Position numbers and translations under genes: made by a program
Notes under the pieces: generated by a model
What the model was told of the DNA's origin: nothing
The model's database searches: none
Seen by the model: only the letters and a program-made list of their open reading frames with translations
In this document: positions 1 through 64,000 of the stretch, in pieces
Layout of the letters: each line of letters begins with the position of its first letter
Position numbering within the stretch: position 1 is the stretch's first letter
NCBI GenBank assembly: GCA_903822425.1
Contig: CAIJOY010000026.1
Coordinates: 1-64,000, forward strand
Reading direction: 5' to 3'
Length of the DNA stretch: 64,000 nt
From: an uncultured Actinomycetes bacterium
Lineage (GTDB): Bacteria; Actinomycetota; Actinomycetes; Nanopelagicales; Nanopelagicaceae

Positions 1-45
1 CACCGTGCGTGCCTCCACCGCGCGTGCCTCCACCGCGCGTGAATG
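1..45. repeat. 15-bp tandem repeat, three copies, inside the EamA gene
   Basis: Units at 1-15, 16-30 and 31-45 share the core CACCGYGCGTG. The first two differ at one base and the third has a changed end. Read on the minus strand the repeat is in frame and adds TRGGG units. The array may continue beyond the window edge. Confidence 0.7.
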
Positions 46-466
46 CAAAGACGATGAGTAAAAAAGTGCCACTGATGGAGGCAGCCCAAAATTGCCAGTT
101 GACTCTGTCTTTTGTTCGTAGCACCGCAAAGATTGCAGTTGTTAAGGGCATAACTGCAGCAATGACAGCAACGTGTGCTGATGTGGTCCGATGGAGCGCA
201 AGTGCAATCAGGACAGGCCAAATGAAAGCACCACCGAGTGTCGTAAAAATGAATGCGCGTATATGGGTTCGAGGAAATCGTTGTGTTCGAAATGCCATAA
301 GCATCGGTATCGCCAAGGTAGCGGCAATGATCGGTCTTGAGGATGCCGTAAATAAAGGGTCAAAACTTTCCAATGCCCATTTTGTCATGGGCAGTGAGAG
401 TGAGAAAAGAAAAACTCCGACCAATGCGTACAGCATTCCGTGGAACTCTTTGCGAGTTAAGTTCAT
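1..466 (-). CDS. EamA/DMT-family transporter, N-terminal half (runs off the left edge)
   Basis: Translating the minus strand from the ATG at 466 gives an open frame of 155 codons to the window edge. It has several hydrophobic segments, starting MNLTRKEFHGML, with the spacing expected of the first EamA repeat (five helices) of a drug/metabolite exporter. The usual length is about 300 residues, so roughly half is visible. The start has a GAGG site on the minus strand (474-477) seven bases upstream, and a TATCGT box at 490-495 would give an 18-base leader. Near residues 142-155, at the likely junction of the two EamA repeats, the protein becomes TRGGGTRGGGTHG, encoded by a 15-bp tandem repeat. 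The substrate cannot be told. The gene is divergent from nagB. Confidence 0.75.
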   Translation of the reverse strand, partial: MNLTRKEFHGMLYALVGVFLFSLSLPMTKWALESFDPLFTASSRPIIAATLAIPMLMAFRTQRFPRTHIRAFIFTTLGGAFIWPVLIALALHRTTSAHVAVIAAVMPLTTAIFAVLRTKDRVNWQFWAASISGTFLLIVFAFTRGGGTRGGGTHG

Positions 467-532
467 AAACTCGCCTCGACCATGAGCCCACGATACTTGA
501 CAGTAGTAACTATCTTGGAAAGACTCACGCGC

Positions 533-538
533 TAGATT
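533..538 (+). promoter_or_regulatory. Candidate -10 box (TAGATT) for the NagB-family gene
   Basis: TAGATT ends 28 bases before the ATG at 567, leaving about 20 bases of leader that contain the AGGAG site. No good -35 is visible at the standard distance. The assignment rests on similarity to other TAGNNT boxes in this window. Confidence 0.35.
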
Positions 539-566
539 CGCACACTCACATCCAAGGAGCCTATAG

Positions 567-1331
567 ATGTCACCACGCGTTCTCACTTACGGTCCAATGA
601 AGGTCACAGTGTTTGAGAACAATTCGGCACTCGGAAGTGCTGCGGCTGAGGAATTCGCTCAAGCTTGTAAATCGGCGCTGACTAAAGCGCCAGAGATTGC
701 CATAATTCTGGCTACCGGTAATTCACAGTTCTCCTTCGTAGATGCTTTGGCCGAAAGATCTGATATTGAATGGTCAAAAATCAGTGTTTTCCATATGGAT
801 GAATACATTGGAATGGATGACCAGCATCCTGCAAGTTTTCGGCGTTGGATGAGGGAGCGAGTAGTAGCCAAACTCCATCCAAAACAATTATTTGGTATCG
901 AAGGCGATGCGCCTTCAGCTGAAGCAGAAGTAGCTAGATATTCGGCATTATTGGCCGAACACAAACCATCAATTTGCGTGATGGGCATTGGCGAAAATGG
1001 TCACTTAGCATTTAATGATCCTCCAGCTGATTTGGAGACGAAAGCCCTTGCCAAGATTGTCGAACTAGATGATCTTGCTTGCAGAATGCAGCAGGTTGGA
1101 GAAGGTCATTTTGCGACATTAGATGATGTTCCACTGCGTGCGATAAGTTTGACTGTGCATTGCCTGATGCAGCCGGAATTCGTTTTCGTTTTAACTCCCG
1201 AAAAGCGCAAAGCCAAAGCAGTCCTTGCTGCATTGACCGGTGAGGTTACTCCGATGTGCCCAGCATCGGTCCTTCGTAATTATCCTCAGGTACGTCTTTA
1301 TTTAGATGAGGAATCAGCTTCACTTTTGTAA
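567..1331 (+). CDS. nagB: NagB-family glucosamine-6-phosphate deaminase
   Basis: A 254-residue protein of the glucosamine-6-phosphate isomerase/6-phosphogluconolactonase fold. It should convert glucosamine-6-phosphate to fructose-6-phosphate plus ammonia, feeding amino sugars into glycolysis. The HMDEY motif is at residues 76-80 and GIGENGHLAFNDP at about 140-152. Relative to E. coli NagB the catalytic histidine is kept, but the acidic residues around it read N and D rather than D and E, as in a divergent NagB subfamily, so substrate assignment is probable rather than certain. The start is supported by AGGAG at 554-558, eight bases from the ATG; a second ATG at 597 has no such site. The gene converges with the ABC transporter operon, with eight bases between stops. 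Confidence 0.8.
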   Translation: MSPRVLTYGPMKVTVFENNSALGSAAAEEFAQACKSALTKAPEIAIILATGNSQFSFVDALAERSDIEWSKISVFHMDEYIGMDDQHPASFRRWMRERVVAKLHPKQLFGIEGDAPSAEAEVARYSALLAEHKPSICVMGIGENGHLAFNDPPADLETKALAKIVELDDLACRMQQVGEGHFATLDDVPLRAISLTVHCLMQPEFVFVLTPEKRKAKAVLAALTGEVTPMCPASVLRNYPQVRLYLDEESASLL

Positions 1332-1339
1332 GTAGAGGA

Positions 1340-2221
1340 CTAGTTCTTTTCCTCAGAAGTGTTGCGCACACGACTTACAAGCTGCGTTGGGCTAACAAAA
1401 CGTAGCGCCACGATAAGGATGAAGAGCGTTGAGAGCATGTAGAACACAGCCATGGCGCTAATGGCTTGGTAGGGGCGAATTCCTGAAGCAAACACTGCAT
1501 AGTACAAAGCAACAACCAGAGTTGTGCTGGTGGGTCCTGAAACTAGGTAAGTAAGTTCGAAGAGGGCAACAGTTTGTACCAGGACAAGTAATGCTGCAGC
1601 TAAAAGGCCTGGAACGATGAGTGGAGCCAAAATCCGCCAGAAGATTTGCCAAGTATTAGCGCCACAAATTCGGGCTGCTGACTCAATACGCGGATCGATT
1701 TGTTCGATAAAGGGAGTTAATACCAAGATCACGAATGGAATCGCAGGTACTAAGTTGGCAATAATTACTCCGAGCAGAGTCCCACCTAGATTCAATTTGT
1801 AAATAAAGGTAGCAAGCGGGATACCAAAAGTTATCGGTGGCAACATGATGGGAAGCAAGAAGCAAAGCATCACGATTCTCTTACCAGGAAAATCGCGTCG
1901 GGCCAAGGCGTATGCAGCCGGAGTACCTACAAGAATTGCAATCAGTACAACTGCACCAGCTACCTTTAAAGTAACTTTGAGCAGTTCAGCAACTTGATAA
2001 TCATGCCAAGCGGTTTGATAAAAACTTAGAGTCCAACCAGCAGGGAGCCATCCATCGAACCATTCGGTGCCAAAAGAACTCACAACAACAGTTCCAATTA
2101 CACCCACAAGGTTAATGAAAAAGAATATAACGGCTCCCCAGACCAGCCAAGAAGAGGGTGACTTAGAAATCTTCCATTTGGTTTTCACTTGGACCTCTGG
2201 GGGAGTTGCTAAAGAAGCCAT
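1340..2221 (-). CDS. ABC transporter permease (PotC-like, second permease)
   Basis: A 293-residue inner-membrane permease with a hydrophobic segment near residues 25-50 and further helices after 85. The EAA loop that contacts the ATPase is at about residues 180-205 (ESAARICGA...IVPG). It is the last gene of a four-gene importer operon read leftwards (binding protein, ATPase, permease 1, permease 2), and its ATG overlaps the TGA of permease 1. The family type (spermidine/putrescine, iron or CUT-like) is clear, but the substrate is not. Confidence 0.88.
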   Translation of the reverse strand: MASLATPPEVQVKTKWKISKSPSSWLVWGAVIFFFINLVGVIGTVVVSSFGTEWFDGWLPAGWTLSFYQTAWHDYQVAELLKVTLKVAGAVVLIAILVGTPAAYALARRDFPGKRIVMLCFLLPIMLPPITFGIPLATFIYKLNLGGTLLGVIIANLVPAIPFVILVLTPFIEQIDPRIESAARICGANTWQIFWRILAPLIVPGLLAAALLVLVQTVALFELTYLVSGPTSTTLVVALYYAVFASGIRPYQAISAMAVFYMLSTLFILIVALRFVSPTQLVSRVRNTSEEKN

Positions 2222-3129
2222 CAGCCTTTACCTCCAGTTGTGCTACCGGTATAGAACCGCGAGCGAATAGCGAAGACCAGAACTACGACGGTGATCTCAC
2301 AGACTGCAGTGATGAGGGAGATAGCCGATGCCATCGAGTAATCGTAGGATTGTGAAATTACATCAGTGGCGGCAACTGCTAGAACGTGCGAGTCACCGGA
2401 AGGATTTCCCAAAAGATTTGCTGATGGAAATACGGAAAAAGCTAAAACAAAGTTGAGACAAAAAGTGATTGCCAAACCAGGTGCCAGCAAAGGCAGTGTG
2501 ACAAATCGAAAACGTTGTATTGGGCCAGCACCAAGAATGCTCGCTGCTTCTTCCATCTTTGGATTAATGCCAGATATGTAGGAAAGAGTTAAAAGGAAAG
2601 CAAAAGGAAATCCAGAGATTATCAAGGAGATCATAACGCCCCAGAAATTATGGAGCATTTGCAAAGGCGCATGAATGATATGAGCGGCCATCAACGTGCG
2701 GTTAAACCATCCGTTGGGACTGAGATAGGCGTATAAACCTTCAGCGATCAAGACAGTGCCCAAACTAATGGGGATGATCAAGATTGTATTAATTGCTCGT
2801 TGTCCCTTTACGCGGTGGCGCATCTTGACCGCCACCGGAACAGCCAGACATACGTTCACCAATGAAACGGGCAAGGCAATTCTGAATGTGTTAAAAATTG
2901 ACTTGCGCATGTAAGGATCGCCAAAGAAGGTTTTGTAGTTTTCTAGGAAACCCGCTTTATTTGCTGGGTGAAAAGATAAAATAGTTCCGTAGACAGTCGG
3001 ATAAACAAAAAACACAAGCATCGCCAAAAGTGCAGGGACGATCAGCAGCAGGGTTGAATCGATCCCGTGTTCTTTGAGCCAAAATCTGCGGGTAGAGGAG
3101 AACTCTCGAGATTGCGTCTTAGCCGACAT
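2221..3129 (-). CDS. ABC transporter permease (PotB-like, first permease)
   Basis: A 302-residue multi-helix permease. The first helix is at about residues 26-50 and the EAA loop at about 193-218 (EEAASILGAGP...LAPG). The start overlaps the 3' end of the ATPase gene by 11 bases, which implies translational coupling. Together with the neighbouring permease it forms the heterodimeric channel of a binding-protein-dependent importer. Nothing in the sequence fixes the substrate. Confidence 0.88.
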   Translation of the reverse strand: MSAKTQSREFSSTRRFWLKEHGIDSTLLLIVPALLAMLVFFVYPTVYGTILSFHPANKAGFLENYKTFFGDPYMRKSIFNTFRIALPVSLVNVCLAVPVAVKMRHRVKGQRAINTILIIPISLGTVLIAEGLYAYLSPNGWFNRTLMAAHIIHAPLQMLHNFWGVMISLIISGFPFAFLLTLSYISGINPKMEEAASILGAGPIQRFRFVTLPLLAPGLAITFCLNFVLAFSVFPSANLLGNPSGDSHVLAVAATDVISQSYDYSMASAISLITAVCEITVVVLVFAIRSRFYTGSTTGGKG

Positions 3130-4204
3130 GTGATGGTGACTTCTTCTGAGGGAAAACCAAAACTCTCTCTGGTTTCACACCGAAAGTCACTTTTTGCCCT
3201 ATTTTGAGTTTCTCTTCGGTGCGGATAAACAGTTGAGTACCATCTTCGCAAGTAGCCTCAACTCCAAAATCTTTGCCTTGATATTCAACACTCGAAATTA
3301 TGGTACGTATCTGATTGCCTCTAGTTGCCTTAACAGTGAAATCATCCGGGCGAATCGCAACCGTTACCGCGCCATTAGTAGTTTTGGCTGCCAAGTTAGA
3401 GGAGGAAAGTTTAATTTTTTCTGAAGTGATTGCGCCAGCTTTTGTTGAGGATTTTTTCAAAGTCATCTGCAAAAGATTGCGGTATCCCATGAAATCTGCC
3501 ACAAATGCATTCGCGGGTTGGAGGTAGACATCTTCAGGGGTGCCTACTTGCTGAACGACCCCATCGTGCATGACGACAACACGATCAGCCAAGGACATGG
3601 CTTCTTCTTGATCGTGAGTGACATAAATGGAGGTGAGGCCCAGGGTCTTGTGTAGTTTGCGAATCTCGCCACGCATCTCGTTTCTGAGTTTGGCGTCCAA
3701 ATTTGAGAGGGGCTCATCCATGAGCACCACTTGAGGTTCCAAGACGACGGCACGAGCGATCGCGACGCGTTGTTGTTGCCCGCCCGAGAGTTGAGCTGGG
3801 AATTTGTCGGCGTGTGGTTGCAGGCGCACCAAAGCTAAAGCTGCATCCACGCGTTTGCGAACTTCCGCCTTTTTTGTGCGGCGGATTTTCAAACCAAATG
3901 CAATGTTGTTGCGCACGGTTAGGTGCGGGAAGAGCGCGTAGTTTTGGAAAACCATTCCAAATCCTCTGCGCTCAGGAGGCAACGAATCAATTCGTTTGCC
4001 ATCCAGGAATATAGAACCAGAAGTTTGGGAAAGAAGCCCTGCGATGCAGTTGAGTGCAGTTGATTTTCCGCAACCAGATGGACCGAGTAGGGCGATAAAT
4101 TCACCGTTCGCGATTGTTAATGAAAGGTTGGAGAGTGCCACGGACTCATCAAAAGTCCGTGACACCCCTACCAAACGCAGTTCATTAAAACTTGTTTTGG
4201 ACAA
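3119..4204 (-). CDS. ABC transporter ATP-binding protein (PotA/FbpC type)
   Basis: A 361-residue ATPase with Walker A GPSGCGKST at residues 41-49, signature LSGGQQQR from residue 139, Walker B VVLMDEP near 159-165 and the switch histidine in VTHDQEE near 197. The C-terminal 120 residues look like a TOBE regulatory domain, as in PotA, UgpC and FbpC. It powers import by the two downstream permeases. The gene lies 14 bases after the binding-protein gene in the same transcript direction. Confidence 0.92.
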   Translation of the reverse strand: MSKTSFNELRLVGVSRTFDESVALSNLSLTIANGEFIALLGPSGCGKSTALNCIAGLLSQTSGSIFLDGKRIDSLPPERRGFGMVFQNYALFPHLTVRNNIAFGLKIRRTKKAEVRKRVDAALALVRLQPHADKFPAQLSGGQQQRVAIARAVVLEPQVVLMDEPLSNLDAKLRNEMRGEIRKLHKTLGLTSIYVTHDQEEAMSLADRVVVMHDGVVQQVGTPEDVYLQPANAFVADFMGYRNLLQMTLKKSSTKAGAITSEKIKLSSSNLAAKTTNGAVTVAIRPDDFTVKATRGNQIRTIISSVEYQGKDFGVEATCEDGTQLFIRTEEKLKIGQKVTFGVKPERVLVFPQKKSPSHVG

Positions 4205-4218
4205 GTTTCATGACTCCT

Positions 4219-5436
4219 TTACTTAAGTTTTGCTCCACCAATGTCTGTATCCCACTTAGCGAACATGAGACCCAGTTGTTTGCCAGGAAGTTGTGGAAGT
4301 GCAGGATATTTTGCAAGAAGCGCATCATATTTCGCACGTCCGTAATCGCGCATGACTGCCTTGCTCTTTGCAGGAGCCATGGAGACTGATACACCAGGAA
4401 TTGCTGGGCCTGGGTACATGTATCCAGTGTCATAGGTGTAAGCCTGTTGTGATGGTGTCAAAATCCATCGCATCAAGTCAAGAGATACTGCCAACTTGTC
4501 GGCTGTCTGTCCCTTTGGTACAGCAAGGTATGTCGCATCCATCATCCATGTGGTGTTATCAAAAGCAACTACGTCAGCTGCTTTTGGAACGGTGCCAATG
4601 GCGCGGACGTTAACATCCCAACCTGCTGAGCTAGGAACAATCTTCTTTGTTCCAGCTGCAAGTTCACGCATGCTCTTACCAGTACCTGTTGTGTAATAAG
4701 GAATATATGTTCCTAAGTCCTTCAGGTATGCCCAGGTCTTGTCCCAACCCTTAACAGGATCTTGTGGATCTTTATCTCCCAAGATGTAAGGAAGTCCTTG
4801 AACGAAAGCGCGTCCTGGACCGGAGTTAGATGGACGACCATAGGTAAATCCATTTGGATTTGCTTTCACCCAGGCGAGAAGTGCTTCTGGGGTTGTTGGT
4901 GGGTTCGCTACGGTTTTTGGAAGGTACTCAAGAAGCGGACCGTAGTTTCCATAGTCATCAACAATGGCATACCCCTGTGCTTGCTCCCACATCGCTTTAG
5001 CGCCTGGCAAGTACTTAGCCACGCTAGTTTTAAGTTGGAAGTTGTAGTCAGGAGTGAGTTTTGTGAGCAGACCAAGTTCAATTGCTGGAGCCAAAGCATC
5101 ATTTCCAGTGAGCAACAAATCGATTTGCAATTTGCCAGCATCTTCTTGAGCTTTGAGTTTTCCAGCGATCTCGGTTGCATCGCCATCTGAGAAGTTAACT
5201 TTTGCTAAGCGATCTGGGAACTTCTTAATGTAATTTTCAATAATTGGTTGTAGAACTTCTAAATCTCCCGCAACGTCAACGAGATTCAGCGTTACTGGCT
5301 TTGTAGGCAGCTTAAGAGCGCTGCCGAGTGGCGTTGCGGACTTAAATGACGCAACAGATTGTCCAGCGAAAACAAAGGTAATACCTAAAGCAATACTGAC
5401 TGCCGATGCCATCAGTTTCTTGTCGATCTTGATCAT
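4219..5436 (-). CDS. Extracellular solute-binding protein of the ABC importer
   Basis: A 405-residue periplasmic-type binding protein (family 1-like, PotD/FbpA class) that delivers substrate to the permeases. The N-terminus MIKIDKK followed by a hydrophobic stretch to about residue 30 is a Sec signal peptide. There is no cysteine at the cleavage region, so it is not an ordinary lipoprotein. The ATG at 5436 is preceded by AAAGGTG six bases upstream; the longer open frame to 5505 has no such site and an unlikely N-terminus. It is first in the operon, and an inverted repeat lies 49-69 bases upstream. The ligand is unknown; a sugar, polyamine or organic acid would all be compatible. Confidence 0.85.
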   Translation of the reverse strand: MIKIDKKLMASAVSIALGITFVFAGQSVASFKSATPLGSALKLPTKPVTLNLVDVAGDLEVLQPIIENYIKKFPDRLAKVNFSDGDATEIAGKLKAQEDAGKLQIDLLLTGNDALAPAIELGLLTKLTPDYNFQLKTSVAKYLPGAKAMWEQAQGYAIVDDYGNYGPLLEYLPKTVANPPTTPEALLAWVKANPNGFTYGRPSNSGPGRAFVQGLPYILGDKDPQDPVKGWDKTWAYLKDLGTYIPYYTTGTGKSMRELAAGTKKIVPSSAGWDVNVRAIGTVPKAADVVAFDNTTWMMDATYLAVPKGQTADKLAVSLDLMRWILTPSQQAYTYDTGYMYPGPAIPGVSVSMAPAKSKAVMRDYGRAKYDALLAKYPALPQLPGKQLGLMFAKWDTDIGGAKLK

Positions 5437-5484
5437 GTAACACCTTTCCACGATTCGATAGGAGCTAACATTTCGATGCACCAG

Positions 5485-5505
5485 ATGGGTACATGGGATA
5501 CCCAT
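5485..5505. repeat. Inverted repeat upstream of the ABC importer operon (candidate operator)
   Basis: ATGGGTA at 5485-5491 is mirrored exactly by TACCCAT at 5499-5505. A nested palindrome ATGGG-ATA-CCCAT lies at 5493-5505. The site sits 49-69 bases before the binding-protein ATG, where a repressor or activator would act. No regulator gene is adjacent. Confidence 0.45.
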
Positions 5506-5620
5506 TGGTGCGGGTAAAACCTATAGGCGTCAGGCTGTTATCACAAGCGAGGCAAGCGTAAATTTAAGCGCGGCGAGTCCTGGCTACCGCAGGGTAGGAA
5601 TAGGCGTTCAGAAGAAAGGG

Positions 5621-5654
5621 TGAGATTTGGGAATTCAATACCCTCCAAATCTCA
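5621..5654. repeat. 10-bp perfect inverted repeat upstream of the PAP2-family gene
   Basis: TGAGATTTGG at 5621-5630 pairs perfectly with CCAAATCTCA at 5645-5654, with a 14-base spacer. It lies just upstream of the TATTCT box at 5666 and covers the -35 area, so an operator is more likely than a terminator. No plus-strand gene ends upstream and no T-run follows. Confidence 0.55.
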
Positions 5655-5665
5655 ATACGTGGATC

Positions 5666-5671
5666 TATTCT
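5666..5671 (+). promoter_or_regulatory. TATTCT -10 box, likely leaderless promoter of the PAP2-family gene
   Basis: TATTCT ends seven bases before the GTG at 5679 and no Shine-Dalgarno sequence is present. Transcription would begin at or next to the start codon. Confidence 0.5.
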
Positions 5672-5678
5672 TCTTGTT

Positions 5679-6326
5679 GTGGCGGATCTACTTACTAATC
5701 GGCAAAAGATTTCTGTGTGGGCGATATTTTTTGGCATTATCTTTGCCTTTTTCACTTACGAATTGTTTAATAAAGCGACTTATTCCTACGCACCCTTGAT
5801 AATGAAGGGGTGGTTGGATGAAAAGATTCCTGTCGTCTCGATCTTCGTCATCCCATATGTGAGTTTCCACCTCTTGGCAGCGATTGTGGTGCCGCTACTT
5901 TCTTTAAAGATCGGTGGCTATAAGGCTTTTTTGGTCAATGGTTCAGCAATCATTCTTGGGCAACTGTGCCTGGATGTTGCCTACGCATTTTTCCAAACTC
6001 AAGTACCGCGTACACCAGTTCCAGGTAATTCACCTTTTGATTGGGTTTTGGTCCACGTCGTTTACGGCAATGACCAACCCCTTAATGGTTTTCCTTCCAA
6101 TCACGTTACGTGGTCTGTCGTATCGATTTTGGCACTCTGGAGGCTGCGCCATCGGGCACCTAAGACCTCATACATCCTTGGATTTTGGTTTGTGCTCATC
6201 GTGCCCGCAACTGTGTTTCTGCATCAACATTTTTTGATCGATATTTACGGCGGCATTTTCGTGGGTTTCACCGCTTATTGGGGCTGCATGTTTCTCATAG
6301 AGAAACCGTCTCTTAGGATTTCCTAG
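5679..6326 (+). CDS. PAP2-superfamily membrane phosphatase/phosphotransferase
   Basis: A 215-residue integral membrane protein with about six hydrophobic segments. Two catalytic motifs of the PAP2 superfamily are visible: FPSNHVTWS around residues 138-146 and LHQHFLIDIYGG near 180-191, giving the histidine pair and aspartate. The KxxxxxxRP motif of classical PAP2 phosphatases is not recognisable. The pattern is closer to the PAP2_3 group that includes inositol phosphorylceramide synthase-like proteins, so lipid phosphate hydrolysis or headgroup transfer are both possible. The GTG start has no ribosome site and fits a leaderless mRNA. The gene stands alone between the divergent ABC operon and uxuA. 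Confidence 0.7.
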   Translation: MADLLTNRQKISVWAIFFGIIFAFFTYELFNKATYSYAPLIMKGWLDEKIPVVSIFVIPYVSFHLLAAIVVPLLSLKIGGYKAFLVNGSAIILGQLCLDVAYAFFQTQVPRTPVPGNSPFDWVLVHVVYGNDQPLNGFPSNHVTWSVVSILALWRLRHRAPKTSYILGFWFVLIVPATVFLHQHFLIDIYGGIFVGFTAYWGCMFLIEKPSLRIS

Positions 6327-6394
6327 TTCTCCAGCAAAAGGCTCTCTGATGTCTGCCTCTAGTTTCAAAATCTTCCTCTGGTCGAACAACGATC

Positions 6395-6400
6395 TATAGT
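6395..6400 (+). promoter_or_regulatory. Candidate -10 box (TATAGT) for uxuA
   Basis: This is the best TATAAT match in the 156-base spacer between the PAP2-family gene and uxuA. It would give a leader of about 75 bases. The -35 is weak, so this is a low-confidence site. Confidence 0.25.
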
Positions 6401-6482
6401 TCTACGCGCCGCATCTGTTACTTTGGAACTCTCATAACGGACCAGCAAATGAAATTATCCGCCAGATTTTAGGAGAGGAATC

Positions 6483-7538
6483 ATGAGTAGCCAGAAGATG
6501 CGCGTCGCCGTGGGGCAACATCCTGATACCGATAAGGAATATCTGGATTTCGCTAAACAACTCGGCTGCTCCGGTGCTTCATTCCAAACTCCCAACATCA
6601 AAGGTGATGTGCGGTGGGAGGAGGCCGATATCCGTGAATTTCTGCAACCAGTGCATGACGCTGGCGTGCGTGTTGAATCTTTTGAGAATGTTCCTAATTA
6701 TTTCTTTGACAAAATCATGTTGGGTCTTGAAGGACGCGATGAGCAGTTAGAAAACATGAAGAGCACCGTGCGTGCACTTGGTGCCGCCGGTGTCCCGATT
6801 CTTGGGTTGCATTGGATGCCGCAAATAGTTTGGCGCACTGATATGGGCCACTACGGTCGCGGCGGTGCCTATGTTTCGATTTATGATCATGCGGTAATTC
6901 TGGATCGTTCTCGTGATAACGAGATCTGGGTTGCTCGGCGCGATAAACGAGATACGGAATTGAAGGACACTTTCACGCGTGGATCATTTGTTCCCTTAGG
7001 AATTGATTCGCTGAGCCAGGATCAAATGTGGGCAAATTTTGAGTATTTTGTTAAAGGAATCATTCCTACTTGCCAAGAAGCTGGAGTGGTTCTGTGCTTT
7101 CATCCCGATGATCCACCCGCGCAAGAGTTGCATGGGATTGCACGCATTTTAACCAGTGTTGATAATTTGGAGCGCGCTGTGAATTTAGTTGATAGCCCGA
7201 ATCTAAAACTAGAGCTCTGTCTTGGCACCATTTCAGAGATGGATGGGGCGATCTCTGTGATGGATGCAGTAAATCGTTTCGCACCCATTGATAAGATCGC
7301 ATATATTCATTTGCGCGATGTGCAAGGTACTTTTCCGTATTTTCAAGAAAGTTTCTTAGGCGAAGGTAACTACTCACCCTTTGAGGTAATTAAGGCTCTG
7401 CACGCACATGGATACACTGGAGCAATCTTGGATGACCACACACCTTCTTTAACGGGGGATTCTGCTTATGGTCATCGCGGTCGCGCACATGCGATCGGCT
7501 ATATCCAAGCCCTTATCGAGGCAGTCACTCGTTCATAA
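6483..7538 (+). CDS. uxuA: Mannonate dehydratase
   Basis: A 351-residue TIM-barrel enzyme that should dehydrate D-mannonate to 2-keto-3-deoxygluconate in glucuronate catabolism. It has WMPQIVWRTD near residues 111-120, FHPDDPP at 206-212, a YIHLRD segment near residue 275 and a DDHTP segment near the C-terminus, all in the order seen in UxuA. It is about 40 residues shorter than E. coli UxuA. The start has AGGAGAGG within ten bases of the ATG. No uxaC, uxuB or kdgK lies beside it, so the rest of the pathway must be elsewhere or the substrate may differ. It ends directly against the convergent GNAT gene with no spacer. Confidence 0.85.
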   Translation: MSSQKMRVAVGQHPDTDKEYLDFAKQLGCSGASFQTPNIKGDVRWEEADIREFLQPVHDAGVRVESFENVPNYFFDKIMLGLEGRDEQLENMKSTVRALGAAGVPILGLHWMPQIVWRTDMGHYGRGGAYVSIYDHAVILDRSRDNEIWVARRDKRDTELKDTFTRGSFVPLGIDSLSQDQMWANFEYFVKGIIPTCQEAGVVLCFHPDDPPAQELHGIARILTSVDNLERAVNLVDSPNLKLELCLGTISEMDGAISVMDAVNRFAPIDKIAYIHLRDVQGTFPYFQESFLGEGNYSPFEVIKALHAHGYTGAILDDHTPSLTGDSAYGHRGRAHAIGYIQALIEAVTRS

Positions 7539-8021
7539 TTAATTAACATCACGAGCTGCGTAATCTTTTAACGCATCACCAGCGAGGCGAAAAACGGTCC
7601 ACTCATCCATCGGTACAGCTCCCATCGAGTGGTAAAAATCGATAGCCGGTGTGTTCCAATCTAGAACCCACCACTGAAAGCGTTTGTAATCCAGTTCAAC
7701 ACATAATCGAGCTAGGTGTTTCATCAACGCACTTCCCACGCCACGCTTGCGAAATTCCGGTAGTACAAATAAATCTTCCAAGTAAATTCCTGGTTGCCCA
7801 AGCCACGTTGAATAATTCTTAAACCAAATGGCAATACCAACGACCTTATGATCTATTTCTGCAACGTGACAAAAAGCTATGGGATGTTCGGTAAATAGTG
7901 ATCTTTCAATATCCTCGAGCGTTGCAACCACTTGTTCTGGGGCTTTTTCATAAAGAGCGAGTCCATGTATGAGGTCGAGAATCGATGTGGCATCTTCTCG
8001 CTGAGCTTGGCGGATCTTCAC
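7539..8021 (-). CDS. GNAT-family N-acetyltransferase (diamine acetyltransferase-like)
   Basis: A 160-residue single GNAT domain. The acetyl-CoA pyrophosphate loop is RKRGVGSALM near residues 91-100, after the strand IYLEDLFVLPEF. A WNTPAIDFYHSMGA segment near residues 124-137 matches the C-terminal GNAT core. The overall pattern resembles spermidine/spermine (SSAT-type) acetyltransferases, but substrate assignment is only suggestive. The GTG start at 8021 has TAGTAT six bases upstream and no ribosome site. It is divergent from the MFS gene with 75 bases between starts, so co-regulation is possible. Confidence 0.8.
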   Translation of the reverse strand: MKIRQAQREDATSILDLIHGLALYEKAPEQVVATLEDIERSLFTEHPIAFCHVAEIDHKVVGIAIWFKNYSTWLGQPGIYLEDLFVLPEFRKRGVGSALMKHLARLCVELDYKRFQWWVLDWNTPAIDFYHSMGAVPMDEWTVFRLAGDALKDYAARDVN

Positions 8022-8027
8022 GTGGAG

Positions 8028-8033
8028 ATACTA
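8028..8033 (-). promoter_or_regulatory. TAGTAT -10 box, likely leaderless promoter of the GNAT gene
   Basis: On the minus strand TAGTAT ends six bases before the GTG at 8021. No Shine-Dalgarno sequence is visible between box and start. Confidence 0.5.
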
Positions 8034-8071
8034 CTAAGAATTGCAGAAACGAAAGGATTACCCGACTGTTG

Positions 8072-8095
8072 TGAGAATGTGAGTTATCGTTCTCA
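8072..8095. repeat. Inverted repeat over the promoter and start of the MFS gene
   Basis: TGAGAA at 8072-8077 pairs with TTCTCA at 8090-8095 across 12 bases. The repeat overlaps the TATCGT box and ends one base before the ATG, so a bound protein would block transcription directly. The six-base arms could also arise by chance. Confidence 0.35.
8085..8090 (+). promoter_or_regulatory. TATCGT -10 box, likely leaderless promoter of the MFS gene
   Basis: TATCGT ends six bases before the ATG at 8097 and there is no ribosome site. This decides the start against the longer open frame beginning at 7932. Confidence 0.5.
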
Positions 8096-8096
8096 A

Positions 8097-9314
8097 ATGT
8101 CTGAAACCAAGTTCTCGCCTAAACTGCGCATTTTGTTGGTGGGGGTTGCGTTATCTTCGATAGGCAACGGGTTGGTCCTACCGTACCTATTTATCTATCT
8201 GCATTCTGTTCGTCATTTACCTTCTGCAGTGGCTGGTGGCGTAGTTGGCTATGGCGCAGTAATTGGTTTGATTTCTGTCCCGATTGTTGGAAATTTAATC
8301 GATCATTGGGGTCCTAAACCTGTTCTCACCGGAGCCCTTATCGTTTGTTCGGTTGGGTACTACCAAATGAGTGGGATTCATTCGATTTGGCAAGCATTTG
8401 CTTACACAACGATCTGCTCTTTTGGCCAAGCAGGGTTGTGGCCTGCCCAGGCCGCTCTGGCATCAGAATTAACAGCAGAGGATCAACGTCCTAGATATTT
8501 CGGTGCACAATTTGCACTTTTAAATTTAGGGCTTGGAATTGGCGGATTGGTTTCATCCTTGGTGGTGGTCATCGGGGACACGCGAACTTTTGAGAATCTA
8601 TTTAAGGGGGACGGGTTGTCCTACCTGATCTATGTCGTTGTGTTGTTGTTTGTGCGCGGAGTTGGTCATCGATCTTCTACGGAAAGAACAGCTAATTCGG
8701 CACGTGAAGGTGGTTGGCGCGAAGTGTTAGCAGATAAAGCATTCGTGCAGTTCTGGCTGGTAGCCATTGGCGCAATCTTTTTTAGTTATGCCCAGTTAGA
8801 AGTCGGCTTCGCTTCTTTTGCCTTTTTGGTTGCCAATGTCCAGCCATCGAATATCGCGCGCGCTTTCGGTGCCAATATGCTACTCATCGCGGTTTTCCAA
8901 TTATGGATGGTGGCCAAGATGGCCAAGCATGATCGCGGCAAGTTGATTGCGACCGCTTCCTTGTTATGGATATTTGCTTGGATTGCTTTGGCATTTTCTG
9001 GAATCCTTCCTTCCCATGCCGTAATTTTCCTAATCCTTTGCCAATCAATTTTTGCTATCGGTGAAATGGTGTGGTCTCCAGTCTTGCCATCTGTTATCAA
9101 TCAGATGGCACCTGATCACCTGCGCGGTCGCTATAACTCTGCTGGAGCGGGTGCATGGACAATCGCATCGATTGCCGGACCAATAGTTGCCGGAACTTTA
9201 TTGGGCGCACAGCTGCAGTGGATGTGGATTTCAATCCTCATCATCGGTTTAGTGCTTGTCTGTTTTGCAGCATTGCGGTTGAAATTGCCCCGCCCTGTTG
9301 TCAGTGAATCATGA
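8097..9314 (+). CDS. MFS transporter
   Basis: A 405-residue major facilitator with about 12 hydrophobic segments. The first helix follows MSETKFSPKLR, and the cytoplasmic loop motif GNLIDHWGPKPV lies between helices 2 and 3, matching MFS motif A. The second half has a weaker copy of the loop. The family resembles drug or metabolite efflux carriers of the DHA1 type, but no substrate can be named. The open frame extends 165 bases further upstream into the GNAT gene. I prefer the ATG at 8097 because the protein begins normally there and a TAnnnT box lies six bases before it. Confidence 0.85.
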   Translation: MSETKFSPKLRILLVGVALSSIGNGLVLPYLFIYLHSVRHLPSAVAGGVVGYGAVIGLISVPIVGNLIDHWGPKPVLTGALIVCSVGYYQMSGIHSIWQAFAYTTICSFGQAGLWPAQAALASELTAEDQRPRYFGAQFALLNLGLGIGGLVSSLVVVIGDTRTFENLFKGDGLSYLIYVVVLLFVRGVGHRSSTERTANSAREGGWREVLADKAFVQFWLVAIGAIFFSYAQLEVGFASFAFLVANVQPSNIARAFGANMLLIAVFQLWMVAKMAKHDRGKLIATASLLWIFAWIALAFSGILPSHAVIFLILCQSIFAIGEMVWSPVLPSVINQMAPDHLRGRYNSAGAGAWTIASIAGPIVAGTLLGAQLQWMWISILIIGLVLVCFAALRLKLPRPVVSES

Positions 9315-9330
9315 TCCCAAGAAGCGCTAT

Positions 9331-9966
9331 TTAGCGGGTCTTAGACAGAGCCAATCCAATGGCTAAACCCATAATGCCGATCGCCGAAATTGCTGTGAGT
9401 ATTCGACGTACTCTTGCTTGTTGGATAAAAACTGAAGATTTATCTACAGTCCAGATCAGAATGAGATACCACGTGATTGAAACAACTGGCCACAAACACC
9501 CAAGAATGAAGATTCCCCATCCGAGGGAAAAGTCTTTGGGAACGAAACTAGGCAAAAATGAGACAGCAAATACTGCAGCTTTGGCATTGGTCAAATTTGT
9601 AAATAAACCCAGTCGGAATGCCTTGAATGGTTGGGATTCTCCTTGAGATTGCAGATCAAATTTCCCATATTCATTTTTAAGAGCAAAAAGAGTTCTGAGT
9701 GAGAGAAACACTAAAAAGATCACACCTGACCACTTAAGCGTTTCGTAGGCTATTTTGGAGGTAGTAAAGATCGCAGATAAACCAATGGCGCTGAGGCAAC
9801 CCCATGTAAACAGGCCCGTACTGTTTCCCAGTACTGAAAACAGTGCCGCGCTTTTTCCTCCCAAAATGGACTGACGCAAAATCATTGCTACGCCTTGACC
9901 GGGAACTACTGCTAATAGGAAGGTGGTAGCCATGAAAGCCGGGAAATTTGCGATCAGTGCTGACAT
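9331..9966 (-). CDS. LysE-family amino-acid exporter
   Basis: A 211-residue membrane protein with about six helices and the LysE/RhtB layout. The N-terminal region PGQGVAMILRQSILGGKSAA (from about residue 22) corresponds to the conserved PGP...G...G signature. It probably exports an amino acid or a related small metabolite; which one is not visible. The ATG at 9966 has TAGGAT six bases upstream and no Shine-Dalgarno sequence. It converges with the MFS gene and diverges from the aldo/keto reductase, with which it shares an inverted-repeat promoter region. Confidence 0.85.
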   Translation of the reverse strand: MSALIANFPAFMATTFLLAVVPGQGVAMILRQSILGGKSAALFSVLGNSTGLFTWGCLSAIGLSAIFTTSKIAYETLKWSGVIFLVFLSLRTLFALKNEYGKFDLQSQGESQPFKAFRLGLFTNLTNAKAAVFAVSFLPSFVPKDFSLGWGIFILGCLWPVVSITWYLILIWTVDKSSVFIQQARVRRILTAISAIGIMGLAIGLALSKTR

Positions 9967-9972
9967 TTACGC

Positions 9973-9978
9973 ATCCTA
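9973..9978 (-). promoter_or_regulatory. TAGGAT -10 box, likely leaderless promoter of the LysE-family gene
   Basis: On the minus strand TAGGAT ends six bases before the ATG at 9966. The same TAGATAGGAT sequence recurs in opposite orientation at 10019-10028. Confidence 0.55.
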
Positions 9979-10028
9979 TCTATTGCACGAACCTTGGGCA
10001 CTTTGGCTTATCGAGTTTTAGATAGGAT
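9973..10028. repeat. 10-bp inverted repeat in the lysE / aldo-keto reductase divergent spacer
   Basis: ATCCTATCTA at 9973-9982 is the exact reverse complement of TAGATAGGAT at 10019-10028, 36 bases apart. Each arm contains a TAGGAT box facing outward, so the repeat may be a pair of matched promoters, an operator pair, or both. Confidence 0.55.
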
Positions 10029-10083
10029 TTATTCGCAAGTGAACCGACCTTCCCTTTATCTTGTACCGAAAGGCTCGTGAAAC

Positions 10084-11010
10084 ATGGTCACAATTCCCAA
10101 GACACATCTGGAAGTTCATCCACTCTGTTTGGGCGCCAATGTTTTTGGTTGGAGTGCAAGTGAGTCAGAGTCATTCGCCGTTTTAGATGCCTATGTAGAA
10201 GCTGGCGGTAATTTTATCGACACAGCCGATGTTTATTCGGAGTGGAAAGATGGCAACACAGGGGGAGAGTCAGAAAGCATCATCGGTAAATGGATGAAGG
10301 CACGTGGTAATCGACATAGTATGGTCATCGCTACAAAAGTTGCCAAGCTCTCAACTCGACCTGGCTTATCAAGGTCCAACATCAACTCTGCCCTTGAAGA
10401 TTCATTGTTGCGCCTGCAAACTGACCACATAGATTTGTATTACTCACACGAAGATGATGATAAGACGCCACTGACCGAAACACTTTCCGCCTATACCGAT
10501 CTCATTTCAGCTGGAAAGATCAGCTATGTAGGTGCCTCTAATTATTCAGGGGCTCGATTATTAGAAGCTTCCCAAATTTCACAACAAAATTCCCTCGCCG
10601 AATATGTTTTGTTGCAAATGGAGTACAACCTCATGACTCGCCAGCCCTTTGAACAAGGCCAGGAAGGCGCGGTTATTGCTCTCGGTTTATCGGCGCTTCC
10701 CTTCTACGGTTTAGCTCGAGGATTTCTCTCTGGGAAATATCGCCCCGGCCTCAAGGTTGAGTCAGTAAGAGCGGAAGGAACAATGGGATACCAAACACCG
10801 GCCGGTTGGAAGATCATCGCAACTGTTGATCAGATTGCTAAAAATCATAACTGTTCAATGTCGGCCATTGCCCTGGCGTGGTTACGAGCGAATGATGCGG
10901 TGAGCACTCCCATCGCTAGTGCCAGAACGGTGGAACAAGTTCAAGAGATCATGCAGGTTGTGACATTGAGCGGGGAAGAAATTGCCGAACTCAACGTGAT
11001 TAGCGGATAA
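10084..11010 (+). CDS. Aldo/keto reductase
   Basis: A 308-residue NADPH-dependent TIM-barrel oxidoreductase. The catalytic tetrad is visible as D46 and Y51 (FIDTADVYSEW), K85 (IATKVAK) and H122 (DLYYSHEDDD). The C-terminal part around ASARTVEQVQEI is the cofactor-binding end. It belongs to the YghZ/potassium-channel beta-like group of general aldehyde reductases; the physiological substrate is unknown. AAAGG lies ten bases before the ATG. A GNAT gene follows after nine bases and is probably co-transcribed. Confidence 0.88.
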   Translation: MVTIPKTHLEVHPLCLGANVFGWSASESESFAVLDAYVEAGGNFIDTADVYSEWKDGNTGGESESIIGKWMKARGNRHSMVIATKVAKLSTRPGLSRSNINSALEDSLLRLQTDHIDLYYSHEDDDKTPLTETLSAYTDLISAGKISYVGASNYSGARLLEASQISQQNSLAEYVLLQMEYNLMTRQPFEQGQEGAVIALGLSALPFYGLARGFLSGKYRPGLKVESVRAEGTMGYQTPAGWKIIATVDQIAKNHNCSMSAIALAWLRANDAVSTPIASARTVEQVQEIMQVVTLSGEEIAELNVISG

Positions 11011-11019
11011 GAAATTAAT

Positions 11020-11571
11020 GTGGGAATCTCAAATATGCGTGACATTCCTTTCGCAGCTCCTGACCAAAATATTCGACTAATCCCAGCTAACCAGGGAACT
11101 GCTCTAACCGATAAGCCTCTGGAATGGAGTTTGGAGCTGTGGGGAGAGGGAAAAGAAGAGTTCAATGCCGATGATTGGCACAAGTACTATAAAAAGGTTC
11201 TTACATCAAGTTATGAAAAATGGGACACGACCGGTGATGATCAGGAGCTTTTATTTTTGGCCCTTAAGGCGAAGGATGAGGTTGATGAAGTGGTGGCTGC
11301 AATTGGCCTGTCAGATTTTGATGACCTCGAGGAATATCGTCATTTGAAACCTTGGCTTTGTGCATTCGTTGTAAAACCAGAGCTGCGCGGATCAGGGATT
11401 GGCAGCCTTGTTTTGAGCCGTATGGAAGATATTGCGCGTTCCTACGGGGTTCACACGGTGCATTTATGGACGGAGGATCAATCTGCTTTTTATATCAAAC
11501 GCGGATATAGGCAGATTGATCAACTGATAAAACCTGGAAGGCTTCTACATATCCTGCGTAAGCAGCTTTAA
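11020..11571 (+). CDS. GNAT-family N-acetyltransferase
   Basis: A 183-residue protein whose second half is a GNAT domain. LCAFVVKPELRGSGIGSLVL (about residues 112-131) contains the acetyl-CoA-binding RGSGIG loop, and AFYIKRGYRQID (residues 158-169) is the usual C-terminal GNAT motif. The first 60 residues are acidic and unlike a named subfamily. The GTG start at 11020 is weakly supported; an in-frame ATG at 11035 is an alternative and neither has a good ribosome site. It probably shares a transcript with the aldo/keto reductase. Substrate unknown. Confidence 0.75.
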   Translation: MGISNMRDIPFAAPDQNIRLIPANQGTALTDKPLEWSLELWGEGKEEFNADDWHKYYKKVLTSSYEKWDTTGDDQELLFLALKAKDEVDEVVAAIGLSDFDDLEEYRHLKPWLCAFVVKPELRGSGIGSLVLSRMEDIARSYGVHTVHLWTEDQSAFYIKRGYRQIDQLIKPGRLLHILRKQL

Positions 11572-11595
11572 TCTGATCTTGGAAACAAAATACAG

Positions 11596-11667
11596 TGGAC
11601 CGTACTGGGATCGAACCAGTGACCCCCACAATGTCAATGTGGTGCTCTACCGCTGAGCCAACGATCC
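11596..11667 (-). tRNA. tRNA-Val (anticodon GAC)
   Basis: The minus strand folds as a 72-base cloverleaf. The acceptor GGATCGT pairs with ACGGTCC, and the discriminator is A. The anticodon stem CCACA/TGTGG encloses loop TTGACAT with anticodon GAC, and the T-loop is GGTTCGATCC. CCA is not encoded beyond the discriminator. It lies 40 bases after the cupin gene in the same direction. Confidence 0.95.
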
Positions 11668-11707
11668 TTGCTGAGGCGAAATCATACCTCACGGTGATAC
11701 ATCTCTA

Positions 11708-12052
11708 TTAGCGTCCGAAATCATCCTCCACACGCTCGATATCGTCTTCGCCGAAGTAAGTCCCGGTTTGCACTTCAACGAAAATTACTTCATCGCTTCC
11801 AATATTGGTGATGCGATGAAGTGCACCGACGGCAACAGTAATTGTTTGACCTATTGAAGGTTGCGAAATCACTCCATCAAGCATTACTTCAGCGCTGCCC
11901 TGCACGATGTACCAATGTTCCGCGCGTTTTTGATGTCGTTGGTAAGACAAGCGCTTTCCAGGATCCACCCAGATGCATTTAACTTTGTGAGTAGATGATT
12001 CTTGCAATACTTCATAGCGACCCCATGGGCGTTGAGATTTCTCAAGTTCCAT
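11708..12052 (-). CDS. Mannose-6-phosphate isomerase type II-like cupin
   Basis: A 114-residue single cupin domain matching the C-terminal isomerase half of bifunctional mannose-1-phosphate guanylyltransferases. It opens with RPWGRYEVL, then LSYQRHQKRAEHW with the metal-binding histidines and glutamate, and ends EVQTGTYFGEDDI...DDFGR. It should interconvert fructose-6-phosphate and mannose-6-phosphate, the first step toward GDP-mannose, which the downstream pimA product uses. Activity is inferred from family only. The ATG at 12052 has AAAGG upstream; the longer open frame runs through two tRNA genes and is not real. The gene sits between tRNA-Cys and tRNA-Val, all on the minus strand. Confidence 0.82.
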   Translation of the reverse strand: MELEKSQRPWGRYEVLQESSTHKVKCIWVDPGKRLSYQRHQKRAEHWYIVQGSAEVMLDGVISQPSIGQTITVAVGALHRITNIGSDEVIFVEVQTGTYFGEDDIERVEDDFGR

Positions 12053-12091
12053 AAGTTTCGCCTTTCTCTTCTGGTTCTTTTTCTTACGTGG

Positions 12092-12162
12092 AGGTCGGGA
12101 CGGGATTTGAACCCGTGTAGAGGGATTTGCAGTCCCTTGCCTCGCCTCTCGGCCACCCGACC
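12092..12162 (-). tRNA. tRNA-Cys (anticodon GCA)
   Basis: The minus strand gives a 71-base cloverleaf. Acceptor GGTCGGG pairs with CCCGACC, and the discriminator is T, the Cys identity base. The anticodon stem AGGGA/TCCCT holds loop CTGCAAA with GCA, and the T-loop is GGTTCAAATCC. CCA is not encoded. It follows tRNA-Gly by 19 bases. Confidence 0.95.
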
Positions 12163-12181
12163 ATGTAATGAAAGCAATCAG

Positions 12182-12254
12182 AGCGGACGACGGGACTCGA
12201 ACCCGCGACATCCACCTTGGCAAGGTGGTGCGCTACCAACTGCGCTACGTCCGC
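12182..12254 (-). tRNA. tRNA-Gly (anticodon GCC)
   Basis: The minus strand gives a 73-base cloverleaf. Acceptor GCGGACG pairs with CGTCCGC, and the discriminator is T. The anticodon stem CACCT/AGGTG region encloses GCC, and the T-loop is GGTTCGAGTCC. It is the first gene of the Gly-Cys-cupin-Val series. Confidence 0.95.
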
Positions 12255-12287
12255 ACACACAAACGATGAATCGTTTCTGGTGGGCGA

Positions 12288-12293
12288 AATCTA
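12288..12293 (-). promoter_or_regulatory. Candidate -10 box (TAGATT) for the tRNA-Gly/Cys/cupin/Val unit
   Basis: TAGATT on the minus strand lies about 34 bases before the mature 5' end of tRNA-Gly, and an overlapping TAAGAT is at 12293-12298. Either would leave a leader of about 27 bases to be trimmed. No clear -35. Confidence 0.3.
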
Positions 12294-12343
12294 TCTTAAG
12301 CAAGGCGCAAGCGCCAAAGCGGCAGATGAAGGGTCACAAGGCT

Positions 12344-12349
12344 TACGGT
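12344..12349 (+). promoter_or_regulatory. TACGGT box, possible leaderless promoter of pabB
   Basis: TACGGT ends six bases before an in-frame GTG at 12356, the same geometry as other leaderless starts here. The box itself is a weak match. Confidence 0.25.
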
Positions 12350-12355
12350 TGCAGG

Positions 12356-13366
12356 GTGGAATTAACACTGGATCAACCCTTCTTCTGGATGAATGGGCGC
12401 CTTGCCTATGACTTGGTGGAAATAAGTGATGATCCAACCTGCCTTGATAGCCAGGGTTTCTGGGCAGTTTCCACAACATTTGAAGGCAAATGGATCTGCG
12501 CACGTTTTGCAAAAATTGAGGAAGCACCGCTTCCGCCGGCTTCCTCTCCTTGGACGCAATTAACTAATGCTTGGGAGAGCTCGTTATCGCGTCATCAATA
12601 CAGCACTTATGTAGAAGAGATTCGCTCACGTATTCGTCAAGGTAGCGTCTATCAAGTAAACGCCTGTTTGCAACTGAAAACTACTATTGACGCAAAACTT
12701 TCACTCCTTCCGCTGATGCATGAGATGTGCAGAGAAAATCCTGCTCCGTATGCGAGTTTCTTGCGACTGCCCGGTTTAGAAATAGCATCGGCTTCACCGG
12801 AACTGTTTTTGCGTAGGAAAGATGCCCACATTACCTCAGGGCCCATCAAAGGTACTCAAAAAAGTGCAACAGATGAGTTCGGCAGTAAAGACACCGCTGA
12901 GAACATCATGATTGTTGATCTCATCCGCAATGATGTAGGACGTATTAGCAAAGCCGGCAGCGTCACTGTTCCAAGATTATTGGCTACCGAAGTTCATCCG
13001 GGTTTATCACATTTAGTTTCCGATGTGAGCGGGCAATTGCAAGATGGTATTGGATGGGCGCACATCGCAAACGCACTTTTGCCGCCTGGATCTGTGAGCG
13101 GGGCACCCAAGATTTCTGCCATCTCTATTATTTCCGAGTTAGAAATTCTAGAACGGGGGCCTTATTGCGGCGCTCTGGGTTGGGTTCAAGGAAATGAAGC
13201 CCTGCTATCGGTAGCTATTCGGATCTTTTGGAAAGCAGATGATGAATTTTTATACTTTGGAAGCGGGGCTGGAATCACCTGGAGTAGTAATCCAGAAAAT
13301 GAATGGGACGAAGTGCAATTGAAAGCATCTCGCTTAATTTCGATCGCTGGGGGAGTGCTCTCATGA
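12356..13366 (+). CDS. pabB: Aminodeoxychorismate synthase component I
   Basis: A chorismate-binding enzyme of about 336 residues that makes 4-amino-4-deoxychorismate from chorismate and ammonia for folate synthesis. The core motifs GPIKGTQ, ENIMIVDLIRNDVGR, EVHPGLSHLVS and PPGSVSGAPK are intact. PIKGT with downstream pabC favours PabB over anthranilate synthase. The open frame extends upstream through the tRNA genes, so the start is uncertain. GTG at 12356 fits a TACGGT box and puts the N-terminus just before PFFWMNGR; ATG at 12326 or 12266 are alternatives without ribosome sites. It overlaps pabC by ATGA. Confidence 0.85.
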   Translation: MELTLDQPFFWMNGRLAYDLVEISDDPTCLDSQGFWAVSTTFEGKWICARFAKIEEAPLPPASSPWTQLTNAWESSLSRHQYSTYVEEIRSRIRQGSVYQVNACLQLKTTIDAKLSLLPLMHEMCRENPAPYASFLRLPGLEIASASPELFLRRKDAHITSGPIKGTQKSATDEFGSKDTAENIMIVDLIRNDVGRISKAGSVTVPRLLATEVHPGLSHLVSDVSGQLQDGIGWAHIANALLPPGSVSGAPKISAISIISELEILERGPYCGALGWVQGNEALLSVAIRIFWKADDEFLYFGSGAGITWSSNPENEWDEVQLKASRLISIAGGVLS

Positions 13367-14082
13367 ATGAGGCATTTCCTGCTGGCAAGGGTGTTTTTGA
13401 AACTATAAAAACCTTTCATGGCGCGCCCTGGTTTGTCTCCCAACATCTGGACCGTGCAATATGTGGAGTGAAGGTATTAGGAATTGTTTCACCTGCAGTT
13501 GCGAAGTTGGAAGAAGAACTTTTTGAATATCTGCAACAAAATCCAGTGGCCACTGAGTTAGGGCGTTTGAGATTATCTATCTTTGAAGATGGAGAAATTC
13601 GTTTTTTACATGAGGAGTATGAAGAATGGTCTAACCCATCGCGTTTGTTGATGGTAGATGCGCCTGTGGATCAAAGTGCTGCATTTGCGGGCATTAAGAC
13701 TCTGCCATATGTCCAGAATATTGCTCTTCTAGATAACGCTCATTCACAAGGATTCGATGATGTAGTGCGTTTGAACTTGCGTAATGAACTGTGTGAAAGC
13801 GCGGTTGCAAATATCTTGGTGCGAATTGGTGGCGATTGGATTACGCCTAATCTCGCTAGCGGATGCCTGCCAGGAATCACCCGAGGGTTGCTGGTTGAAC
13901 ACCTAGATATCCAAGAGCGCAGGGTCTGCGGTGATGAGATCGCCCACGTGAATGCGGCTTTTTTGCTGTCGAGTCTGAAAGGCGCCCAACCAGTTGAGGT
14001 CATTGATGAGCGCCCACTTGAAATTATTAGCGATATGACGCAAAAAGTGCGGGAACTCCTTCTCGAACTTTCGGTAGGCTAG
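13363..14082 (+). CDS. pabC: Aminodeoxychorismate lyase / class IV aminotransferase
   Basis: A 239-residue PLP enzyme of fold type IV. It starts [16 protein letters not shown], with the GVFET motif common to PabC and branched-chain aminotransferases, and has the [14 protein letters not shown] cofactor-phosphate loop near residues 140-153 and [14 protein letters not shown] after it. In this context it should release pyruvate from aminodeoxychorismate to give p-aminobenzoate. The ATG overlaps the pabB stop. The longer open frame starting at 13303 lies inside pabB and is rejected. Confidence 0.85.
14075..14080 (+). promoter_or_regulatory. TAGGCT -10 box, likely leaderless promoter of thrS
   Basis: TAGGCT ends seven bases before the ATG at 14088 and overlaps the last codons of pabC. 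An AGGA only three bases from the start is too close to be a good ribosome site. Confidence 0.5.
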
Positions 14083-14087
14083 GACGC

Positions 14088-16076
14088 ATGTCGCAGATCA
14101 CGATCACGGTAAACGGTAGCGCGAGCACCGTTGCAGCTGACGTGCGCCCGACGCATCTTTTTCAAGAAGAGAAAGAAGTTGTTGTTTGTCGGATCAATGG
14201 TGAGATGAAAGACCTGTGGACCGAACTCCATGATGGCGACACGGTGGAATCTATTGAGATTTCTTCACCCGAAGGATTAGCAGTATTGCGTCACTCTACG
14301 GCTCACGTTTTGGCCCAAGCGGTACAACAGGTTTTTGCAGATACAAAGTTGGGAATCGGTCCACCCATTACAGACGGGTTTTACTATGACTTTGACCCAC
14401 AAAGGCCATTCACTCCTGAGGATTTAACAACGTTAGAAAGTGCGATGAAAAAGATCATCAAAGATGGTCAACGTTTTCGACGTCGCGTTGTGAGCGAAAA
14501 AGAAGCTTTAGCCGAACTCGCAGCCGAACCGTACAAATGCGAACTTGTGGGGTTGAAATCAGATGCCGGAGATGAAACCAGCGTAGAAGTAGGTGGATCT
14601 GAATTAACTATTTACGACAACTTGGGTCGAGATGGGCAACCAGTGTGGGGGGATCTATGTAGAGGCCCACATCTACCATCAACAAAATACATTCCTGCAT
14701 TTAAATTGATGCGAAGTGCAGGTGCCTATTGGCGCGGTTCGGAAAAGAACCCGATGCTGCAGCGTATTTACGGCACTGCTTGGGCAAGTTCAGAAGATCT
14801 CACAACCTACTTAGAATTTTTAATTGAGGCAGAAAAGCGCGATCATCGTCGACTTGGTGCCGAACTTGATCTCTTTTCTTTTCCTGAAGAGATCGGATCT
14901 GGTTTAGCGGTTTTCCATCCCAAAGGCGGAATCATTCGACGGGCGATGGAGGATTATTCGCGCATTCGTCACGAAGAAGAAGGATATGAATTTGTTTATT
15001 CACCGCACATAACTAAGGCGGCGCTTTTTGAGAAATCAGGTCACTTGGATTGGTATTCAGAAGGCATGTATCCACCAATGATTTTGGATGAAGAGCTCCA
15101 TAACGATGGCACGATAAAGCGCGCGGGCCAGCAGTACTACATGAAACCTATGAACTGCCCTTTTCATAACTTGATCTATTCATCTCGTGGGCGTTCTTAT
15201 CGCGAGCTTCCTTTGCGTCTCTTTGAATTTGGCACTGTGTACCGTTACGAGAAATCTGGTGTTTTGCATGGAATCACCCGAGCACGAGGTTTTACCCAAG
15301 ATGATGCACACATCTATTGCACTGCAGACCAGATGTTGGACGAACTCGATTCACTTTTAACATTTGTCCTTAACTTGCTCCGTGATTACGGTTTAACAGA
15401 CTTTTATTTGGAACTTTCAACCCGTAATGATTCTAAGTATGTCGGTGAGGACAGTGATTGGGATGCTGCCACTCAGGCACTTCGCGATGCAGCGGAAAAA
15501 CAAAATCTTGAACTTGTTTTAGATGCAGGCGGGGCAGCGTTCTATGGTCCTAAAGTTTCGGTACAAGCCAAAGATGCAATCGGACGCACGTGGCAGATGT
15601 CAACGATTCAAGTAGATTTCCAGTTGCCCCAACGTTTTGATCTTGAATATGTTTCCTCTGATGGTTCACGTCAACGCCCTGTAATGATTCATAGAGCATT
15701 GTTTGGCTCCATCGAACGTTTCTTTGGAGTTTTGACCGAACACTATGCCGGCGCTTTCCCACCGTGGTTATCGCCAGTCCAAGCAATGGCGATTCCAGTT
15801 GCTGAGGCTTTCGTCCCTTATCTTGAAAATGTTGTCGCAGAACTTAAGCGAAACGGTATTCGAGCCGAACTTGATGCATCAGATGATCGCATGCAAAAGA
15901 AAGTTCGTAATGCGCAATTGCAGAAAATTCCTTACATGATTATTGCTGGCGAAGAAGATCAAGCAGCGGGTGCGGTCTCCTTTCGCTATCGCAATGGCGA
16001 GCAGAAGAACGGGATTCTCATTGCTGATGCGATTGCGGAGATTAAAGCTAGTGTCAAAGACCGTCGTCAGATTTAA
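14088..16076 (+). CDS. thrS: Threonyl-tRNA synthetase
   Basis: A 662-residue class II aminoacyl-tRNA synthetase charging tRNA-Thr. An N-terminal TGS domain covers about residues 1-60. The editing domain follows with [10 protein letters not shown] near residues 68-77, then the catalytic core with PMNCPFHN carrying a zinc cysteine, [13 protein letters not shown], and [15 protein letters not shown]. The C-terminal 100 residues are the anticodon-binding domain. All expected domains are present and the length is normal. The TAA stop shares its last base with the ATG of the HIT gene. Confidence 0.97.
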
Positions 16077-16606
16077 TGATGGAGCAGTCCTTTGGTGGAG
16101 CTGGAATGCCAGATTCGTGGCAACGTTTATGGACACCGCACCGCATGGAGTACCTACGCGGAGAAAATCGTCCTCTAGCCGATAACGACATTGCTTGCCC
16201 ATTTTGTCGCACTCCAACGTTGAACGATGAAGATGGATTAATCGTCGCGCGGGGGGCCGAAGTTTTTGTTGTGATGAATTTGTATCCCTATAACGTAGGG
16301 CACCTGCTGGTTTGCACTTATCGACATGTTGCAGATTTGACCGATCTCACTGATTCAGAGCGCCGAGAAATGTCTGACCTGACTGCACATGCCATGAAAA
16401 CGATTCGCAAAATTGCTAACCCAGGGGGATTTAATTTAGGAATGAATCAAGGCGCAGTGTCTGGGGCTGGGGTTGCAGAACATATCCATCAACACGTTGT
16501 TCCTCGCTGGGCGGGTGATGCAAATTTCATGCCCATTATCGGGAAAACCAAAGTGTTACCAGAACTCTTGGCCCAGACACGGCAGGACCTGGCAGCTGCT
16601 TGGTAG
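16076..16606 (+). CDS. HIT-family nucleotide hydrolase/phosphorylase
   Basis: A 176-residue HIT protein. CPFCRTP near residues 40-46 looks like a metal site, NLYPYNVGHLLVCTYRH is the central HIT strand, and EHIHQHVVPRW near residues 138-148 is the HxHxH catalytic triad. The position between thrS and the PI synthase gene matches the actinobacterial protein related to Rv2613c, an Ap4A phosphorylase, so dinucleoside polyphosphate cleavage is the likely role. Start is the ATG overlapping the thrS stop or the ATG three bases on. Confidence 0.88.
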   Translation: MMEQSFGGAGMPDSWQRLWTPHRMEYLRGENRPLADNDIACPFCRTPTLNDEDGLIVARGAEVFVVMNLYPYNVGHLLVCTYRHVADLTDLTDSERREMSDLTAHAMKTIRKIANPGGFNLGMNQGAVSGAGVAEHIHQHVVPRWAGDANFMPIIGKTKVLPELLAQTRQDLAAAW

Positions 16607-16612
16607 TGGTAG

Positions 16613-17194
16613 TTATAACCGATTGATGTAATTTTCTACGATATCAATTCCAATATTGCGATCTAACCAAACTGGAATAGCGGGAAATAGTAAACCAGCT
16701 GCAAAGCCATCTTCGCCCATCATGGAAAGAGTTTCCAAATATTCTTCGTGAAATTCGCTCACCAATGTTTTATGTTCGGCATCGCTGTCGCGGTGAGTAG
16801 GCGGGTTAGTTGAGTAATCAGTGATTGTTAGGTCCTGTAAGGAGATCAACGCGCACGCTTGTCCGGCATCATCGTGCAACACTAAAAACGGTGTAACCGT
16901 TTGATCAAAAACCCGATTTGCCAGCAACACCGCATCATCGAAATCAGCCTCAGATTCATCTAGTCCGGTGACAACAAGGAGTCGCGGTACTAGAGAATCG
17001 TTCAGCGCCTCCCATTGTGAAATCGTTTCGCTATCGATTCCATGTGCTGGGTTCACTGCGAAAATTGCTACGTCGCATTCGGAGTGAGTGCTTTGGTTAC
17101 ACAGCCCACCGAGAGCATGGGCAATTTCTGCAGGCAGGGCGCTGGAATGGCCAAAAATATGGATGCGGGTAGTGCTCAAACTAGGCGTAGACAC
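16613..17194 (-). CDS. EF-G-like G-domain protein lacking GTP-binding motifs
   Basis: A 193-residue protein I do not recognise as a named family. Its middle, from CDVAIFAVNPAHGID to FLVLHDDAGQ (about residues 40-110), follows the order of the EF-G/FusA2 GTPase core after switch II, and the C-terminal FPAIPVWLDRNIGIDIVE resembles the end of that domain. The P-loop position reads GHSSALPAE instead of GHSGxGKT, the DxPG switch II block is missing, and the NKxD position reads TGLD. It therefore cannot bind GTP in the usual way. The GTG start has TAGGCT six bases upstream. It is divergent from pgsA with starts 14 bases apart. The relationship is inferred by eye. Confidence 0.55.
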   Translation of the reverse strand: MSTPSLSTTRIHIFGHSSALPAEIAHALGGLCNQSTHSECDVAIFAVNPAHGIDSETISQWEALNDSLVPRLLVVTGLDESEADFDDAVLLANRVFDQTVTPFLVLHDDAGQACALISLQDLTITDYSTNPPTHRDSDAEHKTLVSEFHEEYLETLSMMGEDGFAAGLLFPAIPVWLDRNIGIDIVENYINRL

Positions 17195-17200
17195 AAGGTC

Positions 17201-17206
17201 AGCCTA
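17201..17206 (-). promoter_or_regulatory. TAGGCT -10 box, likely leaderless promoter of the EF-G-like gene
   Basis: On the minus strand TAGGCT ends six bases before the GTG at 17194. The same bases form the upstream region of pgsA on the other strand. Confidence 0.5.
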
Positions 17207-17208
17207 CG

Positions 17209-17817
17209 ATGGGACCGATGATTAGCTCGATATTCAAGCCAGCAGTTACGCGCGTCATAACTCCGATCGCGAAGTTAGCCCTGCGTGCAGGTGCTACGCC
17301 CAATGCAGTCACGATCATGGGAGCTTGCGGAGTTGTTGCAAGCGCTTCATATTTCTATCCTCGCGGTGATTTTTTTCTCGGTACGTTGATGATTTGCTTG
17401 TTTTCTTTGAGTGACCTCTTTGATGGCGCCATGGCAAGGCTCTCAGATTCCGGCGCGAGCACGTGGGGTGCTTTTCTTGATTCAACAATTGATCGAATTG
17501 CTGATTCAGCGATTTTGATCAGCGTTTTGATTGCTCTGGACAAACGGGATGATCGCCTTGCTCCCGTAGTGGCTATCGCACTGGTTACAGGAATTTTGAT
17601 TCCCTATATTCGAGCAAAGGCAGAGTCTTTAGGTATTAATTGCAGTGGGGGAATCGCTGAACGAACTGAAAGGGTTGTTATAGCTCTCGTTGCCATTGGA
17701 TTAGATGGTCTGGGGGTGCCATATGTCATGACGATTGGGTTTTGGCTGCTGGCAACCATCGGAATCATAACTGTCGGTCAAAGAATTCTCATCGTGCGCA
17801 AGCAGGTCTCTCTATGA
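17209..17817 (+). CDS. pgsA: Phosphatidylinositol phosphate synthase (CDP-alcohol phosphatidyltransferase)
   Basis: A 202-residue membrane enzyme that joins CDP-diacylglycerol to inositol phosphate, the entry to PI and PIM lipids. The CDP-alcohol signature D-x2-DG-x2-AR-x8-G-x3-D-x3-D is complete in DLFDGAMARL...GAFLDSTID (about residues 70-93). Several hydrophobic segments follow. The context with patA and pimA makes inositol phosphate a better substrate guess than glycerol phosphate. AAGG lies ten bases before the ATG at 17209; an in-frame ATG at 17218 is possible. It overlaps patA by ATGA. Confidence 0.9.
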   Translation: MGPMISSIFKPAVTRVITPIAKLALRAGATPNAVTIMGACGVVASASYFYPRGDFFLGTLMICLFSLSDLFDGAMARLSDSGASTWGAFLDSTIDRIADSAILISVLIALDKRDDRLAPVVAIALVTGILIPYIRAKAESLGINCSGGIAERTERVVIALVAIGLDGLGVPYVMTIGFWLLATIGIITVGQRILIVRKQVSL

Positions 17818-18716
17818 TCGCGAAGTTACGGGAATTTTTAACAGCGAGAACATATTTTGCTGCCTGGAGAATTGTCCGCTGGCTTCCAGAAAAGTTCGCG
17901 TATGAACTTTTCTACTTCGCCGCTGATTTTGCCGTAGCTAAAAATGGTAAAGGAGTGCGTCGGCTGCGATCGAACCTATCACGCGTTAAGCCTGGGCTTC
18001 CTCAGAGTGAATTGGATATCTTACTGAAGAAAGCAATGCGATCTGCTCTTCGATACTGGTGTGACACTTTTCGATTTCCAGATTGGCCTCTTGCGCGCAC
18101 GGTGCAAACAGTAAAAGTTGAAAATGAACATTTACTTTTGGATGCAATCGCTGCTGGAACAGGTGTGATTGTTTCCCTCCCACATGCAGGAAATTGGGAT
18201 CACGCAGGTGCGTATTTTTGCTCCAAAGGAATCAAGTTGGTTACTGTCGCCGAACGTTTGAAACCCGATGCACTTTTCCAAAGATTTCTTGAATATCGCC
18301 AGCAAATGGGCATGGAGGTTTTGCCCGTTGATGGCCGCGTAATTGCTACCTTGGCTAAACGTTTGCGTGAAGGTCAATTGATTGCACTTGTTGCAGATCG
18401 CGATCTTTCAAAATCAGGAATTTCTGTAAATTTTTTCGGCGCACCCGCACGTATGCCAGCGGGCCCGGCGGTTCTAGCTCTCAATACCGGCGCTCCATTG
18501 ATTACGGCCTTTGTTTCTTACACAGAAAATGGCATCCTTATACATTTTGAACCAGTAGCCATTCCACGTGTTGGAAGCCACGAAGAGAAAGTTGCGACAG
18601 TGGTTCAGAATTGCGCTTTAGATTTTGAGAAAGGAATCGCATCCCATCCTGAAGATTGGCATATGCTGCAGCGAATATGGGTAGATGGAGATTTTACGGA
18701 GCGAGTAGATGCCTAA
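17814..18716 (+). CDS. patA: Phosphatidylinositol mannoside acyltransferase (LpxL/HtrB family)
   Basis: A 300-residue acyltransferase with HAGNWDHAG near residues 123-131, the HxxxxD catalytic motif of the LpxL/PatA family, then VADRDLSKSG and FFGAPARMPAGPA segments that form the acyl-binding side. It should acylate the mannose of phosphatidylinositol mannoside at the membrane. The ATG at 17814 overlaps the pgsA stop; the longer open frame from 17742 lies within pgsA. It overlaps the start of pimA. Confidence 0.88.
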   Translation: MIAKLREFLTARTYFAAWRIVRWLPEKFAYELFYFAADFAVAKNGKGVRRLRSNLSRVKPGLPQSELDILLKKAMRSALRYWCDTFRFPDWPLARTVQTVKVENEHLLLDAIAAGTGVIVSLPHAGNWDHAGAYFCSKGIKLVTVAERLKPDALFQRFLEYRQQMGMEVLPVDGRVIATLAKRLREGQLIALVADRDLSKSGISVNFFGAPARMPAGPAVLALNTGAPLITAFVSYTENGILIHFEPVAIPRVGSHEEKVATVVQNCALDFEKGIASHPEDWHMLQRIWVDGDFTERVDA

Positions 18717-19893
18717 TTTGAAACCCCTCAAAATTGGTTTGGTTTGCCCATATGGTTGGGATGCACCCGGCGGGGTTCAAAACCATGTGCGAGATTTAGC
18801 AGAGTATTTGATTGCTCATGGCCACAAGGTTTCGGTTTTAGCCCCAACTCTTGATGAAGAGGCTTTACCGGAATATGTAGTGAGCGCTGGAAAACCTATT
18901 CCGATTCCGTGGAATGGCGCAGTTGCGCGAGTACTTTTTGGGCCCATCGCCTTCGCTCGGGTTCGGCAATGGATTGCTCAGGGCGATTTCGATCTCCTTC
19001 ATTTGCATGAACCAGCAATTCCTTCCATCTCGCTTTTAGCATGTTGGGCAGCAGAGGGACCGATGGTGGGAACTTTTCATGCTGCCGCAAAAAAGCAGAA
19101 AGCGATTTATGCGATTGGTCCAATTCTGGAACCCGTAATTGAAAAACTTAATGTACGCATCGCAGTGAGTGAGGCAGCCAGAGCGACCTTGAGTGAGCAT
19201 CTAGAAACGGATGCAATCGTTATACCGAATGGTATTTATGGGTCTAATTTTCGCAATGGCACCGCCCAGCCTCAATGGAGCGGTCAAACAATCGGCTTCA
19301 TGGGCAGATTTGAAGAGCCGCGTAAGGGATTATCGGTCCTTGTGGATGCGCTCTCGATCGTTGCGCGGTTCGTGCCAGAAATCCGTGTGATTATCGCTGG
19401 GCCCGGAGACACTGAAGAAGTTCTGAAAAAAGTGGATCCACAACTGCGTGATCGCATTTCATTTCTAGGAAGATTGCACGAAAAGGAAAAAGCCGATTTT
19501 CTTACTTCCCTTACTCTCTATGTTGCGCCCAATACTGGGGGCGAGTCTTTTGGAATCATTCTTGCAGAAGCCATGGCATCTGGTGCTGCAATCGTTGCTA
19601 GCGATATTCCAGCATTTGCTTCGTTGCTAGGTGATGGAAAATATGGCGCCCTGTTTGCAAACGAAGATTCCACACAGTTAGCCCATGCGATTATTGATTT
19701 GTTGCGCGATCCGGCAAAAAGAAAAGCGTTGGCGTTGGCCGGACAAGAACATGGAAAAATTTTTGATTGGGACACCGTTGCAGAGCAAATTTTCTCGGTT
19801 TATCAAATGGCAATAGTGGGAGGCCAAAAGGTAGGCTTAGCATCTGATAATCGCAGTTGGACCCGATTGCTTGGAAGAGATGGGCAGAAATAG
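18709..19893 (+). CDS. pimA: Phosphatidylinositol alpha-mannosyltransferase
   Basis: A 394-residue GT4 glycosyltransferase with GT-B fold that transfers mannose from GDP-mannose to phosphatidylinositol. The N-terminal domain has PYGWDAPGGVQNHVRDLA with the lipid/nucleotide loop. The second domain has GRFEEPRKGLSVLVDAL and the donor-site motif GESFGIILAEAMASG near residues 273-287. Gene order pgsA-patA-pimA is the mycobacterial PIM cluster. Its stop codon shares a base with the GTG of the next gene. Confidence 0.92.
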   Translation: MPNLKPLKIGLVCPYGWDAPGGVQNHVRDLAEYLIAHGHKVSVLAPTLDEEALPEYVVSAGKPIPIPWNGAVARVLFGPIAFARVRQWIAQGDFDLLHLHEPAIPSISLLACWAAEGPMVGTFHAAAKKQKAIYAIGPILEPVIEKLNVRIAVSEAARATLSEHLETDAIVIPNGIYGSNFRNGTAQPQWSGQTIGFMGRFEEPRKGLSVLVDALSIVARFVPEIRVIIAGPGDTEEVLKKVDPQLRDRISFLGRLHEKEKADFLTSLTLYVAPNTGGESFGIILAEAMASGAAIVASDIPAFASLLGDGKYGALFANEDSTQLAHAIIDLLRDPAKRKALALAGQEHGKIFDWDTVAEQIFSVYQMAIVGGQKVGLASDNRSWTRLLGRDGQK

Positions 19894-20396
19894 TGAAAAG
19901 TGGCCTAACTTTCGGAATTCTTCTACTCACCTCCTTATGGTATTTATCTTTTTCAGCCACCCGCTTGGATCGTCTGCATCACCGCGTTGAAACAAGTTGG
20001 GCAAACTTGGATGGATTGTTACAGCGCCGAGCTGCTGTTGCACTTGAGATTGCCCATAGCGAATTAATCGATCCAGCATCGTCCTTGATTTTAACCGCTG
20101 CTGCTTATCAAGCGAGGGATGCCAATATGCGCGATCGCAGTCAAGCAGAAAGTAGTTTATCTGGAGCACTGATGTTATTACAGAATGAGATGAGTGATGA
20201 AACACGATCAGCAGATGCAGCGTTGCTGAAAGAGTTATCTGATTTGACGCAGAAAATCCGCGTTGGAGTATCTATTCATGTGGATGCTGTCACAAGAACA
20301 CGAGCCGTGCGAAAAAAATTGATCTTTAAGCTTTTCCGACTAGCCGGGACGGCGCCATTACCCATCACGTATGAATTTGAAGATGATGCACTTTAG
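19893..20396 (+). CDS. LemA-like single-pass membrane protein
   Basis: A 167-residue protein with one N-terminal membrane helix (about residues 5-22) followed by RLDRLHHRVETSWANLDGLLQRRAAV, which resembles the start of the LemA helical domain. The rest is predicted helical and charged. Function unknown; the fixed place after pimA suggests a link to the envelope. The GTG at 19893 overlaps the pimA TAG (TAGTG), and GGAAGAGATGG lies about ten bases upstream. The ATG at 19857 is inside pimA and rejected. Confidence 0.7.
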   Translation: MKSGLTFGILLLTSLWYLSFSATRLDRLHHRVETSWANLDGLLQRRAAVALEIAHSELIDPASSLILTAAAYQARDANMRDRSQAESSLSGALMLLQNEMSDETRSADAALLKELSDLTQKIRVGVSIHVDAVTRTRAVRKKLIFKLFRLAGTAPLPITYEFEDDAL

Positions 20397-21408
20397 GAAA
20401 GTATTAGCGGTATCTGTGGGAGTCTGCTTGATCGTGACAGGCTGCTCAGCGATTAAGGCGCATTTACCTTTCGCGAAATCTTCGGTGACCGTAGAACACA
20501 ATCTCATCAGTGGCCGAGAAGGTACAAATGGGAGGATTCTCGTAGTGAAAATCGATGACACCCCAGAAGCCCATCCACAGATCGGCCTGGAGGATGCCGA
20601 CGTTGTGTATATCGAGCAAGTGGAAGGAGGACTCACACGATTAGCAGCCCTGTTTTCATCAGTCATACCTTCGCACGTAGGACCAGTGCGAAGTGCGCGC
20701 ATTAGTGACATAGAACTGCTAGCCCAGTATGGACACGTTGCATTCGCCTATAGCGGTGCTCAAAAGAAGATGCTTCCAGTAATTGCAGATGCGGATTTAG
20801 AGAATCTTGGCGCTCAGCAAGAATCAGCTGACATTTATACCCGTGATTCAGAACGTAATGCACCGTATAACATGATCTTGAGAGCTGATCTGCTCATGAG
20901 TAAATTGGTTAGTAAAGATATTTCAATAGCATCTGCTAAAAATCCGGGTTGGACTTTTGGTCCAGTCCCGAAAAATGGAAAGATGATAGTTTCTGCGAAA
21001 ATGAATTGGCCAGCTAATTCTTATACAGCCACGTGGTCATCTACCGATTTTCGATGGTTACTTTCTCACCACGACCAATCTGATGTGTCAGCAAGCGGTA
21101 TAAATTTGGGTCCAACAACAATGGTGATTCAAATAGTTTCTATCACTGATTCGGAATACCATGACAAATTCGGAGGTATTACCCCATTATCTGCAACGGT
21201 TGGTAGTGGTGCCGGGTTTATCTTGCGCGATGGCCAAGTTTTTGATGCGCTGTGGACGCGAGCAGATGCACAATCTGGGACCACATGGAGCGCGAGTGAT
21301 GGTTCACCAATCACCTTTGCTCCAGGCCAGGTATGGGTGGCTTTAACCGATTCTGCGCCTGAGTTCACCTATCCCGTTGCGTCTGCAAGTTCGACGCCGA
21401 CAAAGTAG
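20371..21408 (+). CDS. DUF3048 (YerB-like) lipoprotein
   Basis: A 345-residue exported protein. The signal peptide ends in the lipobox LIVTGC near residue 25, so it should be anchored to the outer face of the membrane. The mature part has VVYIEQVEGGLTRLAALF and GPVRSARISDIELLAQYGH, typical of DUF3048/YerB. The biochemical role is unknown. The start is ambiguous among ATGs at 20371, 20383 and 20386, all overlapping the preceding gene. The last codons overlap a TAGGAT box that may serve pdxS. Confidence 0.82.
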   Translation: MNLKMMHFRKVLAVSVGVCLIVTGCSAIKAHLPFAKSSVTVEHNLISGREGTNGRILVVKIDDTPEAHPQIGLEDADVVYIEQVEGGLTRLAALFSSVIPSHVGPVRSARISDIELLAQYGHVAFAYSGAQKKMLPVIADADLENLGAQQESADIYTRDSERNAPYNMILRADLLMSKLVSKDISIASAKNPGWTFGPVPKNGKMIVSAKMNWPANSYTATWSSTDFRWLLSHHDQSDVSASGINLGPTTMVIQIVSITDSEYHDKFGGITPLSATVGSGAGFILRDGQVFDALWTRADAQSGTTWSASDGSPITFAPGQVWVALTDSAPEFTYPVASASSTPTK

Positions 21409-21411
21409 GAT
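21406..21411 (+). promoter_or_regulatory. TAGGAT -10 box, candidate pdxS promoter
   Basis: TAGGAT overlaps the TAG stop of the DUF3048 gene. It would start a transcript about 23 bases before the pdxS ATG, leaving room for the GGGAG ribosome site. The -35 is not clear. Confidence 0.4.
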
Positions 21412-21440
21412 GTGCACTCACGAACTAACAGGGAGTTTTC

Positions 21441-22328
21441 ATGGCTGAAACAACAGGCACCGGCAGAGTAAAGCGCGGCATGGCAGAAATGCTTAAAGGC
21501 GGCGTCATTATGGATGTCGTCAACGCTGAACAAGCCAAGATTGCTCAAGACGCTGGCGCTGTAGCGGTTATGGCCCTGGAGCGTGTTCCAGCAGATATCC
21601 GCGCACAAGGTGGAGTTGCTCGCATGTCTGATCCGGACATGATTGAAAAAATAAAAGCAGCCGTATCCATTCCTGTTATGGCTAAAGCGCGTATCGGCCA
21701 TTTTGTTGAAGCGCAGATTTTGCAAAGTTTAGGTGTTGACTATATCGACGAGTCTGAAGTGTTAACGCCGGCTGACTACAAAAACCATATTAATAAATGG
21801 AATTTCACAGTCCCCTTCGTTTGTGGTGCTACTAATCTTGGCGAAGCACTTCGACGGATTAACGAAGGCGCTGCGATGATCCGTTCTAAGGGCGAAGCAG
21901 GAACGGGCGATGTCTCAAACGCAGTAACTCATATGCGCGAGATTGGTGGAGAAATTCGCCGCCTAACTTCAATGCGCGAAGATGAGCTCTACGTGGCGGC
22001 CAAAGAGATGCAAGCTCCTTTTGAATTGGTAAAAGAAGTTGCTCAAAACGGCAAACTTCCAGTTGTTCTTTTCACTGCCGGTGGAATTGCAACACCAGCA
22101 GATGCAGCGATGATGATGCATATGGGTGCGGACGGCGTATTTATTGGCTCCGGAATCTTTAAATCAGGAGATCCGGCTCGTCGCGCTGCTGCATGTGTAA
22201 AAGCAACAACATTTTTTGATGATCCGAAAATTATCGCGGATGCATCTCGCGGCTTGGGAGATGCGATGGTTGGGATCAACGTTGCTGACATCCCAGTGCC
22301 TCATCGTTTAGCCGATCGCGGTTGGTAG
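21441..22328 (+). CDS. pdxS: Pyridoxal 5'-phosphate synthase, lyase subunit
   Basis: A 295-residue TIM barrel that condenses ribose 5-phosphate, glyceraldehyde 3-phosphate and ammonia into PLP. It has the almost invariant [33 protein letters not shown] with the catalytic lysine of the PLP centre, and the phosphate-binding [27 protein letters not shown] stretch. The start has GGGAG eight bases upstream. It acts as a 12-mer with PdxT, encoded six bases downstream. Confidence 0.97.
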
Positions 22329-22334
22329 GAAAAT

Positions 22335-22943
22335 TTGAAAGTTGGAGTTTTAGCGCTGCAAGGTGATGTGCGCGAGCATGTTCTGGCATTGCAAGAATGC
22401 GGGGCAGATCCAGTAATCGTGAGGCGCTCTGCAGAGATCGCGGCAATTGATGCGCTCATTCTTCCTGGGGGAGAATCGACAACCATCGCGCTACTTGCTC
22501 AAGTTTTTGATGTTTTTGAACTTATCCGCGATCGTATTCGCGATGGATTGCCTGTCTATGGTTCTTGCGCCGGGATGATTCTCCTAGCTGATCGGGTATT
22601 GGATGCAGTGGATGGACAAAGAACATTCGGGGGTCTAGATATCACCGTTCGCAGGAATGCATTTGGTCGACAGGTGGATTCATTCGAAAGTGATCTCTCG
22701 GTTAAAGGTGTAACTCCGGCCCCCCTCAAGGCTGTCTTTATTCGCGCCCCGTGGGTTGAGCAAGTTGGCCAGGGAGTGGAGGTACTGGCATCAATACAAG
22801 GCAGCGATGGTCGCGAGCATCCAGTCGCAGTGCGTCAAGGCACAATTTTAGCTACCTCCTTTCATCCCGAATTGACTGGGGATCATCGAATTCATCGTTA
22901 TTTCCTCGAGCAGGTGTGCAGGTCGGCTACGCGAATCAAGTAA
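22335..22943 (+). CDS. pdxT: Pyridoxal 5'-phosphate synthase, glutaminase subunit
   Basis: A 202-residue class I glutamine amidotransferase that delivers ammonia to Pdx[11 protein letters not shown] near residues 47-56 forms the oxyanion region, [11 protein letters not shown] carries the nucleophilic cysteine near residue 79, and FHPELTGD near residues 175-182 supplies His and Glu. The start is TTG, which places the protein at the conserved [15 protein letters not shown]; no better in-frame codon is nearby. It completes a two-gene vitamin B6 operon. Confidence 0.95.
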
Positions 22944-22995
22944 AGTGCGCGGTGCAGAAGCAATAGTTTTTCAAACGAGTATGGGTGGGGTGTAA

Positions 22996-23748
22996 ATGTC
23001 TGGCCATTCCAAGTGGGCGACAACCAAGCACAAGAAGGCAATTATCGATTCTCGTCGCGCCAAATCATTTGCCAAATTTATCAAGGCCATCGAAGTAGCT
23101 GCTCGCAACGGAGGCCCTGATGTAGTGGGAAACCCAACTCTTTTTGACGCAATAGCCAAAGCCAAGAAAAATTCTATGCCTGCCGACAATATTGAGCGTG
23201 CTGTAAAACGTGGAGCTGGGCTTGAATCTGGTGCTGCCGACTGGCAAACCATTATGTACGAAGGTTATGGACCTAATGGTGTTGCAATCTTGATTGAATG
23301 TTTGTCCGATAATCGAAATCGTGCCGCTTCGGAAGTGCGCGTTGCCGTAACACGTAACGGGGGCAGTATGGGAGATCCAGGGTCTGTTTCGTATTTATTT
23401 AGTCGTAAAGGTGTGGTGATTGCAAGCAAAGATGGCGGAATTACTGAAGAAAAGATCCTAGAAGCTGTTCTTGAAGCAGGAGCTGAAGAGGTTAACGATC
23501 TTGGAGATTCTTTCGAGATAGTGAGTGAAGCCAGCGATCTGGTAGCTGTTCGAACATCACTGCAAAGTGCCGGGATTGAATACGAGTCTGCTGAAACATC
23601 GTTTTTACCATCCATGTCTATCCCATTAGATGTTGAGGGTGCGCAGAAAGTGTTTGCGCTTATTGAAGCAATTGAAGAACTTGATGATGTCCAAAATGTT
23701 TATGGAAATTTTGACGTCTCCGATGAAGTGATGGCGAGCCTAGGCTAA
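22996..23748 (+). CDS. yebC: YebC/PmpR-family regulator
   Basis: A 250-residue protein starting [21 protein letters not shown], the YebC signature, followed by ARNGGPDV and [13 protein letters not shown]. Family members are described as DNA-binding regulators and, more recently, as helpers that resolve ribosome stalling; which applies here is not visible. The ATG follows a GGGGTG purine run. A place just before ruvCAB is usual in Actinobacteria and many other bacteria. Confidence 0.95.
23741..23746 (+). promoter_or_regulatory. TAGGCT -10 box, likely leaderless promoter of ruvC
   Basis: TAGGCT ends seven bases before the ruvC ATG and overlaps the final codons of yebC. No Shine-Dalgarno sequence precedes ruvC. 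Confidence 0.5.
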
Positions 23749-23753
23749 TTTGC

Positions 23754-24293
23754 ATGAGAGTCCTCGGAGTGGATCCAGGTCTGACGCGATGTGGTGTGGG
23801 CGTCATAGAAGGTGCGGTTGGCGCTCCACTTTCCTTGATTGGGGTCGGTGTCATTTTAACTGCCTCGACGATGCCTCTCGAACAACGATTAATGGAATTA
23901 GAGACGCAATTACAAAACTGGGTAAATTTGCATTCCCCAGATGTCATCGCGGTTGAACGTGTATTTTCGCAACATAATGTGCGCACCGTTATGGGTACGG
24001 CCCAAGCAGCTGGTATCGCATTACTGGTAGCTGCGAAATCTGGGATTCCTGTGGCGATGCACACTCCTAGTGAAGTTAAAGCGGCGGTCACTGGTGCCGG
24101 TCGTGCAAACAAAAATCAAGTTGCAGAGATGGTACGTAGATTGCTTAATTTGGAAACAATTCCCAAACCTGTTGATAGCACAGACGCTTTGGCATTGGCG
24201 ATTTGTCATCTATGGCGAGGCAATAGTACTTCTCGACTTGCTACGGCAGTTGCAGCTGAAAAATCACGGCTCAAGAGTTTGCGGACGCGATGA
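23754..24293 (+). CDS. ruvC: Holliday junction resolvase RuvC
   Basis: A 179-residue endonuclease that cuts Holliday junctions as part of RuvABC. The catalytic acids are visible: D7 in [11 protein letters not shown] in AVERVFSQ near residue 66, and the C-terminal [12 protein letters not shown] with two aspartates near residues 140-143. The stop overlaps ruvA by four bases, giving a tight ruvCAB unit. Confidence 0.96.
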
Positions 24294-24895
24294 TTTCATT
24301 GCTCTACGGGCGAATCCGTAATTTACGTATTGATCGAGCCATTATTGATGTGGGCGGGGTTGGCCTTTCGGTGACAATTACCCCACATACAAGTTCTAAG
24401 TTGAGTGTGGGCAATGACGCACAATTTTTTACTGCGTTAGTGGTACGAGAAGATTCACTGACACTTTTCGGGTTTCTGGATGAAGAGTCACGTTCGCTTT
24501 TTGAATTAGTTCAAACGGTGTCAGGAATCGGTCCGAAAGTAGCAATGTCTATTTTGGCGGTATTGACGCCTGAAGATCTCGCTTCGGCAGTGGCTCAGGA
24601 AAATGCATCCACCATAGAACGCGTTCCTGGGATCGGACATAAAGGCGCACAACGTTTGATTCTTGAACTTAAGGGCAAGATGAGTGAAATTTCTCCCTCA
24701 AGTTCAATGGTCGGTGAACATGCGCCATGGCGTGAACAACTCACGAGTGCTTTGATGGGGTTAGGTTTCAGCGCCAAAGAAGCAGATGGTGCCATTGGAT
24801 CGGTAGTCTCACAACTGCGAGCAGACGAAAAAGATCCGGCAGCAATGGGAATTTCAGACCTTCTGAAAGTGGTTTTGCAAGGTGGTCGTAAATGA
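24290..24895 (+). CDS. ruvA: Holliday junction branch-migration protein RuvA
   Basis: A 201-residue junction-binding subunit. Domain I is the OB fold starting [12 protein letters not shown]. The two helix-hairpin-helix motifs are [13 protein letters not shown] and [19 protein letters not shown]. The C-terminal 50 residues are the RuvB-contacting domain after a short linker. The ATG overlaps the ruvC stop and the end overlaps ruvB by ATGA. Confidence 0.96.
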
Positions 24896-25953
24896 GCACT
24901 GAAGATAAGGATCGCCTTGTTGCGCCCACTATAAAGAATTCAGATTCAGCAGCGGAAAATGCCCTGCGTCCTAAAGTTCTCGGTGAATTTATCGGCCAAC
25001 ATCGCGTTCGGGAACAAATCGATGTTTTATTAACAGCTGCTCGCCATCGCAATTCTCCAGCAGATCATATTTTGCTCTCTGGCCCTCCAGGTTTAGGAAA
25101 AACAACGCTGGCGTTAATTTTAGCTAGTGAAATGGATACGCCCATACGTATTACTAGCGGACCTGCGATTACACACGCTGGAGATTTGGCGGCAATTTTA
25201 TCCTCACTTGTTGAAGGTGAGATTCTTTTCCTTGATGAGATCCATCGGTTGCCTCGTCCGGCCGAAGAACTTCTGTATTTGGCGATGGAGGATTTCCGGG
25301 TTGATGTGGTGGTTGGTAAAGGTCCCGGTGCTACGGCAATTCCGCTGCAACTTCCTCATTTTACTTTAGTGGGGGCAACCACGCGTGCTGGTTTGCTTCC
25401 CAGTCCGCTGCGGGATCGTTTTGGATTTACTGCTCACTTGGATTTTTATGAAGTAGATGAAATAGCCGAAGTATTGGAACGCAGTTCTAAACTTTTAGGA
25501 TTAAAGATAGATGGCGCCGCAATTGCCGAAATTGCCGGACGCTCCCGCGGAACACCACGTATAGCCAATCGTTTGCTCAGACGAGTACGCGATTTTGCTC
25601 AAGTCCGAGGGGCTGCCGAACTCACGAGAGACCACGCTCGTGCAGCATTAGAAATGTATGAAGTTGATGAACTTGGTCTTGATCGATTGGATCGTGCCGT
25701 CTTGGTGGCTTTAGTTGAACGATTCAATGGGGGACCAGTTGGCCTTTCCACCTTAGCGATTGCGGTGGGAGAGGAAACCGAAACAGTTGAAGCAGTTGCA
25801 GAGCCTTTTCTCGTACGAAATGGCTTTATGGCTCGGACTCCTCGGGGCAGAATCGCGACGGCCCAAGGTTGGCGCCACGTAGGCCACGAACCTGACGCTT
25901 CTGTGACCGCGGCAACAGCCACCCTTTTCGACACGCCTGCCATTGATGCCTAG
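24892..25953 (+). CDS. ruvB: Holliday junction helicase RuvB
   Basis: A 353-residue AAA+ motor that drives branch migration. Walker A is GPPGLGKTT near residues 64-72, Walker [10 protein letters not shown] near 112-120, sensor 1 is LVGATTRAG, and the arginine finger lies in PSPLRDRFG. The C-terminal winged-helix domain ends at about residue 335. It is followed after 11 bases by secD. Confidence 0.97.
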
Positions 25954-25956
25954 ACT
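25951..25956 (+). promoter_or_regulatory. TAGACT box, possible promoter just before secD
   Basis: TAGACT overlaps the ruvB stop and ends eight bases before the secD ATG, slightly longer than the 6-7 bases at other leaderless starts. No ribosome site is visible. Confidence 0.3.
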
Positions 25957-25964
25957 CATCTCTC

Positions 25965-27497
25965 ATGTCCACCTCATCACGTACAACTAAGACAGCAGCG
26001 CGCCCAGGTCGCACCCTTGCGATTATGGCCCTTGTCTTAATCGCATTATTGGCCGCTGTTTTCGTGCAAGGTGCCAAGAGCATCAAACTCGGTTTAGATC
26101 TGCGCGGTGGCACGAGTGTGACTTTGCAACCGCGTTTATCTCCAGGTGAAAGCGGCACAGTATCTAACGCTGCAATAGATCAAGCAGTTTCAATTATTCG
26201 CCAACGCGTGAACTCATTAGGTGTTGCCGAAAGTGAAGTAACGGCCCAAGGCAGCGGCACAAATCGTCAAATCGTAATCTCCGTCCCTGGAGATACTGGA
26301 CGACGAGTGGTGGATCTTGTTGGCCAAACTGCTGAACTACGTTTTCGACAAGTACTCGTGGCCGGAGCACCGGGGGATACGAGCACTGCAACCACAACGA
26401 GCACATCAGTAGACGCGGTAACAAAAGCTGTAACAGATAAGTATTCTGCAATTGACTGTACCGACCCTGTTAATCGTCAAGGTACCGGTTCAGATGTTGC
26501 TACCGACCCAATTGTTGCTTGTGATCGCGCCGGCACAAGCAAATATATTTTGGGACCAGCAGAAGTCTTAGGTCGCCAAGTTTCCAAGGCTTCTGCCGCG
26601 ATTAATCAAACTTCTGGTAGTGGTTGGTATGTACTTTTGACTTTTGACAATGACGGAACAAAAGCATTTGGGGGCCTGACTACTCGAGTAACTTCGCTGT
26701 CAGCACCCATGAATGAAGTTGCAATTGTTTTGGATGGCCTAGTGGTGTCGGCACCTCGTATCAACGAAGCCATCACTTCTGGAAGTGCCCAGATCACAGG
26801 TAGTTTCACTCAAGTAGAAGCAACAGACCTGGCAAACGTTCTTAAATATGGAGCGCTTCCTCTAGCTTTTGACCGAGGTGAAGTGCAACAAATTTCACCA
26901 ACACTGGGGGCAGACCAACTACGCGCAGGTTTACTCGCTGGGTTCTTGGGCCTTGGTTTAGTTCTTCTTTATTCACTCTTGTACTACAGAGGACTCGGTG
27001 TTGTTTCTGTCGGATCCTTGTTGGTAGCTGGATCTATCACTTACCTCTTGTTCCTGCTTTTAGGTAAATGGATCGGATTCACACTTACGTTAGCTGGTAT
27101 TGCTGGTGCAATTGTGGCAATTGGAATTACTGCGGACTCTTTCATCGTGTACTTCGAACGTATTCGAGATGAAGTCCGTGAAGGGCGTTCGTTGCGCTCT
27201 GCAGTTGAAACGGGCTGGATTCGCGCTCGACGAACGATCATCGTTGCTGACTTTGTTTCGATTATTGCAGCGGCGTTGCTCTATCTCTTCGCCGTCGGTG
27301 GCGTACGCGGGTTCGCATTCACACTCGGGCTTACCACTTTGATCGATCTCTTTGTTGTCTTCATTTTCACGAAACCAATCGTGACTGTGTTGGCGCATTT
27401 GCACTTCTATAGTTCAGGTCACCCTTTGTCTGGTTTCTCTGCAAAAAGCTTGGGTGTACTAACACCCCCGCTATCGACACAAACGAAGGAGGCGTAA
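25965..27497 (+). CDS. secD: Protein translocase subunit SecD
   Basis: A 510-residue RND-type membrane protein that pulls exported chains through SecYEG using the proton gradient. Helix 1 is near residues 18-36, followed by LGLDLRGGTSV, the P1 external domain, and five helices from about residue 325. IVAIGITADSFIVYFERIRDE corresponds to the proton-relay helix. A serine/threonine-rich stretch near residues 135-150 lies in the external domain. It is followed by secF after three bases. No yajC lies between ruvB and secD. Confidence 0.95.
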   Translation: MSTSSRTTKTAARPGRTLAIMALVLIALLAAVFVQGAKSIKLGLDLRGGTSVTLQPRLSPGESGTVSNAAIDQAVSIIRQRVNSLGVAESEVTAQGSGTNRQIVISVPGDTGRRVVDLVGQTAELRFRQVLVAGAPGDTSTATTTSTSVDAVTKAVTDKYSAIDCTDPVNRQGTGSDVATDPIVACDRAGTSKYILGPAEVLGRQVSKASAAINQTSGSGWYVLLTFDNDGTKAFGGLTTRVTSLSAPMNEVAIVLDGLVVSAPRINEAITSGSAQITGSFTQVEATDLANVLKYGALPLAFDRGEVQQISPTLGADQLRAGLLAGFLGLGLVLLYSLLYYRGLGVVSVGSLLVAGSITYLLFLLLGKWIGFTLTLAGIAGAIVAIGITADSFIVYFERIRDEVREGRSLRSAVETGWIRARRTIIVADFVSIIAAALLYLFAVGGVRGFAFTLGLTTLIDLFVVFIFTKPIVTVLAHLHFYSSGHPLSGFSAKSLGVLTPPLSTQTKEA

Positions 27498-27500
27498 GCC

Positions 27501-28556
27501 ATGGGTAAATTTTCTGGTTTAGGCGGACGTTTGTATCGTGGCGAGACATCTGTTGATTTCATTGGTAAACGCCGACGTTGGTATGCCTTTTCTGGCGTAC
27601 TCATTATCGCCTCAGCAATTGCGCTTTCGGTTCAGGGCCTACACCTAGGAATTGAATTTAAGGGTGGATCAGCTTTCACTGTGAAACTTGCTGGAGCTTC
27701 GGTGGAGCAAGCACGTGCAGCGGTAACCGCAACTGGCGTACCTGGGGAAATTATCATTCAAAAAGTTGGAACTGATCGTCTGAGAGTTCAAACGGGAGCA
27801 TTATCTTCAGTTCAATCTAATCAAATCCAAGATGCATTAGCGGCAAAGTTCTCTATCAAGGTTGAGACCATTGATACGCAGATCGTCGGACCATCTTGGG
27901 GTAAAGAGATCACACGCAAAGCGCTCTATGGCCTCTTTGGATTCTTAATTGTGGTTCTCCTCTATCTGGCAATGGCTTTTGAACCGAAAATGGCAATCGC
28001 AGCAATTGTTGCCGTCATTCATGACGTCTTCATTACCGTTGGAATTTATGCGTTGGTCGGTTTTGATGTAACGCCGGCAACGGTCATCGGGTTTTTGACA
28101 ATCTTGGGTTACTCCCTTTATGACACGGTCGTTGTGTTCGATAAAGTGCGTGAAAACACTCGGACGATTACGAGTACCTCCAAGAGCACCTACTCGCAAG
28201 CTGCCAACTTGGCTGTGAATCAGACACTGGTTCGCTCATTTAATACTTCCCTCATCGCACTTTTACCTGTTGGATCCATTCTGTTTGTAGGTGCTGGTTT
28301 ACTCGGTGCTGGAACCCTTAAGGATCTTTCTCTTGCGCTCTTTATCGGTTTAGCAACCGGTACATACTCATCGATCTTCATTGCAACCCCGCTCCTAGCA
28401 GTTTTGCGTGAACGCGAGCCTGCGATGAAAGCTCTCGCAAAGCGCGTTTCAACACGGAGCACAGTTGCCAATAAAGTCACTGAGCCAGCATCTGCTGTTG
28501 TGGCCACCGAAAAACGTGGCCCGCGCAATCAGCCTAAACGCAACAGACGACGTTAA
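27501..28556 (+). CDS. secF: Protein translocase subunit SecF
   Basis: A 351-residue partner of SecD with six predicted helices. The N-terminal VDFIGKRRRWYAFSGVL enters helix 1, LGIEFKGGSAF is the conserved first external motif, and GYSLYDTVVVFDKVRENT is the SecF signature near residues 203-220. The last 40 residues are basic (ending RNQPKRNRRR) and cytoplasmic. GGAGG is seven bases before the ATG. Confidence 0.95.
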   Translation: MGKFSGLGGRLYRGETSVDFIGKRRRWYAFSGVLIIASAIALSVQGLHLGIEFKGGSAFTVKLAGASVEQARAAVTATGVPGEIIIQKVGTDRLRVQTGALSSVQSNQIQDALAAKFSIKVETIDTQIVGPSWGKEITRKALYGLFGFLIVVLLYLAMAFEPKMAIAAIVAVIHDVFITVGIYALVGFDVTPATVIGFLTILGYSLYDTVVVFDKVRENTRTITSTSKSTYSQAANLAVNQTLVRSFNTSLIALLPVGSILFVGAGLLGAGTLKDLSLALFIGLATGTYSSIFIATPLLAVLREREPAMKALAKRVSTRSTVANKVTEPASAVVATEKRGPRNQPKRNRRR

Positions 28557-28587
28557 ATTTCTTGAGCGAATACTCGGGCCGCTGAAG

Positions 28588-28593
28588 TAGGCT
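28588..28593 (+). promoter_or_regulatory. TAGGCT -10 box before rel
   Basis: TAGGCT ends seven bases before the GTG at 28601, as in other leaderless starts. The competing reading is translation from ATG 28610 using AAGGTGAG at 28598-28605 as a ribosome site. Confidence 0.45.
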
Positions 28594-28600
28594 TGTTAAG

Positions 28601-30766
28601 GTGAGCACAATGATCTCGCCAGTCTTGGCCTCGGTGGCTGAGCATCACCCGGCTTCTTCTTACACAGAAATCGAATCGGCATTCGAAGTTGCTCGCGATG
28701 CGCATTCCGGTCAAATGCGAAAATCTGGTGATGCATATATCACCCACCCTGTGGCTGTTGCTCAAATTTTGGCTGATTTAGGGTTGGATTCGCAAACAGT
28801 GATTGCAGCTTTATTGCATGACACAATTGAAGACACGACATACTCGTTAACGCAGTTAAAGAAGGATTTTGGTTCGGAAGTAGCAAATCTAGTCGATGGT
28901 GTTACCAAGCTGGATAAATTATCGTATGGGCCAACGGCGGAGGCCGAAACGGTTCGTAAAATGGTTGTTGCAATGTCGCGAGACATCCGAGTGCTTGTGA
29001 TCAAATTGGCAGATCGTTTGCATAATGCCCGTACATGGAAATTTGTTGATCCAGATTCTGCTGAACGCAAAGCCCGAGAAACCTTGGACATTTACGCGCC
29101 GTTGGCACATCGACTTGGAATGAACGCGATCAAATGGGAACTAGAAGACCTATCTTTTGAAGTTCTAGAACCGAAAAAATTTCAAGAGATTGCAAGGTTA
29201 GTAGCAGAACGAGACCCTTCACGAGAAGCTTTGAGCTCTGAAGTAATTGCTTTAGTTGAGGCCGATTTAAAGACCGATGGCATTCAAGCAACGGTTACCG
29301 GACGCCAGAAACATTTTTATAGTGTGTATCAAAAAATGGTTGTTCGTGGGCGCGATTTCAACGATATCTATGATTTGGTTGGGATTCGTGTTTTAGTCAA
29401 TGATGTGCGCGATTGTTACGGAGTGCTAGGGGCCATCCACGCACGATGGAGTCCAGTACCTGGACGATTCAAGGATTACATTGCAATGCCGAAATTCAAT
29501 CTGTATCAATCTTTGCATACGACTGTGATTGGGCCTACAGGAAAAGCGATCGAAATTCAGATCAGAACATTTGAAATGCACTCACGAGCAGAATTTGGAA
29601 TCGCAGCCCACTGGAAATACAAGGAGGGTGCAGATAGCAAGAATTCCCCGGAAATGCTCTGGTTGCGACAGTTGCATGAATGGCAGAAGGAAACTGAAGA
29701 TCCAAGTGAGTTTCTTGAATCACTTCGTTTTGATCTAGGTAGTCCAGAAGTATTCGTTTTCACTCCCAAAGGCAATGTCATCGCTCTGCCTGCGGGATCA
29801 ACTCCGGTGGATTTTGCCTATGCGGTGCATACAGAAGTTGGAAGTAGATGTGTTGGCGCGAAAGTCAATGGTCGTTTAGTGCCACTGGAATCTGTGCTGA
29901 TAAACGGTGACGTGATTGAAGTCCTAACAAATAAGAATGAAAATGCACACCCCAGTAGAGATTGGCTTAATTTTGTGAAGAGCCCAAGAGCGCGCTCCAA
30001 AATCAAAGCTTGGTTTACTAAAGAACGACGCGAAGAGGCAGTCGATGCTGGTCGGGAATCGATTGCCCGTCAGATGAGAAAAGCGGGATTGCCACTGCAG
30101 AAGATTTTCGCTGGTCAATCTCTGCTGGAGCTATCACATGAACTTCGATATCCCGAAATATCGGCTCTTTATGCAGCAGTAGGGGATGGTCATGTATCTG
30201 CGGTTTCGATTGTAGAAAAATTGACGGCGACAATGGCAGCAGAGGATTCACATCCTGAATTAACGATGGATAAAGCCATGCTTGCAACTGGATCACCTAC
30301 TACGCGACGATCAAGTAGTGCAGTCGAAGTAGCTGGCATCGATGATGTTCTTGTGAAATTGGCGCGTTGTTGCACACCTGTTCCGGGGGATGCGATTACA
30401 GGATTTATCACTCGTGGTAGCGGGGTGTCGGTACACCGCGAGGATTGCAGTAACGCCCATGATCTCAAAGAACATCAAAGTGATCGAATGGTTCATGTTA
30501 CTTGGCTTGCAGGAGCATCAAGCGTATTTTTAGTGAACATTCAAGTAGAAGCGTTGGATCGTTCTCGATTGTTATCGGATGTGACTCGTACCTTGTCTGA
30601 TCAACACGTCAATATTTTGAGTGCTGCAGTGAGTACATCAAAGGATCGGACAGCGATATCCCGCTTTACCTTTGAGATGGCAGATGCAACGCACTTGGAT
30701 GCTGTGCTGAGCGCCGTGCGTCAGATCGAAGGCGTTTATGATGTTTCGCGCACGACTAATAATTAG
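28601..30766 (+). CDS. rel: Bifunctional (p)ppGpp synthetase/hydrolase Rel
   Basis: A 721-residue long RSH enzyme controlling the stringent response. The hydrolase domain has ITHP and LLHDTIEDT (His-Asp near residues 73-74). The synthetase domain has YDLVGIRVLV and RFKDYIAMPKFNLYQSLHT. TGS follows at about residues 385-445 (VFVFTPKGNVIALPAG), then the helical/zinc-finger part RCCTPVPGD and a C-terminal ACT domain. Both active sites look intact. The start is GTG 28601 if leaderless, or ATG 28610 if a ribosome site is used. Its stop overlaps the convergent DUF349 stop by four bases. No apt gene separates it from secF. Confidence 0.95.
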   Translation: MSTMISPVLASVAEHHPASSYTEIESAFEVARDAHSGQMRKSGDAYITHPVAVAQILADLGLDSQTVIAALLHDTIEDTTYSLTQLKKDFGSEVANLVDGVTKLDKLSYGPTAEAETVRKMVVAMSRDIRVLVIKLADRLHNARTWKFVDPDSAERKARETLDIYAPLAHRLGMNAIKWELEDLSFEVLEPKKFQEIARLVAERDPSREALSSEVIALVEADLKTDGIQATVTGRQKHFYSVYQKMVVRGRDFNDIYDLVGIRVLVNDVRDCYGVLGAIHARWSPVPGRFKDYIAMPKFNLYQSLHTTVIGPTGKAIEIQIRTFEMHSRAEFGIAAHWKYKEGADSKNSPEMLWLRQLHEWQKETEDPSEFLESLRFDLGSPEVFVFTPKGNVIALPAGSTPVDFAYAVHTEVGSRCVGAKVNGRLVPLESVLINGDVIEVLTNKNENAHPSRDWLNFVKSPRARSKIKAWFTKERREEAVDAGRESIARQMRKAGLPLQKIFAGQSLLELSHELRYPEISALYAAVGDGHVSAVSIVEKLTATMAAEDSHPELTMDKAMLATGSPTTRRSSSAVEVAGIDDVLVKLARCCTPVPGDAITGFITRGSGVSVHREDCSNAHDLKEHQSDRMVHVTWLAGASSVFLVNIQVEALDRSRLLSDVTRTLSDQHVNILSAAVSTSKDRTAISRFTFEMADATHLDAVLSAVRQIEGVYDVSRTTNN

Positions 30767-32058
30767 TTAGCGAATTCGGCTAAACCCTTTTCTGCCTCGG
30801 CCAGCCATACCCGTCGAGCAGAAGCCGATTCGCGCGCTTCAGTGGCTTTTTTGGCATTACCTGTTGCATCAGCCTTAGCGGCGATCTTTTCGTAGTTTTC
30901 CACCGCTTCGGTGAGTTGTCGAACAACTTCAATCGCGCGAGCTTTAGCAGCTGGGTCAGTTTTGCGCCAACGGTCCTCTTCGGCAGATTTAATCTCTTTT
31001 TCAACAGCATTAAAACGGGCATCAAAGGCGGCACGTTTCTCGCGTTGCGTCATTCCGATGCGCTCCCATTGGCGGGCTAATTCGCGGAAAGCTTTCTTGG
31101 CTTCCTCGAGGTTGCTTATAGGAAGAAGTGCTTCAATTTCGATAATCATCGCTTCACGTTTTGCAAGATTTGATGTCATAGTTTCATCACGCTTGGCTAG
31201 ATCCGCATTTTTAGCGGTGAAAAATTGATCTTGAGCCGCTTTGAAACGATTCCATAGTTTGGCATCATCTCCTTTCTTACCGCGACCTGTGGCTTTCCAA
31301 AGATCCATCAGGGCTTTGAAGCGGCGTGCTGTAGCCACCCAATCTGTCGAAGTCGCTAACTTTTCGGCTTCTGTGACTAGCTCTATCTTTGCTGAAGCAA
31401 CTTTGCTTTGCTCTGCATCTAGGGCTGCAAAATGTGTGCGCCGACGTTTATCGAATTTGTTACGGGAGGTAGAAAAACGCTTCCAAAGGTCAGCATCGCT
31501 TTTCTTATCCAATCTTGGAGCAACTTTCCATTCATCCAAAAGCGTTTTGAGACGATCACCCGTAGTTTTCCAACTTTCAGATAGGGCAAGTGATTCGGCT
31601 TCAACAACTAATTTTTCTTTTTCGATCAATACCTGAGCTCGGTGTGCTTCTTTAGCCTGGTTTTCAGCCTCTTTCTTGGCTTCATAAGCCCCTCTGTGAT
31701 CTTCAACTAGAACCGGTATTTGTTCAACAGCGCTAGCGAGTGCAGCAAGATCGCCCACCCCGTTGAGATCCTTTACTTGATGGCGCAGGCGAGTGACGGC
31801 AATTTGTGCATCGGATGGGACCATCGCACCACTGCGAATACGGGCGGCAAGTAAAGCAACTTCTGATGCAAGTGCTTCAAATTTACGGACAAAGTATGCG
31901 AGCGCTTCTTCTGAAGTTTTACCTGGATAGGATCCGACTGCCTTTTCGCCTTCAGGTGTTGTGACATATACCGTTCCATCATCGCCCACTCGTCCAAATT
32001 GAGCGGGATCTCCGATCAGTGCTGATGCTGCAGATGGTGTTGGAATTACCTCGGTCAT
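30763..32058 (-). CDS. DUF349-repeat protein
   Basis: A 431-residue, highly charged, mostly helical protein with repeated blocks that read as WxxxxxxF/L-K..DLWK..GR.K (for example WVATARRFKALMDLWKATGR near residue 240). These are DUF349 repeats, and long coiled-coil character is likely. Function is unknown; the family is widespread in Actinobacteria next to rel. The ATG has AAAGGA eight bases upstream. It is divergent from the MBL hydrolase with 144 bases between starts. Confidence 0.85.
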   Translation of the reverse strand: MTEVIPTPSAASALIGDPAQFGRVGDDGTVYVTTPEGEKAVGSYPGKTSEEALAYFVRKFEALASEVALLAARIRSGAMVPSDAQIAVTRLRHQVKDLNGVGDLAALASAVEQIPVLVEDHRGAYEAKKEAENQAKEAHRAQVLIEKEKLVVEAESLALSESWKTTGDRLKTLLDEWKVAPRLDKKSDADLWKRFSTSRNKFDKRRRTHFAALDAEQSKVASAKIELVTEAEKLATSTDWVATARRFKALMDLWKATGRGKKGDDAKLWNRFKAAQDQFFTAKNADLAKRDETMTSNLAKREAMIIEIEALLPISNLEEAKKAFRELARQWERIGMTQREKRAAFDARFNAVEKEIKSAEEDRWRKTDPAAKARAIEVVRQLTEAVENYEKIAAKADATGNAKKATEARESASARRVWLAEAEKGLAEFAN

Positions 32059-32163
32059 GTCATGTCCTTTCAGCGCGGTAGGTCATTGCTGACCTTCGCT
32101 ATCCAAGTGCGTTGGAATGAGCAGGGGGCCCAATTCCTTGAGGGATACTTCGTAGGGAAAAGG

Positions 32164-32169
32164 TACCCT
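32164..32169 (+). promoter_or_regulatory. Candidate -10 box (TACCCT) for the MBL-hisS unit
   Basis: TACCCT lies 33 bases before the ATG at 32203 and would give a leader of about 27 bases containing GGAGG. A TTGAGG at 32138 is 20 bases further upstream, longer than ideal for a -35. Confidence 0.3.
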
Positions 32170-32202
32170 GTCTGCCTATCAGGTGGAAATGGAGGCGAAA
32201 TT

Positions 32203-32877
32203 ATGCTCGTTGATAGCTTCGCGGCCCCCGCATTTGCGACTAATTGTTGGGTTATTGCTTCTGCCCCAGGCCACGAGTGCGTCATTATCGATCCGGGAAT
32301 GCCAGATGTTTCTTGGCAAGTTCAAGAAATTCTGGATCGGCATCGCTTAAAACCTGTTGCCATTTTAGTGACTCATGGCCATTTGGATCACACATTCTCG
32401 GTCCGACCACTGTGTGAAGGCTATGGAATCCCTGCTTATATCCACTCGGAAGATCGTGCTTTGTTAGAACACCCAGAGAGGGCTCTGAGCGCTGAGTTTG
32501 CTGCGACATTAGGCGAAAGTAACTTTGTAGAACCCTCCGATGTAAGAGAATTGCGCAATGGAGATTTGTTGGAGATTGCTGGGATGAATTTCTCAGCGAT
32601 TCATGCGCCCGGACATACTCGCGGCTCTGTTGTTTTTAGTTTTCCTTCACAGAGTGATGAATCAGTTTTAGTCAGCGGAGATGTTCTATTTGCAGGATCT
32701 ATAGGCAGAACTGATCTGCCTTCGGGTTCACCCAAAGATATGGAGAACACGTTGCGTAAAAAGCTTTGGCCACTTGCCGATGACATGCGCGTTCTCCCGG
32801 GGCACGGACCAGAAACTACCATTGGTCGTGAACGCGTTGTGAATCCGTATTTCAAGAACGCTGGACGTGGTTTATGA
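32203..32877 (+). CDS. MBL-fold metallo-hydrolase (glyoxalase II-like)
   Basis: A 224-residue metallo-beta-lactamase fold enzyme. [10 protein letters not shown] near residues 64-73 is the HxHxDH zinc motif. APGHTRGSV near 138-146, [14 protein letters not shown] near 163-176 and PGHGPET near 207-213 supply the other ligands. It belongs to the YcbL/GloB-like group of thioester hydrolases; the substrate is not certain. The ATG has GGAGG eight bases upstream; the longer frame from 32062 has no support. It overlaps hisS by ATGA. Confidence 0.88.
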
Positions 32878-34133
32878 AATTCCAAGCGCCCAAGGGTGTC
32901 AGTGAATATTTTCCTCCGAGGTCAAGGGCTTTTGAATGGGTGCGCGAAAGTCTGATTGCACCTGCTCGTTTGGCTGGTTATCAACTATTGGAATTGCCTG
33001 TCTTTGAAGACACCGAACTTTTCACGAGGGGTGTTGGCGCATCAACTGATGTTGTTAGCAAAGAGATGTATACCTTCCAAGATCGTGGTGGCCGCTCTAT
33101 TACCCTGCGTCCTGAAGGAACAGTCGGTGCACTTCGAGCTGTTATCGAACATGGTTTAGATAGAAAATCATTGCCTGTAAAAATTTTTTATTCGGGTGCA
33201 TTTTTCCGGGCCGAACGTCCTCAAGCGGGCCGTTACCGTCAGTTTTATTCTGTGGGTATAGAAGCTGTTGGTTCGGATGATCCAGCTTTAGATGCTGAAG
33301 TTATCGCAATTGCGGATAATGGATTTAAATCTTTAGGTCTTAAGCAGTATCACTTAGAAATTACATCTTTGGGCGATCTAGCATCACGAGCGGCACACCG
33401 TATCGATCTGGTGAAATATATCGCTGGCTTAAAATTAGATGAAGCTACCCAAGCTCGGGCAGAGATCAACCCTCTTCGACTTTTTGATGACAAGCGTGAA
33501 GAAATACGAGCTTTCATGGCGAAAGCTCCACTTTTGCTGGATTATTTGTCGCAAGAATCCCAAGAAAATTTCGCAGCCGTTCAAAGATATTTAACCCACA
33601 TGGGGATTGATTTCCAGATTAACCCTCGAATGGTGCGTGGCTTGGATTACTACACAGGTACCACTTTCGAATTTGTTCATGATCTCCTTGGGGCCCAATC
33701 TGGTATTGGCGGAGGTGGACGATATGACGGTCTTATGAAGGAAATTGGTGGTCAAGACATTACTGGGATTGGATTTGGCCTAGGCGTGGATCGCGCCTTA
33801 CTAGCAGTGGAAGCAGAAGGTTTGCTCAAAGGAGATGAATTCACATCGGATTTATTTTTAATACCTCTAGGGGAGGACGCGAAATCCCGCGCGCTTTTAT
33901 TGGCGGCAGAAGTACGTAAATTTGGTCATAGTGTCGAAATCGCTTTTGGGGACAGAGCCCTAAAAGGTGCCATGAAGAGTGCAGATAAGAGTGGAGCGGC
34001 GTACGTTGTCGTATTGGGCGATGCAGAAATTGCCAGTGCAACTGTAGAGCTCAAGCAAATGAGTACGGGATCCACTTCCTCGGTTACTCTGACCTCCTTG
34101 CCGCAAGCCCTTTCCTTGGCGCTAGCGAAATAA
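32874..34133 (+). CDS. hisS: Histidyl-tRNA synthetase
   Basis: A 419-residue class II synthetase. Motif 2 is in [21 protein letters not shown], histidine-specific loops are [12 protein letters not shown] and [11 protein letters not shown], and motif 3 is [14 protein letters not shown]. The C-terminal 90 residues are the anticodon-binding domain. The start overlaps the MBL hydrolase stop and aspS follows after 16 bases, so the three genes probably share a transcript. Confidence 0.96.
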
Positions 34134-34149
34134 TGGTCTGGAGCCTTCA

Positions 34150-35895
34150 ATGTTGAGAACTCGTACTGCTGGTTCATTGCGTCAATCAGATGCAGCAACC
34201 ACTGTGACCTTGGCTGGATGGGTATCTCGTCGCCGAGATCACGGAGGGGTTGCCTTTATCGATCTGCGTGATGCATCTGGTTCAGTGCAAGTTGTCATCA
34301 AAGATGAAGCAATTGCTGGAGCACTGCGAGCGGAATGGTGTTTGAAAATTACTGGAGAAGTTGTTTCCAGACCTGCAGGCAATGCTAATGCAGCACTTGC
34401 TACAGGAGAGATTGAAGTTATAGCTACTGAGGTTGTCGTCCTGAGCGAAGCTTTAGCTCTACCATTTCCTGTAGATAGTGGCGATGATGCTGATATCAAT
34501 GAAGAAGTGCGCTTGCGTTATCGGTATTTAGACCTTCGGCGTGAGAAACCCGCTCACAATCTACGCGTGCGCGCCAAAGTAACTTCGGTCATCCGTAAAG
34601 TCATGGATGCTCAAGAATTCTTGGATATTGAAACTCCTTATCTCACACGATCGACACCAGAGGGTGCGCGCGACTTCTTAGTGCCGGTTAGATTGCAACC
34701 AGGCAGCTGGTATGCGCTGCCTCAGTCACCTCAACTTTTTAAGCAACTTTTAATGGTTGCTGGTATGGAAAAGTATTATCAAATAGCACGGTGTTTTAGA
34801 GATGAGGATTTTAGGGCTGACCGTCAGCCAGAATTCACCCAGCTGGATATAGAGATGTCCTTCATAGACCAAGAGGACATTCTTGCGATCGCAGAAAAAA
34901 TCTTAGTTGCTGTCTGGAAAGAAGTAGCAGGGTTCGATATTGCATTGCCGATCAAACGCATGACCTATGCAGATGCAATGGATCGCTATGGTTCAGATAA
35001 GCCAGATCTGCGTTTTGCAAATGAGCTCACAGATCTCACGAATTTCTTTTCTGATACGCAATTCAGAGTTTTCCAAGCACCGTACGTCGGTGCGGTAGTT
35101 ATGCCTGGTGGCGCCTCTTCTGCGCGTCGCGAACTGGATGCATGGCAAGACTGGGCAAAGGCTCGTGGAGCTAAAGGCCTGGCATATGTCTTAGTTAATC
35201 CAGATGGAACTTTGGGCGGGCCAGTTGCTAAGAACCTGACAGAAAAAGAGGTGGCTGGCATTTGTGGTGCGGCTTCGGCCATGCCAGGAGATGCGATTTT
35301 CTTTGCGGCGGGGGAGAAGGTAGCTTCACAAAATCTCTTAGGGGCCGTTCGTATCGAGATCGGGAAACGATGCGATCTCATCGATCAAAAAGCTTGGGAA
35401 TTTTTATGGGTAGTAGATGCGCCAATGTTTGAGCCAACCGATAACGGTGGTTGGACTGCGGTGCATCATCCCTTCACAGGACCCAAACCAGAATTTGCAG
35501 CAACATTTGCAAAAGATCCGGCTAGCGCTTTGGCTTATGCCTATGACATTGTTTTGAACGGTACTGAACTCGGTGGCGGTTCAATTCGTATTCACGATCG
35601 CGCAATGCAAAAGGATGTATTTAACGTCATTGGCCTGAGTGATGAAGAGGCTATGAGCAAGTTCGGATTCTTGTTGGAAGCCTTTAACTATGGCCCACCT
35701 CCGCATGGAGGAATTGCTTTAGGCTTGGATCGGATCTGTGCTTTGCTTACAGGTTCGGATTCAATTCGCGAAGTAATTGCATTCCCAAAAACTGCAAGCG
35801 GCGGAGATCCATTAACTGGGGCCCCAACACCTATCACTGCAGTTCAACGTCGTGAATCAGGGATTGACGCAACGTCTGCGAAATCGGAGAAGTAA
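34150..35895 (+). CDS. aspS: Aspartyl-tRNA synthetase
   Basis: A 581-residue bacterial-type AspRS. The N-terminal OB anticodon-binding domain has [19 protein letters not shown]. The catalytic core has [31 protein letters not shown] and [18 protein letters not shown], with the bacterial GAD insertion between about residues 280 and 410. Motif 3 is GIALGLDRI near the C-terminus. GGAG precedes the ATG. Whether it also charges tRNA-Asn cannot be told without knowing if gatCAB is present. Confidence 0.96.
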
Positions 35896-35898
35896 TAG

Positions 35899-36546
35899 AT
35901 GCATCGTTTGCGCGCTGTAAGTTTGGTCTTCGTTTTAAGCCTCATTCTTACCGGATGCGCGGGACCTTCTCAGCAGTATGGGTTTTCTAAGGCTGAAGGT
36001 GTGTACTTTGCATTACCTAACTCCTGGCATCAAATATCATCGAAATCTCTTAACGCTCACGAAGCAACTTCAACTACGGCAGGTGCTGCAGAAAAATTAG
36101 CCTTAGTGAAATGGCAAGTAGGGTATTCCACAGATCCTAAAATTGGTCCAAAAGAGGTTTTTAATTTTGAACCCACAGACTCACCTATTGCTTTTGCGAG
36201 AGTTCGGTCTCTATTTCCTGATGAAATAAACGCTGTTTCGTATAACACGTTACGCGATCTGATTGTTCCGATTACAGATTGGGTAACTAATCCAAACGCC
36301 GCTACCCCCGAATTTTCTATCATAGATGACTATGAAGTTGCAGAGAAAAGTGCCCGCGGGGTGCGTACGATCTTTTCTTTTACTAAGAATGGTCGTGCGC
36401 AAACTGTAGATCAAACAGCGATGGTTTCCACTGATAGACAAACCATCTATATATTCATTATTCGATGTTCTGATGCTTGCTATGCGAAGAACAAAGTGGA
36501 AATGACGAAGATTTCTGATTCATTCACGGTAAGGGGAGCGAAATGA
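35899..36546 (+). CDS. Lipoprotein of unknown function, paired with the FtsH-like protease
   Basis: A 215-residue exported protein with lipobox LILTGC near residues 15-20, so it is membrane-anchored on the outer face. The mature part has two cysteines close together near the end (IRCSDACYAK), which could form a disulfide. I do not recognise the family. It begins three bases after aspS, with GGAGAAG as ribosome site, and overlaps the start of the FtsH-like gene by ATGA, which argues that the two products work together. Confidence 0.7.
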   Translation: MHRLRAVSLVFVLSLILTGCAGPSQQYGFSKAEGVYFALPNSWHQISSKSLNAHEATSTTAGAAEKLALVKWQVGYSTDPKIGPKEVFNFEPTDSPIAFARVRSLFPDEINAVSYNTLRDLIVPITDWVTNPNAATPEFSIIDDYEVAEKSARGVRTIFSFTKNGRAQTVDQTAMVSTDRQTIYIFIIRCSDACYAKNKVEMTKISDSFTVRGAK

Positions 36547-38804
36547 GCACTTTGGATATCAAGAACAGTCGTGAAAGGGATAGCGACCGCAAGACACGCG
36601 TTCATCTGAGCATCTACGACCGCACAAAGTTCTTGATCCTCTTTGTAGTCGTGTTCCTGGTTCTTGTATGGGCAGATATGGCTGATAACCCCATCATAAG
36701 TTTTTCTGATGCCGCTCATGAGATTGGTAAATCTAAAGGGTGGCTTCTAGTTCTAGGAATTATCGAAATCCTTCGACAGATCCATTTTCTTGCCTCGGAA
36801 ATAGCCGCGCCGTATCACGGTATTTGGCAGAAGTATTTCTCTACCGTGGACAGAGTTCTACATAAACTCAGTGATTGGACTCGATACCGTTTATCTCGTG
36901 TCATTAAAGCTGCACTTATGGTTTTCCTTTTGGCAGTGGTGTTAGGAGCGGTTTACAAAGAGACTCCAATTCGGGCGCTGTTTTTGGCACCTAAAGCATT
37001 ATGGAGTGCTCTTCCCATGTTGGGTCAGCTTTTGTTTGCGGTTTTCTTTATTATTATTCAATTCGGAGCGATGTTCTGGTTTCTCAGCAGAGGCGGCGTA
37101 GATACATATTTTCCCGATGATATTCGCACGCGTTTCACTGATGTGTGGGGTCAAGATCATGTGCTCAATCGCATCCGCGAGAACCTCATGTTTTTGGAGA
37201 AACCGGAAGAGATTGAAAAACATGGTGGATACGTCCCCGGTGGGATTTTGTTATGGGGCCCTCCCGGAACTGGTAAGACATTAATGGCTGAATCTATTGC
37301 GGGCGAGACGGGCAAACCTTTCGTTTTTGTGGATCCGGGTGCGTTTACAAATATGTTTTTTGGAGTAGGTGTTTTGAAAGTTAAGTCGCTCTTTCGCAAG
37401 CTCCGCAAACTGGCGTTGCGATACGGCGGAGTTGTTGTGTTTTTTGACGAGGCAGATTCTTTAGGCAACCGTGGTGCAATTTCCTCAGGCGGACAGCAAA
37501 GAAGTTCTTCTACTCCTGCCATTTTTGGTGATCAATGCCATGGTGGTTCCTACCTTGCTCCATCAACTGCTTCCATGCTTGTGCGTGAAAATTTCGTGGT
37601 TGGTGGTGCAGCAGGTGGTGGAGGTGGCGGGGGAGGAATGGGAACGCTACAAGCGCTCCTGACTGAACTATCGGGACTTAAAAAACCTCGAGGTTTCTTT
37701 AATCGTATCGTTCGGCGAACTTTAGGGATGCGCCCTAAAAATCCACCGAAATATCGTATTTTAGTTGTCATGGCTACCAATATGCCTGAAGCCCTCGATG
37801 AGGCACTTTTACGTCCAGGTCGAATTGATCGTATGTATCGCGTTGGTTATCCCAGTAAAGCTGGGCGCGTGCGCACTTATGAGGGATATTTAGCAAAAGT
37901 TTCGCACTCACTCTCTAGCGACGAAATTGATAAGTTGGCAACGATCACTCCCTATGCCACAGGTGCCACAATCAAGGACACTATTAATGAAGCACTCATT
38001 ACTGCGATTCGAAATGCTCGCACCTCGATCACCTGGCCGGATGTGATCAAAGCCAAACAATTGAAGGAACTCGGCCCCTCTGAAGATGTTGAATATATTG
38101 AACGTGAACGTCATGCAGTCGCGGTGCATGAGGCCTGTCACGCAGTTGTTGCTCATCGAGTTCGCCAACATATGGCCATTGATTTAGCAACTATTGAGAA
38201 GGGATCTGACTATCTCGGTATGGTTGCAAGTATCCCGCCGGATGATCAGTTCACGCGCTGGCGCAGCGAATATCAATCAGACATCCTGGTTTCCCTTGCT
38301 TCCTTAGCCGGTGAGCGATATTTTTTCAACGGAGATAATTCCTCCGGTGTTTCAGGAGACTTAGAAAGTGCTACGACAATTGCAAGTTTGATGGAAGGCC
38401 ATTGGGGAATGGGTTCGACCGTTTCATCCCATGCAACGAACCGACGCTTTGAAGTGGGGGCGCCAGGAGGCGGTCGCGGCAAAGATGAATCGGCGAAAGA
38501 GATCAGACGAGCGCTTTCAGATCGAATTGAAGATAATCTCTCTGGTTTATTGAGCAAAGCTGAAGAGATTATTAAAGCCAATCGCAATGAAGTCCTATCT
38601 TTAGCCCACGCCCTAGAAACTCATAAAACCCTTTCCGGCGAGGATGTAGCGGCAGTGATAGATGGCGTGCAAGGTTCAATCATTGATGGCAGACCATACA
38701 AAGAGGCAGATTTCCTCGTCAAAATCGAGGCTTATCACAGCGCTGCTTTGGTGGCACATGATGAACATCGCTCACCAGATCTTCAAATCCCAAGAATTGG
38801 TTAA
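36543..38804 (+). CDS. Divergent FtsH-like membrane AAA+ zinc protease (M41)
   Basis: A 753-residue membrane protein with hydrophobic segments near residues 29-48, 122-138 and 160-180. The AAA module has Walker A GPPGTGKT at 239-246, pore loop FTNMFFGVGV, Walker B VVFFDEAD and RPGRIDRM. The peptidase part has the zinc motif HEACH at 529-533 and the third ligand aspartate near 606 in GVSGDLESAT. These are the FtsH hallmarks. Unlike normal FtsH, about 100 residues with a run of glycines (358-365) are inserted between Walker B and sensor 1, and the membrane region is larger. It probably degrades or remodels membrane proteins. It is coupled to the upstream lipoprotein. Confidence 0.8.
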   Translation: MSTLDIKNSRERDSDRKTRVHLSIYDRTKFLILFVVVFLVLVWADMADNPIISFSDAAHEIGKSKGWLLVLGIIEILRQIHFLASEIAAPYHGIWQKYFSTVDRVLHKLSDWTRYRLSRVIKAALMVFLLAVVLGAVYKETPIRALFLAPKALWSALPMLGQLLFAVFFIIIQFGAMFWFLSRGGVDTYFPDDIRTRFTDVWGQDHVLNRIRENLMFLEKPEEIEKHGGYVPGGILLWGPPGTGKTLMAESIAGETGKPFVFVDPGAFTNMFFGVGVLKVKSLFRKLRKLALRYGGVVVFFDEADSLGNRGAISSGGQQRSSSTPAIFGDQCHGGSYLAPSTASMLVRENFVVGGAAGGGGGGGGMGTLQALLTELSGLKKPRGFFNRIVRRTLGMRPKNPPKYRILVVMATNMPEALDEALLRPGRIDRMYRVGYPSKAGRVRTYEGYLAKVSHSLSSDEIDKLATITPYATGATIKDTINEALITAIRNARTSITWPDVIKAKQLKELGPSEDVEYIERERHAVAVHEACHAVVAHRVRQHMAIDLATIEKGSDYLGMVASIPPDDQFTRWRSEYQSDILVSLASLAGERYFFNGDNSSGVSGDLESATTIASLMEGHWGMGSTVSSHATNRRFEVGAPGGGRGKDESAKEIRRALSDRIEDNLSGLLSKAEEIIKANRNEVLSLAHALETHKTLSGEDVAAVIDGVQGSIIDGRPYKEADFLVKIEAYHSAALVAHDEHRSPDLQIPRIG

Positions 38805-38826
38805 CGCCAAGCGCAATACCTTCAGG

Positions 38827-38832
38827 TAGGAT
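38827..38832 (+). promoter_or_regulatory. TAGGAT -10 box, candidate promoter for the DUF948-alaS unit
   Basis: TAGGAT lies in the 91-base spacer after the FtsH-like gene and would give a leader of about 57 bases. The -35 is poor. Confidence 0.35.
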
Positions 38833-38895
38833 TGCCCAATAGGGCGTGCTTCATTGTGAACGAACGTCTTTACTTGGATTACGGAGGAGCAATAA

Positions 38896-39258
38896 ATGGG
38901 CCCAGGTGGAATCGCCACGATTATTGCGGCTTGCGCTCTGTTGGTTATTGCTGTGGCAATAAGTTATGCCGTTATCCGTTTTGGACGTCTTATTGATGAA
39001 GCAAAACTCTCACTCAAAACGATGACAGCCGAAACAGCCCCTTTGCTTGGGGAAGTTACAACCACGGTTTCCTTAGTTAATGGACCTTTGCAAAGTCTCA
39101 ATCGCATAACTAAAAACGTTGAAGAAGTTACCGACAAAGTAAACGGCGTTACTTCCTCGTTTCTTGATAAGGGTGGACCCGCAGTTAAGGCTTTAAGTCT
39201 TTTGCTCAGTGCCACGCAGATGTCTAAAGGACGTACTCGTAAGAAGAAGTCAGAATAG
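38896..39258 (+). CDS. DUF948 single-pass membrane protein
   Basis: A 120-residue protein with an N-terminal helix (about residues 6-27, IATIIAACALLVIAVAISYA) and a helical tail that ends in a basic cluster (GRTRKKKSE). It matches DUF948, a small family usually found just before alaS in Actinobacteria. Function unknown. GGAGGAG lies eight bases before the ATG. alaS follows after nine bases. Confidence 0.82.
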   Translation: MGPGGIATIIAACALLVIAVAISYAVIRFGRLIDEAKLSLKTMTAETAPLLGEVTTTVSLVNGPLQSLNRITKNVEEVTDKVNGVTSSFLDKGGPAVKALSLLLSATQMSKGRTRKKKSE

Positions 39259-39267
39259 AAATAGGCT

Positions 39268-41943
39268 GTGGAATCTGCAGAAGTACGCGCTCGTTGGCTA
39301 CGCTTTTTTGAAACAGACAATCGTCAAGGACTAAAACATACGGTGGTTCCGTCTGCTTCCTTAATTGCCGATGACCCAAACTTACTTTTAGTAAATGCTG
39401 GAATGGTTCCGTTCAAACCCTTTTTTCTTGGTGAAGTAAAACCACCTTACAAACGGGCGACATCAGTGCAAAAATGTGTGCGTACCTTGGATATCGATGA
39501 AGTTGGCAAGACAACCAGACACGCATCCTTTTTCCAGATGTGCGGCAATTTTTCCTTTGGAGATTATTTTAAAGAAGGTGCTATCGCATTAGCATGGGAA
39601 CTTCTTACGCGCCCGCTCAATGATGGCGGATATGGTTTCCCGGAAGATCGTTTATGGGTGACCGTTTATTTGGATGATGACGAAGCTGCCGATATTTGGC
39701 ATAAGAAGATTGGCGTGCCTAAGGAACGAATCCAACGCCGGGGTATGGCTGATAACTATTGGTCTATGGGTGTACCTGGCCCATGTGGTCCATGTTCTGA
39801 AATTTATTTTGATCGAGGCCCAGCTTATGGAAAAGAGGGCGGCCCGATTGCCGATGAAGATCGTTATCTAGAAGTGTGGAACTTGGTGTTCATGCAGAAC
39901 GAACGAGGTGCCGGTGGAGGCAAAGATGATTTCCCAATTGTCGGTGAATTACCGGCAAAGAGCATTGATACCGGACTTGGGCTAGAACGCACAGCAGCTT
40001 TGTTGCAAGGGGTTGAAAATATCTATGAAATTGATACTACTAAGCAGATTTTGGATCGAGCATCAGCGTTAACTCAGGTGAAATATGGGAAAGAGAAGCA
40101 GGCTGATGTTTATTTACGGGTAATCGCAGATCATGCGCGCACTGCAGCAATGCTTATTGGCGACGGGGTAACACCAGGGAATGAAGGTCGCGGGTACGTG
40201 CTTCGCAGAATGATGCGACGCACAATCCGGAACATGCGCTTGTTGGGCTCGCATGAACCGATCATGGCAGAACTCATTACGGCATCGATCGGAGCTATGG
40301 GTAGCCAGTATCCAGAATTGGAACAAGATCGGAAGAGAATTTTATCCGTGGCTGCATCCGAAGAGGAAACCTTCTTGCAAACGCTCAAGAGCGGCACACA
40401 GATTTTTGATAGTGCATCTGCGCAAATTAAGAAGGAGAAAGGTAAGGTTTTATCGGGAGATGCGGTTTTCAAACTGCATGACACATATGGTTTTCCATAC
40501 GACTTGACCCTTGAAATGGCGCAAGAACAAGGTTTGCAAGTGGATGCAGAAGGTTTCCGACGTTTGATGAATGAGCAACGTACTCGCGCCAAAGCAGACT
40601 CTAAGGCGAAAAAAAGTGGCCATACCGACCTCACTGAATATCGCAAAATTGCCGACCGTGTGGGCAAGAATGAGTTTATTGGTTATCTGAACGTGCAAGG
40701 CGAAGCCAAAATTCAAGGCATTCTCGTTGATGGAATATCTGTGCAAAGTGCTCATGCAGATAGCGAAGTTGAGATAATTTTGGATCGCACCCCTTTCTAT
40801 TCAGAAGGCGGAGGCCAGCTAGCCGATGGCGGGTCAATTACCCTTGGCGATGGCACACGTATTGAAATTGATGATGTGCAAACCCCGGTTCCTGGAATCT
40901 TTGTTCATCGTGGTCGCGTGGCATCGGGCAATGTTGACGTCGGGGTTGCAAGCCTTGCCGTGATTGATGGAGAACGCCGCAATGCGATTTCTCGTGCGCA
41001 CACCGCAACACATATGGTTCATAAAGCTTTTCGTGAAATTTTAGGCGAAACTGCTACGCAAGCTGGGTCCGAAAACTCTCCAGGGCGATTTAGGTTCGAT
41101 TTCCCTGCAACGGGGGCAGTGTCGCAAACTATCCTCAATGATGTTGAAAGCCGCGTGAACTCTCTGCTTCTGGAGAATTGGCAAGTGAGTGCTGAAGTGA
41201 TGAGTCAGGCCGATGCCAAGAAGATCGGGGCTATGGCTTTATTTGGCGAAAAATACGGAGACCAAGTACGAGTGGTGAGCGTGGGTGACTGGGCGCGTGA
41301 ACTGTGTGGCGGCACGCATGTTGAAAGAGTAGGTGCACTAGGAGTCGTTAAGTTATTGGGTGAATCTTCCATTGGTGCGGGTGTGCGACGAGTAGAAGCC
41401 CTGGTTGGCGCCGATGCTTATCGATTCCTAGCACGAGAACATCTTTTATTGAATTCTTTGACCGATATCATCAAGGGTGCTCGAATAGAGGAACTTCCAG
41501 AGAGAATTTCAGATCTTGTTGCCAAGCTTCGCGATGCAGAGAAAGAGCTATCTGGTGTGCGATCTGCCCAAGCGTTAGGTCAAATCGAAAATATCGCCAA
41601 ATCGAGTAAACAAATTGCTGGTGTTACCGTGATTTCTGCGCAACTAGCAGATGAAATCTCCGGAGATGATTTACGCACCCTTGCCTTGGATTTGCGTAAT
41701 CGCTCACCTAAGAGCGTAGTGGCATTAGTAAGTGTGAACCAAGGTAAACCAATTTTAGTAATTGCTACAAGTGAGCTGGCACGCACCGGTGGCCTCAAAG
41801 CTGGAGTTCTCGTAAAACTGGGCTCAACGATTTTGGGTGGAGGAGGCGGCGGCAAAGATGATTTCGCGCAAGGCGGCGGGATAGATGTTTCCAAGATAGA
41901 TGCAGCCTTGCTCGCAATTACCATTGCAATCGCTGGTGAATAA
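39268..41943 (+). CDS. alaS: Alanyl-tRNA synthetase
   Basis: An 891-residue enzyme with all AlaRS parts. The catalytic domain includes [36 protein letters not shown] (abbreviated: CVRTLDI...[11 protein letters not shown]). The editing domain has [11 protein letters not shown] and [10 protein letters not shown] as zinc and proofreading site, and the C-terminal DHHA1 domain ends [15 protein letters not shown]. The start is GTG, 0 bases after a TAGGCT sequence that is therefore not a usable promoter for it; translation is probably coupled to the DUF948 gene. Confidence 0.96.
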
Positions 41944-41945
41944 CT

Positions 41946-42374
41946 ATGCTCATGGGCAGACGTTTAGCTTTTGATTATGGGGATGTGCGCATTGGAGTGG
42001 CGGTCTGTGATCGTGAAGGGATTCTTGCAACGCCATTAACGACTCTACAAACTCATGATCTAGGATTGTGGGCACAGATTGATGTGCTCTTGAGTGAGCA
42101 TGAACCGATCGCCCTCTATGTGGGCAGGCCGGTGCACTTGTCGGGGACTCCGAGTGAATCTACCCACAAGAGCGAGGAATTTGCCTCCCAGCTTCGCCAA
42201 CGTAGCAAGTTGGAGGTCCGTATGATCGATGAACGTTTATCTACTGTTTCTTCTCAACGCCAACTCCATGAAGCAGGTGTGGATGCTCGGACATCAAAAT
42301 CGATGATAGACGCAGCATCGGCAGTTGCAATTTTGGAATTTGCATTGCAGATTGAAAAGAGTGCTCAACGATGA
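41946..42374 (+). CDS. ruvX: RuvX/YqgF-family putative Holliday junction resolvase / rRNA nuclease
   Basis: A 142-residue RNase H-fold protein. RRLAFDYGDVRIGVAVCD carries the first catalytic aspartate and DERLSTVSSQRQL near residues 95-107 the next, with DAASAVAILEFAL at the end. The family processes pre-16S rRNA in E. coli and may resolve junctions. The start is the ATG at 41946 or, six bases on, 41952. Position between alaS and mltG is the standard actinobacterial order. Confidence 0.92.
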   Translation: MLMGRRLAFDYGDVRIGVAVCDREGILATPLTTLQTHDLGLWAQIDVLLSEHEPIALYVGRPVHLSGTPSESTHKSEEFASQLRQRSKLEVRMIDERLSTVSSQRQLHEAGVDARTSKSMIDAASAVAILEFALQIEKSAQR

Positions 42375-42375
42375 G

Positions 42376-43407
42376 ATGCAGATGAGTAAACAAGATTTTC
42401 GTCGCCTCATATTGAGTGCGCTCATTTTAATGGGTATGACTTACGGAATCTTTCTAACCCGATCAGGTCCTGCATTAGCTCCGGATTTTCCAGTCGGAGG
42501 GACAAAAAGCGAGGTTGTGATCGAGATCCCTTCAGGCACTACTGGTTCTCAAATCGCTCAAATTCTTTTTGCGCAAGGAGTCGTTCGGTCTTTTGATGCA
42601 TTTTTTAGGGTGGCAGTTGCCGATTCTCGATCATCGCAAATCGCCCCCGGTGCTCATAGGATCCAACTAGCGATACCAGCCAAAGAAGCACTTTCTCAAT
42701 TATTGGACGCAAACAGAATTCCTAATTTGATCAAGATAAACGAAGGTGCGTGGAGTTCTGAAGTTTTCTCACAGTTGGAGCAGCAAGGTTTTTCGAAAAA
42801 TGAAATCGCATTAGCCCTGAAAAAAATCCTACTTCCTTCGGGTATTACAGGCACAGAAGGTTATTTTTTTCCAGCACAGTACAGTTTTGCAAAAGGGACG
42901 AGCGCACTCCAAGCCATGCAGTCTATGGTCGACAGGTTCAGCCAAGAGATAGGGAACTCAGGCATTGGAGCGGGTACTAAAGATTTCACTCCGATGCAAT
43001 TGTTAACGATAGCTTCTTTGGTCCAAGCAGAAGGGGACGAGAAGGATTTCGCCAAAATCTCGCAGGTGGTTAGAAATCGGCTTCAGAAATCTATGCCGCT
43101 TCAATTTGATACGACAGTGCAATTTATCAAGAAAGTGCGGGGTAAAATCTTTCTCAGTTTAGATTCCACGAAGATTGTTTCTGCCTATAACACCTACCTG
43201 CATTATGGACTTCCACCCGGTCCCATCGGAAATCCTGGTCGAGCTGCGATGGATGCGGCAATGAATCCTGAAGGCGGCAATTGGATTTTTTTCATTACGG
43301 TTGCGCCAGGGGATACTCGTTTCACGGATTCTGACAAGGAATTTTTACGATGGAAAGCCGAGTTTGAAAACAATCTCAAAGCCGGAATGTTCGGGGTTCA
43401 AAAATGA
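42376..43407 (+). CDS. mltG: Endolytic murein transglycosylase MltG (YceG)
   Basis: A membrane protein of about 343 residues with one N-terminal helix (SALILMGMTYGIFL) and a YceG-like domain. The signature GTEGYFFPAQYSF is in the middle. The catalytic region reads LLTIASLVQAEGDEK, where E. coli MltG has VEKET, so the first Glu is Gln here. It should cut nascent glycan strands during septal and side-wall growth. The start is ATG 42376 or 42382, just after the ruvX stop; the frame back to 42325 is inside ruvX. It overlaps aroE by ATGA. Confidence 0.9.
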   Translation: MQMSKQDFRRLILSALILMGMTYGIFLTRSGPALAPDFPVGGTKSEVVIEIPSGTTGSQIAQILFAQGVVRSFDAFFRVAVADSRSSQIAPGAHRIQLAIPAKEALSQLLDANRIPNLIKINEGAWSSEVFSQLEQQGFSKNEIALALKKILLPSGITGTEGYFFPAQYSFAKGTSALQAMQSMVDRFSQEIGNSGIGAGTKDFTPMQLLTIASLVQAEGDEKDFAKISQVVRNRLQKSMPLQFDTTVQFIKKVRGKIFLSLDSTKIVSAYNTYLHYGLPPGPIGNPGRAAMDAAMNPEGGNWIFFITVAPGDTRFTDSDKEFLRWKAEFENNLKAGMFGVQK

Positions 43408-44210
43408 TTCGTGCAGCGGTTTTGGGTTCTCCGATAGCACATTCCCTTTCTCCTTTACTTCACAATACGGCGTATGAATTTTTAGAATTACCCGCTGAGT
43501 ATTCTGCTGTGGAAGTTGCCTCCGGCCAGTTAGCGCAATTCATAGCCGCGCGAGATGACACGTGGACTGGCTTCTCACTCACCATGCCTCTTAAGGAAGA
43601 AATCCTAGAAGTCGCAGATGCGGTGGACGCAGTTGCTCTACAAATTCAATCAGCAAACACATTGGTGCGTTCTGTGGCTGGCTGGCAAGCTTTGACCACG
43701 GATGTTGAAGGATTCCATGAGGCTTTGAAATTTCACAATGTGGAAAATTTTGATTCGGTAACAATTATAGGTTCGGGAGCAACCGCCCGTGCGGCTGCAT
43801 ACGCATGCGATCGTTCAGGAATGTCGATGCACGTTGTACATCGGTCTGTGCATCGCGCGTCGTCCATGCGTAATGCTGCGCCAAGGAGTGAGATTCAATT
43901 TCATAACTGGTTGAGCCAATTGCCCAAAACCGAACTCATTATCAATACAACGCCGGCATCAGTGGCAGATCAGTTTGCTTCTCAGATGCAGGAGGGTGTT
44001 CATGGAACATATTTCGAGTCGCTCTACAACCCTTGGCCCACCAAGCTTTCTGCAAAATGGGGGGAAGCAGGTGGCAAAGTAATCGATGGATTAGATTTAC
44101 TGCTTTTCCAAGGTTTAGCACAAATGAGAATATTCGCCGGTTGCGATATCCGATCTCAAGAACTGTATCCATTGCTCAGACGTGTGGGATTGGCCTCGCT
44201 CAACTCTTAA
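43404..44210 (+). CDS. aroE: Shikimate dehydrogenase
   Basis: A 268-residue NADP-linked enzyme reducing 3-dehydroshikimate. Substrate-side motifs are GSPIAHSLSPLLHN near residues 8-21, FSLTMPLKEE with the catalytic lysine near 58, and QSANTLV. The dinucleotide fold has IIGSGATARAAAYA near residues 121-134. The C-terminal part has DGLDLLLFQGL. It overlaps mltG and opens the shikimate gene block. Confidence 0.94.
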   Translation: MIRAAVLGSPIAHSLSPLLHNTAYEFLELPAEYSAVEVASGQLAQFIAARDDTWTGFSLTMPLKEEILEVADAVDAVALQIQSANTLVRSVAGWQALTTDVEGFHEALKFHNVENFDSVTIIGSGATARAAAYACDRSGMSMHVVHRSVHRASSMRNAAPRSEIQFHNWLSQLPKTELIINTTPASVADQFASQMQEGVHGTYFESLYNPWPTKLSAKWGEAGGKVIDGLDLLLFQGLAQMRIFAGCDIRSQELYPLLRRVGLASLNS

Positions 44211-44254
44211 TCCACAGGCTTTTTGCAGTATGCGAAAGATTTTTTCTCTGTCTC

Positions 44255-44260
44255 TAGTGT
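44255..44260 (+). promoter_or_regulatory. TAGTGT -10 box, likely leaderless promoter of the prepilin peptidase gene
   Basis: TAGTGT ends six bases before the ATG at 44267. The GTG at 44261 would lie directly against the box, so the ATG is preferred. No ribosome site is visible. Confidence 0.45.
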
Positions 44261-44266
44261 GTGAAC

Positions 44267-44719
44267 ATGCTAGATGCTTTTGGGTTTCTCGTGGTTGTGA
44301 TATTCGCTCTATATTCTGTGCCGCTGGATCTACGGCAACGTCGTATTCCAAATTCGATGTTAGTGACCCTCTTTTTCTGCGAATGCGTAATAGTTGTCGT
44401 ATCAGGAAAATTGGGTAAGGCACTTGTAGGCGGATCAGCAATTTTCCTTGTCTACCTGTTCGCGCACACCTGGAGCAAGAAGGCAATAGGAGCTGGAGAC
44501 GTGAAACTTGTCGCTGTCTTAGGATTTGGCCTGGCGTTTACTACTCTGAGGGAAAGCATTATTTGGACATTTAGTCTGTGGAGTTTTGGGGCTATACATG
44601 CCCTTGGTGCGATGGTTTTTCGCCGATCCCTTACGATCTCTATTGCTTTTGCGCCAGCCATTTTTTTAGGAACCCTCACGTATTTGGCTGCGCCGATATG
44701 GTCTTCTCTGCCACAATAG
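44267..44719 (+). CDS. Minimal A24-type prepilin peptidase
   Basis: A 150-residue integral membrane protein with the two aspartates of type IV prepilin peptidases: DLRQRRIPN near residues 21-29 and [12 protein letters not shown] near residues 76-87. About five hydrophobic segments are present. The N-terminal zinc/methylase domain of PilD is absent, as in TadV/CpaA and FppA-type enzymes. It would process Flp/Tad-like or competence pilins, but no pilin genes lie in this window. It sits between aroE and aroC, a common actinobacterial arrangement. Confidence 0.85.
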
Positions 44720-44723
44720 GGGA

Positions 44724-45905
44724 GTGCGTTGGTTAACTGCTGGTGAATCTCACGGCCAAGCCCTCTCTGCAATCATCGAAGGAATCCCTGCATCGGTGGT
44801 GATTACAACCGCAGATATAGATAAGGATTTGTCACGCCGAAGGTTGGGTTATGGCAGAGGCGCTCGTCAAAATTTTGAAGCAGATAAGGTCACCATTCTT
44901 GGTGGAATTCGTTTAGGTTTGACTCAAGGTGGCCCTATTTCCATTCAGATTGCCAACTCTGAATGGAGTAAATGGGAACGAGTTATGTCAGCTGACCCTA
45001 TTGATGATGCAGATTTAGAAGGTTTAGCGCGCAACGCACCTTTAACTCGTCCGCGGCCTGGACATGCCGATTTGGTTGGAATGCAAAAATATGATTTTGA
45101 TGATGCTCGCCCTGTGCTCGAAAGAGCAAGCGCTAGAGAGACCGCTTCACGGGTAGCACTAGGCGCAGTAGCTCGTAGGTTTCTGCAACAAAGTGTTGGA
45201 ATCACTGTCCTGAGTCACGTCATATCAATTGGTGCAATTCGTGTACCCGATGCGACCCCTCTTCCCACAAGTTCCGATGGCGATCGCATTGATAGCGATC
45301 CAGTCAGATGTGCAAATCCCCAAACTAGTGCGGCAATGGTTGCTGAGATTGATGCAGCCCATGCTGATGGCGATACTCTCGGTGGAGTGGTCGAGGTTTT
45401 AGCGTTTGATGTTCCGCCGGGATTAGGTTCTCATGTGCACTCTGACCGTCGATTAGACGCTCGATTAGCTGGGGCAGTGATGGGAATTCAAGCGATTAAA
45501 GGTGTTGAACTGGGTGATGGGTTTGTTTCTGCTACGCGACGAGGTTCGGTAGCCCATGATGAGATTGAACACGGTCCAGATGGTTCGCTACAAAGGCGCA
45601 CGGGTCGTGCAGGTGGAACTGAAGGCGGAATGTCGAACGGCGAAATTCTACGAGTTCGTGCCGCGATGAAACCTATTTCTACGGTACCTAAAGCCCTAGA
45701 TACAGTTGATGTTGCAACTGGTTTACCTGCAAAAGCGATCAATCAACGTTCTGATGTATGTGCCGTACCGGCGGCAGCAATTGTGGCCGAGGCGATGATC
45801 TGTTTAGTTCTGGCAGAAACGGTTCTTGAAAAATTCGGTGGAGATAGCGTGCAGGAAACGCGCAGAAATTTCGAATCTTATATGGCGAACCTTCGTTTTC
45901 AATAG
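44724..45905 (+). CDS. aroC: Chorismate synthase
   Basis: A 393-residue FMN-dependent enzyme converting EPSP to chorismate. It starts [20 protein letters not shown], with the first conserved histidine, then [12 protein letters not shown] and [13 protein letters not shown], and [14 protein letters not shown] near residues 292-305. The start is GTG 44724, which gives the canonical N-terminus; AGGGGA is immediately upstream. aroK begins four bases after the stop. Confidence 0.96.
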
Positions 45906-45909
45906 GTTT

Positions 45910-46431
45910 ATGAGCATTGATATCGCCCTGATTGGGCCACCTGGAGCAGGAAAAACAAGTATTGGCAAAGCTTTGGCGAAAAGCTTGGCGATGGGTTTTC
46001 AAGACACAGATAAACTGATCGAATCGCAACTGCAAAAAAGCATTGCAGAGATTTTTATCGATAACGGTGAACCGTACTTTCGACAAGTAGAAGAAGCGAT
46101 CTGCCTAGAAGCAGTAGATAGCTTCTCCGGCGTTTTATCTTTAGGGGGAGGCGCGGTGCTTTCTCCAGCCGTGCAGAGAAAATTAAGCAGTACCGGCTGC
46201 ACAATTATTTTCCTGGATGTTTCACTAGCCGTGGCTGCACCAAGAATTGGATTCAATAGGGATAGGCCTCTTTTGCTCAACAATCCACGTCAGCAGTGGC
46301 AATCTCTTATGGATAAACGGCGGCCGGTGTATGAATCTTTAGCGACTATTGCTTTTAATGTGGAAGATAAATCTGTGACAGCAATCGTTTCCGAACTTGT
46401 GCAGGAAGTGGGGCAACGTGCAAAGAATTGA
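45910..46431 (+). CDS. aroK: Shikimate kinase
   Basis: A 173-residue P-loop kinase phosphorylating shikimate. P-loop GPPGAGKTSIGK is at residues 9-20, DTDKLIE near 32-38, YFRQVEE near 56-62, LGGGAVLSP near 79-87, and RDRPLL near 117-122 as the lid. The ATG at 45910 puts the P-loop at the usual place; the frame from 45826 overlaps aroC without reason. It overlaps aroB by 14 bases. Confidence 0.93.
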   Translation: MSIDIALIGPPGAGKTSIGKALAKSLAMGFQDTDKLIESQLQKSIAEIFIDNGEPYFRQVEEAICLEAVDSFSGVLSLGGGAVLSPAVQRKLSSTGCTIIFLDVSLAVAAPRIGFNRDRPLLLNNPRQQWQSLMDKRRPVYESLATIAFNVEDKSVTAIVSELVQEVGQRAKN

Positions 46432-47473
46432 AATTAAAGCAGAACGAAGCTACCAAGTGCTCATAGACTGTAACTGGAGCCAAGAAGTATCCAGGATTAC
46501 TCGAGACCGATCCAGGGTGGCCATTGTCGTTGCAGCGTCACTACGAGATTTCGTAGAAACTATTGATGTTGGAGCAGCGAATCTACATATTTTCGAAGTC
46601 GCAGATGGTGAAGAAGGTAAAAGCCCGCAAACTTTGTCTGCATTGTGGGAATGGTTGGGTGCAGGTGGTTTCACACGCTCAGATCTTCTGATCGCGATTG
46701 GTGGTGGGTCGACAACTGATATAGCCGGTTTTGCAGCGGCTACATGGTTGCGAGGTATTGAATGGGTGGCGATTCCAACAACTCTTGCGGGAATGGTGGA
46801 TGCCGCAATTGGTGGTAAAACTGGGATGAATAGTTCCTTTGGAAAGAATTTGATCGGTGCATTCCATTCACCGCTTGAAGTGTTGATTGACCTTGATTGG
46901 CTTGAATCGCTGAGTGACCGTGATTTTGCTGCGGGATTGGCTGAGGTGGTCAAGTGTGGTTTTATTTCAGATCCGCAAATCCTGACACTGTGTTCCAATA
47001 CCAATACTCCTGAGATTCGCAAAGATCGAACAAAAACGATCGATTTAATTACCCGCTCGGTGACAGTGAAGGCTTCGGTAGTTGGAAGAGATTTCAAAGA
47101 AAGTTTTGAGAGGGAAATTCTCAACTACGGGCATACGGTGGGACATGCCGTGGAATTGGAGAGTCATTTCCAATTACGTCATGGAGAAGCCGTTGCGATA
47201 GGAATGGTTTATGCTGCGGAGTTATCACACCAACGTGGCCTGCTTTCACAAGAGTTAGTGGATCAACATCGGAAGATTTTACAAAGTCTCGGACTTCCCG
47301 TTTCCTATCCATTGAAGGCTTGGCCCAAGATTTTGGAATCCATTTCGTTGGATAAAAAATCTAGGGGAAGAGCTATTCGGTTTGTGGGAATCGACGCCGT
47401 GGGTTCAACACTGCGAATAGAAGATGTCAGCAATGAGGAGTTGGCTATGGCTTATGAGAGGCTTAACCCATGA
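46418..47473 (+). CDS. aroB: 3-dehydroquinate synthase
   Basis: A 351-residue NAD- and zinc-dependent enzyme that cyclises DAHP. GGGSTTDIAGFAAATW, IPTTLAGMVDAAIGGKTG and NYGHTVGHAVE (a zinc histidine region) are all in order. The start is GTG 46418 with GGAAGTGGGG upstream; the ATG at 46397 is less likely. The end overlaps aroQ by ATGA. Confidence 0.94.
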   Translation: MQRIEIKAERSYQVLIDCNWSQEVSRITRDRSRVAIVVAASLRDFVETIDVGAANLHIFEVADGEEGKSPQTLSALWEWLGAGGFTRSDLLIAIGGGSTTDIAGFAAATWLRGIEWVAIPTTLAGMVDAAIGGKTGMNSSFGKNLIGAFHSPLEVLIDLDWLESLSDRDFAAGLAEVVKCGFISDPQILTLCSNTNTPEIRKDRTKTIDLITRSVTVKASVVGRDFKESFEREILNYGHTVGHAVELESHFQLRHGEAVAIGMVYAAELSHQRGLLSQELVDQHRKILQSLGLPVSYPLKAWPKILESISLDKKSRGRAIRFVGIDAVGSTLRIEDVSNEELAMAYERLNP

Positions 47474-47904
47474 AGATACTGGTTATCAATGGTCCAAATC
47501 TTGCCCGTTTAGATTTGCGCGATTCGGGAATCTACGGCAATGCTACCTATCCGGAATTAGTGGCTTTCATTGAGCAATCAGCGGTGGCACGAGGCTTTAC
47601 TTGTGAGATTCGTCAAAGCGATACCGAAGCCGAAATCATTGGTTGGCTCCACGAAGCTGCAGATGCACGTACTCCGGTGATCTTTAATCCAGCGGCTTTC
47701 ACACATTATTCATATGCGATCAGAGATGCTGCACAGATGCTCACGGCACCTCTTATTGAAGTACATCTTTCCAACCCGATGTCTCGGGAGGAATTTCGCC
47801 ACACGTCAGTGATCTCGGGGGTGGCCACAGGAACTATTGCGGGATTTGGTCCGAATTCCTACCTTTTAGCCTTAGAAGCCTTACAAGGATTGATGAAAAA
47901 ATAA
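47470..47904 (+). CDS. aroQ: 3-dehydroquinate dehydratase, type II
   Basis: A 144-residue enzyme forming 3-dehydroshikimate. INGPNLARL and the YG of GIYGN supply the Asn and catalytic Tyr near residue 24, NPAAFTHYSYAIRDA near residues 75-89 carries Asn and the general-acid histidine, and VHLSN near 101-105 the remaining substrate contacts. It follows aroB directly and completes the aroE-C-K-B-Q set; aroA and the DAHP synthase gene are not in this window. Confidence 0.94.
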   Translation: MKILVINGPNLARLDLRDSGIYGNATYPELVAFIEQSAVARGFTCEIRQSDTEAEIIGWLHEAADARTPVIFNPAAFTHYSYAIRDAAQMLTAPLIEVHLSNPMSREEFRHTSVISGVATGTIAGFGPNSYLLALEALQGLMKK

Positions 47905-47939
47905 GGGTACAGGTACGGGTATCCTATGCGTCTAGATGT

Positions 47940-47968
47940 TTCACAATATTGCGCGACATTCGTAATAT
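47940..47968 (+). promoter_or_regulatory. Promoter of efp (TTCACA-N17-TAATAT)
   Basis: TTCACA at 47940-47945 and TAATAT at 47963-47968 are separated by 17 bases. This is one of the few places in the window with both a fair -35 and a -10 at standard spacing. The transcript would start near 47975. Confidence 0.5.
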
Positions 47969-47991
47969 TTTGACCGAGGATTGGACTGTTC

Positions 47992-48552
47992 GTGGCAACA
48001 ACAAATGATTTGAAAAACGGAATGACCCTGGATATCGAAGGCCAACTGTGGAATGTTGTTGAGTTTCAACATGTTAAACCGGGTAAAGGTCCAGCATTCG
48101 TTCGCACCAAATTGAAATCCGTTATGAACGGCAAAGTTATTGACCGTACGTTCAACGCAGGAATCAAAATCGATGTTGCCATCCTTGAAAAACGCGAAAT
48201 GCAATATCTCTACCGTGATGGTGAAGACTCAGTATTCATGGACAAGAAAACTTATGATCAAATGTCTATATCTGCAGAAACCGTAGGCGATGCGATTAAT
48301 TACATGCTTGAAAATACAGATGCAATTGTTGCGGTTCATGAGGGCAACCCTTTGTACATTGAATTAGCTGCATCGGTCCCCTTGAAGATCACCTACACCG
48401 AGCCGGGGTTGCAAGGAGATCGTTCCTCTGGAGGCACCAAGCCTGCAACGCTGGAAACTGGAATTGATATTCAAGTTCCACTTTTTATCAAGCAAGATGA
48501 AGTTATTCTTGTAGATACTCGCGACGGTTCATATTTGGGGCGCGCCAACTAG
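47992..48552 (+). CDS. efp: Translation elongation factor P
   Basis: A 186-residue three-domain factor that relieves ribosome stalling at polyproline. The modification loop is [15 protein letters not shown] near residues 29-43, with lysine or another residue at the tip as the functional position. The C-terminal part ends [11 protein letters not shown]. The start is GTG 47992, with GAGGA 11 bases upstream. Its stop shares a base with the nusB GTG. Confidence 0.95.
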
Positions 48553-48974
48553 TGTCAGCACGCAGTAAGGCACGAAAGCAATCCTTGGATATTCTCTTTG
48601 AAACAGATATTCGTGGGACTTCTCCTGCTGATTTGCTCGCGAGAAAGCTTGAAGAAGTCGATGGTCAAGATGCTAGGCCGATGAGGGAGTACACACGCGA
48701 ATTAGTCGAAGGTGTTATTGATCATCGTCGCAAGATTGATGAGTTAATTTCAACCTATGCTCAAGGATGGGACATGGATCGCCTACCAGCAGTGGATCGC
48801 AGCATTTTACGCATCGCAATTTTTGAAATATTATGGTCTGAACTCGTACCGGATGCTGTTGCCATCGACGAAGCTCTGACCATGGCTAAAGAACTATCAA
48901 CGGAAGATTCCACGCACTATATTCACGGCGTTTTAGGCAGAATTGCATCGATTAAAGCGGATTTGGCGCTGTAA
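48552..48974 (+). CDS. nusB: Transcription antitermination factor NusB
   Basis: A 140-residue all-helical RNA-binding protein that acts with NusE in rRNA antitermination. It begins SARSKARKQSLDILFETD and ends with VAIDEALTMAKELSTEDSTHYIHGVLGRI, both typical. GTG start overlapping the efp stop. Its last 23 bases overlap the convergent bldD-like gene. Confidence 0.93.
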   Translation: MSARSKARKQSLDILFETDIRGTSPADLLARKLEEVDGQDARPMREYTRELVEGVIDHRRKIDELISTYAQGWDMDRLPAVDRSILRIAIFEILWSELVPDAVAIDEALTMAKELSTEDSTHYIHGVLGRIASIKADLAL

Positions 48975-49461
48975 AAGTTATTTTTTCTTCACGCAACCAC
49001 TGAAGGACGTCGTTGTGCGTTGAGTTCATACTCAAAGCCACGAGAGAAAGATCAGTGTTGCGCAAAGATAGAACTTCTCCATTCCAATCTGAGCGTTGGA
49101 CGATAATCCACATCGCAAAATTTGCCAATATTTGGCATTGCGCAGATCTTTGGGACAACGATCTAACTCTGCGAAGGTCGATCATAAAAGATTCATTGGG
49201 TTGTATGTGATCCGAGATGAAAACGTTTTCAGAAAGCAAGGCGGTAACTGGTACTGCATAAAGTTCGGCTATTTCTAAAATTCGTTGCAAACTTATTGCG
49301 CGATCTCCCCGTTCATAGGATCCCAAAACCACAGCCTTAATGCGTCCTTCAGACATAAGTTCTACCTGTGCCAGAGTTAAGCCGCGGGATCTACGGAGGC
49401 TGCGAATCCGGCTGGATATTTCTTGGATTGTCGGAGATGTGTACGCAGGTGAAAGAGGCAT
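48952..49461 (-). CDS. BldD-like helix-turn-helix regulator
   Basis: A 169-residue regulator with an N-terminal HTH_3 domain (IRSLRRSRGLTLAQVELMS...VLGSYERGDRAI, about residues 18-55) that matches BldD closely. The C-terminal half, which in Streptomyces BldD binds cyclic di-GMP, is present but diverged, so ligand binding is uncertain. The neighbourhood efp-nusB-bldD-pyrR is conserved in Actinobacteria. The ATG at 49461 has TACCAT six bases upstream; a TTG at 49512 would extend the protein by 17 residues outside the BldD-like region. Confidence 0.82.
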   Translation of the reverse strand: MPLSPAYTSPTIQEISSRIRSLRRSRGLTLAQVELMSEGRIKAVVLGSYERGDRAISLQRILEIAELYAVPVTALLSENVFISDHIQPNESFMIDLRRVRSLSQRSAQCQILANFAMWIIVQRSDWNGEVLSLRNTDLSLVALSMNSTHNDVLQWLREEKITFTAPNPL

Positions 49462-49467
49462 ACGAGG

Positions 49468-49473
49468 ATGGTA
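49468..49473 (-). promoter_or_regulatory. TACCAT -10 box, likely leaderless promoter of the bldD-like gene
   Basis: On the minus strand TACCAT ends six bases before the ATG at 49461. No ribosome site precedes this ATG. Confidence 0.4.
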
Positions 49474-49525
49474 TGGAGGCGTGCGGACACGAAGTGTGAG
49501 TTGTCCACACAATCCCTTCCCGTGC

Positions 49526-49531
49526 TAGGCT
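49526..49531 (+). promoter_or_regulatory. TAGGCT -10 box, candidate promoter of the pyr operon
   Basis: TAGGCT would start a transcript near 49538 and give a 48-base leader containing the PyrR-type hairpin. A TTGTCC at 49501 lies 19 bases upstream as a possible -35. Confidence 0.45.
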
Positions 49532-49555
49532 CACGGCTAAGAAAATCCTTTAAGA

Positions 49556-49582
49556 CCCGTCCTGCGAGGCGGGGAAGGAGCC
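49556..49582 (+). promoter_or_regulatory. PyrR-binding-type leader hairpin overlapping the pyrR ribosome site
   Basis: CCCGTC (49556-49561) pairs with GGCGGG (49568-49573) around hexaloop CTGCGA, immediately followed by the GGAG ribosome site at 49576-49579. This matches the compact pyr leader described for Actinobacteria, where PyrR with UMP is thought to stabilise the hairpin and block translation. There is no room for a separate antiterminator, which favours translational control. Base pairs are seen; PyrR binding is inferred. Confidence 0.6.
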
Positions 49583-49585
49583 TTG

Positions 49586-50119
49586 ATGAGTATTGCCTTG
49601 TCTGCGGTAGATATCTCCCGCGCATTAACTCGCATCTCTCACGAAATTTTGGAGAGAAATAGCGGATCTGATTCCATTGTTATCTTAGGAATTCCCACCC
49701 GCGGAGCGCATTTAGCACGCCGAGTTGGGGAAATCATGACCGGCATTGAAAACAAAGAGATCCCAGTAGGAACGCTAGATATCACCTTGCACCGTGATGA
49801 TTTACGAATGCAACCTCCGCGCGCATTAACGCCCACTGTGATTCCACCGTGTGGTTTAGACGGGCGAGATGTGATTTTGATTGATGACGTCCTTTTCTCA
49901 GGGCGCACCATTCGCGCTGCACTTGATGCCATCGGTGAAATTGGTCGGCCTGGCAGTGTTCAGTTGGCGGTTCTCATCGATCGTGGACATCGACAGCTAC
50001 CGATTAGAGCGGATTATGTCGGGAAGAATTTACCTACCTCCCAGGATCAAACAATCAAGGTTCATGTGATCGAGGCCGATGGAATTGATGAAGTTCTCCT
50101 TGAACGTGAGGAGCGTTGA
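49586..50119 (+). CDS. pyrR: PyrR: pyrimidine operon regulator / uracil phosphoribosyltransferase
   Basis: A 177-residue PRTase-fold RNA-binding protein. The PRPP loop is [18 protein letters not shown] near residues 93-110, and [13 protein letters not shown] and LHRDDL match PyrR. It senses UMP/UTP and controls the pyr operon. ATG 49586 has GGAG six bases upstream; a TTG three bases earlier is rejected. It is first in an eight-gene operon. Confidence 0.94.
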
Positions 50120-50121
50120 AA

Positions 50122-51084
50122 ATGAGACATCTGCTTTCGACGAAGGATCTTTCTTACAGTGAAGCGATCTTGATTTTAGATACGGCCCAAGAAATGGCGC
50201 GCGTGTCCAGCAGTTCAGTGAAGAAACTCCCGACGTTGCGAGGACGCACGATTGTGAATCTATTCTTGGAAGATTCCACAAGAACCCGAATTTCCTTTGA
50301 GGCAGCCGCCAAAAGACTTTCCGCTGATGTTATTAATTTTTCAGCTAAAGGTTCAAGTGTGAGTAAAGGCGAATCTCTCAAAGATACGGCACAAACTTTG
50401 CAAGCCATGGGTGCTGATGCTGTAATAATTCGACACTCCGCGTCGGGATCTGCTCAATGGTTAGCTGATTCACAGTGGATGAACGGTTCAGTGATCAATG
50501 CGGGAGATGGTACTCATGAACACCCCACCCAAGCATTGCTCGATGCATTTACACTGCGCAAACATTTAGCGTCTGGGACTGGGGATTTGAAGGGACTTTC
50601 GATCGCAATAGTTGGGGATATCTTGCACTCTCGTGTTGCTCGATCAAACGTGATTCTTCTATCTTTATTGGGTGCACAAGTCACGTTGGTTGCCCCGCCA
50701 ACATTGTTGCCCGTGGGGGTAGAGAGTTGGCCTGCTCAGGTTTCTTATGACCTGGATGCGGTGATACCTGTCGTTGATGCCGTCATGATGCTTCGGGTGC
50801 AACAAGAACGCATGGCAGATTATTTTTTCCCAACTGCCCGCGAGTATTCTCACTATTTTGGTCTCAATCGTGATCGGCTAAACCAGATGAAGAAGGATTC
50901 AATCATCATGCATCCTGGTCCTATGAACCGCGGATTAGAAATCACCGCTGATTGTGCTGACAGCGCTCGGTCGGTCATCGTGGAACAAGTGACTAACGGC
51001 GTGAGTGTAAGAATGGCAGTGCTCTACCTCATGCTAGCTGGCGCTTCAGAATCACCTTTTGCTCAGTCTCTGGTGAACGCATGA
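50122..51084 (+). CDS. pyrB: Aspartate carbamoyltransferase, catalytic subunit
   Basis: A 320-residue enzyme forming carbamoyl aspartate. [17 protein letters not shown] near residues 50-66 carries the STRTR carbamoyl phosphate site, [13 protein letters not shown] near 130-142 and MHPGPMNRG near 262-270 complete the active site. The ATG has GAGGAG nine bases upstream, better than the TTG at 50116. No regulatory pyrI follows. It overlaps pyrC by ATGA. Confidence 0.95.
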
Positions 51085-52385
51085 ATTCCTATCTGATTTC
51101 ACAAGCAACTTTGCCAGATGGAAGTACAGCGGATTTACTGCTTGAAAATGGTGTGATCGCGAAGATCGGCATCGGAATTGAAAATTCTCAGGCGATTCGA
51201 ATCGACGCACAAGGTTGTCGAGTTCTGCCGGGGTTCGTGGATTTACACACGCATCTTCGTGAACCTGGACGAGAAGAATCTGAAACTATCCGCTCTGGTT
51301 CACAATCTGCTGCTAAAGGTGGCTACACAGCCGTTTCAGCTATGGCAAATACTTTCCCAGTAGCTGATACGGCAGGGGTGGTAGAACAAGTTCTACGTTT
51401 GGGTCAAGAAGCTGGTTATTGTGACGTTTTCCCAATCGGCGCGGTGACACAAGGTATCGCTGGAAAACAATTGGCTGAGCTCGGCGCTATGGCCGAATCT
51501 GCGGCCAAAGTAAGAATATTTAGCGATGATGGCAATTGCGTTGCAGATCCCATGGTTATGCGGCGAGCCCTTGAATATGTGAAGCAATTTAATGGTGTCA
51601 TCGCTCAGCATGCGCAAGATCCTGCTTTAACCCATGGGGCTCAAATGAATGAAGGCGTAGTGTCCTCAGGTTTGGGGCTAAAAGGTTGGCCAGCAGTGGC
51701 TGAAGAAGCCATTATTGCTCGCGATATTTTACTTGCCGGTCACGTTTCCTCCCGGATTCATATATGTCATCTAACAACAGCTGGGGGAGTTGACTTAATA
51801 CGTTGGGCAAAAGCTCGTGGTATTGATGTGACAGCTGAAGTAACTCCACATCACCTTCTTCTGACAGATGAAGAAGCAATTTCTTATAATCCGGTTTTCA
51901 AAGTTAATCCACCGTTACGTACTCAGGTTGACGTGTTAGCGCTAAGACAAGGATTAGCGGATGGGACAATCGATATTGTCGCAACCGATCATGCGCCTCA
52001 TCCCTCGGAATCCAAAGAGTGCGAATGGCAAGAGGCGGCATTTGGAATGTTAGGTCTTGAAACGGCCTACTCTATTGTGCAGTTAACGATGGTTGATAGT
52101 GGCTTAATGTCATGGACGGATCTGATTGACCGAATGAGCACCGCACCCGCAAAAATTGGTGGTTACGCTGATCAAGGTCAAAGCATCAGTGTAGGTAATG
52201 TAGCCAACATCGTAGTTGTTGATCCGAGCGCAACGTGGCGGGTGGATAAGGATTTAGTGCAATCCAGGAGCCGTAATACGCCATTTCACGGAATGCAATT
52301 ACCTGGTGTGATTCGATATACATTTTATAAAGGCAACATGACAGTCTCACAATCACGCATTGTTGAATGGCCAAAAAATGCCTAA
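51081..52385 (+). CDS. pyrC: Dihydroorotase
   Basis: A 434-residue amidohydrolase that closes carbamoyl aspartate to dihydroorotate. [13 protein letters not shown] near residues 54-66 holds the first zinc histidines, SDDG near 148-151, the HICHLTTAG region near 230 and ATDHAPH near 304-310 the remaining ligands. This is the type I, bacterial long-form dihydroorotase. The ATG overlaps the pyrB stop. Confidence 0.95.
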
Positions 52386-53496
52386 AGCTTTCTTGGTCTT
52401 GGACGATGGACGAATTTTTGAAGGTAATTCTTGGGGTGCAGTAGGAACAACTTTTGGCGAAGCTGTTTTTGCCACTGGAATGACCGGGTATCAAGAAACG
52501 CTGACGGATCCTTCTTATCACAAACAAGTTGTTGTGATGACCGCTCCGCATATCGGAAATACTGGAATGAATGTAGAAGACGAAGAAAGTTCTAAGATTT
52601 GGGTGTCGGGTTTTGTAGTCAGAAATCCATCGCCCATCACCAGTAATTGGAGAAGTAGATCTGCGTTAGAAGATGCGCTCATAGCGCAATCGGTTGTAGG
52701 AATTAGTGGAGTTGACACACGCGCATTGACACGACATCTGAGGGATCGTGGTGCAATGCGTGTTGGAATTTTTTCAGATCAGAATTTGACTCGTGAAGAG
52801 ATGGTTATTGCTGTGCGCAAGAGTCCGACCATGGTCGGTGCAAATTTAGTAGCGGATGTTTCCACGCGATCTACATACATTGTGCCGGCGATTGGGCAAA
52901 AGATTTTTACAGTTGCCGCGATCGATTTAGGAATAAAGGCTGCCACTCCTCGTGCACTCTCACAGCGCGGTGTTGAAGTACATGTTCTACCGCATGACGT
53001 AACTTTCGCTCAACTTTTAGAACTCAAACCTGATGGCGTTTTTCTCTCAAACGGTCCTGGGGATCCTTCCACAATGGATTCAGTGGTTGGGGTGATCCGC
53101 GAAGTTTTAGCCGCACATATACCAATCTTTGGGATCTGTTTTGGACACCAATTATTAGGGCGTGCATTGGGTTTTTCAACATACAAATTATCCTTCGGCC
53201 ATCGAGGTATCAATCAACCGGTTATAGATAGAAAATCTGCCAAAGTTGAGATCACAGCCCATAATCATGGTTTTGCACTTGAAGCACCTACTGAAGGTGT
53301 TTTTACTACCGTGTACGGGATTGGCGAAGTCAGCCACGTGAGTCTCAATGATGGAGTAGTAGAGGGTCTACGCATGATTGATGTTGCAGCTTTCAGCGTT
53401 CAATATCACCCAGAAGCAGCTGCGGGTCCGCACGATGCTTCATATTTGTTCGATGAGTTCGTAGATCTGATGAAATCTCGATCGGTGGTGCACTAG
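52378..53496 (+). CDS. carA: Carbamoyl-phosphate synthase, small (glutaminase) subunit
   Basis: A 372-residue subunit. The N-terminal half is specific to CarA ([29 protein letters not shown]). The C-terminal class I glutaminase has SNGPGDPS, the nucleophile in [10 protein letters not shown] near residue 247, HNHGFAL and [11 protein letters not shown] with the His/Glu pair. The ATG at 52378 gives the normal N-terminus and overlaps the pyrC stop. The stop shares a base with carB. Confidence 0.95.
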
Positions 53497-56400
53497 TGCC
53501 GTTAGATAAATCGATTAAGAGTGTTTTGGTGATCGGATCGGGTCCGATTGTCATCGGGCAAGCCTGTGAATTTGATTATTCCGGTACTCAAGCATGTCGC
53601 GTGTTACGAGAAGAAGGAATTCGGGTAATTCTTGTAAATTCAAATCCTGCCACCATTATGACGGATCCTGAATTTGCCGACGCAACATATATCGAACCGA
53701 TAACCCAAGAATTTATCGAACGAATTATTGCTCGCGAAAAACCGGATGCAATCTTGGCTACTTTGGGTGGACAAACAGCACTCAACGCCGCGATGGGGTT
53801 GCATGCCGCGGGGACTCTTGAGCGTTACAACGTCAAACTCATTGGCGCAGATGTGAAAGCTATCGAACGAGGCGAAAATCGTGAACTCTTTCGAGGCATC
53901 GTGGCCAAAGTAGGAGGCGAGTCGGCGCGATCCATCATTTGTCACACACTCGAGGAGTGCGTGCAGGGGGCAGTGCACTTAAATTATCCTGTAGTTATTC
54001 GGCCATCTTTCACTATGGGTGGTTTAGGTTCTGGTATTGCGTTCAATGAGCTAGAGCTGCGACAAATTGCTGGGGCCGGGTTGCGACACAGTCCAACAGC
54101 TGAAATTTTATTAGAGGAATCTATTATTGGGTGGAAAGAGTACGAACTCGAAGTGATGCGAGATCGCAAGGATAACGCGGTAATTGTTTGCAGTATAGAA
54201 AATATTGATCCTATGGGCGTGCATACAGGGGACTCCATCACGGTGGCACCTGCGATGACGCTGACCGATGTTGAATATCAGAAGTTACGTGATCTATCCC
54301 TTCTTATTATTCGTGAAGTTGGGGTTGATACGGGCGGGTGCAATATTCAGTTTGCGGTGAATCCAGATTCGGGCCGCATAATAGTTATCGAGATGAATCC
54401 ACGAGTGTCTCGATCCAGTGCTTTGGCATCCAAGGCCACAGGCTTTCCTATCGCTAAAATTGCTACCAAATTAGCCATTGGCTATACCCTGGATGAGATC
54501 CAAAACGACATTACACAAGTAACACCGGCATCCTTCGAACCCACTCTTGATTATGTGGTCGTTAAAGTTCCTCGTTTTGCTTTTGAAAAATTTCCTGATG
54601 CTGACCCCCGCCTAACCACCACCATGAAAAGCGTCGGTGAAGCAATGGCCATAGGGCGATCTTTCGCTGAAGCATTGCAAAAAGCGTTACGTTCGTTGGA
54701 GAGGAAAGAAGCTCCATTTAGATGGCCACAAGAACGTCCTGAAAGTCAGAAACGCGCCCTGTTGCAGGCGATGCGAGTGCCCACCGAATATAGATTGCAG
54801 GAAGTACAACAAGGTTTGTGGTTTGGAGCTTCCATCGAAGAGGTATATGAAGCGACAAAGATTGATCGTTGGTTCTTGTCACAAATTCACATGATCAACG
54901 AGGCGGCATCCAAAATCGCACTACCAGGTGAATTGACGGATGAGTTATTGCGCGCAGCCAAGCACATGGGCTTCTCGGATCAGCAAATTGGAGATTTAAG
55001 AGGGATATCGCAAGAGGATGTCAGACGTCAGCGTCACGTGAGAAATATCCGTCCTGTATATAAAACTGTGGATACATGCGCAGCTGAGTTTGCCGCTTTC
55101 ACCCCTTATCACTATTCCAGTTATGAAGATGAAACTGAAGTACAAGCGCGCACGAAACCGGCTGTGATTATTCTTGGTAGTGGTCCCAATCGAATTGGAC
55201 AGGGAATTGAATTTGATTACTCCTGTGTTCACGCTGCTTTTGAATTACGCAAAGCCGGGTATGAAACGGTGATGATTAACTGCAATCCTGAGACAGTTTC
55301 AACCGATTATGACACCAGTGATCGCCTCTATTTTGAACCATTGACCCTTGAAGACGTTCTTGAAGTGGTGCATGCAGAAACCCTTGCGGGTCCAGTGTTA
55401 GGAGTGATCACCCAACTTGGCGGACAAACTCCATTAGGAATTGCTGGACCGCTCAAACAAGCTGGCGTCACTATTTTGGGAACGAGCCCTGAAGCAATTC
55501 ACTTAGCTGAAGAACGTGGCGCATTTGGCAATATATTGCATGAACAGAATTTGAAAGCTCCAGAATTCGGTATGGCTGCTTCTTCGCAGGAAGCTTTAGA
55601 AATCGCTCATAGAATCGAATATCCGGTGCTTGTTCGCCCAAGTTTTGTTCTGGGTGGGCGCGGAATGGAGATTGTTTATGATGACGCATCCCTTGCTGGA
55701 TTTATCCAAAGAGCAACAGATATCACACCAGATCATCCGGTACTTGTAGATCGTTTTTTAGATTCTGCAATCGAAATTGACGTCGATGCACTTTATGATG
55801 GTGTTGAACTTTTTCTAGGTGGAGTAATGGAGCACATTGAAGAAGCAGGAATCCACTCGGGTGATAGCGCTTGTGTGCTGCCTTCTATGACGATTTCTCG
55901 TGATCAATTAGCAAGCATCCGCGATGCCACGCAAAAAATTGCCAATGCAGTTGGGGTCAGGGGATTGATAAACATACAGTTTGCTCTTGCTGAAGGGGTC
56001 CTGTATGTATTAGAAGCAAATCCGCGAGCATCTCGCACTGTTCCTTTTGTCAGTAAAGCCACTGGAGTTTCACTTGCTAAGGCGGCAGCGCGTATTGCAG
56101 TGGGAGCAACGATCGCGCAATTGCGCGGTGAATCGCTTCTGCCTGCTTTAGGCGATGGGGTTGCTAAAGGAATTTCCGTGAAGGAGGCAGTTCTGCCATG
56201 GAATCGTTTTCGCCGCAGTGATGGTCGCGGTGTTGACGCGGTTCTTGGGCCTGAAATGCGCTCTACAGGTGAAGTCATGGGTATTGCTAGCACCTTTGGA
56301 GAAAGTTATGCCAAAAGCCAAATAAGTGCTTTTGGGCCCTTGCCTAAATCTGGAAAAGTCTTTATTTCACTTGCTGACAAAGACAAGGAGAAGGGAATTG

Positions 56401-56765
56401 AACCTGCCCGACTTCTTCTTTCACTAGGATTCACTCTTATTGCAACTGCCGGAACGGCAAAATTCCTAGGAGATCATGGCGTTGTATGTGGATTAGTGCG
56501 CAAGAACTCTGAAGGAGTGGGTCCATTTGGCGAACGTACTGCTGTGGATCTGATCTCATCGGCTAGCGTGGATTTGGTTATCAACACACCGGTGGGGCGA
56601 GGCACTCGTCAAGATGGATGGTTAATTCGCACGGCGGCCGTTCAACGTTCCATTCCGTGCATCACTACTACAGCGGGTTTTAGTGCTGCAGTAGCCGGTA
56701 TCCAAGCTTTGCAACGCAGCGAACTAGAAGTCTCACCTTTACAAGATTGGTTGGCTCAATCATGA
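53496..56765 (+). CDS. carB: Carbamoyl-phosphate synthase, large subunit
   Basis: A 1089-residue enzyme made of two homologous ATP-grasp halves. The first starts near [20 protein letters not shown] and the second near [20 protein letters not shown] (about residue 560). Both metal/ATP sites are visible as [18 protein letters not shown] and [18 protein letters not shown]. The last 140 residues are the MGS-like allosteric domain, which in other bacteria binds UMP and ornithine. GTG start. Length is normal. Confidence 0.97.
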
Positions 56766-57598
56766 GTTACATCAATTCCAAAGCAGAGCAAATCTCTTCA
56801 ACGATCCTTAGTAACAAACGCGTTGGCCAGTATCATCAAATTCTTCTCAATGTGGGAGCGGTAGTGAAACACTGCCGTCCTGGAAATTTTGTAGTTATGA
56901 GCGTCGGGGGAGAAAATTCATCGCTGATTTTGCGCAGAGCATTTGCAATATCGCGCACATCTGATCGCGGAGAATACGGTGGTACTTTGGAACTCATCGT
57001 CGCGCCGCATGGTTCTGGAAGCCGTTGGCTCTGTTCACAACCCGAAGGTGCCACCGTAGATTTAGTTGCACCTTTAGGCACACCTTTTGGAATACCCACC
57101 ACTCCAGTGCAAGCGCTACTAATAGGAGGAGGGTACGGGTCAGCTCCGTTGTTTGGTCTTGCTGAAGTACTCAAATCACGTGGTTGCCGTGTCGACATGA
57201 TTCTAGGAGCGAGTACATCAGCCAAGATATATGCCCCTTTGGAAGGTAAGCGATCTGTAAGTTCCCTCAAGATTTATACAGAAGATGGAAGTACTGGAAT
57301 CATGGGCAAAGTTATAGACCCACTTGCGCAATTATGCGAACTCGGTGAAGTAGATGTTATTTATTCTTGTGGCCCCATGGGCATGCTTGCAGCGATCTCT
57401 ACTATTGCTCAAACACATGAGGTGATCCATCAATGTGCAGTGGAGGAATCCATGGCCTGCGGTGTTGGTATTTGTATGACGTGCGTTCTTCCTGTTTTGA
57501 AAGATGATGGCACAATTTCCATGCTCCGCTCGTGTATCGATGGTCCTGTCATGGATGGCGCACGAGTTCAATGGGCAAGTGTAGGTCAAAGTTCATGA
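56762..57598 (+). CDS. pyrK: Dihydroorotate dehydrogenase electron-transfer subunit
   Basis: A 278-residue ferredoxin-reductase-like protein carrying FAD, NAD and a 2Fe-2S site. [11 protein letters not shown] near residues 62-72 is the FAD motif, [17 protein letters not shown] near 120-136 the NAD motif, and CGVGICMTC near 240 with a further cysteine in LRSCIDG forms the iron-sulfur cluster. It passes electrons from the PyrD partner to NAD+. The ATG overlaps the carB stop and pyrD begins inside its stop codon. Confidence 0.92.
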
Positions 57599-58545
57599 CA
57601 CAGGACTTTGATTTCTCAACCACGTTAGGTACTGCCTGGTTTCCGTCACCGCTTTTTACCGCTAGTGGTTGCGCAAGTTCTGGTCGCGAGTTATCGCAAT
57701 TCTTCCCACTCAGTGACATCGGTGCTGTGGTGACCAAATCGATCATGCTTAAGGCTCGTACCGGAAGACCTACACCGCGTATGGCTGAAACCCCCAGCGG
57801 CATGTTGAATTCGATCGGTTTGCAAGGCCCTGGGATTGATCATTTTTTAGCCAATGATGTTCCGTGGCTGGTAGAAAATGGTGCACGAGTCATCGTTTCG
57901 ATTGCAGGAGAAACGGTTGATGAATACGCCGTGTTAGCGAGGCGGTTGCGTTCTATTGGTGGTATTTCTGCTGTTGAAGTAAATATTTCATGTCCCAATG
58001 TGGAAAACCGCGGACAAGTTTTTGCTTGTGATCCACAAGCCTCTCGCGCTGTAATCGACGGCGTCCGCAGAACCCTCGGGGGCGATCTTCCAATCATCGC
58101 CAAACTTTCACCGGATGTGACAGATATTGCCAGCATTGCCAAAGCGGTTGTTGAAGCTGGAGCTGATGCTTTGGCTTTAATTAACACTTTGTTAGGAATG
58201 GTAATAAATACTGACACTATGCGGCCACATTTGGGTGGTAAAACTGGAGGACTTTCTGGTCCAGCCATTCGTCCAGTAGCGGTACGAGCGATTTATCAAG
58301 TACATGCTGCTCTACCGTCGGTACCAATATTGGGAATGGGCGGAGTGCGAAGCGGTAGGGATGCATTAGAAATGATCCTGGCTGGAGCCCAGGGAGTGTC
58401 GGTCGGAACGGCGAGTTTCTCGAATCCGAGCGCGGTCCTGATGATACAGAACGAACTTTTAGGATTACTGAAAGCAAAAGGGTTTGGGTCTTTGCATGAA
58501 GCCGTTGGGTTCGCACACCGTGATGAGCTGGCAGATGTCGAATAA
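57595..58545 (+). CDS. pyrD: Dihydroorotate dehydrogenase, class 1B catalytic subunit
   Basis: A 316-residue FMN barrel oxidising dihydroorotate. The segment FTASGCASSGRELSQF near residues 19-34, EVNISCPNVENRG near 128-140 with the catalytic cysteine, KLSPDVTDI and IGMGGVRSGRDALEMILAGA (as ILGMGGVRSGRDA) are all class 1 features, and the adjacent pyrK makes it class 1B. The ATG overlaps pyrK. The enzyme acts in the cytoplasm and does not need quinone. Confidence 0.94.
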   Translation: MTQDFDFSTTLGTAWFPSPLFTASGCASSGRELSQFFPLSDIGAVVTKSIMLKARTGRPTPRMAETPSGMLNSIGLQGPGIDHFLANDVPWLVENGARVIVSIAGETVDEYAVLARRLRSIGGISAVEVNISCPNVENRGQVFACDPQASRAVIDGVRRTLGGDLPIIAKLSPDVTDIASIAKAVVEAGADALALINTLLGMVINTDTMRPHLGGKTGGLSGPAIRPVAVRAIYQVHAALPSVPILGMGGVRSGRDALEMILAGAQGVSVGTASFSNPSAVLMIQNELLGLLKAKGFGSLHEAVGFAHRDELADVE

Positions 58546-59239
58546 AGCACCGATCATTCTTGCTGTAGACACTCCAGATATTGAATTAGCGCAGAAATGG
58601 ATAGAAACTACATCAGACTTTATTGCGGGATATAAGTTGGGTCTTGAATTTTTCTTAGCTTTTGGGAGCGAAGGAGTCCGCAAACTACAAAGAAGTTCTG
58701 ATGCATTCCTTTTCTTGGACCTTAAACTGCACGACATTCCCAACACTGTTTCGCACGCGATTTCTCAAGTTAAATCTCTCACTCCTCGGTTTTTGACTGT
58801 TCATGCAAGCGGTGGGCGTGCAATGATTGCAGCAGCGGTGGAGCAGGCACCTGATATCGAAATCACAGCAGTCACTGTTTTAACTTCGCTCACTCCAGAG
58901 GCACTTTCTGAAGTTGGTTTTAAGAAAGATCCATTAGAAAGCGCTGTCACTCTTGCACTCTTAGCCCAACATGCAGGGGCTCGGGCTATTGTGTGTTCAC
59001 CCCTTGAAACACACGCTATCCGAGCAGCGGTTGGACCAGAAATTTCGATCATTACCCCTGGTATTCGTCGTGCTCATCAGGCAGGTGCTGATGATCAAAA
59101 TCGTACGATGGGTCCCAAGCAAGCAGTACAAGCAGGCGCAACGTATCTGGTGATCGGACGTCCAATTACTGGCGCGTGGAGCCAGGGAGCCAAAGCCATG
59201 CGTGATGCGGCCGATGAGATCGCGCAGGAAGTGAGCTAA
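58535..59239 (+). CDS. pyrF: Orotidine 5'-phosphate decarboxylase
   Basis: A 234-residue short-type enzyme making UMP. The catalytic segment is FLDLKLHDIPNTV near residues 56-68 with the Asp-Lys-Asp array, followed by TVHASGG and, near the end, GRPITGAWSQGAKA. This is the compact form rather than the longer mycobacterial/Streptomyces type. The ATG at 58535 overlaps the end of pyrD; ATG 58523 is an alternative. It closes the pyrR-B-C-carA-B-K-D-F operon, so all UMP steps except pyrE are here. Confidence 0.93.
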   Translation: MSNKAPIILAVDTPDIELAQKWIETTSDFIAGYKLGLEFFLAFGSEGVRKLQRSSDAFLFLDLKLHDIPNTVSHAISQVKSLTPRFLTVHASGGRAMIAAAVEQAPDIEITAVTVLTSLTPEALSEVGFKKDPLESAVTLALLAQHAGARAIVCSPLETHAIRAAVGPEISIITPGIRRAHQAGADDQNRTMGPKQAVQAGATYLVIGRPITGAWSQGAKAMRDAADEIAQEVS

Positions 59240-59254
59240 CTCCTTGGCGGAAGG

Positions 59255-59260
59255 TAGATT
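59255..59260 (+). promoter_or_regulatory. TAGATT -10 box, likely leaderless promoter of the mIHF-gmk fusion
   Basis: TAGATT ends six bases before the ATG at 59267 and no ribosome site precedes the ATG. Confidence 0.5.
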
Positions 59261-59266
59261 GCTCAC

Positions 59267-60142
59267 ATGAAGCAGCCTCCAATCCTTACTGCCGAGGAAC
59301 GCAGACTTGCCTTAGAGAAAGCAGCTGCCTCTCGCCGTTCCAGAGCGCTGGTGAAGAATCAAATAAAACAAGGGACGATCTCGATTCAAGAGGTCGTGGA
59401 ACTCTCTCGTCAAGATTCAGCAATAGCTAAAATGCGCGTCAGCGAACTTTTGGAATCTATTCCAGGAGTTGGAAAAATTCGAGCTGTAGCGCTGATGGAA
59501 CGGCTTGGGATTTCACAACCTCGCCGGATCCAAGGATTAGGGATGCGGCAACTGCAAAATTTGCTGCAAGAGTTCACAGCTTCTTCTCCCATAAGAGGAA
59601 GAGGTAAGTTGATTGTTTTATCTGGGCCCGGCGGAGTGGGTAAAAGTACTGTTGCTTCGCGATTGCGCGAAGTCAGTGATTTTTGGGTGAGTGTTTCGAC
59701 TACGACAAGAGCCCCACGCATGAATGAAAAAGAGGGTGAGGATTATTTTTTTCTCTCCGAAAATGAATTTGATCTCAAAATCCAGAGAGATGAATTTTTG
59801 GAATGGGCTAATTTCGCTGGAGCAAAATACGGAACCCCTCGCCAAGGAGTTGAAAACGCCCTGAAAATGGGAAGAAATGTTCTTCTGGAAATCGAAGTTG
59901 ATGGCGCAGCGCAGGTGAAGGCACATAGCCCAGAAGCGATATTGGTTTTCCTTCAGCCTCCCAGTTGGGAACATCTGGTCTCACGGCTAGAAGGAAGAGG
60001 TTCAGATAGTCCAGAAAGACGTAGTCAACGCTTAGAACTGGCCCAGAACGAGATGGCTGCAGCTAAAAACTTCGATTTAGTTCTCATAAATGATGAGGTC
60101 GAGAACGTGGTCGAGCGGCTGGTATCCTTAGCAACTCACTAA
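59267..60142 (+). CDS. gmk: Fusion of mIHF-type DNA-binding domain and guanylate kinase
   Basis: One open frame of 291 residues. Residues about 6-103 match actinobacterial integration host factor: [51 protein letters not shown]. Residues about 112-291 are a complete guanylate kinase with P-loop GPGGVGKST at 120-128, [19 protein letters not shown], the lid and [11 protein letters not shown]. It should phosphorylate GMP to GDP and also bind DNA. In relatives these are two adjacent genes, mihF then gmk. A TTG at 59609 with GAGGAAGAGG just upstream could restart translation and release free Gmk (starting at residue 115). No stop codon or frameshift separates the halves. Confidence 0.9.
60123..60128 (+). 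promoter_or_regulatory. Candidate -10 box (TATCCT) for rpoZ
   Basis: TATCCT lies in the last codons of the mIHF-gmk gene and would leave about 27 bases of leader containing GGAGG before the rpoZ ATG. No clear -35. Confidence 0.3.
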
Positions 60143-60161
60143 AGGCTTTTCTGGAGGCTAC

Positions 60162-60422
60162 ATGGACCGCTCAATGGACGGCATTACTAATCCACCTATC
60201 GATGAACTCTTAGATAAGAGTGGCTCCAAATACAGCCTCGTTCTCTATGCAGCTAAGCGTGCGCGCCAGATCAATGCTTACTATTCACAATTGGGTGAAG
60301 GTTTACTTGAGTACGTTGGACCACTTGTTGAAACACATGTGCACGAGAAGCCATTGTCGATCGCACTTCGTGAGATCAATGAAGGCTTGCTCACTATCGA
60401 GAATCTCGAACCAACCGCTTAA
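60162..60422 (+). CDS. rpoZ: RNA polymerase omega subunit
   Basis: An 86-residue small polymerase subunit. [27 protein letters not shown] near the N-terminus is the conserved omega helix that clamps beta-prime, and [17 protein letters not shown] is the C-terminal helix. GGAGG is five bases before the ATG. It follows gmk as in nearly all Actinobacteria. Confidence 0.94.
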
Positions 60423-60440
60423 TTTATTTCATTTACAACG

Positions 60441-61640
60441 ATGTCTTCCTCTCGCCGAGAAGTTCTTTTAGGCGTCGGGGGAGGCATCGCTGCATATAAG
60501 GCATGTGATCTTCTCCGCAGACTGCAAGACAGTGGATATGTAGTGACGGTTGTTCCAACTCCAGCTGCGCTGAATTTCGTGGGAAGCGCCACCTGGGAGG
60601 CCCTTTCAGGAAGACCTGTCTACACCCAGGTGTGGGAAAACGTTCCTGCAGTTACACATATAAGTTATGCGCAGAACGCAGATTATGTGTTGATTGCTCC
60701 AGCAACCGCAGATTTGATTGCGCGCATAGTTCATGGCCGAGCCGATGATCTTTTAACTAATATAGTTTTAGCCAGTACAGCCCCGAAACTTATTGTTCCT
60801 GCAATGCATCCCCAAATGTGGAACAATTCAGCCACAATAGAAAACGTGAGAATTCTTAGGGAACGTGGTTTTGCAGTGATGGAACCTGAAACGGGTCGAC
60901 TCACCGGTTCAGATTCGGGTCAAGGGCGCTTTCCAGAGACTGTCGCAATTGTGGAAAAGTTTGAAGAAGTTGTTGGCCGCAGCGCTGATTTATCTGGACG
61001 CACAGTCTTAGTAACAGCAGGAGGTACGCGCGAACCTATAGATCCAGTTCGTTTTATAGGAAATCGCTCATCAGGTATTCAAGGCTATGCAATTGCTCGT
61101 GCGGCGGCAGCACGTGGAGCTAAAGTTCAGTTAATTGCTGCCAACTCGCATGAAATTGCTATCCCGGGGGTTGAAATTACTCCGGTTGAGACAGCAGCAC
61201 AGATGCATGATTTGCTTCTAGCTAAATTTCCCCACAGTGACATTTTAGTGATGACTGCAGCAGTTGCGGATGCGCGTCCTAAAGTGGTGAGTTCTACAAA
61301 AATTAAGAAATCTGAATTGGAAGAAATTCAGCTTTTAGCTAATCCAGATCTTCTGGCCTCTGTTGCTTTGTTGCGAAAATCTGGGCAAATAATCGTGGGT
61401 TTTGCAGCCGAGACTGAGAATTTGATTGCCAATGCTTCCAACAAGCTTCTAGCCAAAGGCTTAGATCTGATTTATGTCAATAATGTGAGTGACGGGGCTA
61501 TTTTTGGAAGCGAACTAACACATGGACATTTTGTTGATAAGGATGGGGTCGAAAGTGAGGTTAGTGAGGTCACTAAGGACACGCTAGCTCATGAATTACT
61601 CGATAAGGCTGTTTATCGGTTAGGTTTGCCCAATGTCTAA
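60441..61640 (+). CDS. coaBC: Bifunctional phosphopantothenoylcysteine decarboxylase/synthetase
   Basis: A 399-residue coenzyme A enzyme. The N-terminal flavin-dependent CoaC half has [24 protein letters not shown], and PAMHPQMW near residue 117, where E. coli has PAMN. The following cysteine segment reads LTGSDSGQG rather than ACG. The C-terminal CoaB half begins near [23 protein letters not shown] and has [10 protein letters not shown] with the synthetase site. Both halves look complete. No ribosome site is seen before the ATG, and metK overlaps its end. Confidence 0.92.
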
Positions 61641-62823
61641 GCGCTTATTTACTTCAGAGTCAGTAACAGAAGGTCATCCTGACAAGATCGCTGATCAGAT
61701 TTCAGATGCGATATTGGATAGTTTGATTTCCCAAGATAAAGCCAGTCGAGTTGCGGTAGAAACTTTGATTACGACCGGGCAAGTGCATGTTGCGGGTGAA
61801 GTTACCACCGAAGGTTATGCCGATGTAATGGGTATTGTGCGAGACACAGTTCTCAATATTGGTTATGACTCTTCGACAAAAGGATTTGACGGCAACACGT
61901 GTGGAGTTTCAATTTCTGTTGGGCAACAATCTCAGGATATCGCTCAAGGCGTTAATGATGCCTACGAAAACCGAGTGGCTTCCTCCGTTGATCCATTGGA
62001 TTTACAAGGCGCGGGAGATCAAGGATTGATGTTTGGATATGCCTGCGATGACACTAAAGAATTGATGCCTTTACCGATTTCGTTAGCGCATAAATTGGCG
62101 CAGCAATTATCTTTGGTGCGAAAAAATGGGAAGTTGCCATACCTACGTCCAGACGGGAAAACACAGGTCACGATCGAATACGACGGAGATCGAGCAGTTG
62201 CTTTGAACACTGTTGTGATTTCTAGCCAACATGCTGAAGAAGTAGACGTTGTTAAAACAATGACGCCAGAGATAATCCGTGAGGTGATTGATCCGATTCT
62301 CGCAGCGATTGATTTACCACGTAAAGATTTGAAAATTCTTATCAACCCTACTGGTCGTTTCGTTATTGGCGGCCCAATGGGTGATGCTGGGCTCACAGGT
62401 CGTAAAATTATTGTTGACACATATGGTGGAATGGCTCGACATGGCGGTGGCGCATTTAGCGGTAAAGATCCATCTAAAGTAGATCGTTCAGCGGCTTACG
62501 CCATGCGATGGGTCGCAAAGAACGTCGTTGCGGCAGGGTGGGCTCGGCGTTGCGAAGTGCAGGTTGCCTATGCCATCGGTAAAGCCCAGCCGGTAGGTTT
62601 GTTTGTGGAAACTTTCGGAACCGAAACGATTTCCGTGTCGAAAATTCAAGATGCGGTTCTGGCTACTTTTGATTTACGACCTGCAGCAATCATCCGAGAT
62701 CTGAATCTTCTGCGGCCAATCTATTCATTGACTAGTGCTTATGGCCACTTCGGACGCGAACTTCCTGAATTTACCTGGGAAGCAACAAATCGCGTAGATG
62801 CATTACGCGCGGCCGCATCTTAG
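61633..62823 (+). CDS. metK: S-adenosylmethionine synthetase
   Basis: A 396-residue enzyme making SAM from ATP and methionine. [20 protein letters not shown] near residues 7-26, [12 protein letters not shown] near 116-127 and [19 protein letters not shown] near 263-281 are the three signature segments. The start overlaps coaBC by eight bases. priA follows after 12 bases. No SAM riboswitch is present upstream, as expected for an internal operon gene. Confidence 0.97.
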
Positions 62824-62835
62824 AGATGATCGAGC

Positions 62836-64000
62836 GTGGCTAATCCACGCCCGCTGAAACTGCGTGCGCAAGTTGGTCCTGCACCAGCTCTAGCAATTTC
62901 TACACATCTACCTGTAGCTCGAGTTTGGGTGGATACAGGTGCATTCCATTTAGATACGCCATTTGATTATTGGGTACCACAAAGTTTCGATCAATCGGCA
63001 CAACTGGGTGTACGGGTTCACGTTCCATTTGGCAATTCATCACGAGAAGGAATAATTCTTGAACGCTTGCCAAGTGCGCCAAATGTTGCTGGCCTCAAGA
63101 GCATTACGCAAATACTCTCTCCACATCCAGTTGCTACTCAAGAATCGTTGAACCTTGTTGCAGCGGTTGCCAAAAGATGGGCGGGCTCACCATTTGATGT
63201 TTTGCGTAGTGCGATTCCACCTAGGGTTGCTTCGGCGGAAAAGGATCTCTACGGTACTTCAGAAGTTAATTTCAGTTGGAACTTTACAATTACAGCACCC
63301 AAGGAGTTGCGAAGTAGTCAGGTACGTGCATTTTGGTCTTTGCCTCCTTATATCCGACAGGAGGTTGCACTCAGTGAGCTGGCTTTGTCTCGGAGTCAGT
63401 TAGGTCAAGTGTTGGTCATTTTGCCTGACGAAAAGAGTTTGCAACGGATGATGGAATCTTTACTCGAAATAGTCCCGGTAAGTTATCTTGCGCGTTTGGA
63501 TGGGCACAATTCGCGATCTGAGCGTTATCGTGATTTTTTACGAATGACGAAAGGGTTCGCGCGTATAGGTTTAGGACTGCGTGGGTCCATTTTTACGCCG
63601 TTATCTGAAGGCGCCACCATCATTATTTCAGAAGAGAATTCTTCACACCTTTTTGAACCGCGTTCTCCAGGGTGGAATGTGAGGGATGTTGCCGTGATGC
63701 GATCAGGACAATCTGCGATGAATCTTATTTTTGTAGGCTACAGCCCATCTTTGGACCTTAGTCGATTGATTGACCGCGGCTGGCTTTCTCTGATTCTTTC
63801 GAATCGCGCAATGAAGGTTAAGGCAACTCCACAACAACGAGGCGAATTGCTTAGTTCCCAGGCTTTTAGTGTTGTTCGAAAAGCTCTGAAGACGGGTTCT
63901 GTGTTATTTCTGGTTCCTTCCAAGGGATATGGAAACGCTGTGCTTTGTGCACTATGTAAAAACGTGGCCGTGTGTCATTGTGGTGGTCGTCTTATGCAAT
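62836..64000 (+). CDS. priA: PriA-like primosomal protein lacking helicase motifs (runs off the right edge)
   Basis: From the GTG at 62836 the frame stays open for 388 codons to the window end. The N-terminus ARVWVDTGAFHLDTPFDYWVP and GVRVHVPFGNSSREGIIL are the PriA DNA-binding domain. In the helicase region no GxTGSGKT Walker A is found: the area reads LVILPDEKSLQRMM, and the Walker B position reads IISEENSS. The last visible residues CALCKNVAVCHCGGRL are the zinc-binding region. This matches actinobacterial PriA proteins that keep the fold but probably not the ATPase. Replication restart would then rely on DNA binding and partner contacts. Confidence 0.88.
   Translation, partial: MANPRPLKLRAQVGPAPALAISTHLPVARVWVDTGAFHLDTPFDYWVPQSFDQSAQLGVRVHVPFGNSSREGIILERLPSAPNVAGLKSITQILSPHPVATQESLNLVAAVAKRWAGSPFDVLRSAIPPRVASAEKDLYGTSEVNFSWNFTITAPKELRSSQVRAFWSLPPYIRQEVALSELALSRSQLGQVLVILPDEKSLQRMMESLLEIVPVSYLARLDGHNSRSERYRDFLRMTKGFARIGLGLRGSIFTPLSEGATIIISEENSSHLFEPRSPGWNVRDVAVMRSGQSAMNLIFVGYSPSLDLSRLIDRGWLSLILSNRAMKVKATPQQRGELLSSQAFSVVRKALKTGSVLFLVPSKGYGNAVLCALCKNVAVCHCGGRLMQ

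Follow-up and report, generated by a model that had tools for sequence, protein, structure and literature searches.

The gene for the actinobacterial nucleoid protein mIHF and that for guanylate kinase (Gmk) form one continuous gene in the stretch of DNA analyzed here (the window, 64,000 nucleotides of an uncultured Actinomycetes bacterium of the Nanopelagicaceae). As the initial annotation had claimed, a single open frame of 291 codons runs without a stop from 59267 to 60142 on the plus strand. It probably encodes one bifunctional protein, in which a short, tolerant linker would join an N-terminal DNA-binding actinobacterial IHF domain to a fully active C-terminal Gmk and thereby tether Gmk to the nucleoid. 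Both families and the mihF-gmk-rpoZ neighborhood are known already; a literature search of partial coverage turned up no publication on a fusion of mIHF with Gmk. The NCBI label of NF041260, "equivalog_domain," suggests that curators have met the domain inside larger proteins. Families and genera are denoted below by f and g numbers, f1 being the family of the window genome, g1 its genus, and the other numbers other families and genera.

Layout of the fused gene and its neighborhood

The features of the locus are as follows.

58544..59239, plus strand: pyrF, upstream neighbor (PF00215, 6.3e-42), ending 27 bases before the fused gene
59267..60142, plus strand: fused mIHF-Gmk gene, 291 codons, ATG start, TAA stop, without internal stop
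59279..59575, plus strand: mIHF (actinobacterial IHF) domain, residues 5-103, S13-like H2TH (NF041260, 9.4e-34; PF22525, 6.7e-26)
59522..59533, plus strand: RRIQ, residues 86-89, at the RRxR position; Gln instead of the third Arg, which nearly all fused relatives also lack
59576..59599, plus strand: linker TASSPIRG, residues 104-111, sequence and length varying among relatives
59594..59611, plus strand: AGAGGAAGAGG-TAAG-TTG, an SD-like purine-rich stretch with in-frame TTG at 59609 (Leu115); proposed internal start, not conserved in the genus
59603..60133, plus strand: guanylate kinase domain, residues 113-289 (TIGR03263, 4.4e-64; alignment to solved Gmk structures, including M. tuberculosis 1znw)
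59624-59650, plus strand: P-loop GPGGVGKST of the Gmk domain
60162..60422, plus strand: rpoZ (RNA polymerase omega), downstream neighbor (PF01192, 3.2e-16), with its own GGAGG site

Using hmmscan, we matched profile positions 3-101 of 102 of NF041260 (actino_IHF) to residues 5-103 (116 bits versus a cut-off of 60), Pfam H2TH_5 (PF22525, 6.7e-26) to residues 33-103, and TIGR03263 (guanyl_kin) to residues 113-289 (215.4 bits versus the curated cut-off of 160.45). With mIHF ending at residue 103 and Gmk starting at 113, the linker comprises about eight residues (104-111), in agreement with the fewer than ten proposed initially. Whole-genome tblastn detected no second copy of mIHF or Gmk, leaving the fused gene as the sole copy of both; the mIHF sequence is in frame with Gmk and the genome has no free small mIHF protein. 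The mIHF part stands directly upstream of gmk-rpoZ, fused in place, with rpoZ starting at 60162. One HU homolog is encoded elsewhere in the genome.

A scan of the fused locus for promoters and terminators returned nothing above chance, and an AlphaFold2 prediction with the window protein and that of the relative L031 as input was discarded (pLDDT 45). On the upstream side, carB, pyrK, pyrD, and pyrF (53496-59239), whose spacers are short or overlapping, lead directly into the fused gene, and this adjacency may mean that pyrimidine and guanine nucleotide steps share transcripts.

State of the two domains

The P-loop GxxxxGK[ST], the GMP-binding S/R/R/E/Y residues, and the lid Arg are all present in the Gmk half (columns 120-128, 144-160, 179, 188, 240, and 244). 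Across fused and split proteins, the P-loop, S144, T146, T147, R148, R151, E154, Y160, E179, Y188-G-T, E208, R240, and R244 are invariant or nearly so. From these motifs and from its being the sole Gmk of the genome, we infer ATP:GMP phosphotransferase activity for this half. Both domains are complete, as initially described, and both have relatives of solved structure; the Gmk half is intact, and the mIHF half is under purifying selection but altered.

The fused mIHF domains are strongly basic (mean pI, 10.9; net charge, +9) and retain R23, R26, K30, R86, R87, G90-L-G, and Q95; dN/dS for mIHF ranged from 0.02 to 0.38 in the fused pairs that were not saturated. The alterations concern two positions. 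Residue 60 (59444-59446) is Glu or Asp, and at residue 89 the third Arg of RRxR, an H2TH-region motif that we take to contact DNA, gives way to Gln, Gly, or Ala; each change is present in 90 of 91 fused sequences and across all three independent fused lineages (see below). The window protein accordingly reads RRIQ, with the first two Arg retained. Among the split proteins, 26 of 48 combine a non-acidic residue 60 with Arg or Lys at 89, while g17 and one f3 genome carry the fused pattern though unfused; the association is no more than a correlation over about three independent contrasts.

The ratio of dN in mIHF to dN in Gmk was higher in fused pairs (median 1.59, 12 species pairs) than in split ones (1.04, 7 pairs), with a p value of 0.007 that is optimistic, the species pairs being related and not fully independent. 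The mIHF half is thus kept but under changed or looser constraint. Together with the missing third Arg, its faster evolution relative to Gmk means that DNA binding by the fused protein may be weakened.

The same changes could also mean that the mIHF domain no longer acts at the nucleoid and has become no more than an N-terminal appendage of Gmk, serving stability, solubility, or oligomerization, with HU packing the chromosome. The substitutions at 60 and 89 in all three fused lineages, the faster evolution of the half, and the HU homolog would all fit such a loss. We nevertheless consider it unlikely: the domain is present in every fused genome, strongly basic, with R86 and R87 (or Lys) retained, and under purifying selection, and the occurrence of the same two substitutions in unfused lineages (g17 and the f3 genome) makes them no proof of lost function.

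The domain boundary: proposed internal start and linker

The initial annotation had raised the option that one mRNA yields both the full fusion and, from a start at the domain boundary (here TTG 59609), free Gmk. The purine-rich AGAGGAAGAGG (59594-59604) and the in-frame TTG are present as described, the former lying 4 nt before the latter with an anti-SD pairing of -6.7 kcal/mol. The pair is not, however, maintained in g1. The Leu115 codon in the 21 genomes is CTT in six, TTA in four, TTG, CTG, and CTC in three each, and CTA in two, and seven genomes have no in-frame ATG, GTG, or TTG in the boundary at all. A start with SD was found in 3/21 (14%), against 25% under synonymous codon randomization, and GAG at Glu102, the codon that forms the SD elsewhere, is not enriched (35%). 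In f36, too, only 2 of 16 sequences have a start with SD. An internal start at 59609 is therefore not borne out for the window genome or its genus, and production of two proteins from this mRNA is improbable.

The picture differs in sister genera. All 20 g2 genomes have a start with SD, against a synonymous-codon null mean of 34%, and none of 200 null sets reached 20/20; this start is either TTG at -15 or ATG at -14 codons from the P-loop, both occurring together in one genome only (Fisher p 1.2e-4), although the p values overstate the number of independent events, genomes of a genus being related. Such switching between two positions points to selection for a start and not to one inherited codon. 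A start with SD is likewise found in 15/19 g7 genomes (null, 54%) and 6/11 g15 genomes (null, 18%), and the SD-forming Glu102 codon is GAG in 49/53 genomes of g2, g6, g7, and g15, compared with about 54% of other Glu codons. The loci concerned are L039, L042, L043, L079, and L197-L212 in g2, L027, L028, and L172-L194 in g7, and L029, L032, and L174-L196 in g15. A candidate internal start at a position neighboring 59609, a few codons upstream, is thus well supported in g2, g7, and g15, which suggests that free Gmk is also made there. Our reading is that the old gmk start may have survived the fusion in one branch and decayed in that of the window. Because no conserved internal start remains in g1, all Gmk there is probably 1:1 with mIHF, carried on the DNA-binding domain.

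The linker measures 2-8 amino acids in most genera of the family and 17-18 in g8, and its sequence is not conserved. Being short and unconserved in both sequence and length, it makes a precise interface between the domains, or a hinge acting allosterically, less likely; most likely, the two domains would work side by side without regulating each other. It is quite doubtful that binding of GMP or ATP by the Gmk half, or its oligomerization, alters DNA binding or bridging by mIHF, so that the compaction of the chromosome would respond to the level of guanine nucleotides. Were this so, the parallel changes to acidic 60 and non-Arg 89 in three fusions would be adaptations to the coupling.

Distribution and origin of the fusion

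The same frame is unbroken, at 62-72% identity, in all 20 other searched genomes of g1, so that the fusion is found in 21/21 and a sequencing error hiding a stop or frameshift, which the initial annotation had considered, is excluded. The window does come from a draft genome of 48 contigs, but an assembly artefact joining two genes has virtually no likelihood left and is already refuted by the genus genomes and by the one-contig genomes of g16 and g2.

We read 136 genomes of family f1 at the DNA level, of which 113 were fused and 23 split. The 11 fused genera (g1, g2, g3, g4, g6, g7, g8, g11, g13, g15, and g16) include many one-contig genomes. In the six split genera (g5, g9, g10, g12, g14, and g17), gmk starts 0-50 nt past the mIHF stop or overlaps it (ATGA), and in g14 and some g17 genomes both genes share one frame and are separated by a lone TAG or TAA. 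The initial annotation named separate genes in close relatives as a finding that would refute the fusion; such relatives do exist, as sister genera within f1, but what they display is the arrangement before (or after) fusion, which is no refutation. At L033, L034, L036, and L038 (g17) and L041 (g14), a single in-frame TAG separates mIHF and gmk; in g17 the pairs may have arisen by re-splitting of an earlier fusion, or such pairs may represent a stage that precedes it.

Beyond the 113 genomes of the family, the distribution search in actinobacterial genomes found the unbroken fusion in two further groups. The best matches listed for 394 genomes of the class and for 246 of the phylum included full-length, stop-free ones only in f1, in f36, and in genus g94 of f34, in a search that could miss a fusion with a very long insert. 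In f36, which we guess to be Microbacteriaceae, 22 of 22 genomes are fused (one broken by a contig end), as are both genomes of g94. G078 has the same 363-codon open frame length twice in the table and was rejected as a fusion, a TGA lying between its genes. In nearly all other genomes of the class and phylum, mIHF and gmk are two neighboring genes, which the search often merged into one match containing exactly one stop. Since mIHF and gmk are adjacent throughout the phylum, often overlapping (ATGA), and the fused forms occupy the same place between pyrF and rpoZ, the proposal of a merger of neighboring genes stands.

In IQ-TREE phylogenies of Gmk, f36 groups with the unfused f3, f33, and f26 (97%), g94 groups with the unfused g107 of f34 (95%), and family f1 stands by itself (98%). 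As f36 and g94 each lie beside unfused relatives, the trees indicate at least three independent mIHF-Gmk fusions in Actinobacteria; the Gmk tree also led us to reject the idea that f36 or g94 acquired a ready-made fusion horizontally. A position of g94 near f1 in an earlier, smaller tree was taken as a sampling effect. Within f1, a tree of seven neighboring genes has four split genera (g5, g14, g9, and g12) branching at the base; g10 and g17, also split, are nested among the fused genera. Parsimony leans toward a single fusion followed by one re-split, which takes two changes, and away from three or four separate fusions; the fused residue pattern of the split g17 was counted toward the re-split.

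Several other loci departed from the usual arrangement. In tblastn, gmk was without a separate adjoining mIHF match at L147, L150, L151, L152, L159, L168, and L170 (f34 g64 and g105), L157 and L160 (f5 g21), and L154 (f33), and mIHF may be lost or strongly diverged in these genera. The Gmk match lies in two frames at G552:C1:7752945-7753480 and G365:C1:1901782-1902353, in otherwise complete genomes, as if frameshifted or through sequencing error. In G377, G461, and G634 (f37 g72), the Gmk beside mIHF is itself very diverged or partial; the Gmk match of G377 covers residues 114-233 only, in an open frame of 169 codons.

Discussion

The reading as one bifunctional protein draws on the single frame and the sole copies, the recurrence of the fusion in the 21 genus and 113 family genomes, the active-site residues of Gmk, the basic and constrained mIHF domain, and the closely spaced or overlapping, in several cases same-frame, genes of unfused relatives. 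Judging from sister genera, the fusion would have arisen when the stop/start overlap of a translationally coupled mIHF-gmk operon was lost. Its main effects would be a fixed stoichiometry, cotranslation, and placement of GMP-to-GDP conversion at the nucleoid. In M. smegmatis, fusions of msIHF to EGFP or mNeonGreen replace the essential msIHF, so a globular partner of similar size is tolerated by mIHF (PMC10028186). That DNA binding is coupled to GMP/GDP metabolism, or Gmk carried to the nucleoid, as initially proposed, would follow from the architecture.

The abundance of the mIHF orthologs counts against the bifunctional reading. mIHF is essential in mycobacteria and among the ten most abundant proteins of M. 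tuberculosis (PMC6155035, PMC10028186), and in the S. coelicolor nucleoid sIHF ranks second in abundance among annotated DNA-binding proteins (PMC3784963). Because the free proteins are so extremely abundant (PMC6155035, PMC3784963), and Gmk would not be expected to reach such levels, a fixed stoichiometry is a real puzzle; the options are that mIHF levels are lower, that Gmk levels are higher, or that the fusion is cleaved.

In M. tuberculosis, the mIHF gene directly precedes gmk and rpoZ in the same order, and deletion of mihF is polar on both (PMC6155035). In the fusion, an architectural protein and a metabolic enzyme would have a common level and location, which is relevant to the conservation, so far unexplained, of the mIHF-gmk neighborhood. 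The genomes offer a natural series of overlapping genes, fusion that kept an internal start (g2, g7, and g15), fusion that lacks one (g1 and f36), and possibly re-splitting (g17).

Comparison with known systems

The whole mIHF domain aligns end to end with mIHF of M. tuberculosis (Rv1388, PDB 6tob) and sIHF of S. coelicolor (SCO1480, PDB 4itq), with E values of 8.7e-22 and 4.2e-29, respectively. Those are free proteins of about 105 residues, whereas the window protein is fused to Gmk, has Gln in place of Arg at 89, and is acidic at residue 60. The fusions of f36 (22 genomes) and g94 share with it the domain order, a short linker, the acidic residue 60, and the lack of Arg at 89, but are of independent origin and have different linkers (5-10 amino acids in f36 and 11-18 in g94). 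Like bacterial Gmk (TIGR03263; M. tuberculosis Gmk, 1znw), the fusion has a full-length kinase domain with all motifs, and it differs in having an N-terminal DNA-binding domain where Gmk's own start would be. Eukaryotic MAGUK proteins, in which GK is fused to SH3/PDZ, likewise carry the guanylate kinase fold as one part of a multidomain protein; in MAGUKs this domain has no catalytic activity and serves as a scaffold, whereas the active site in the Gmk of the fusion is complete.
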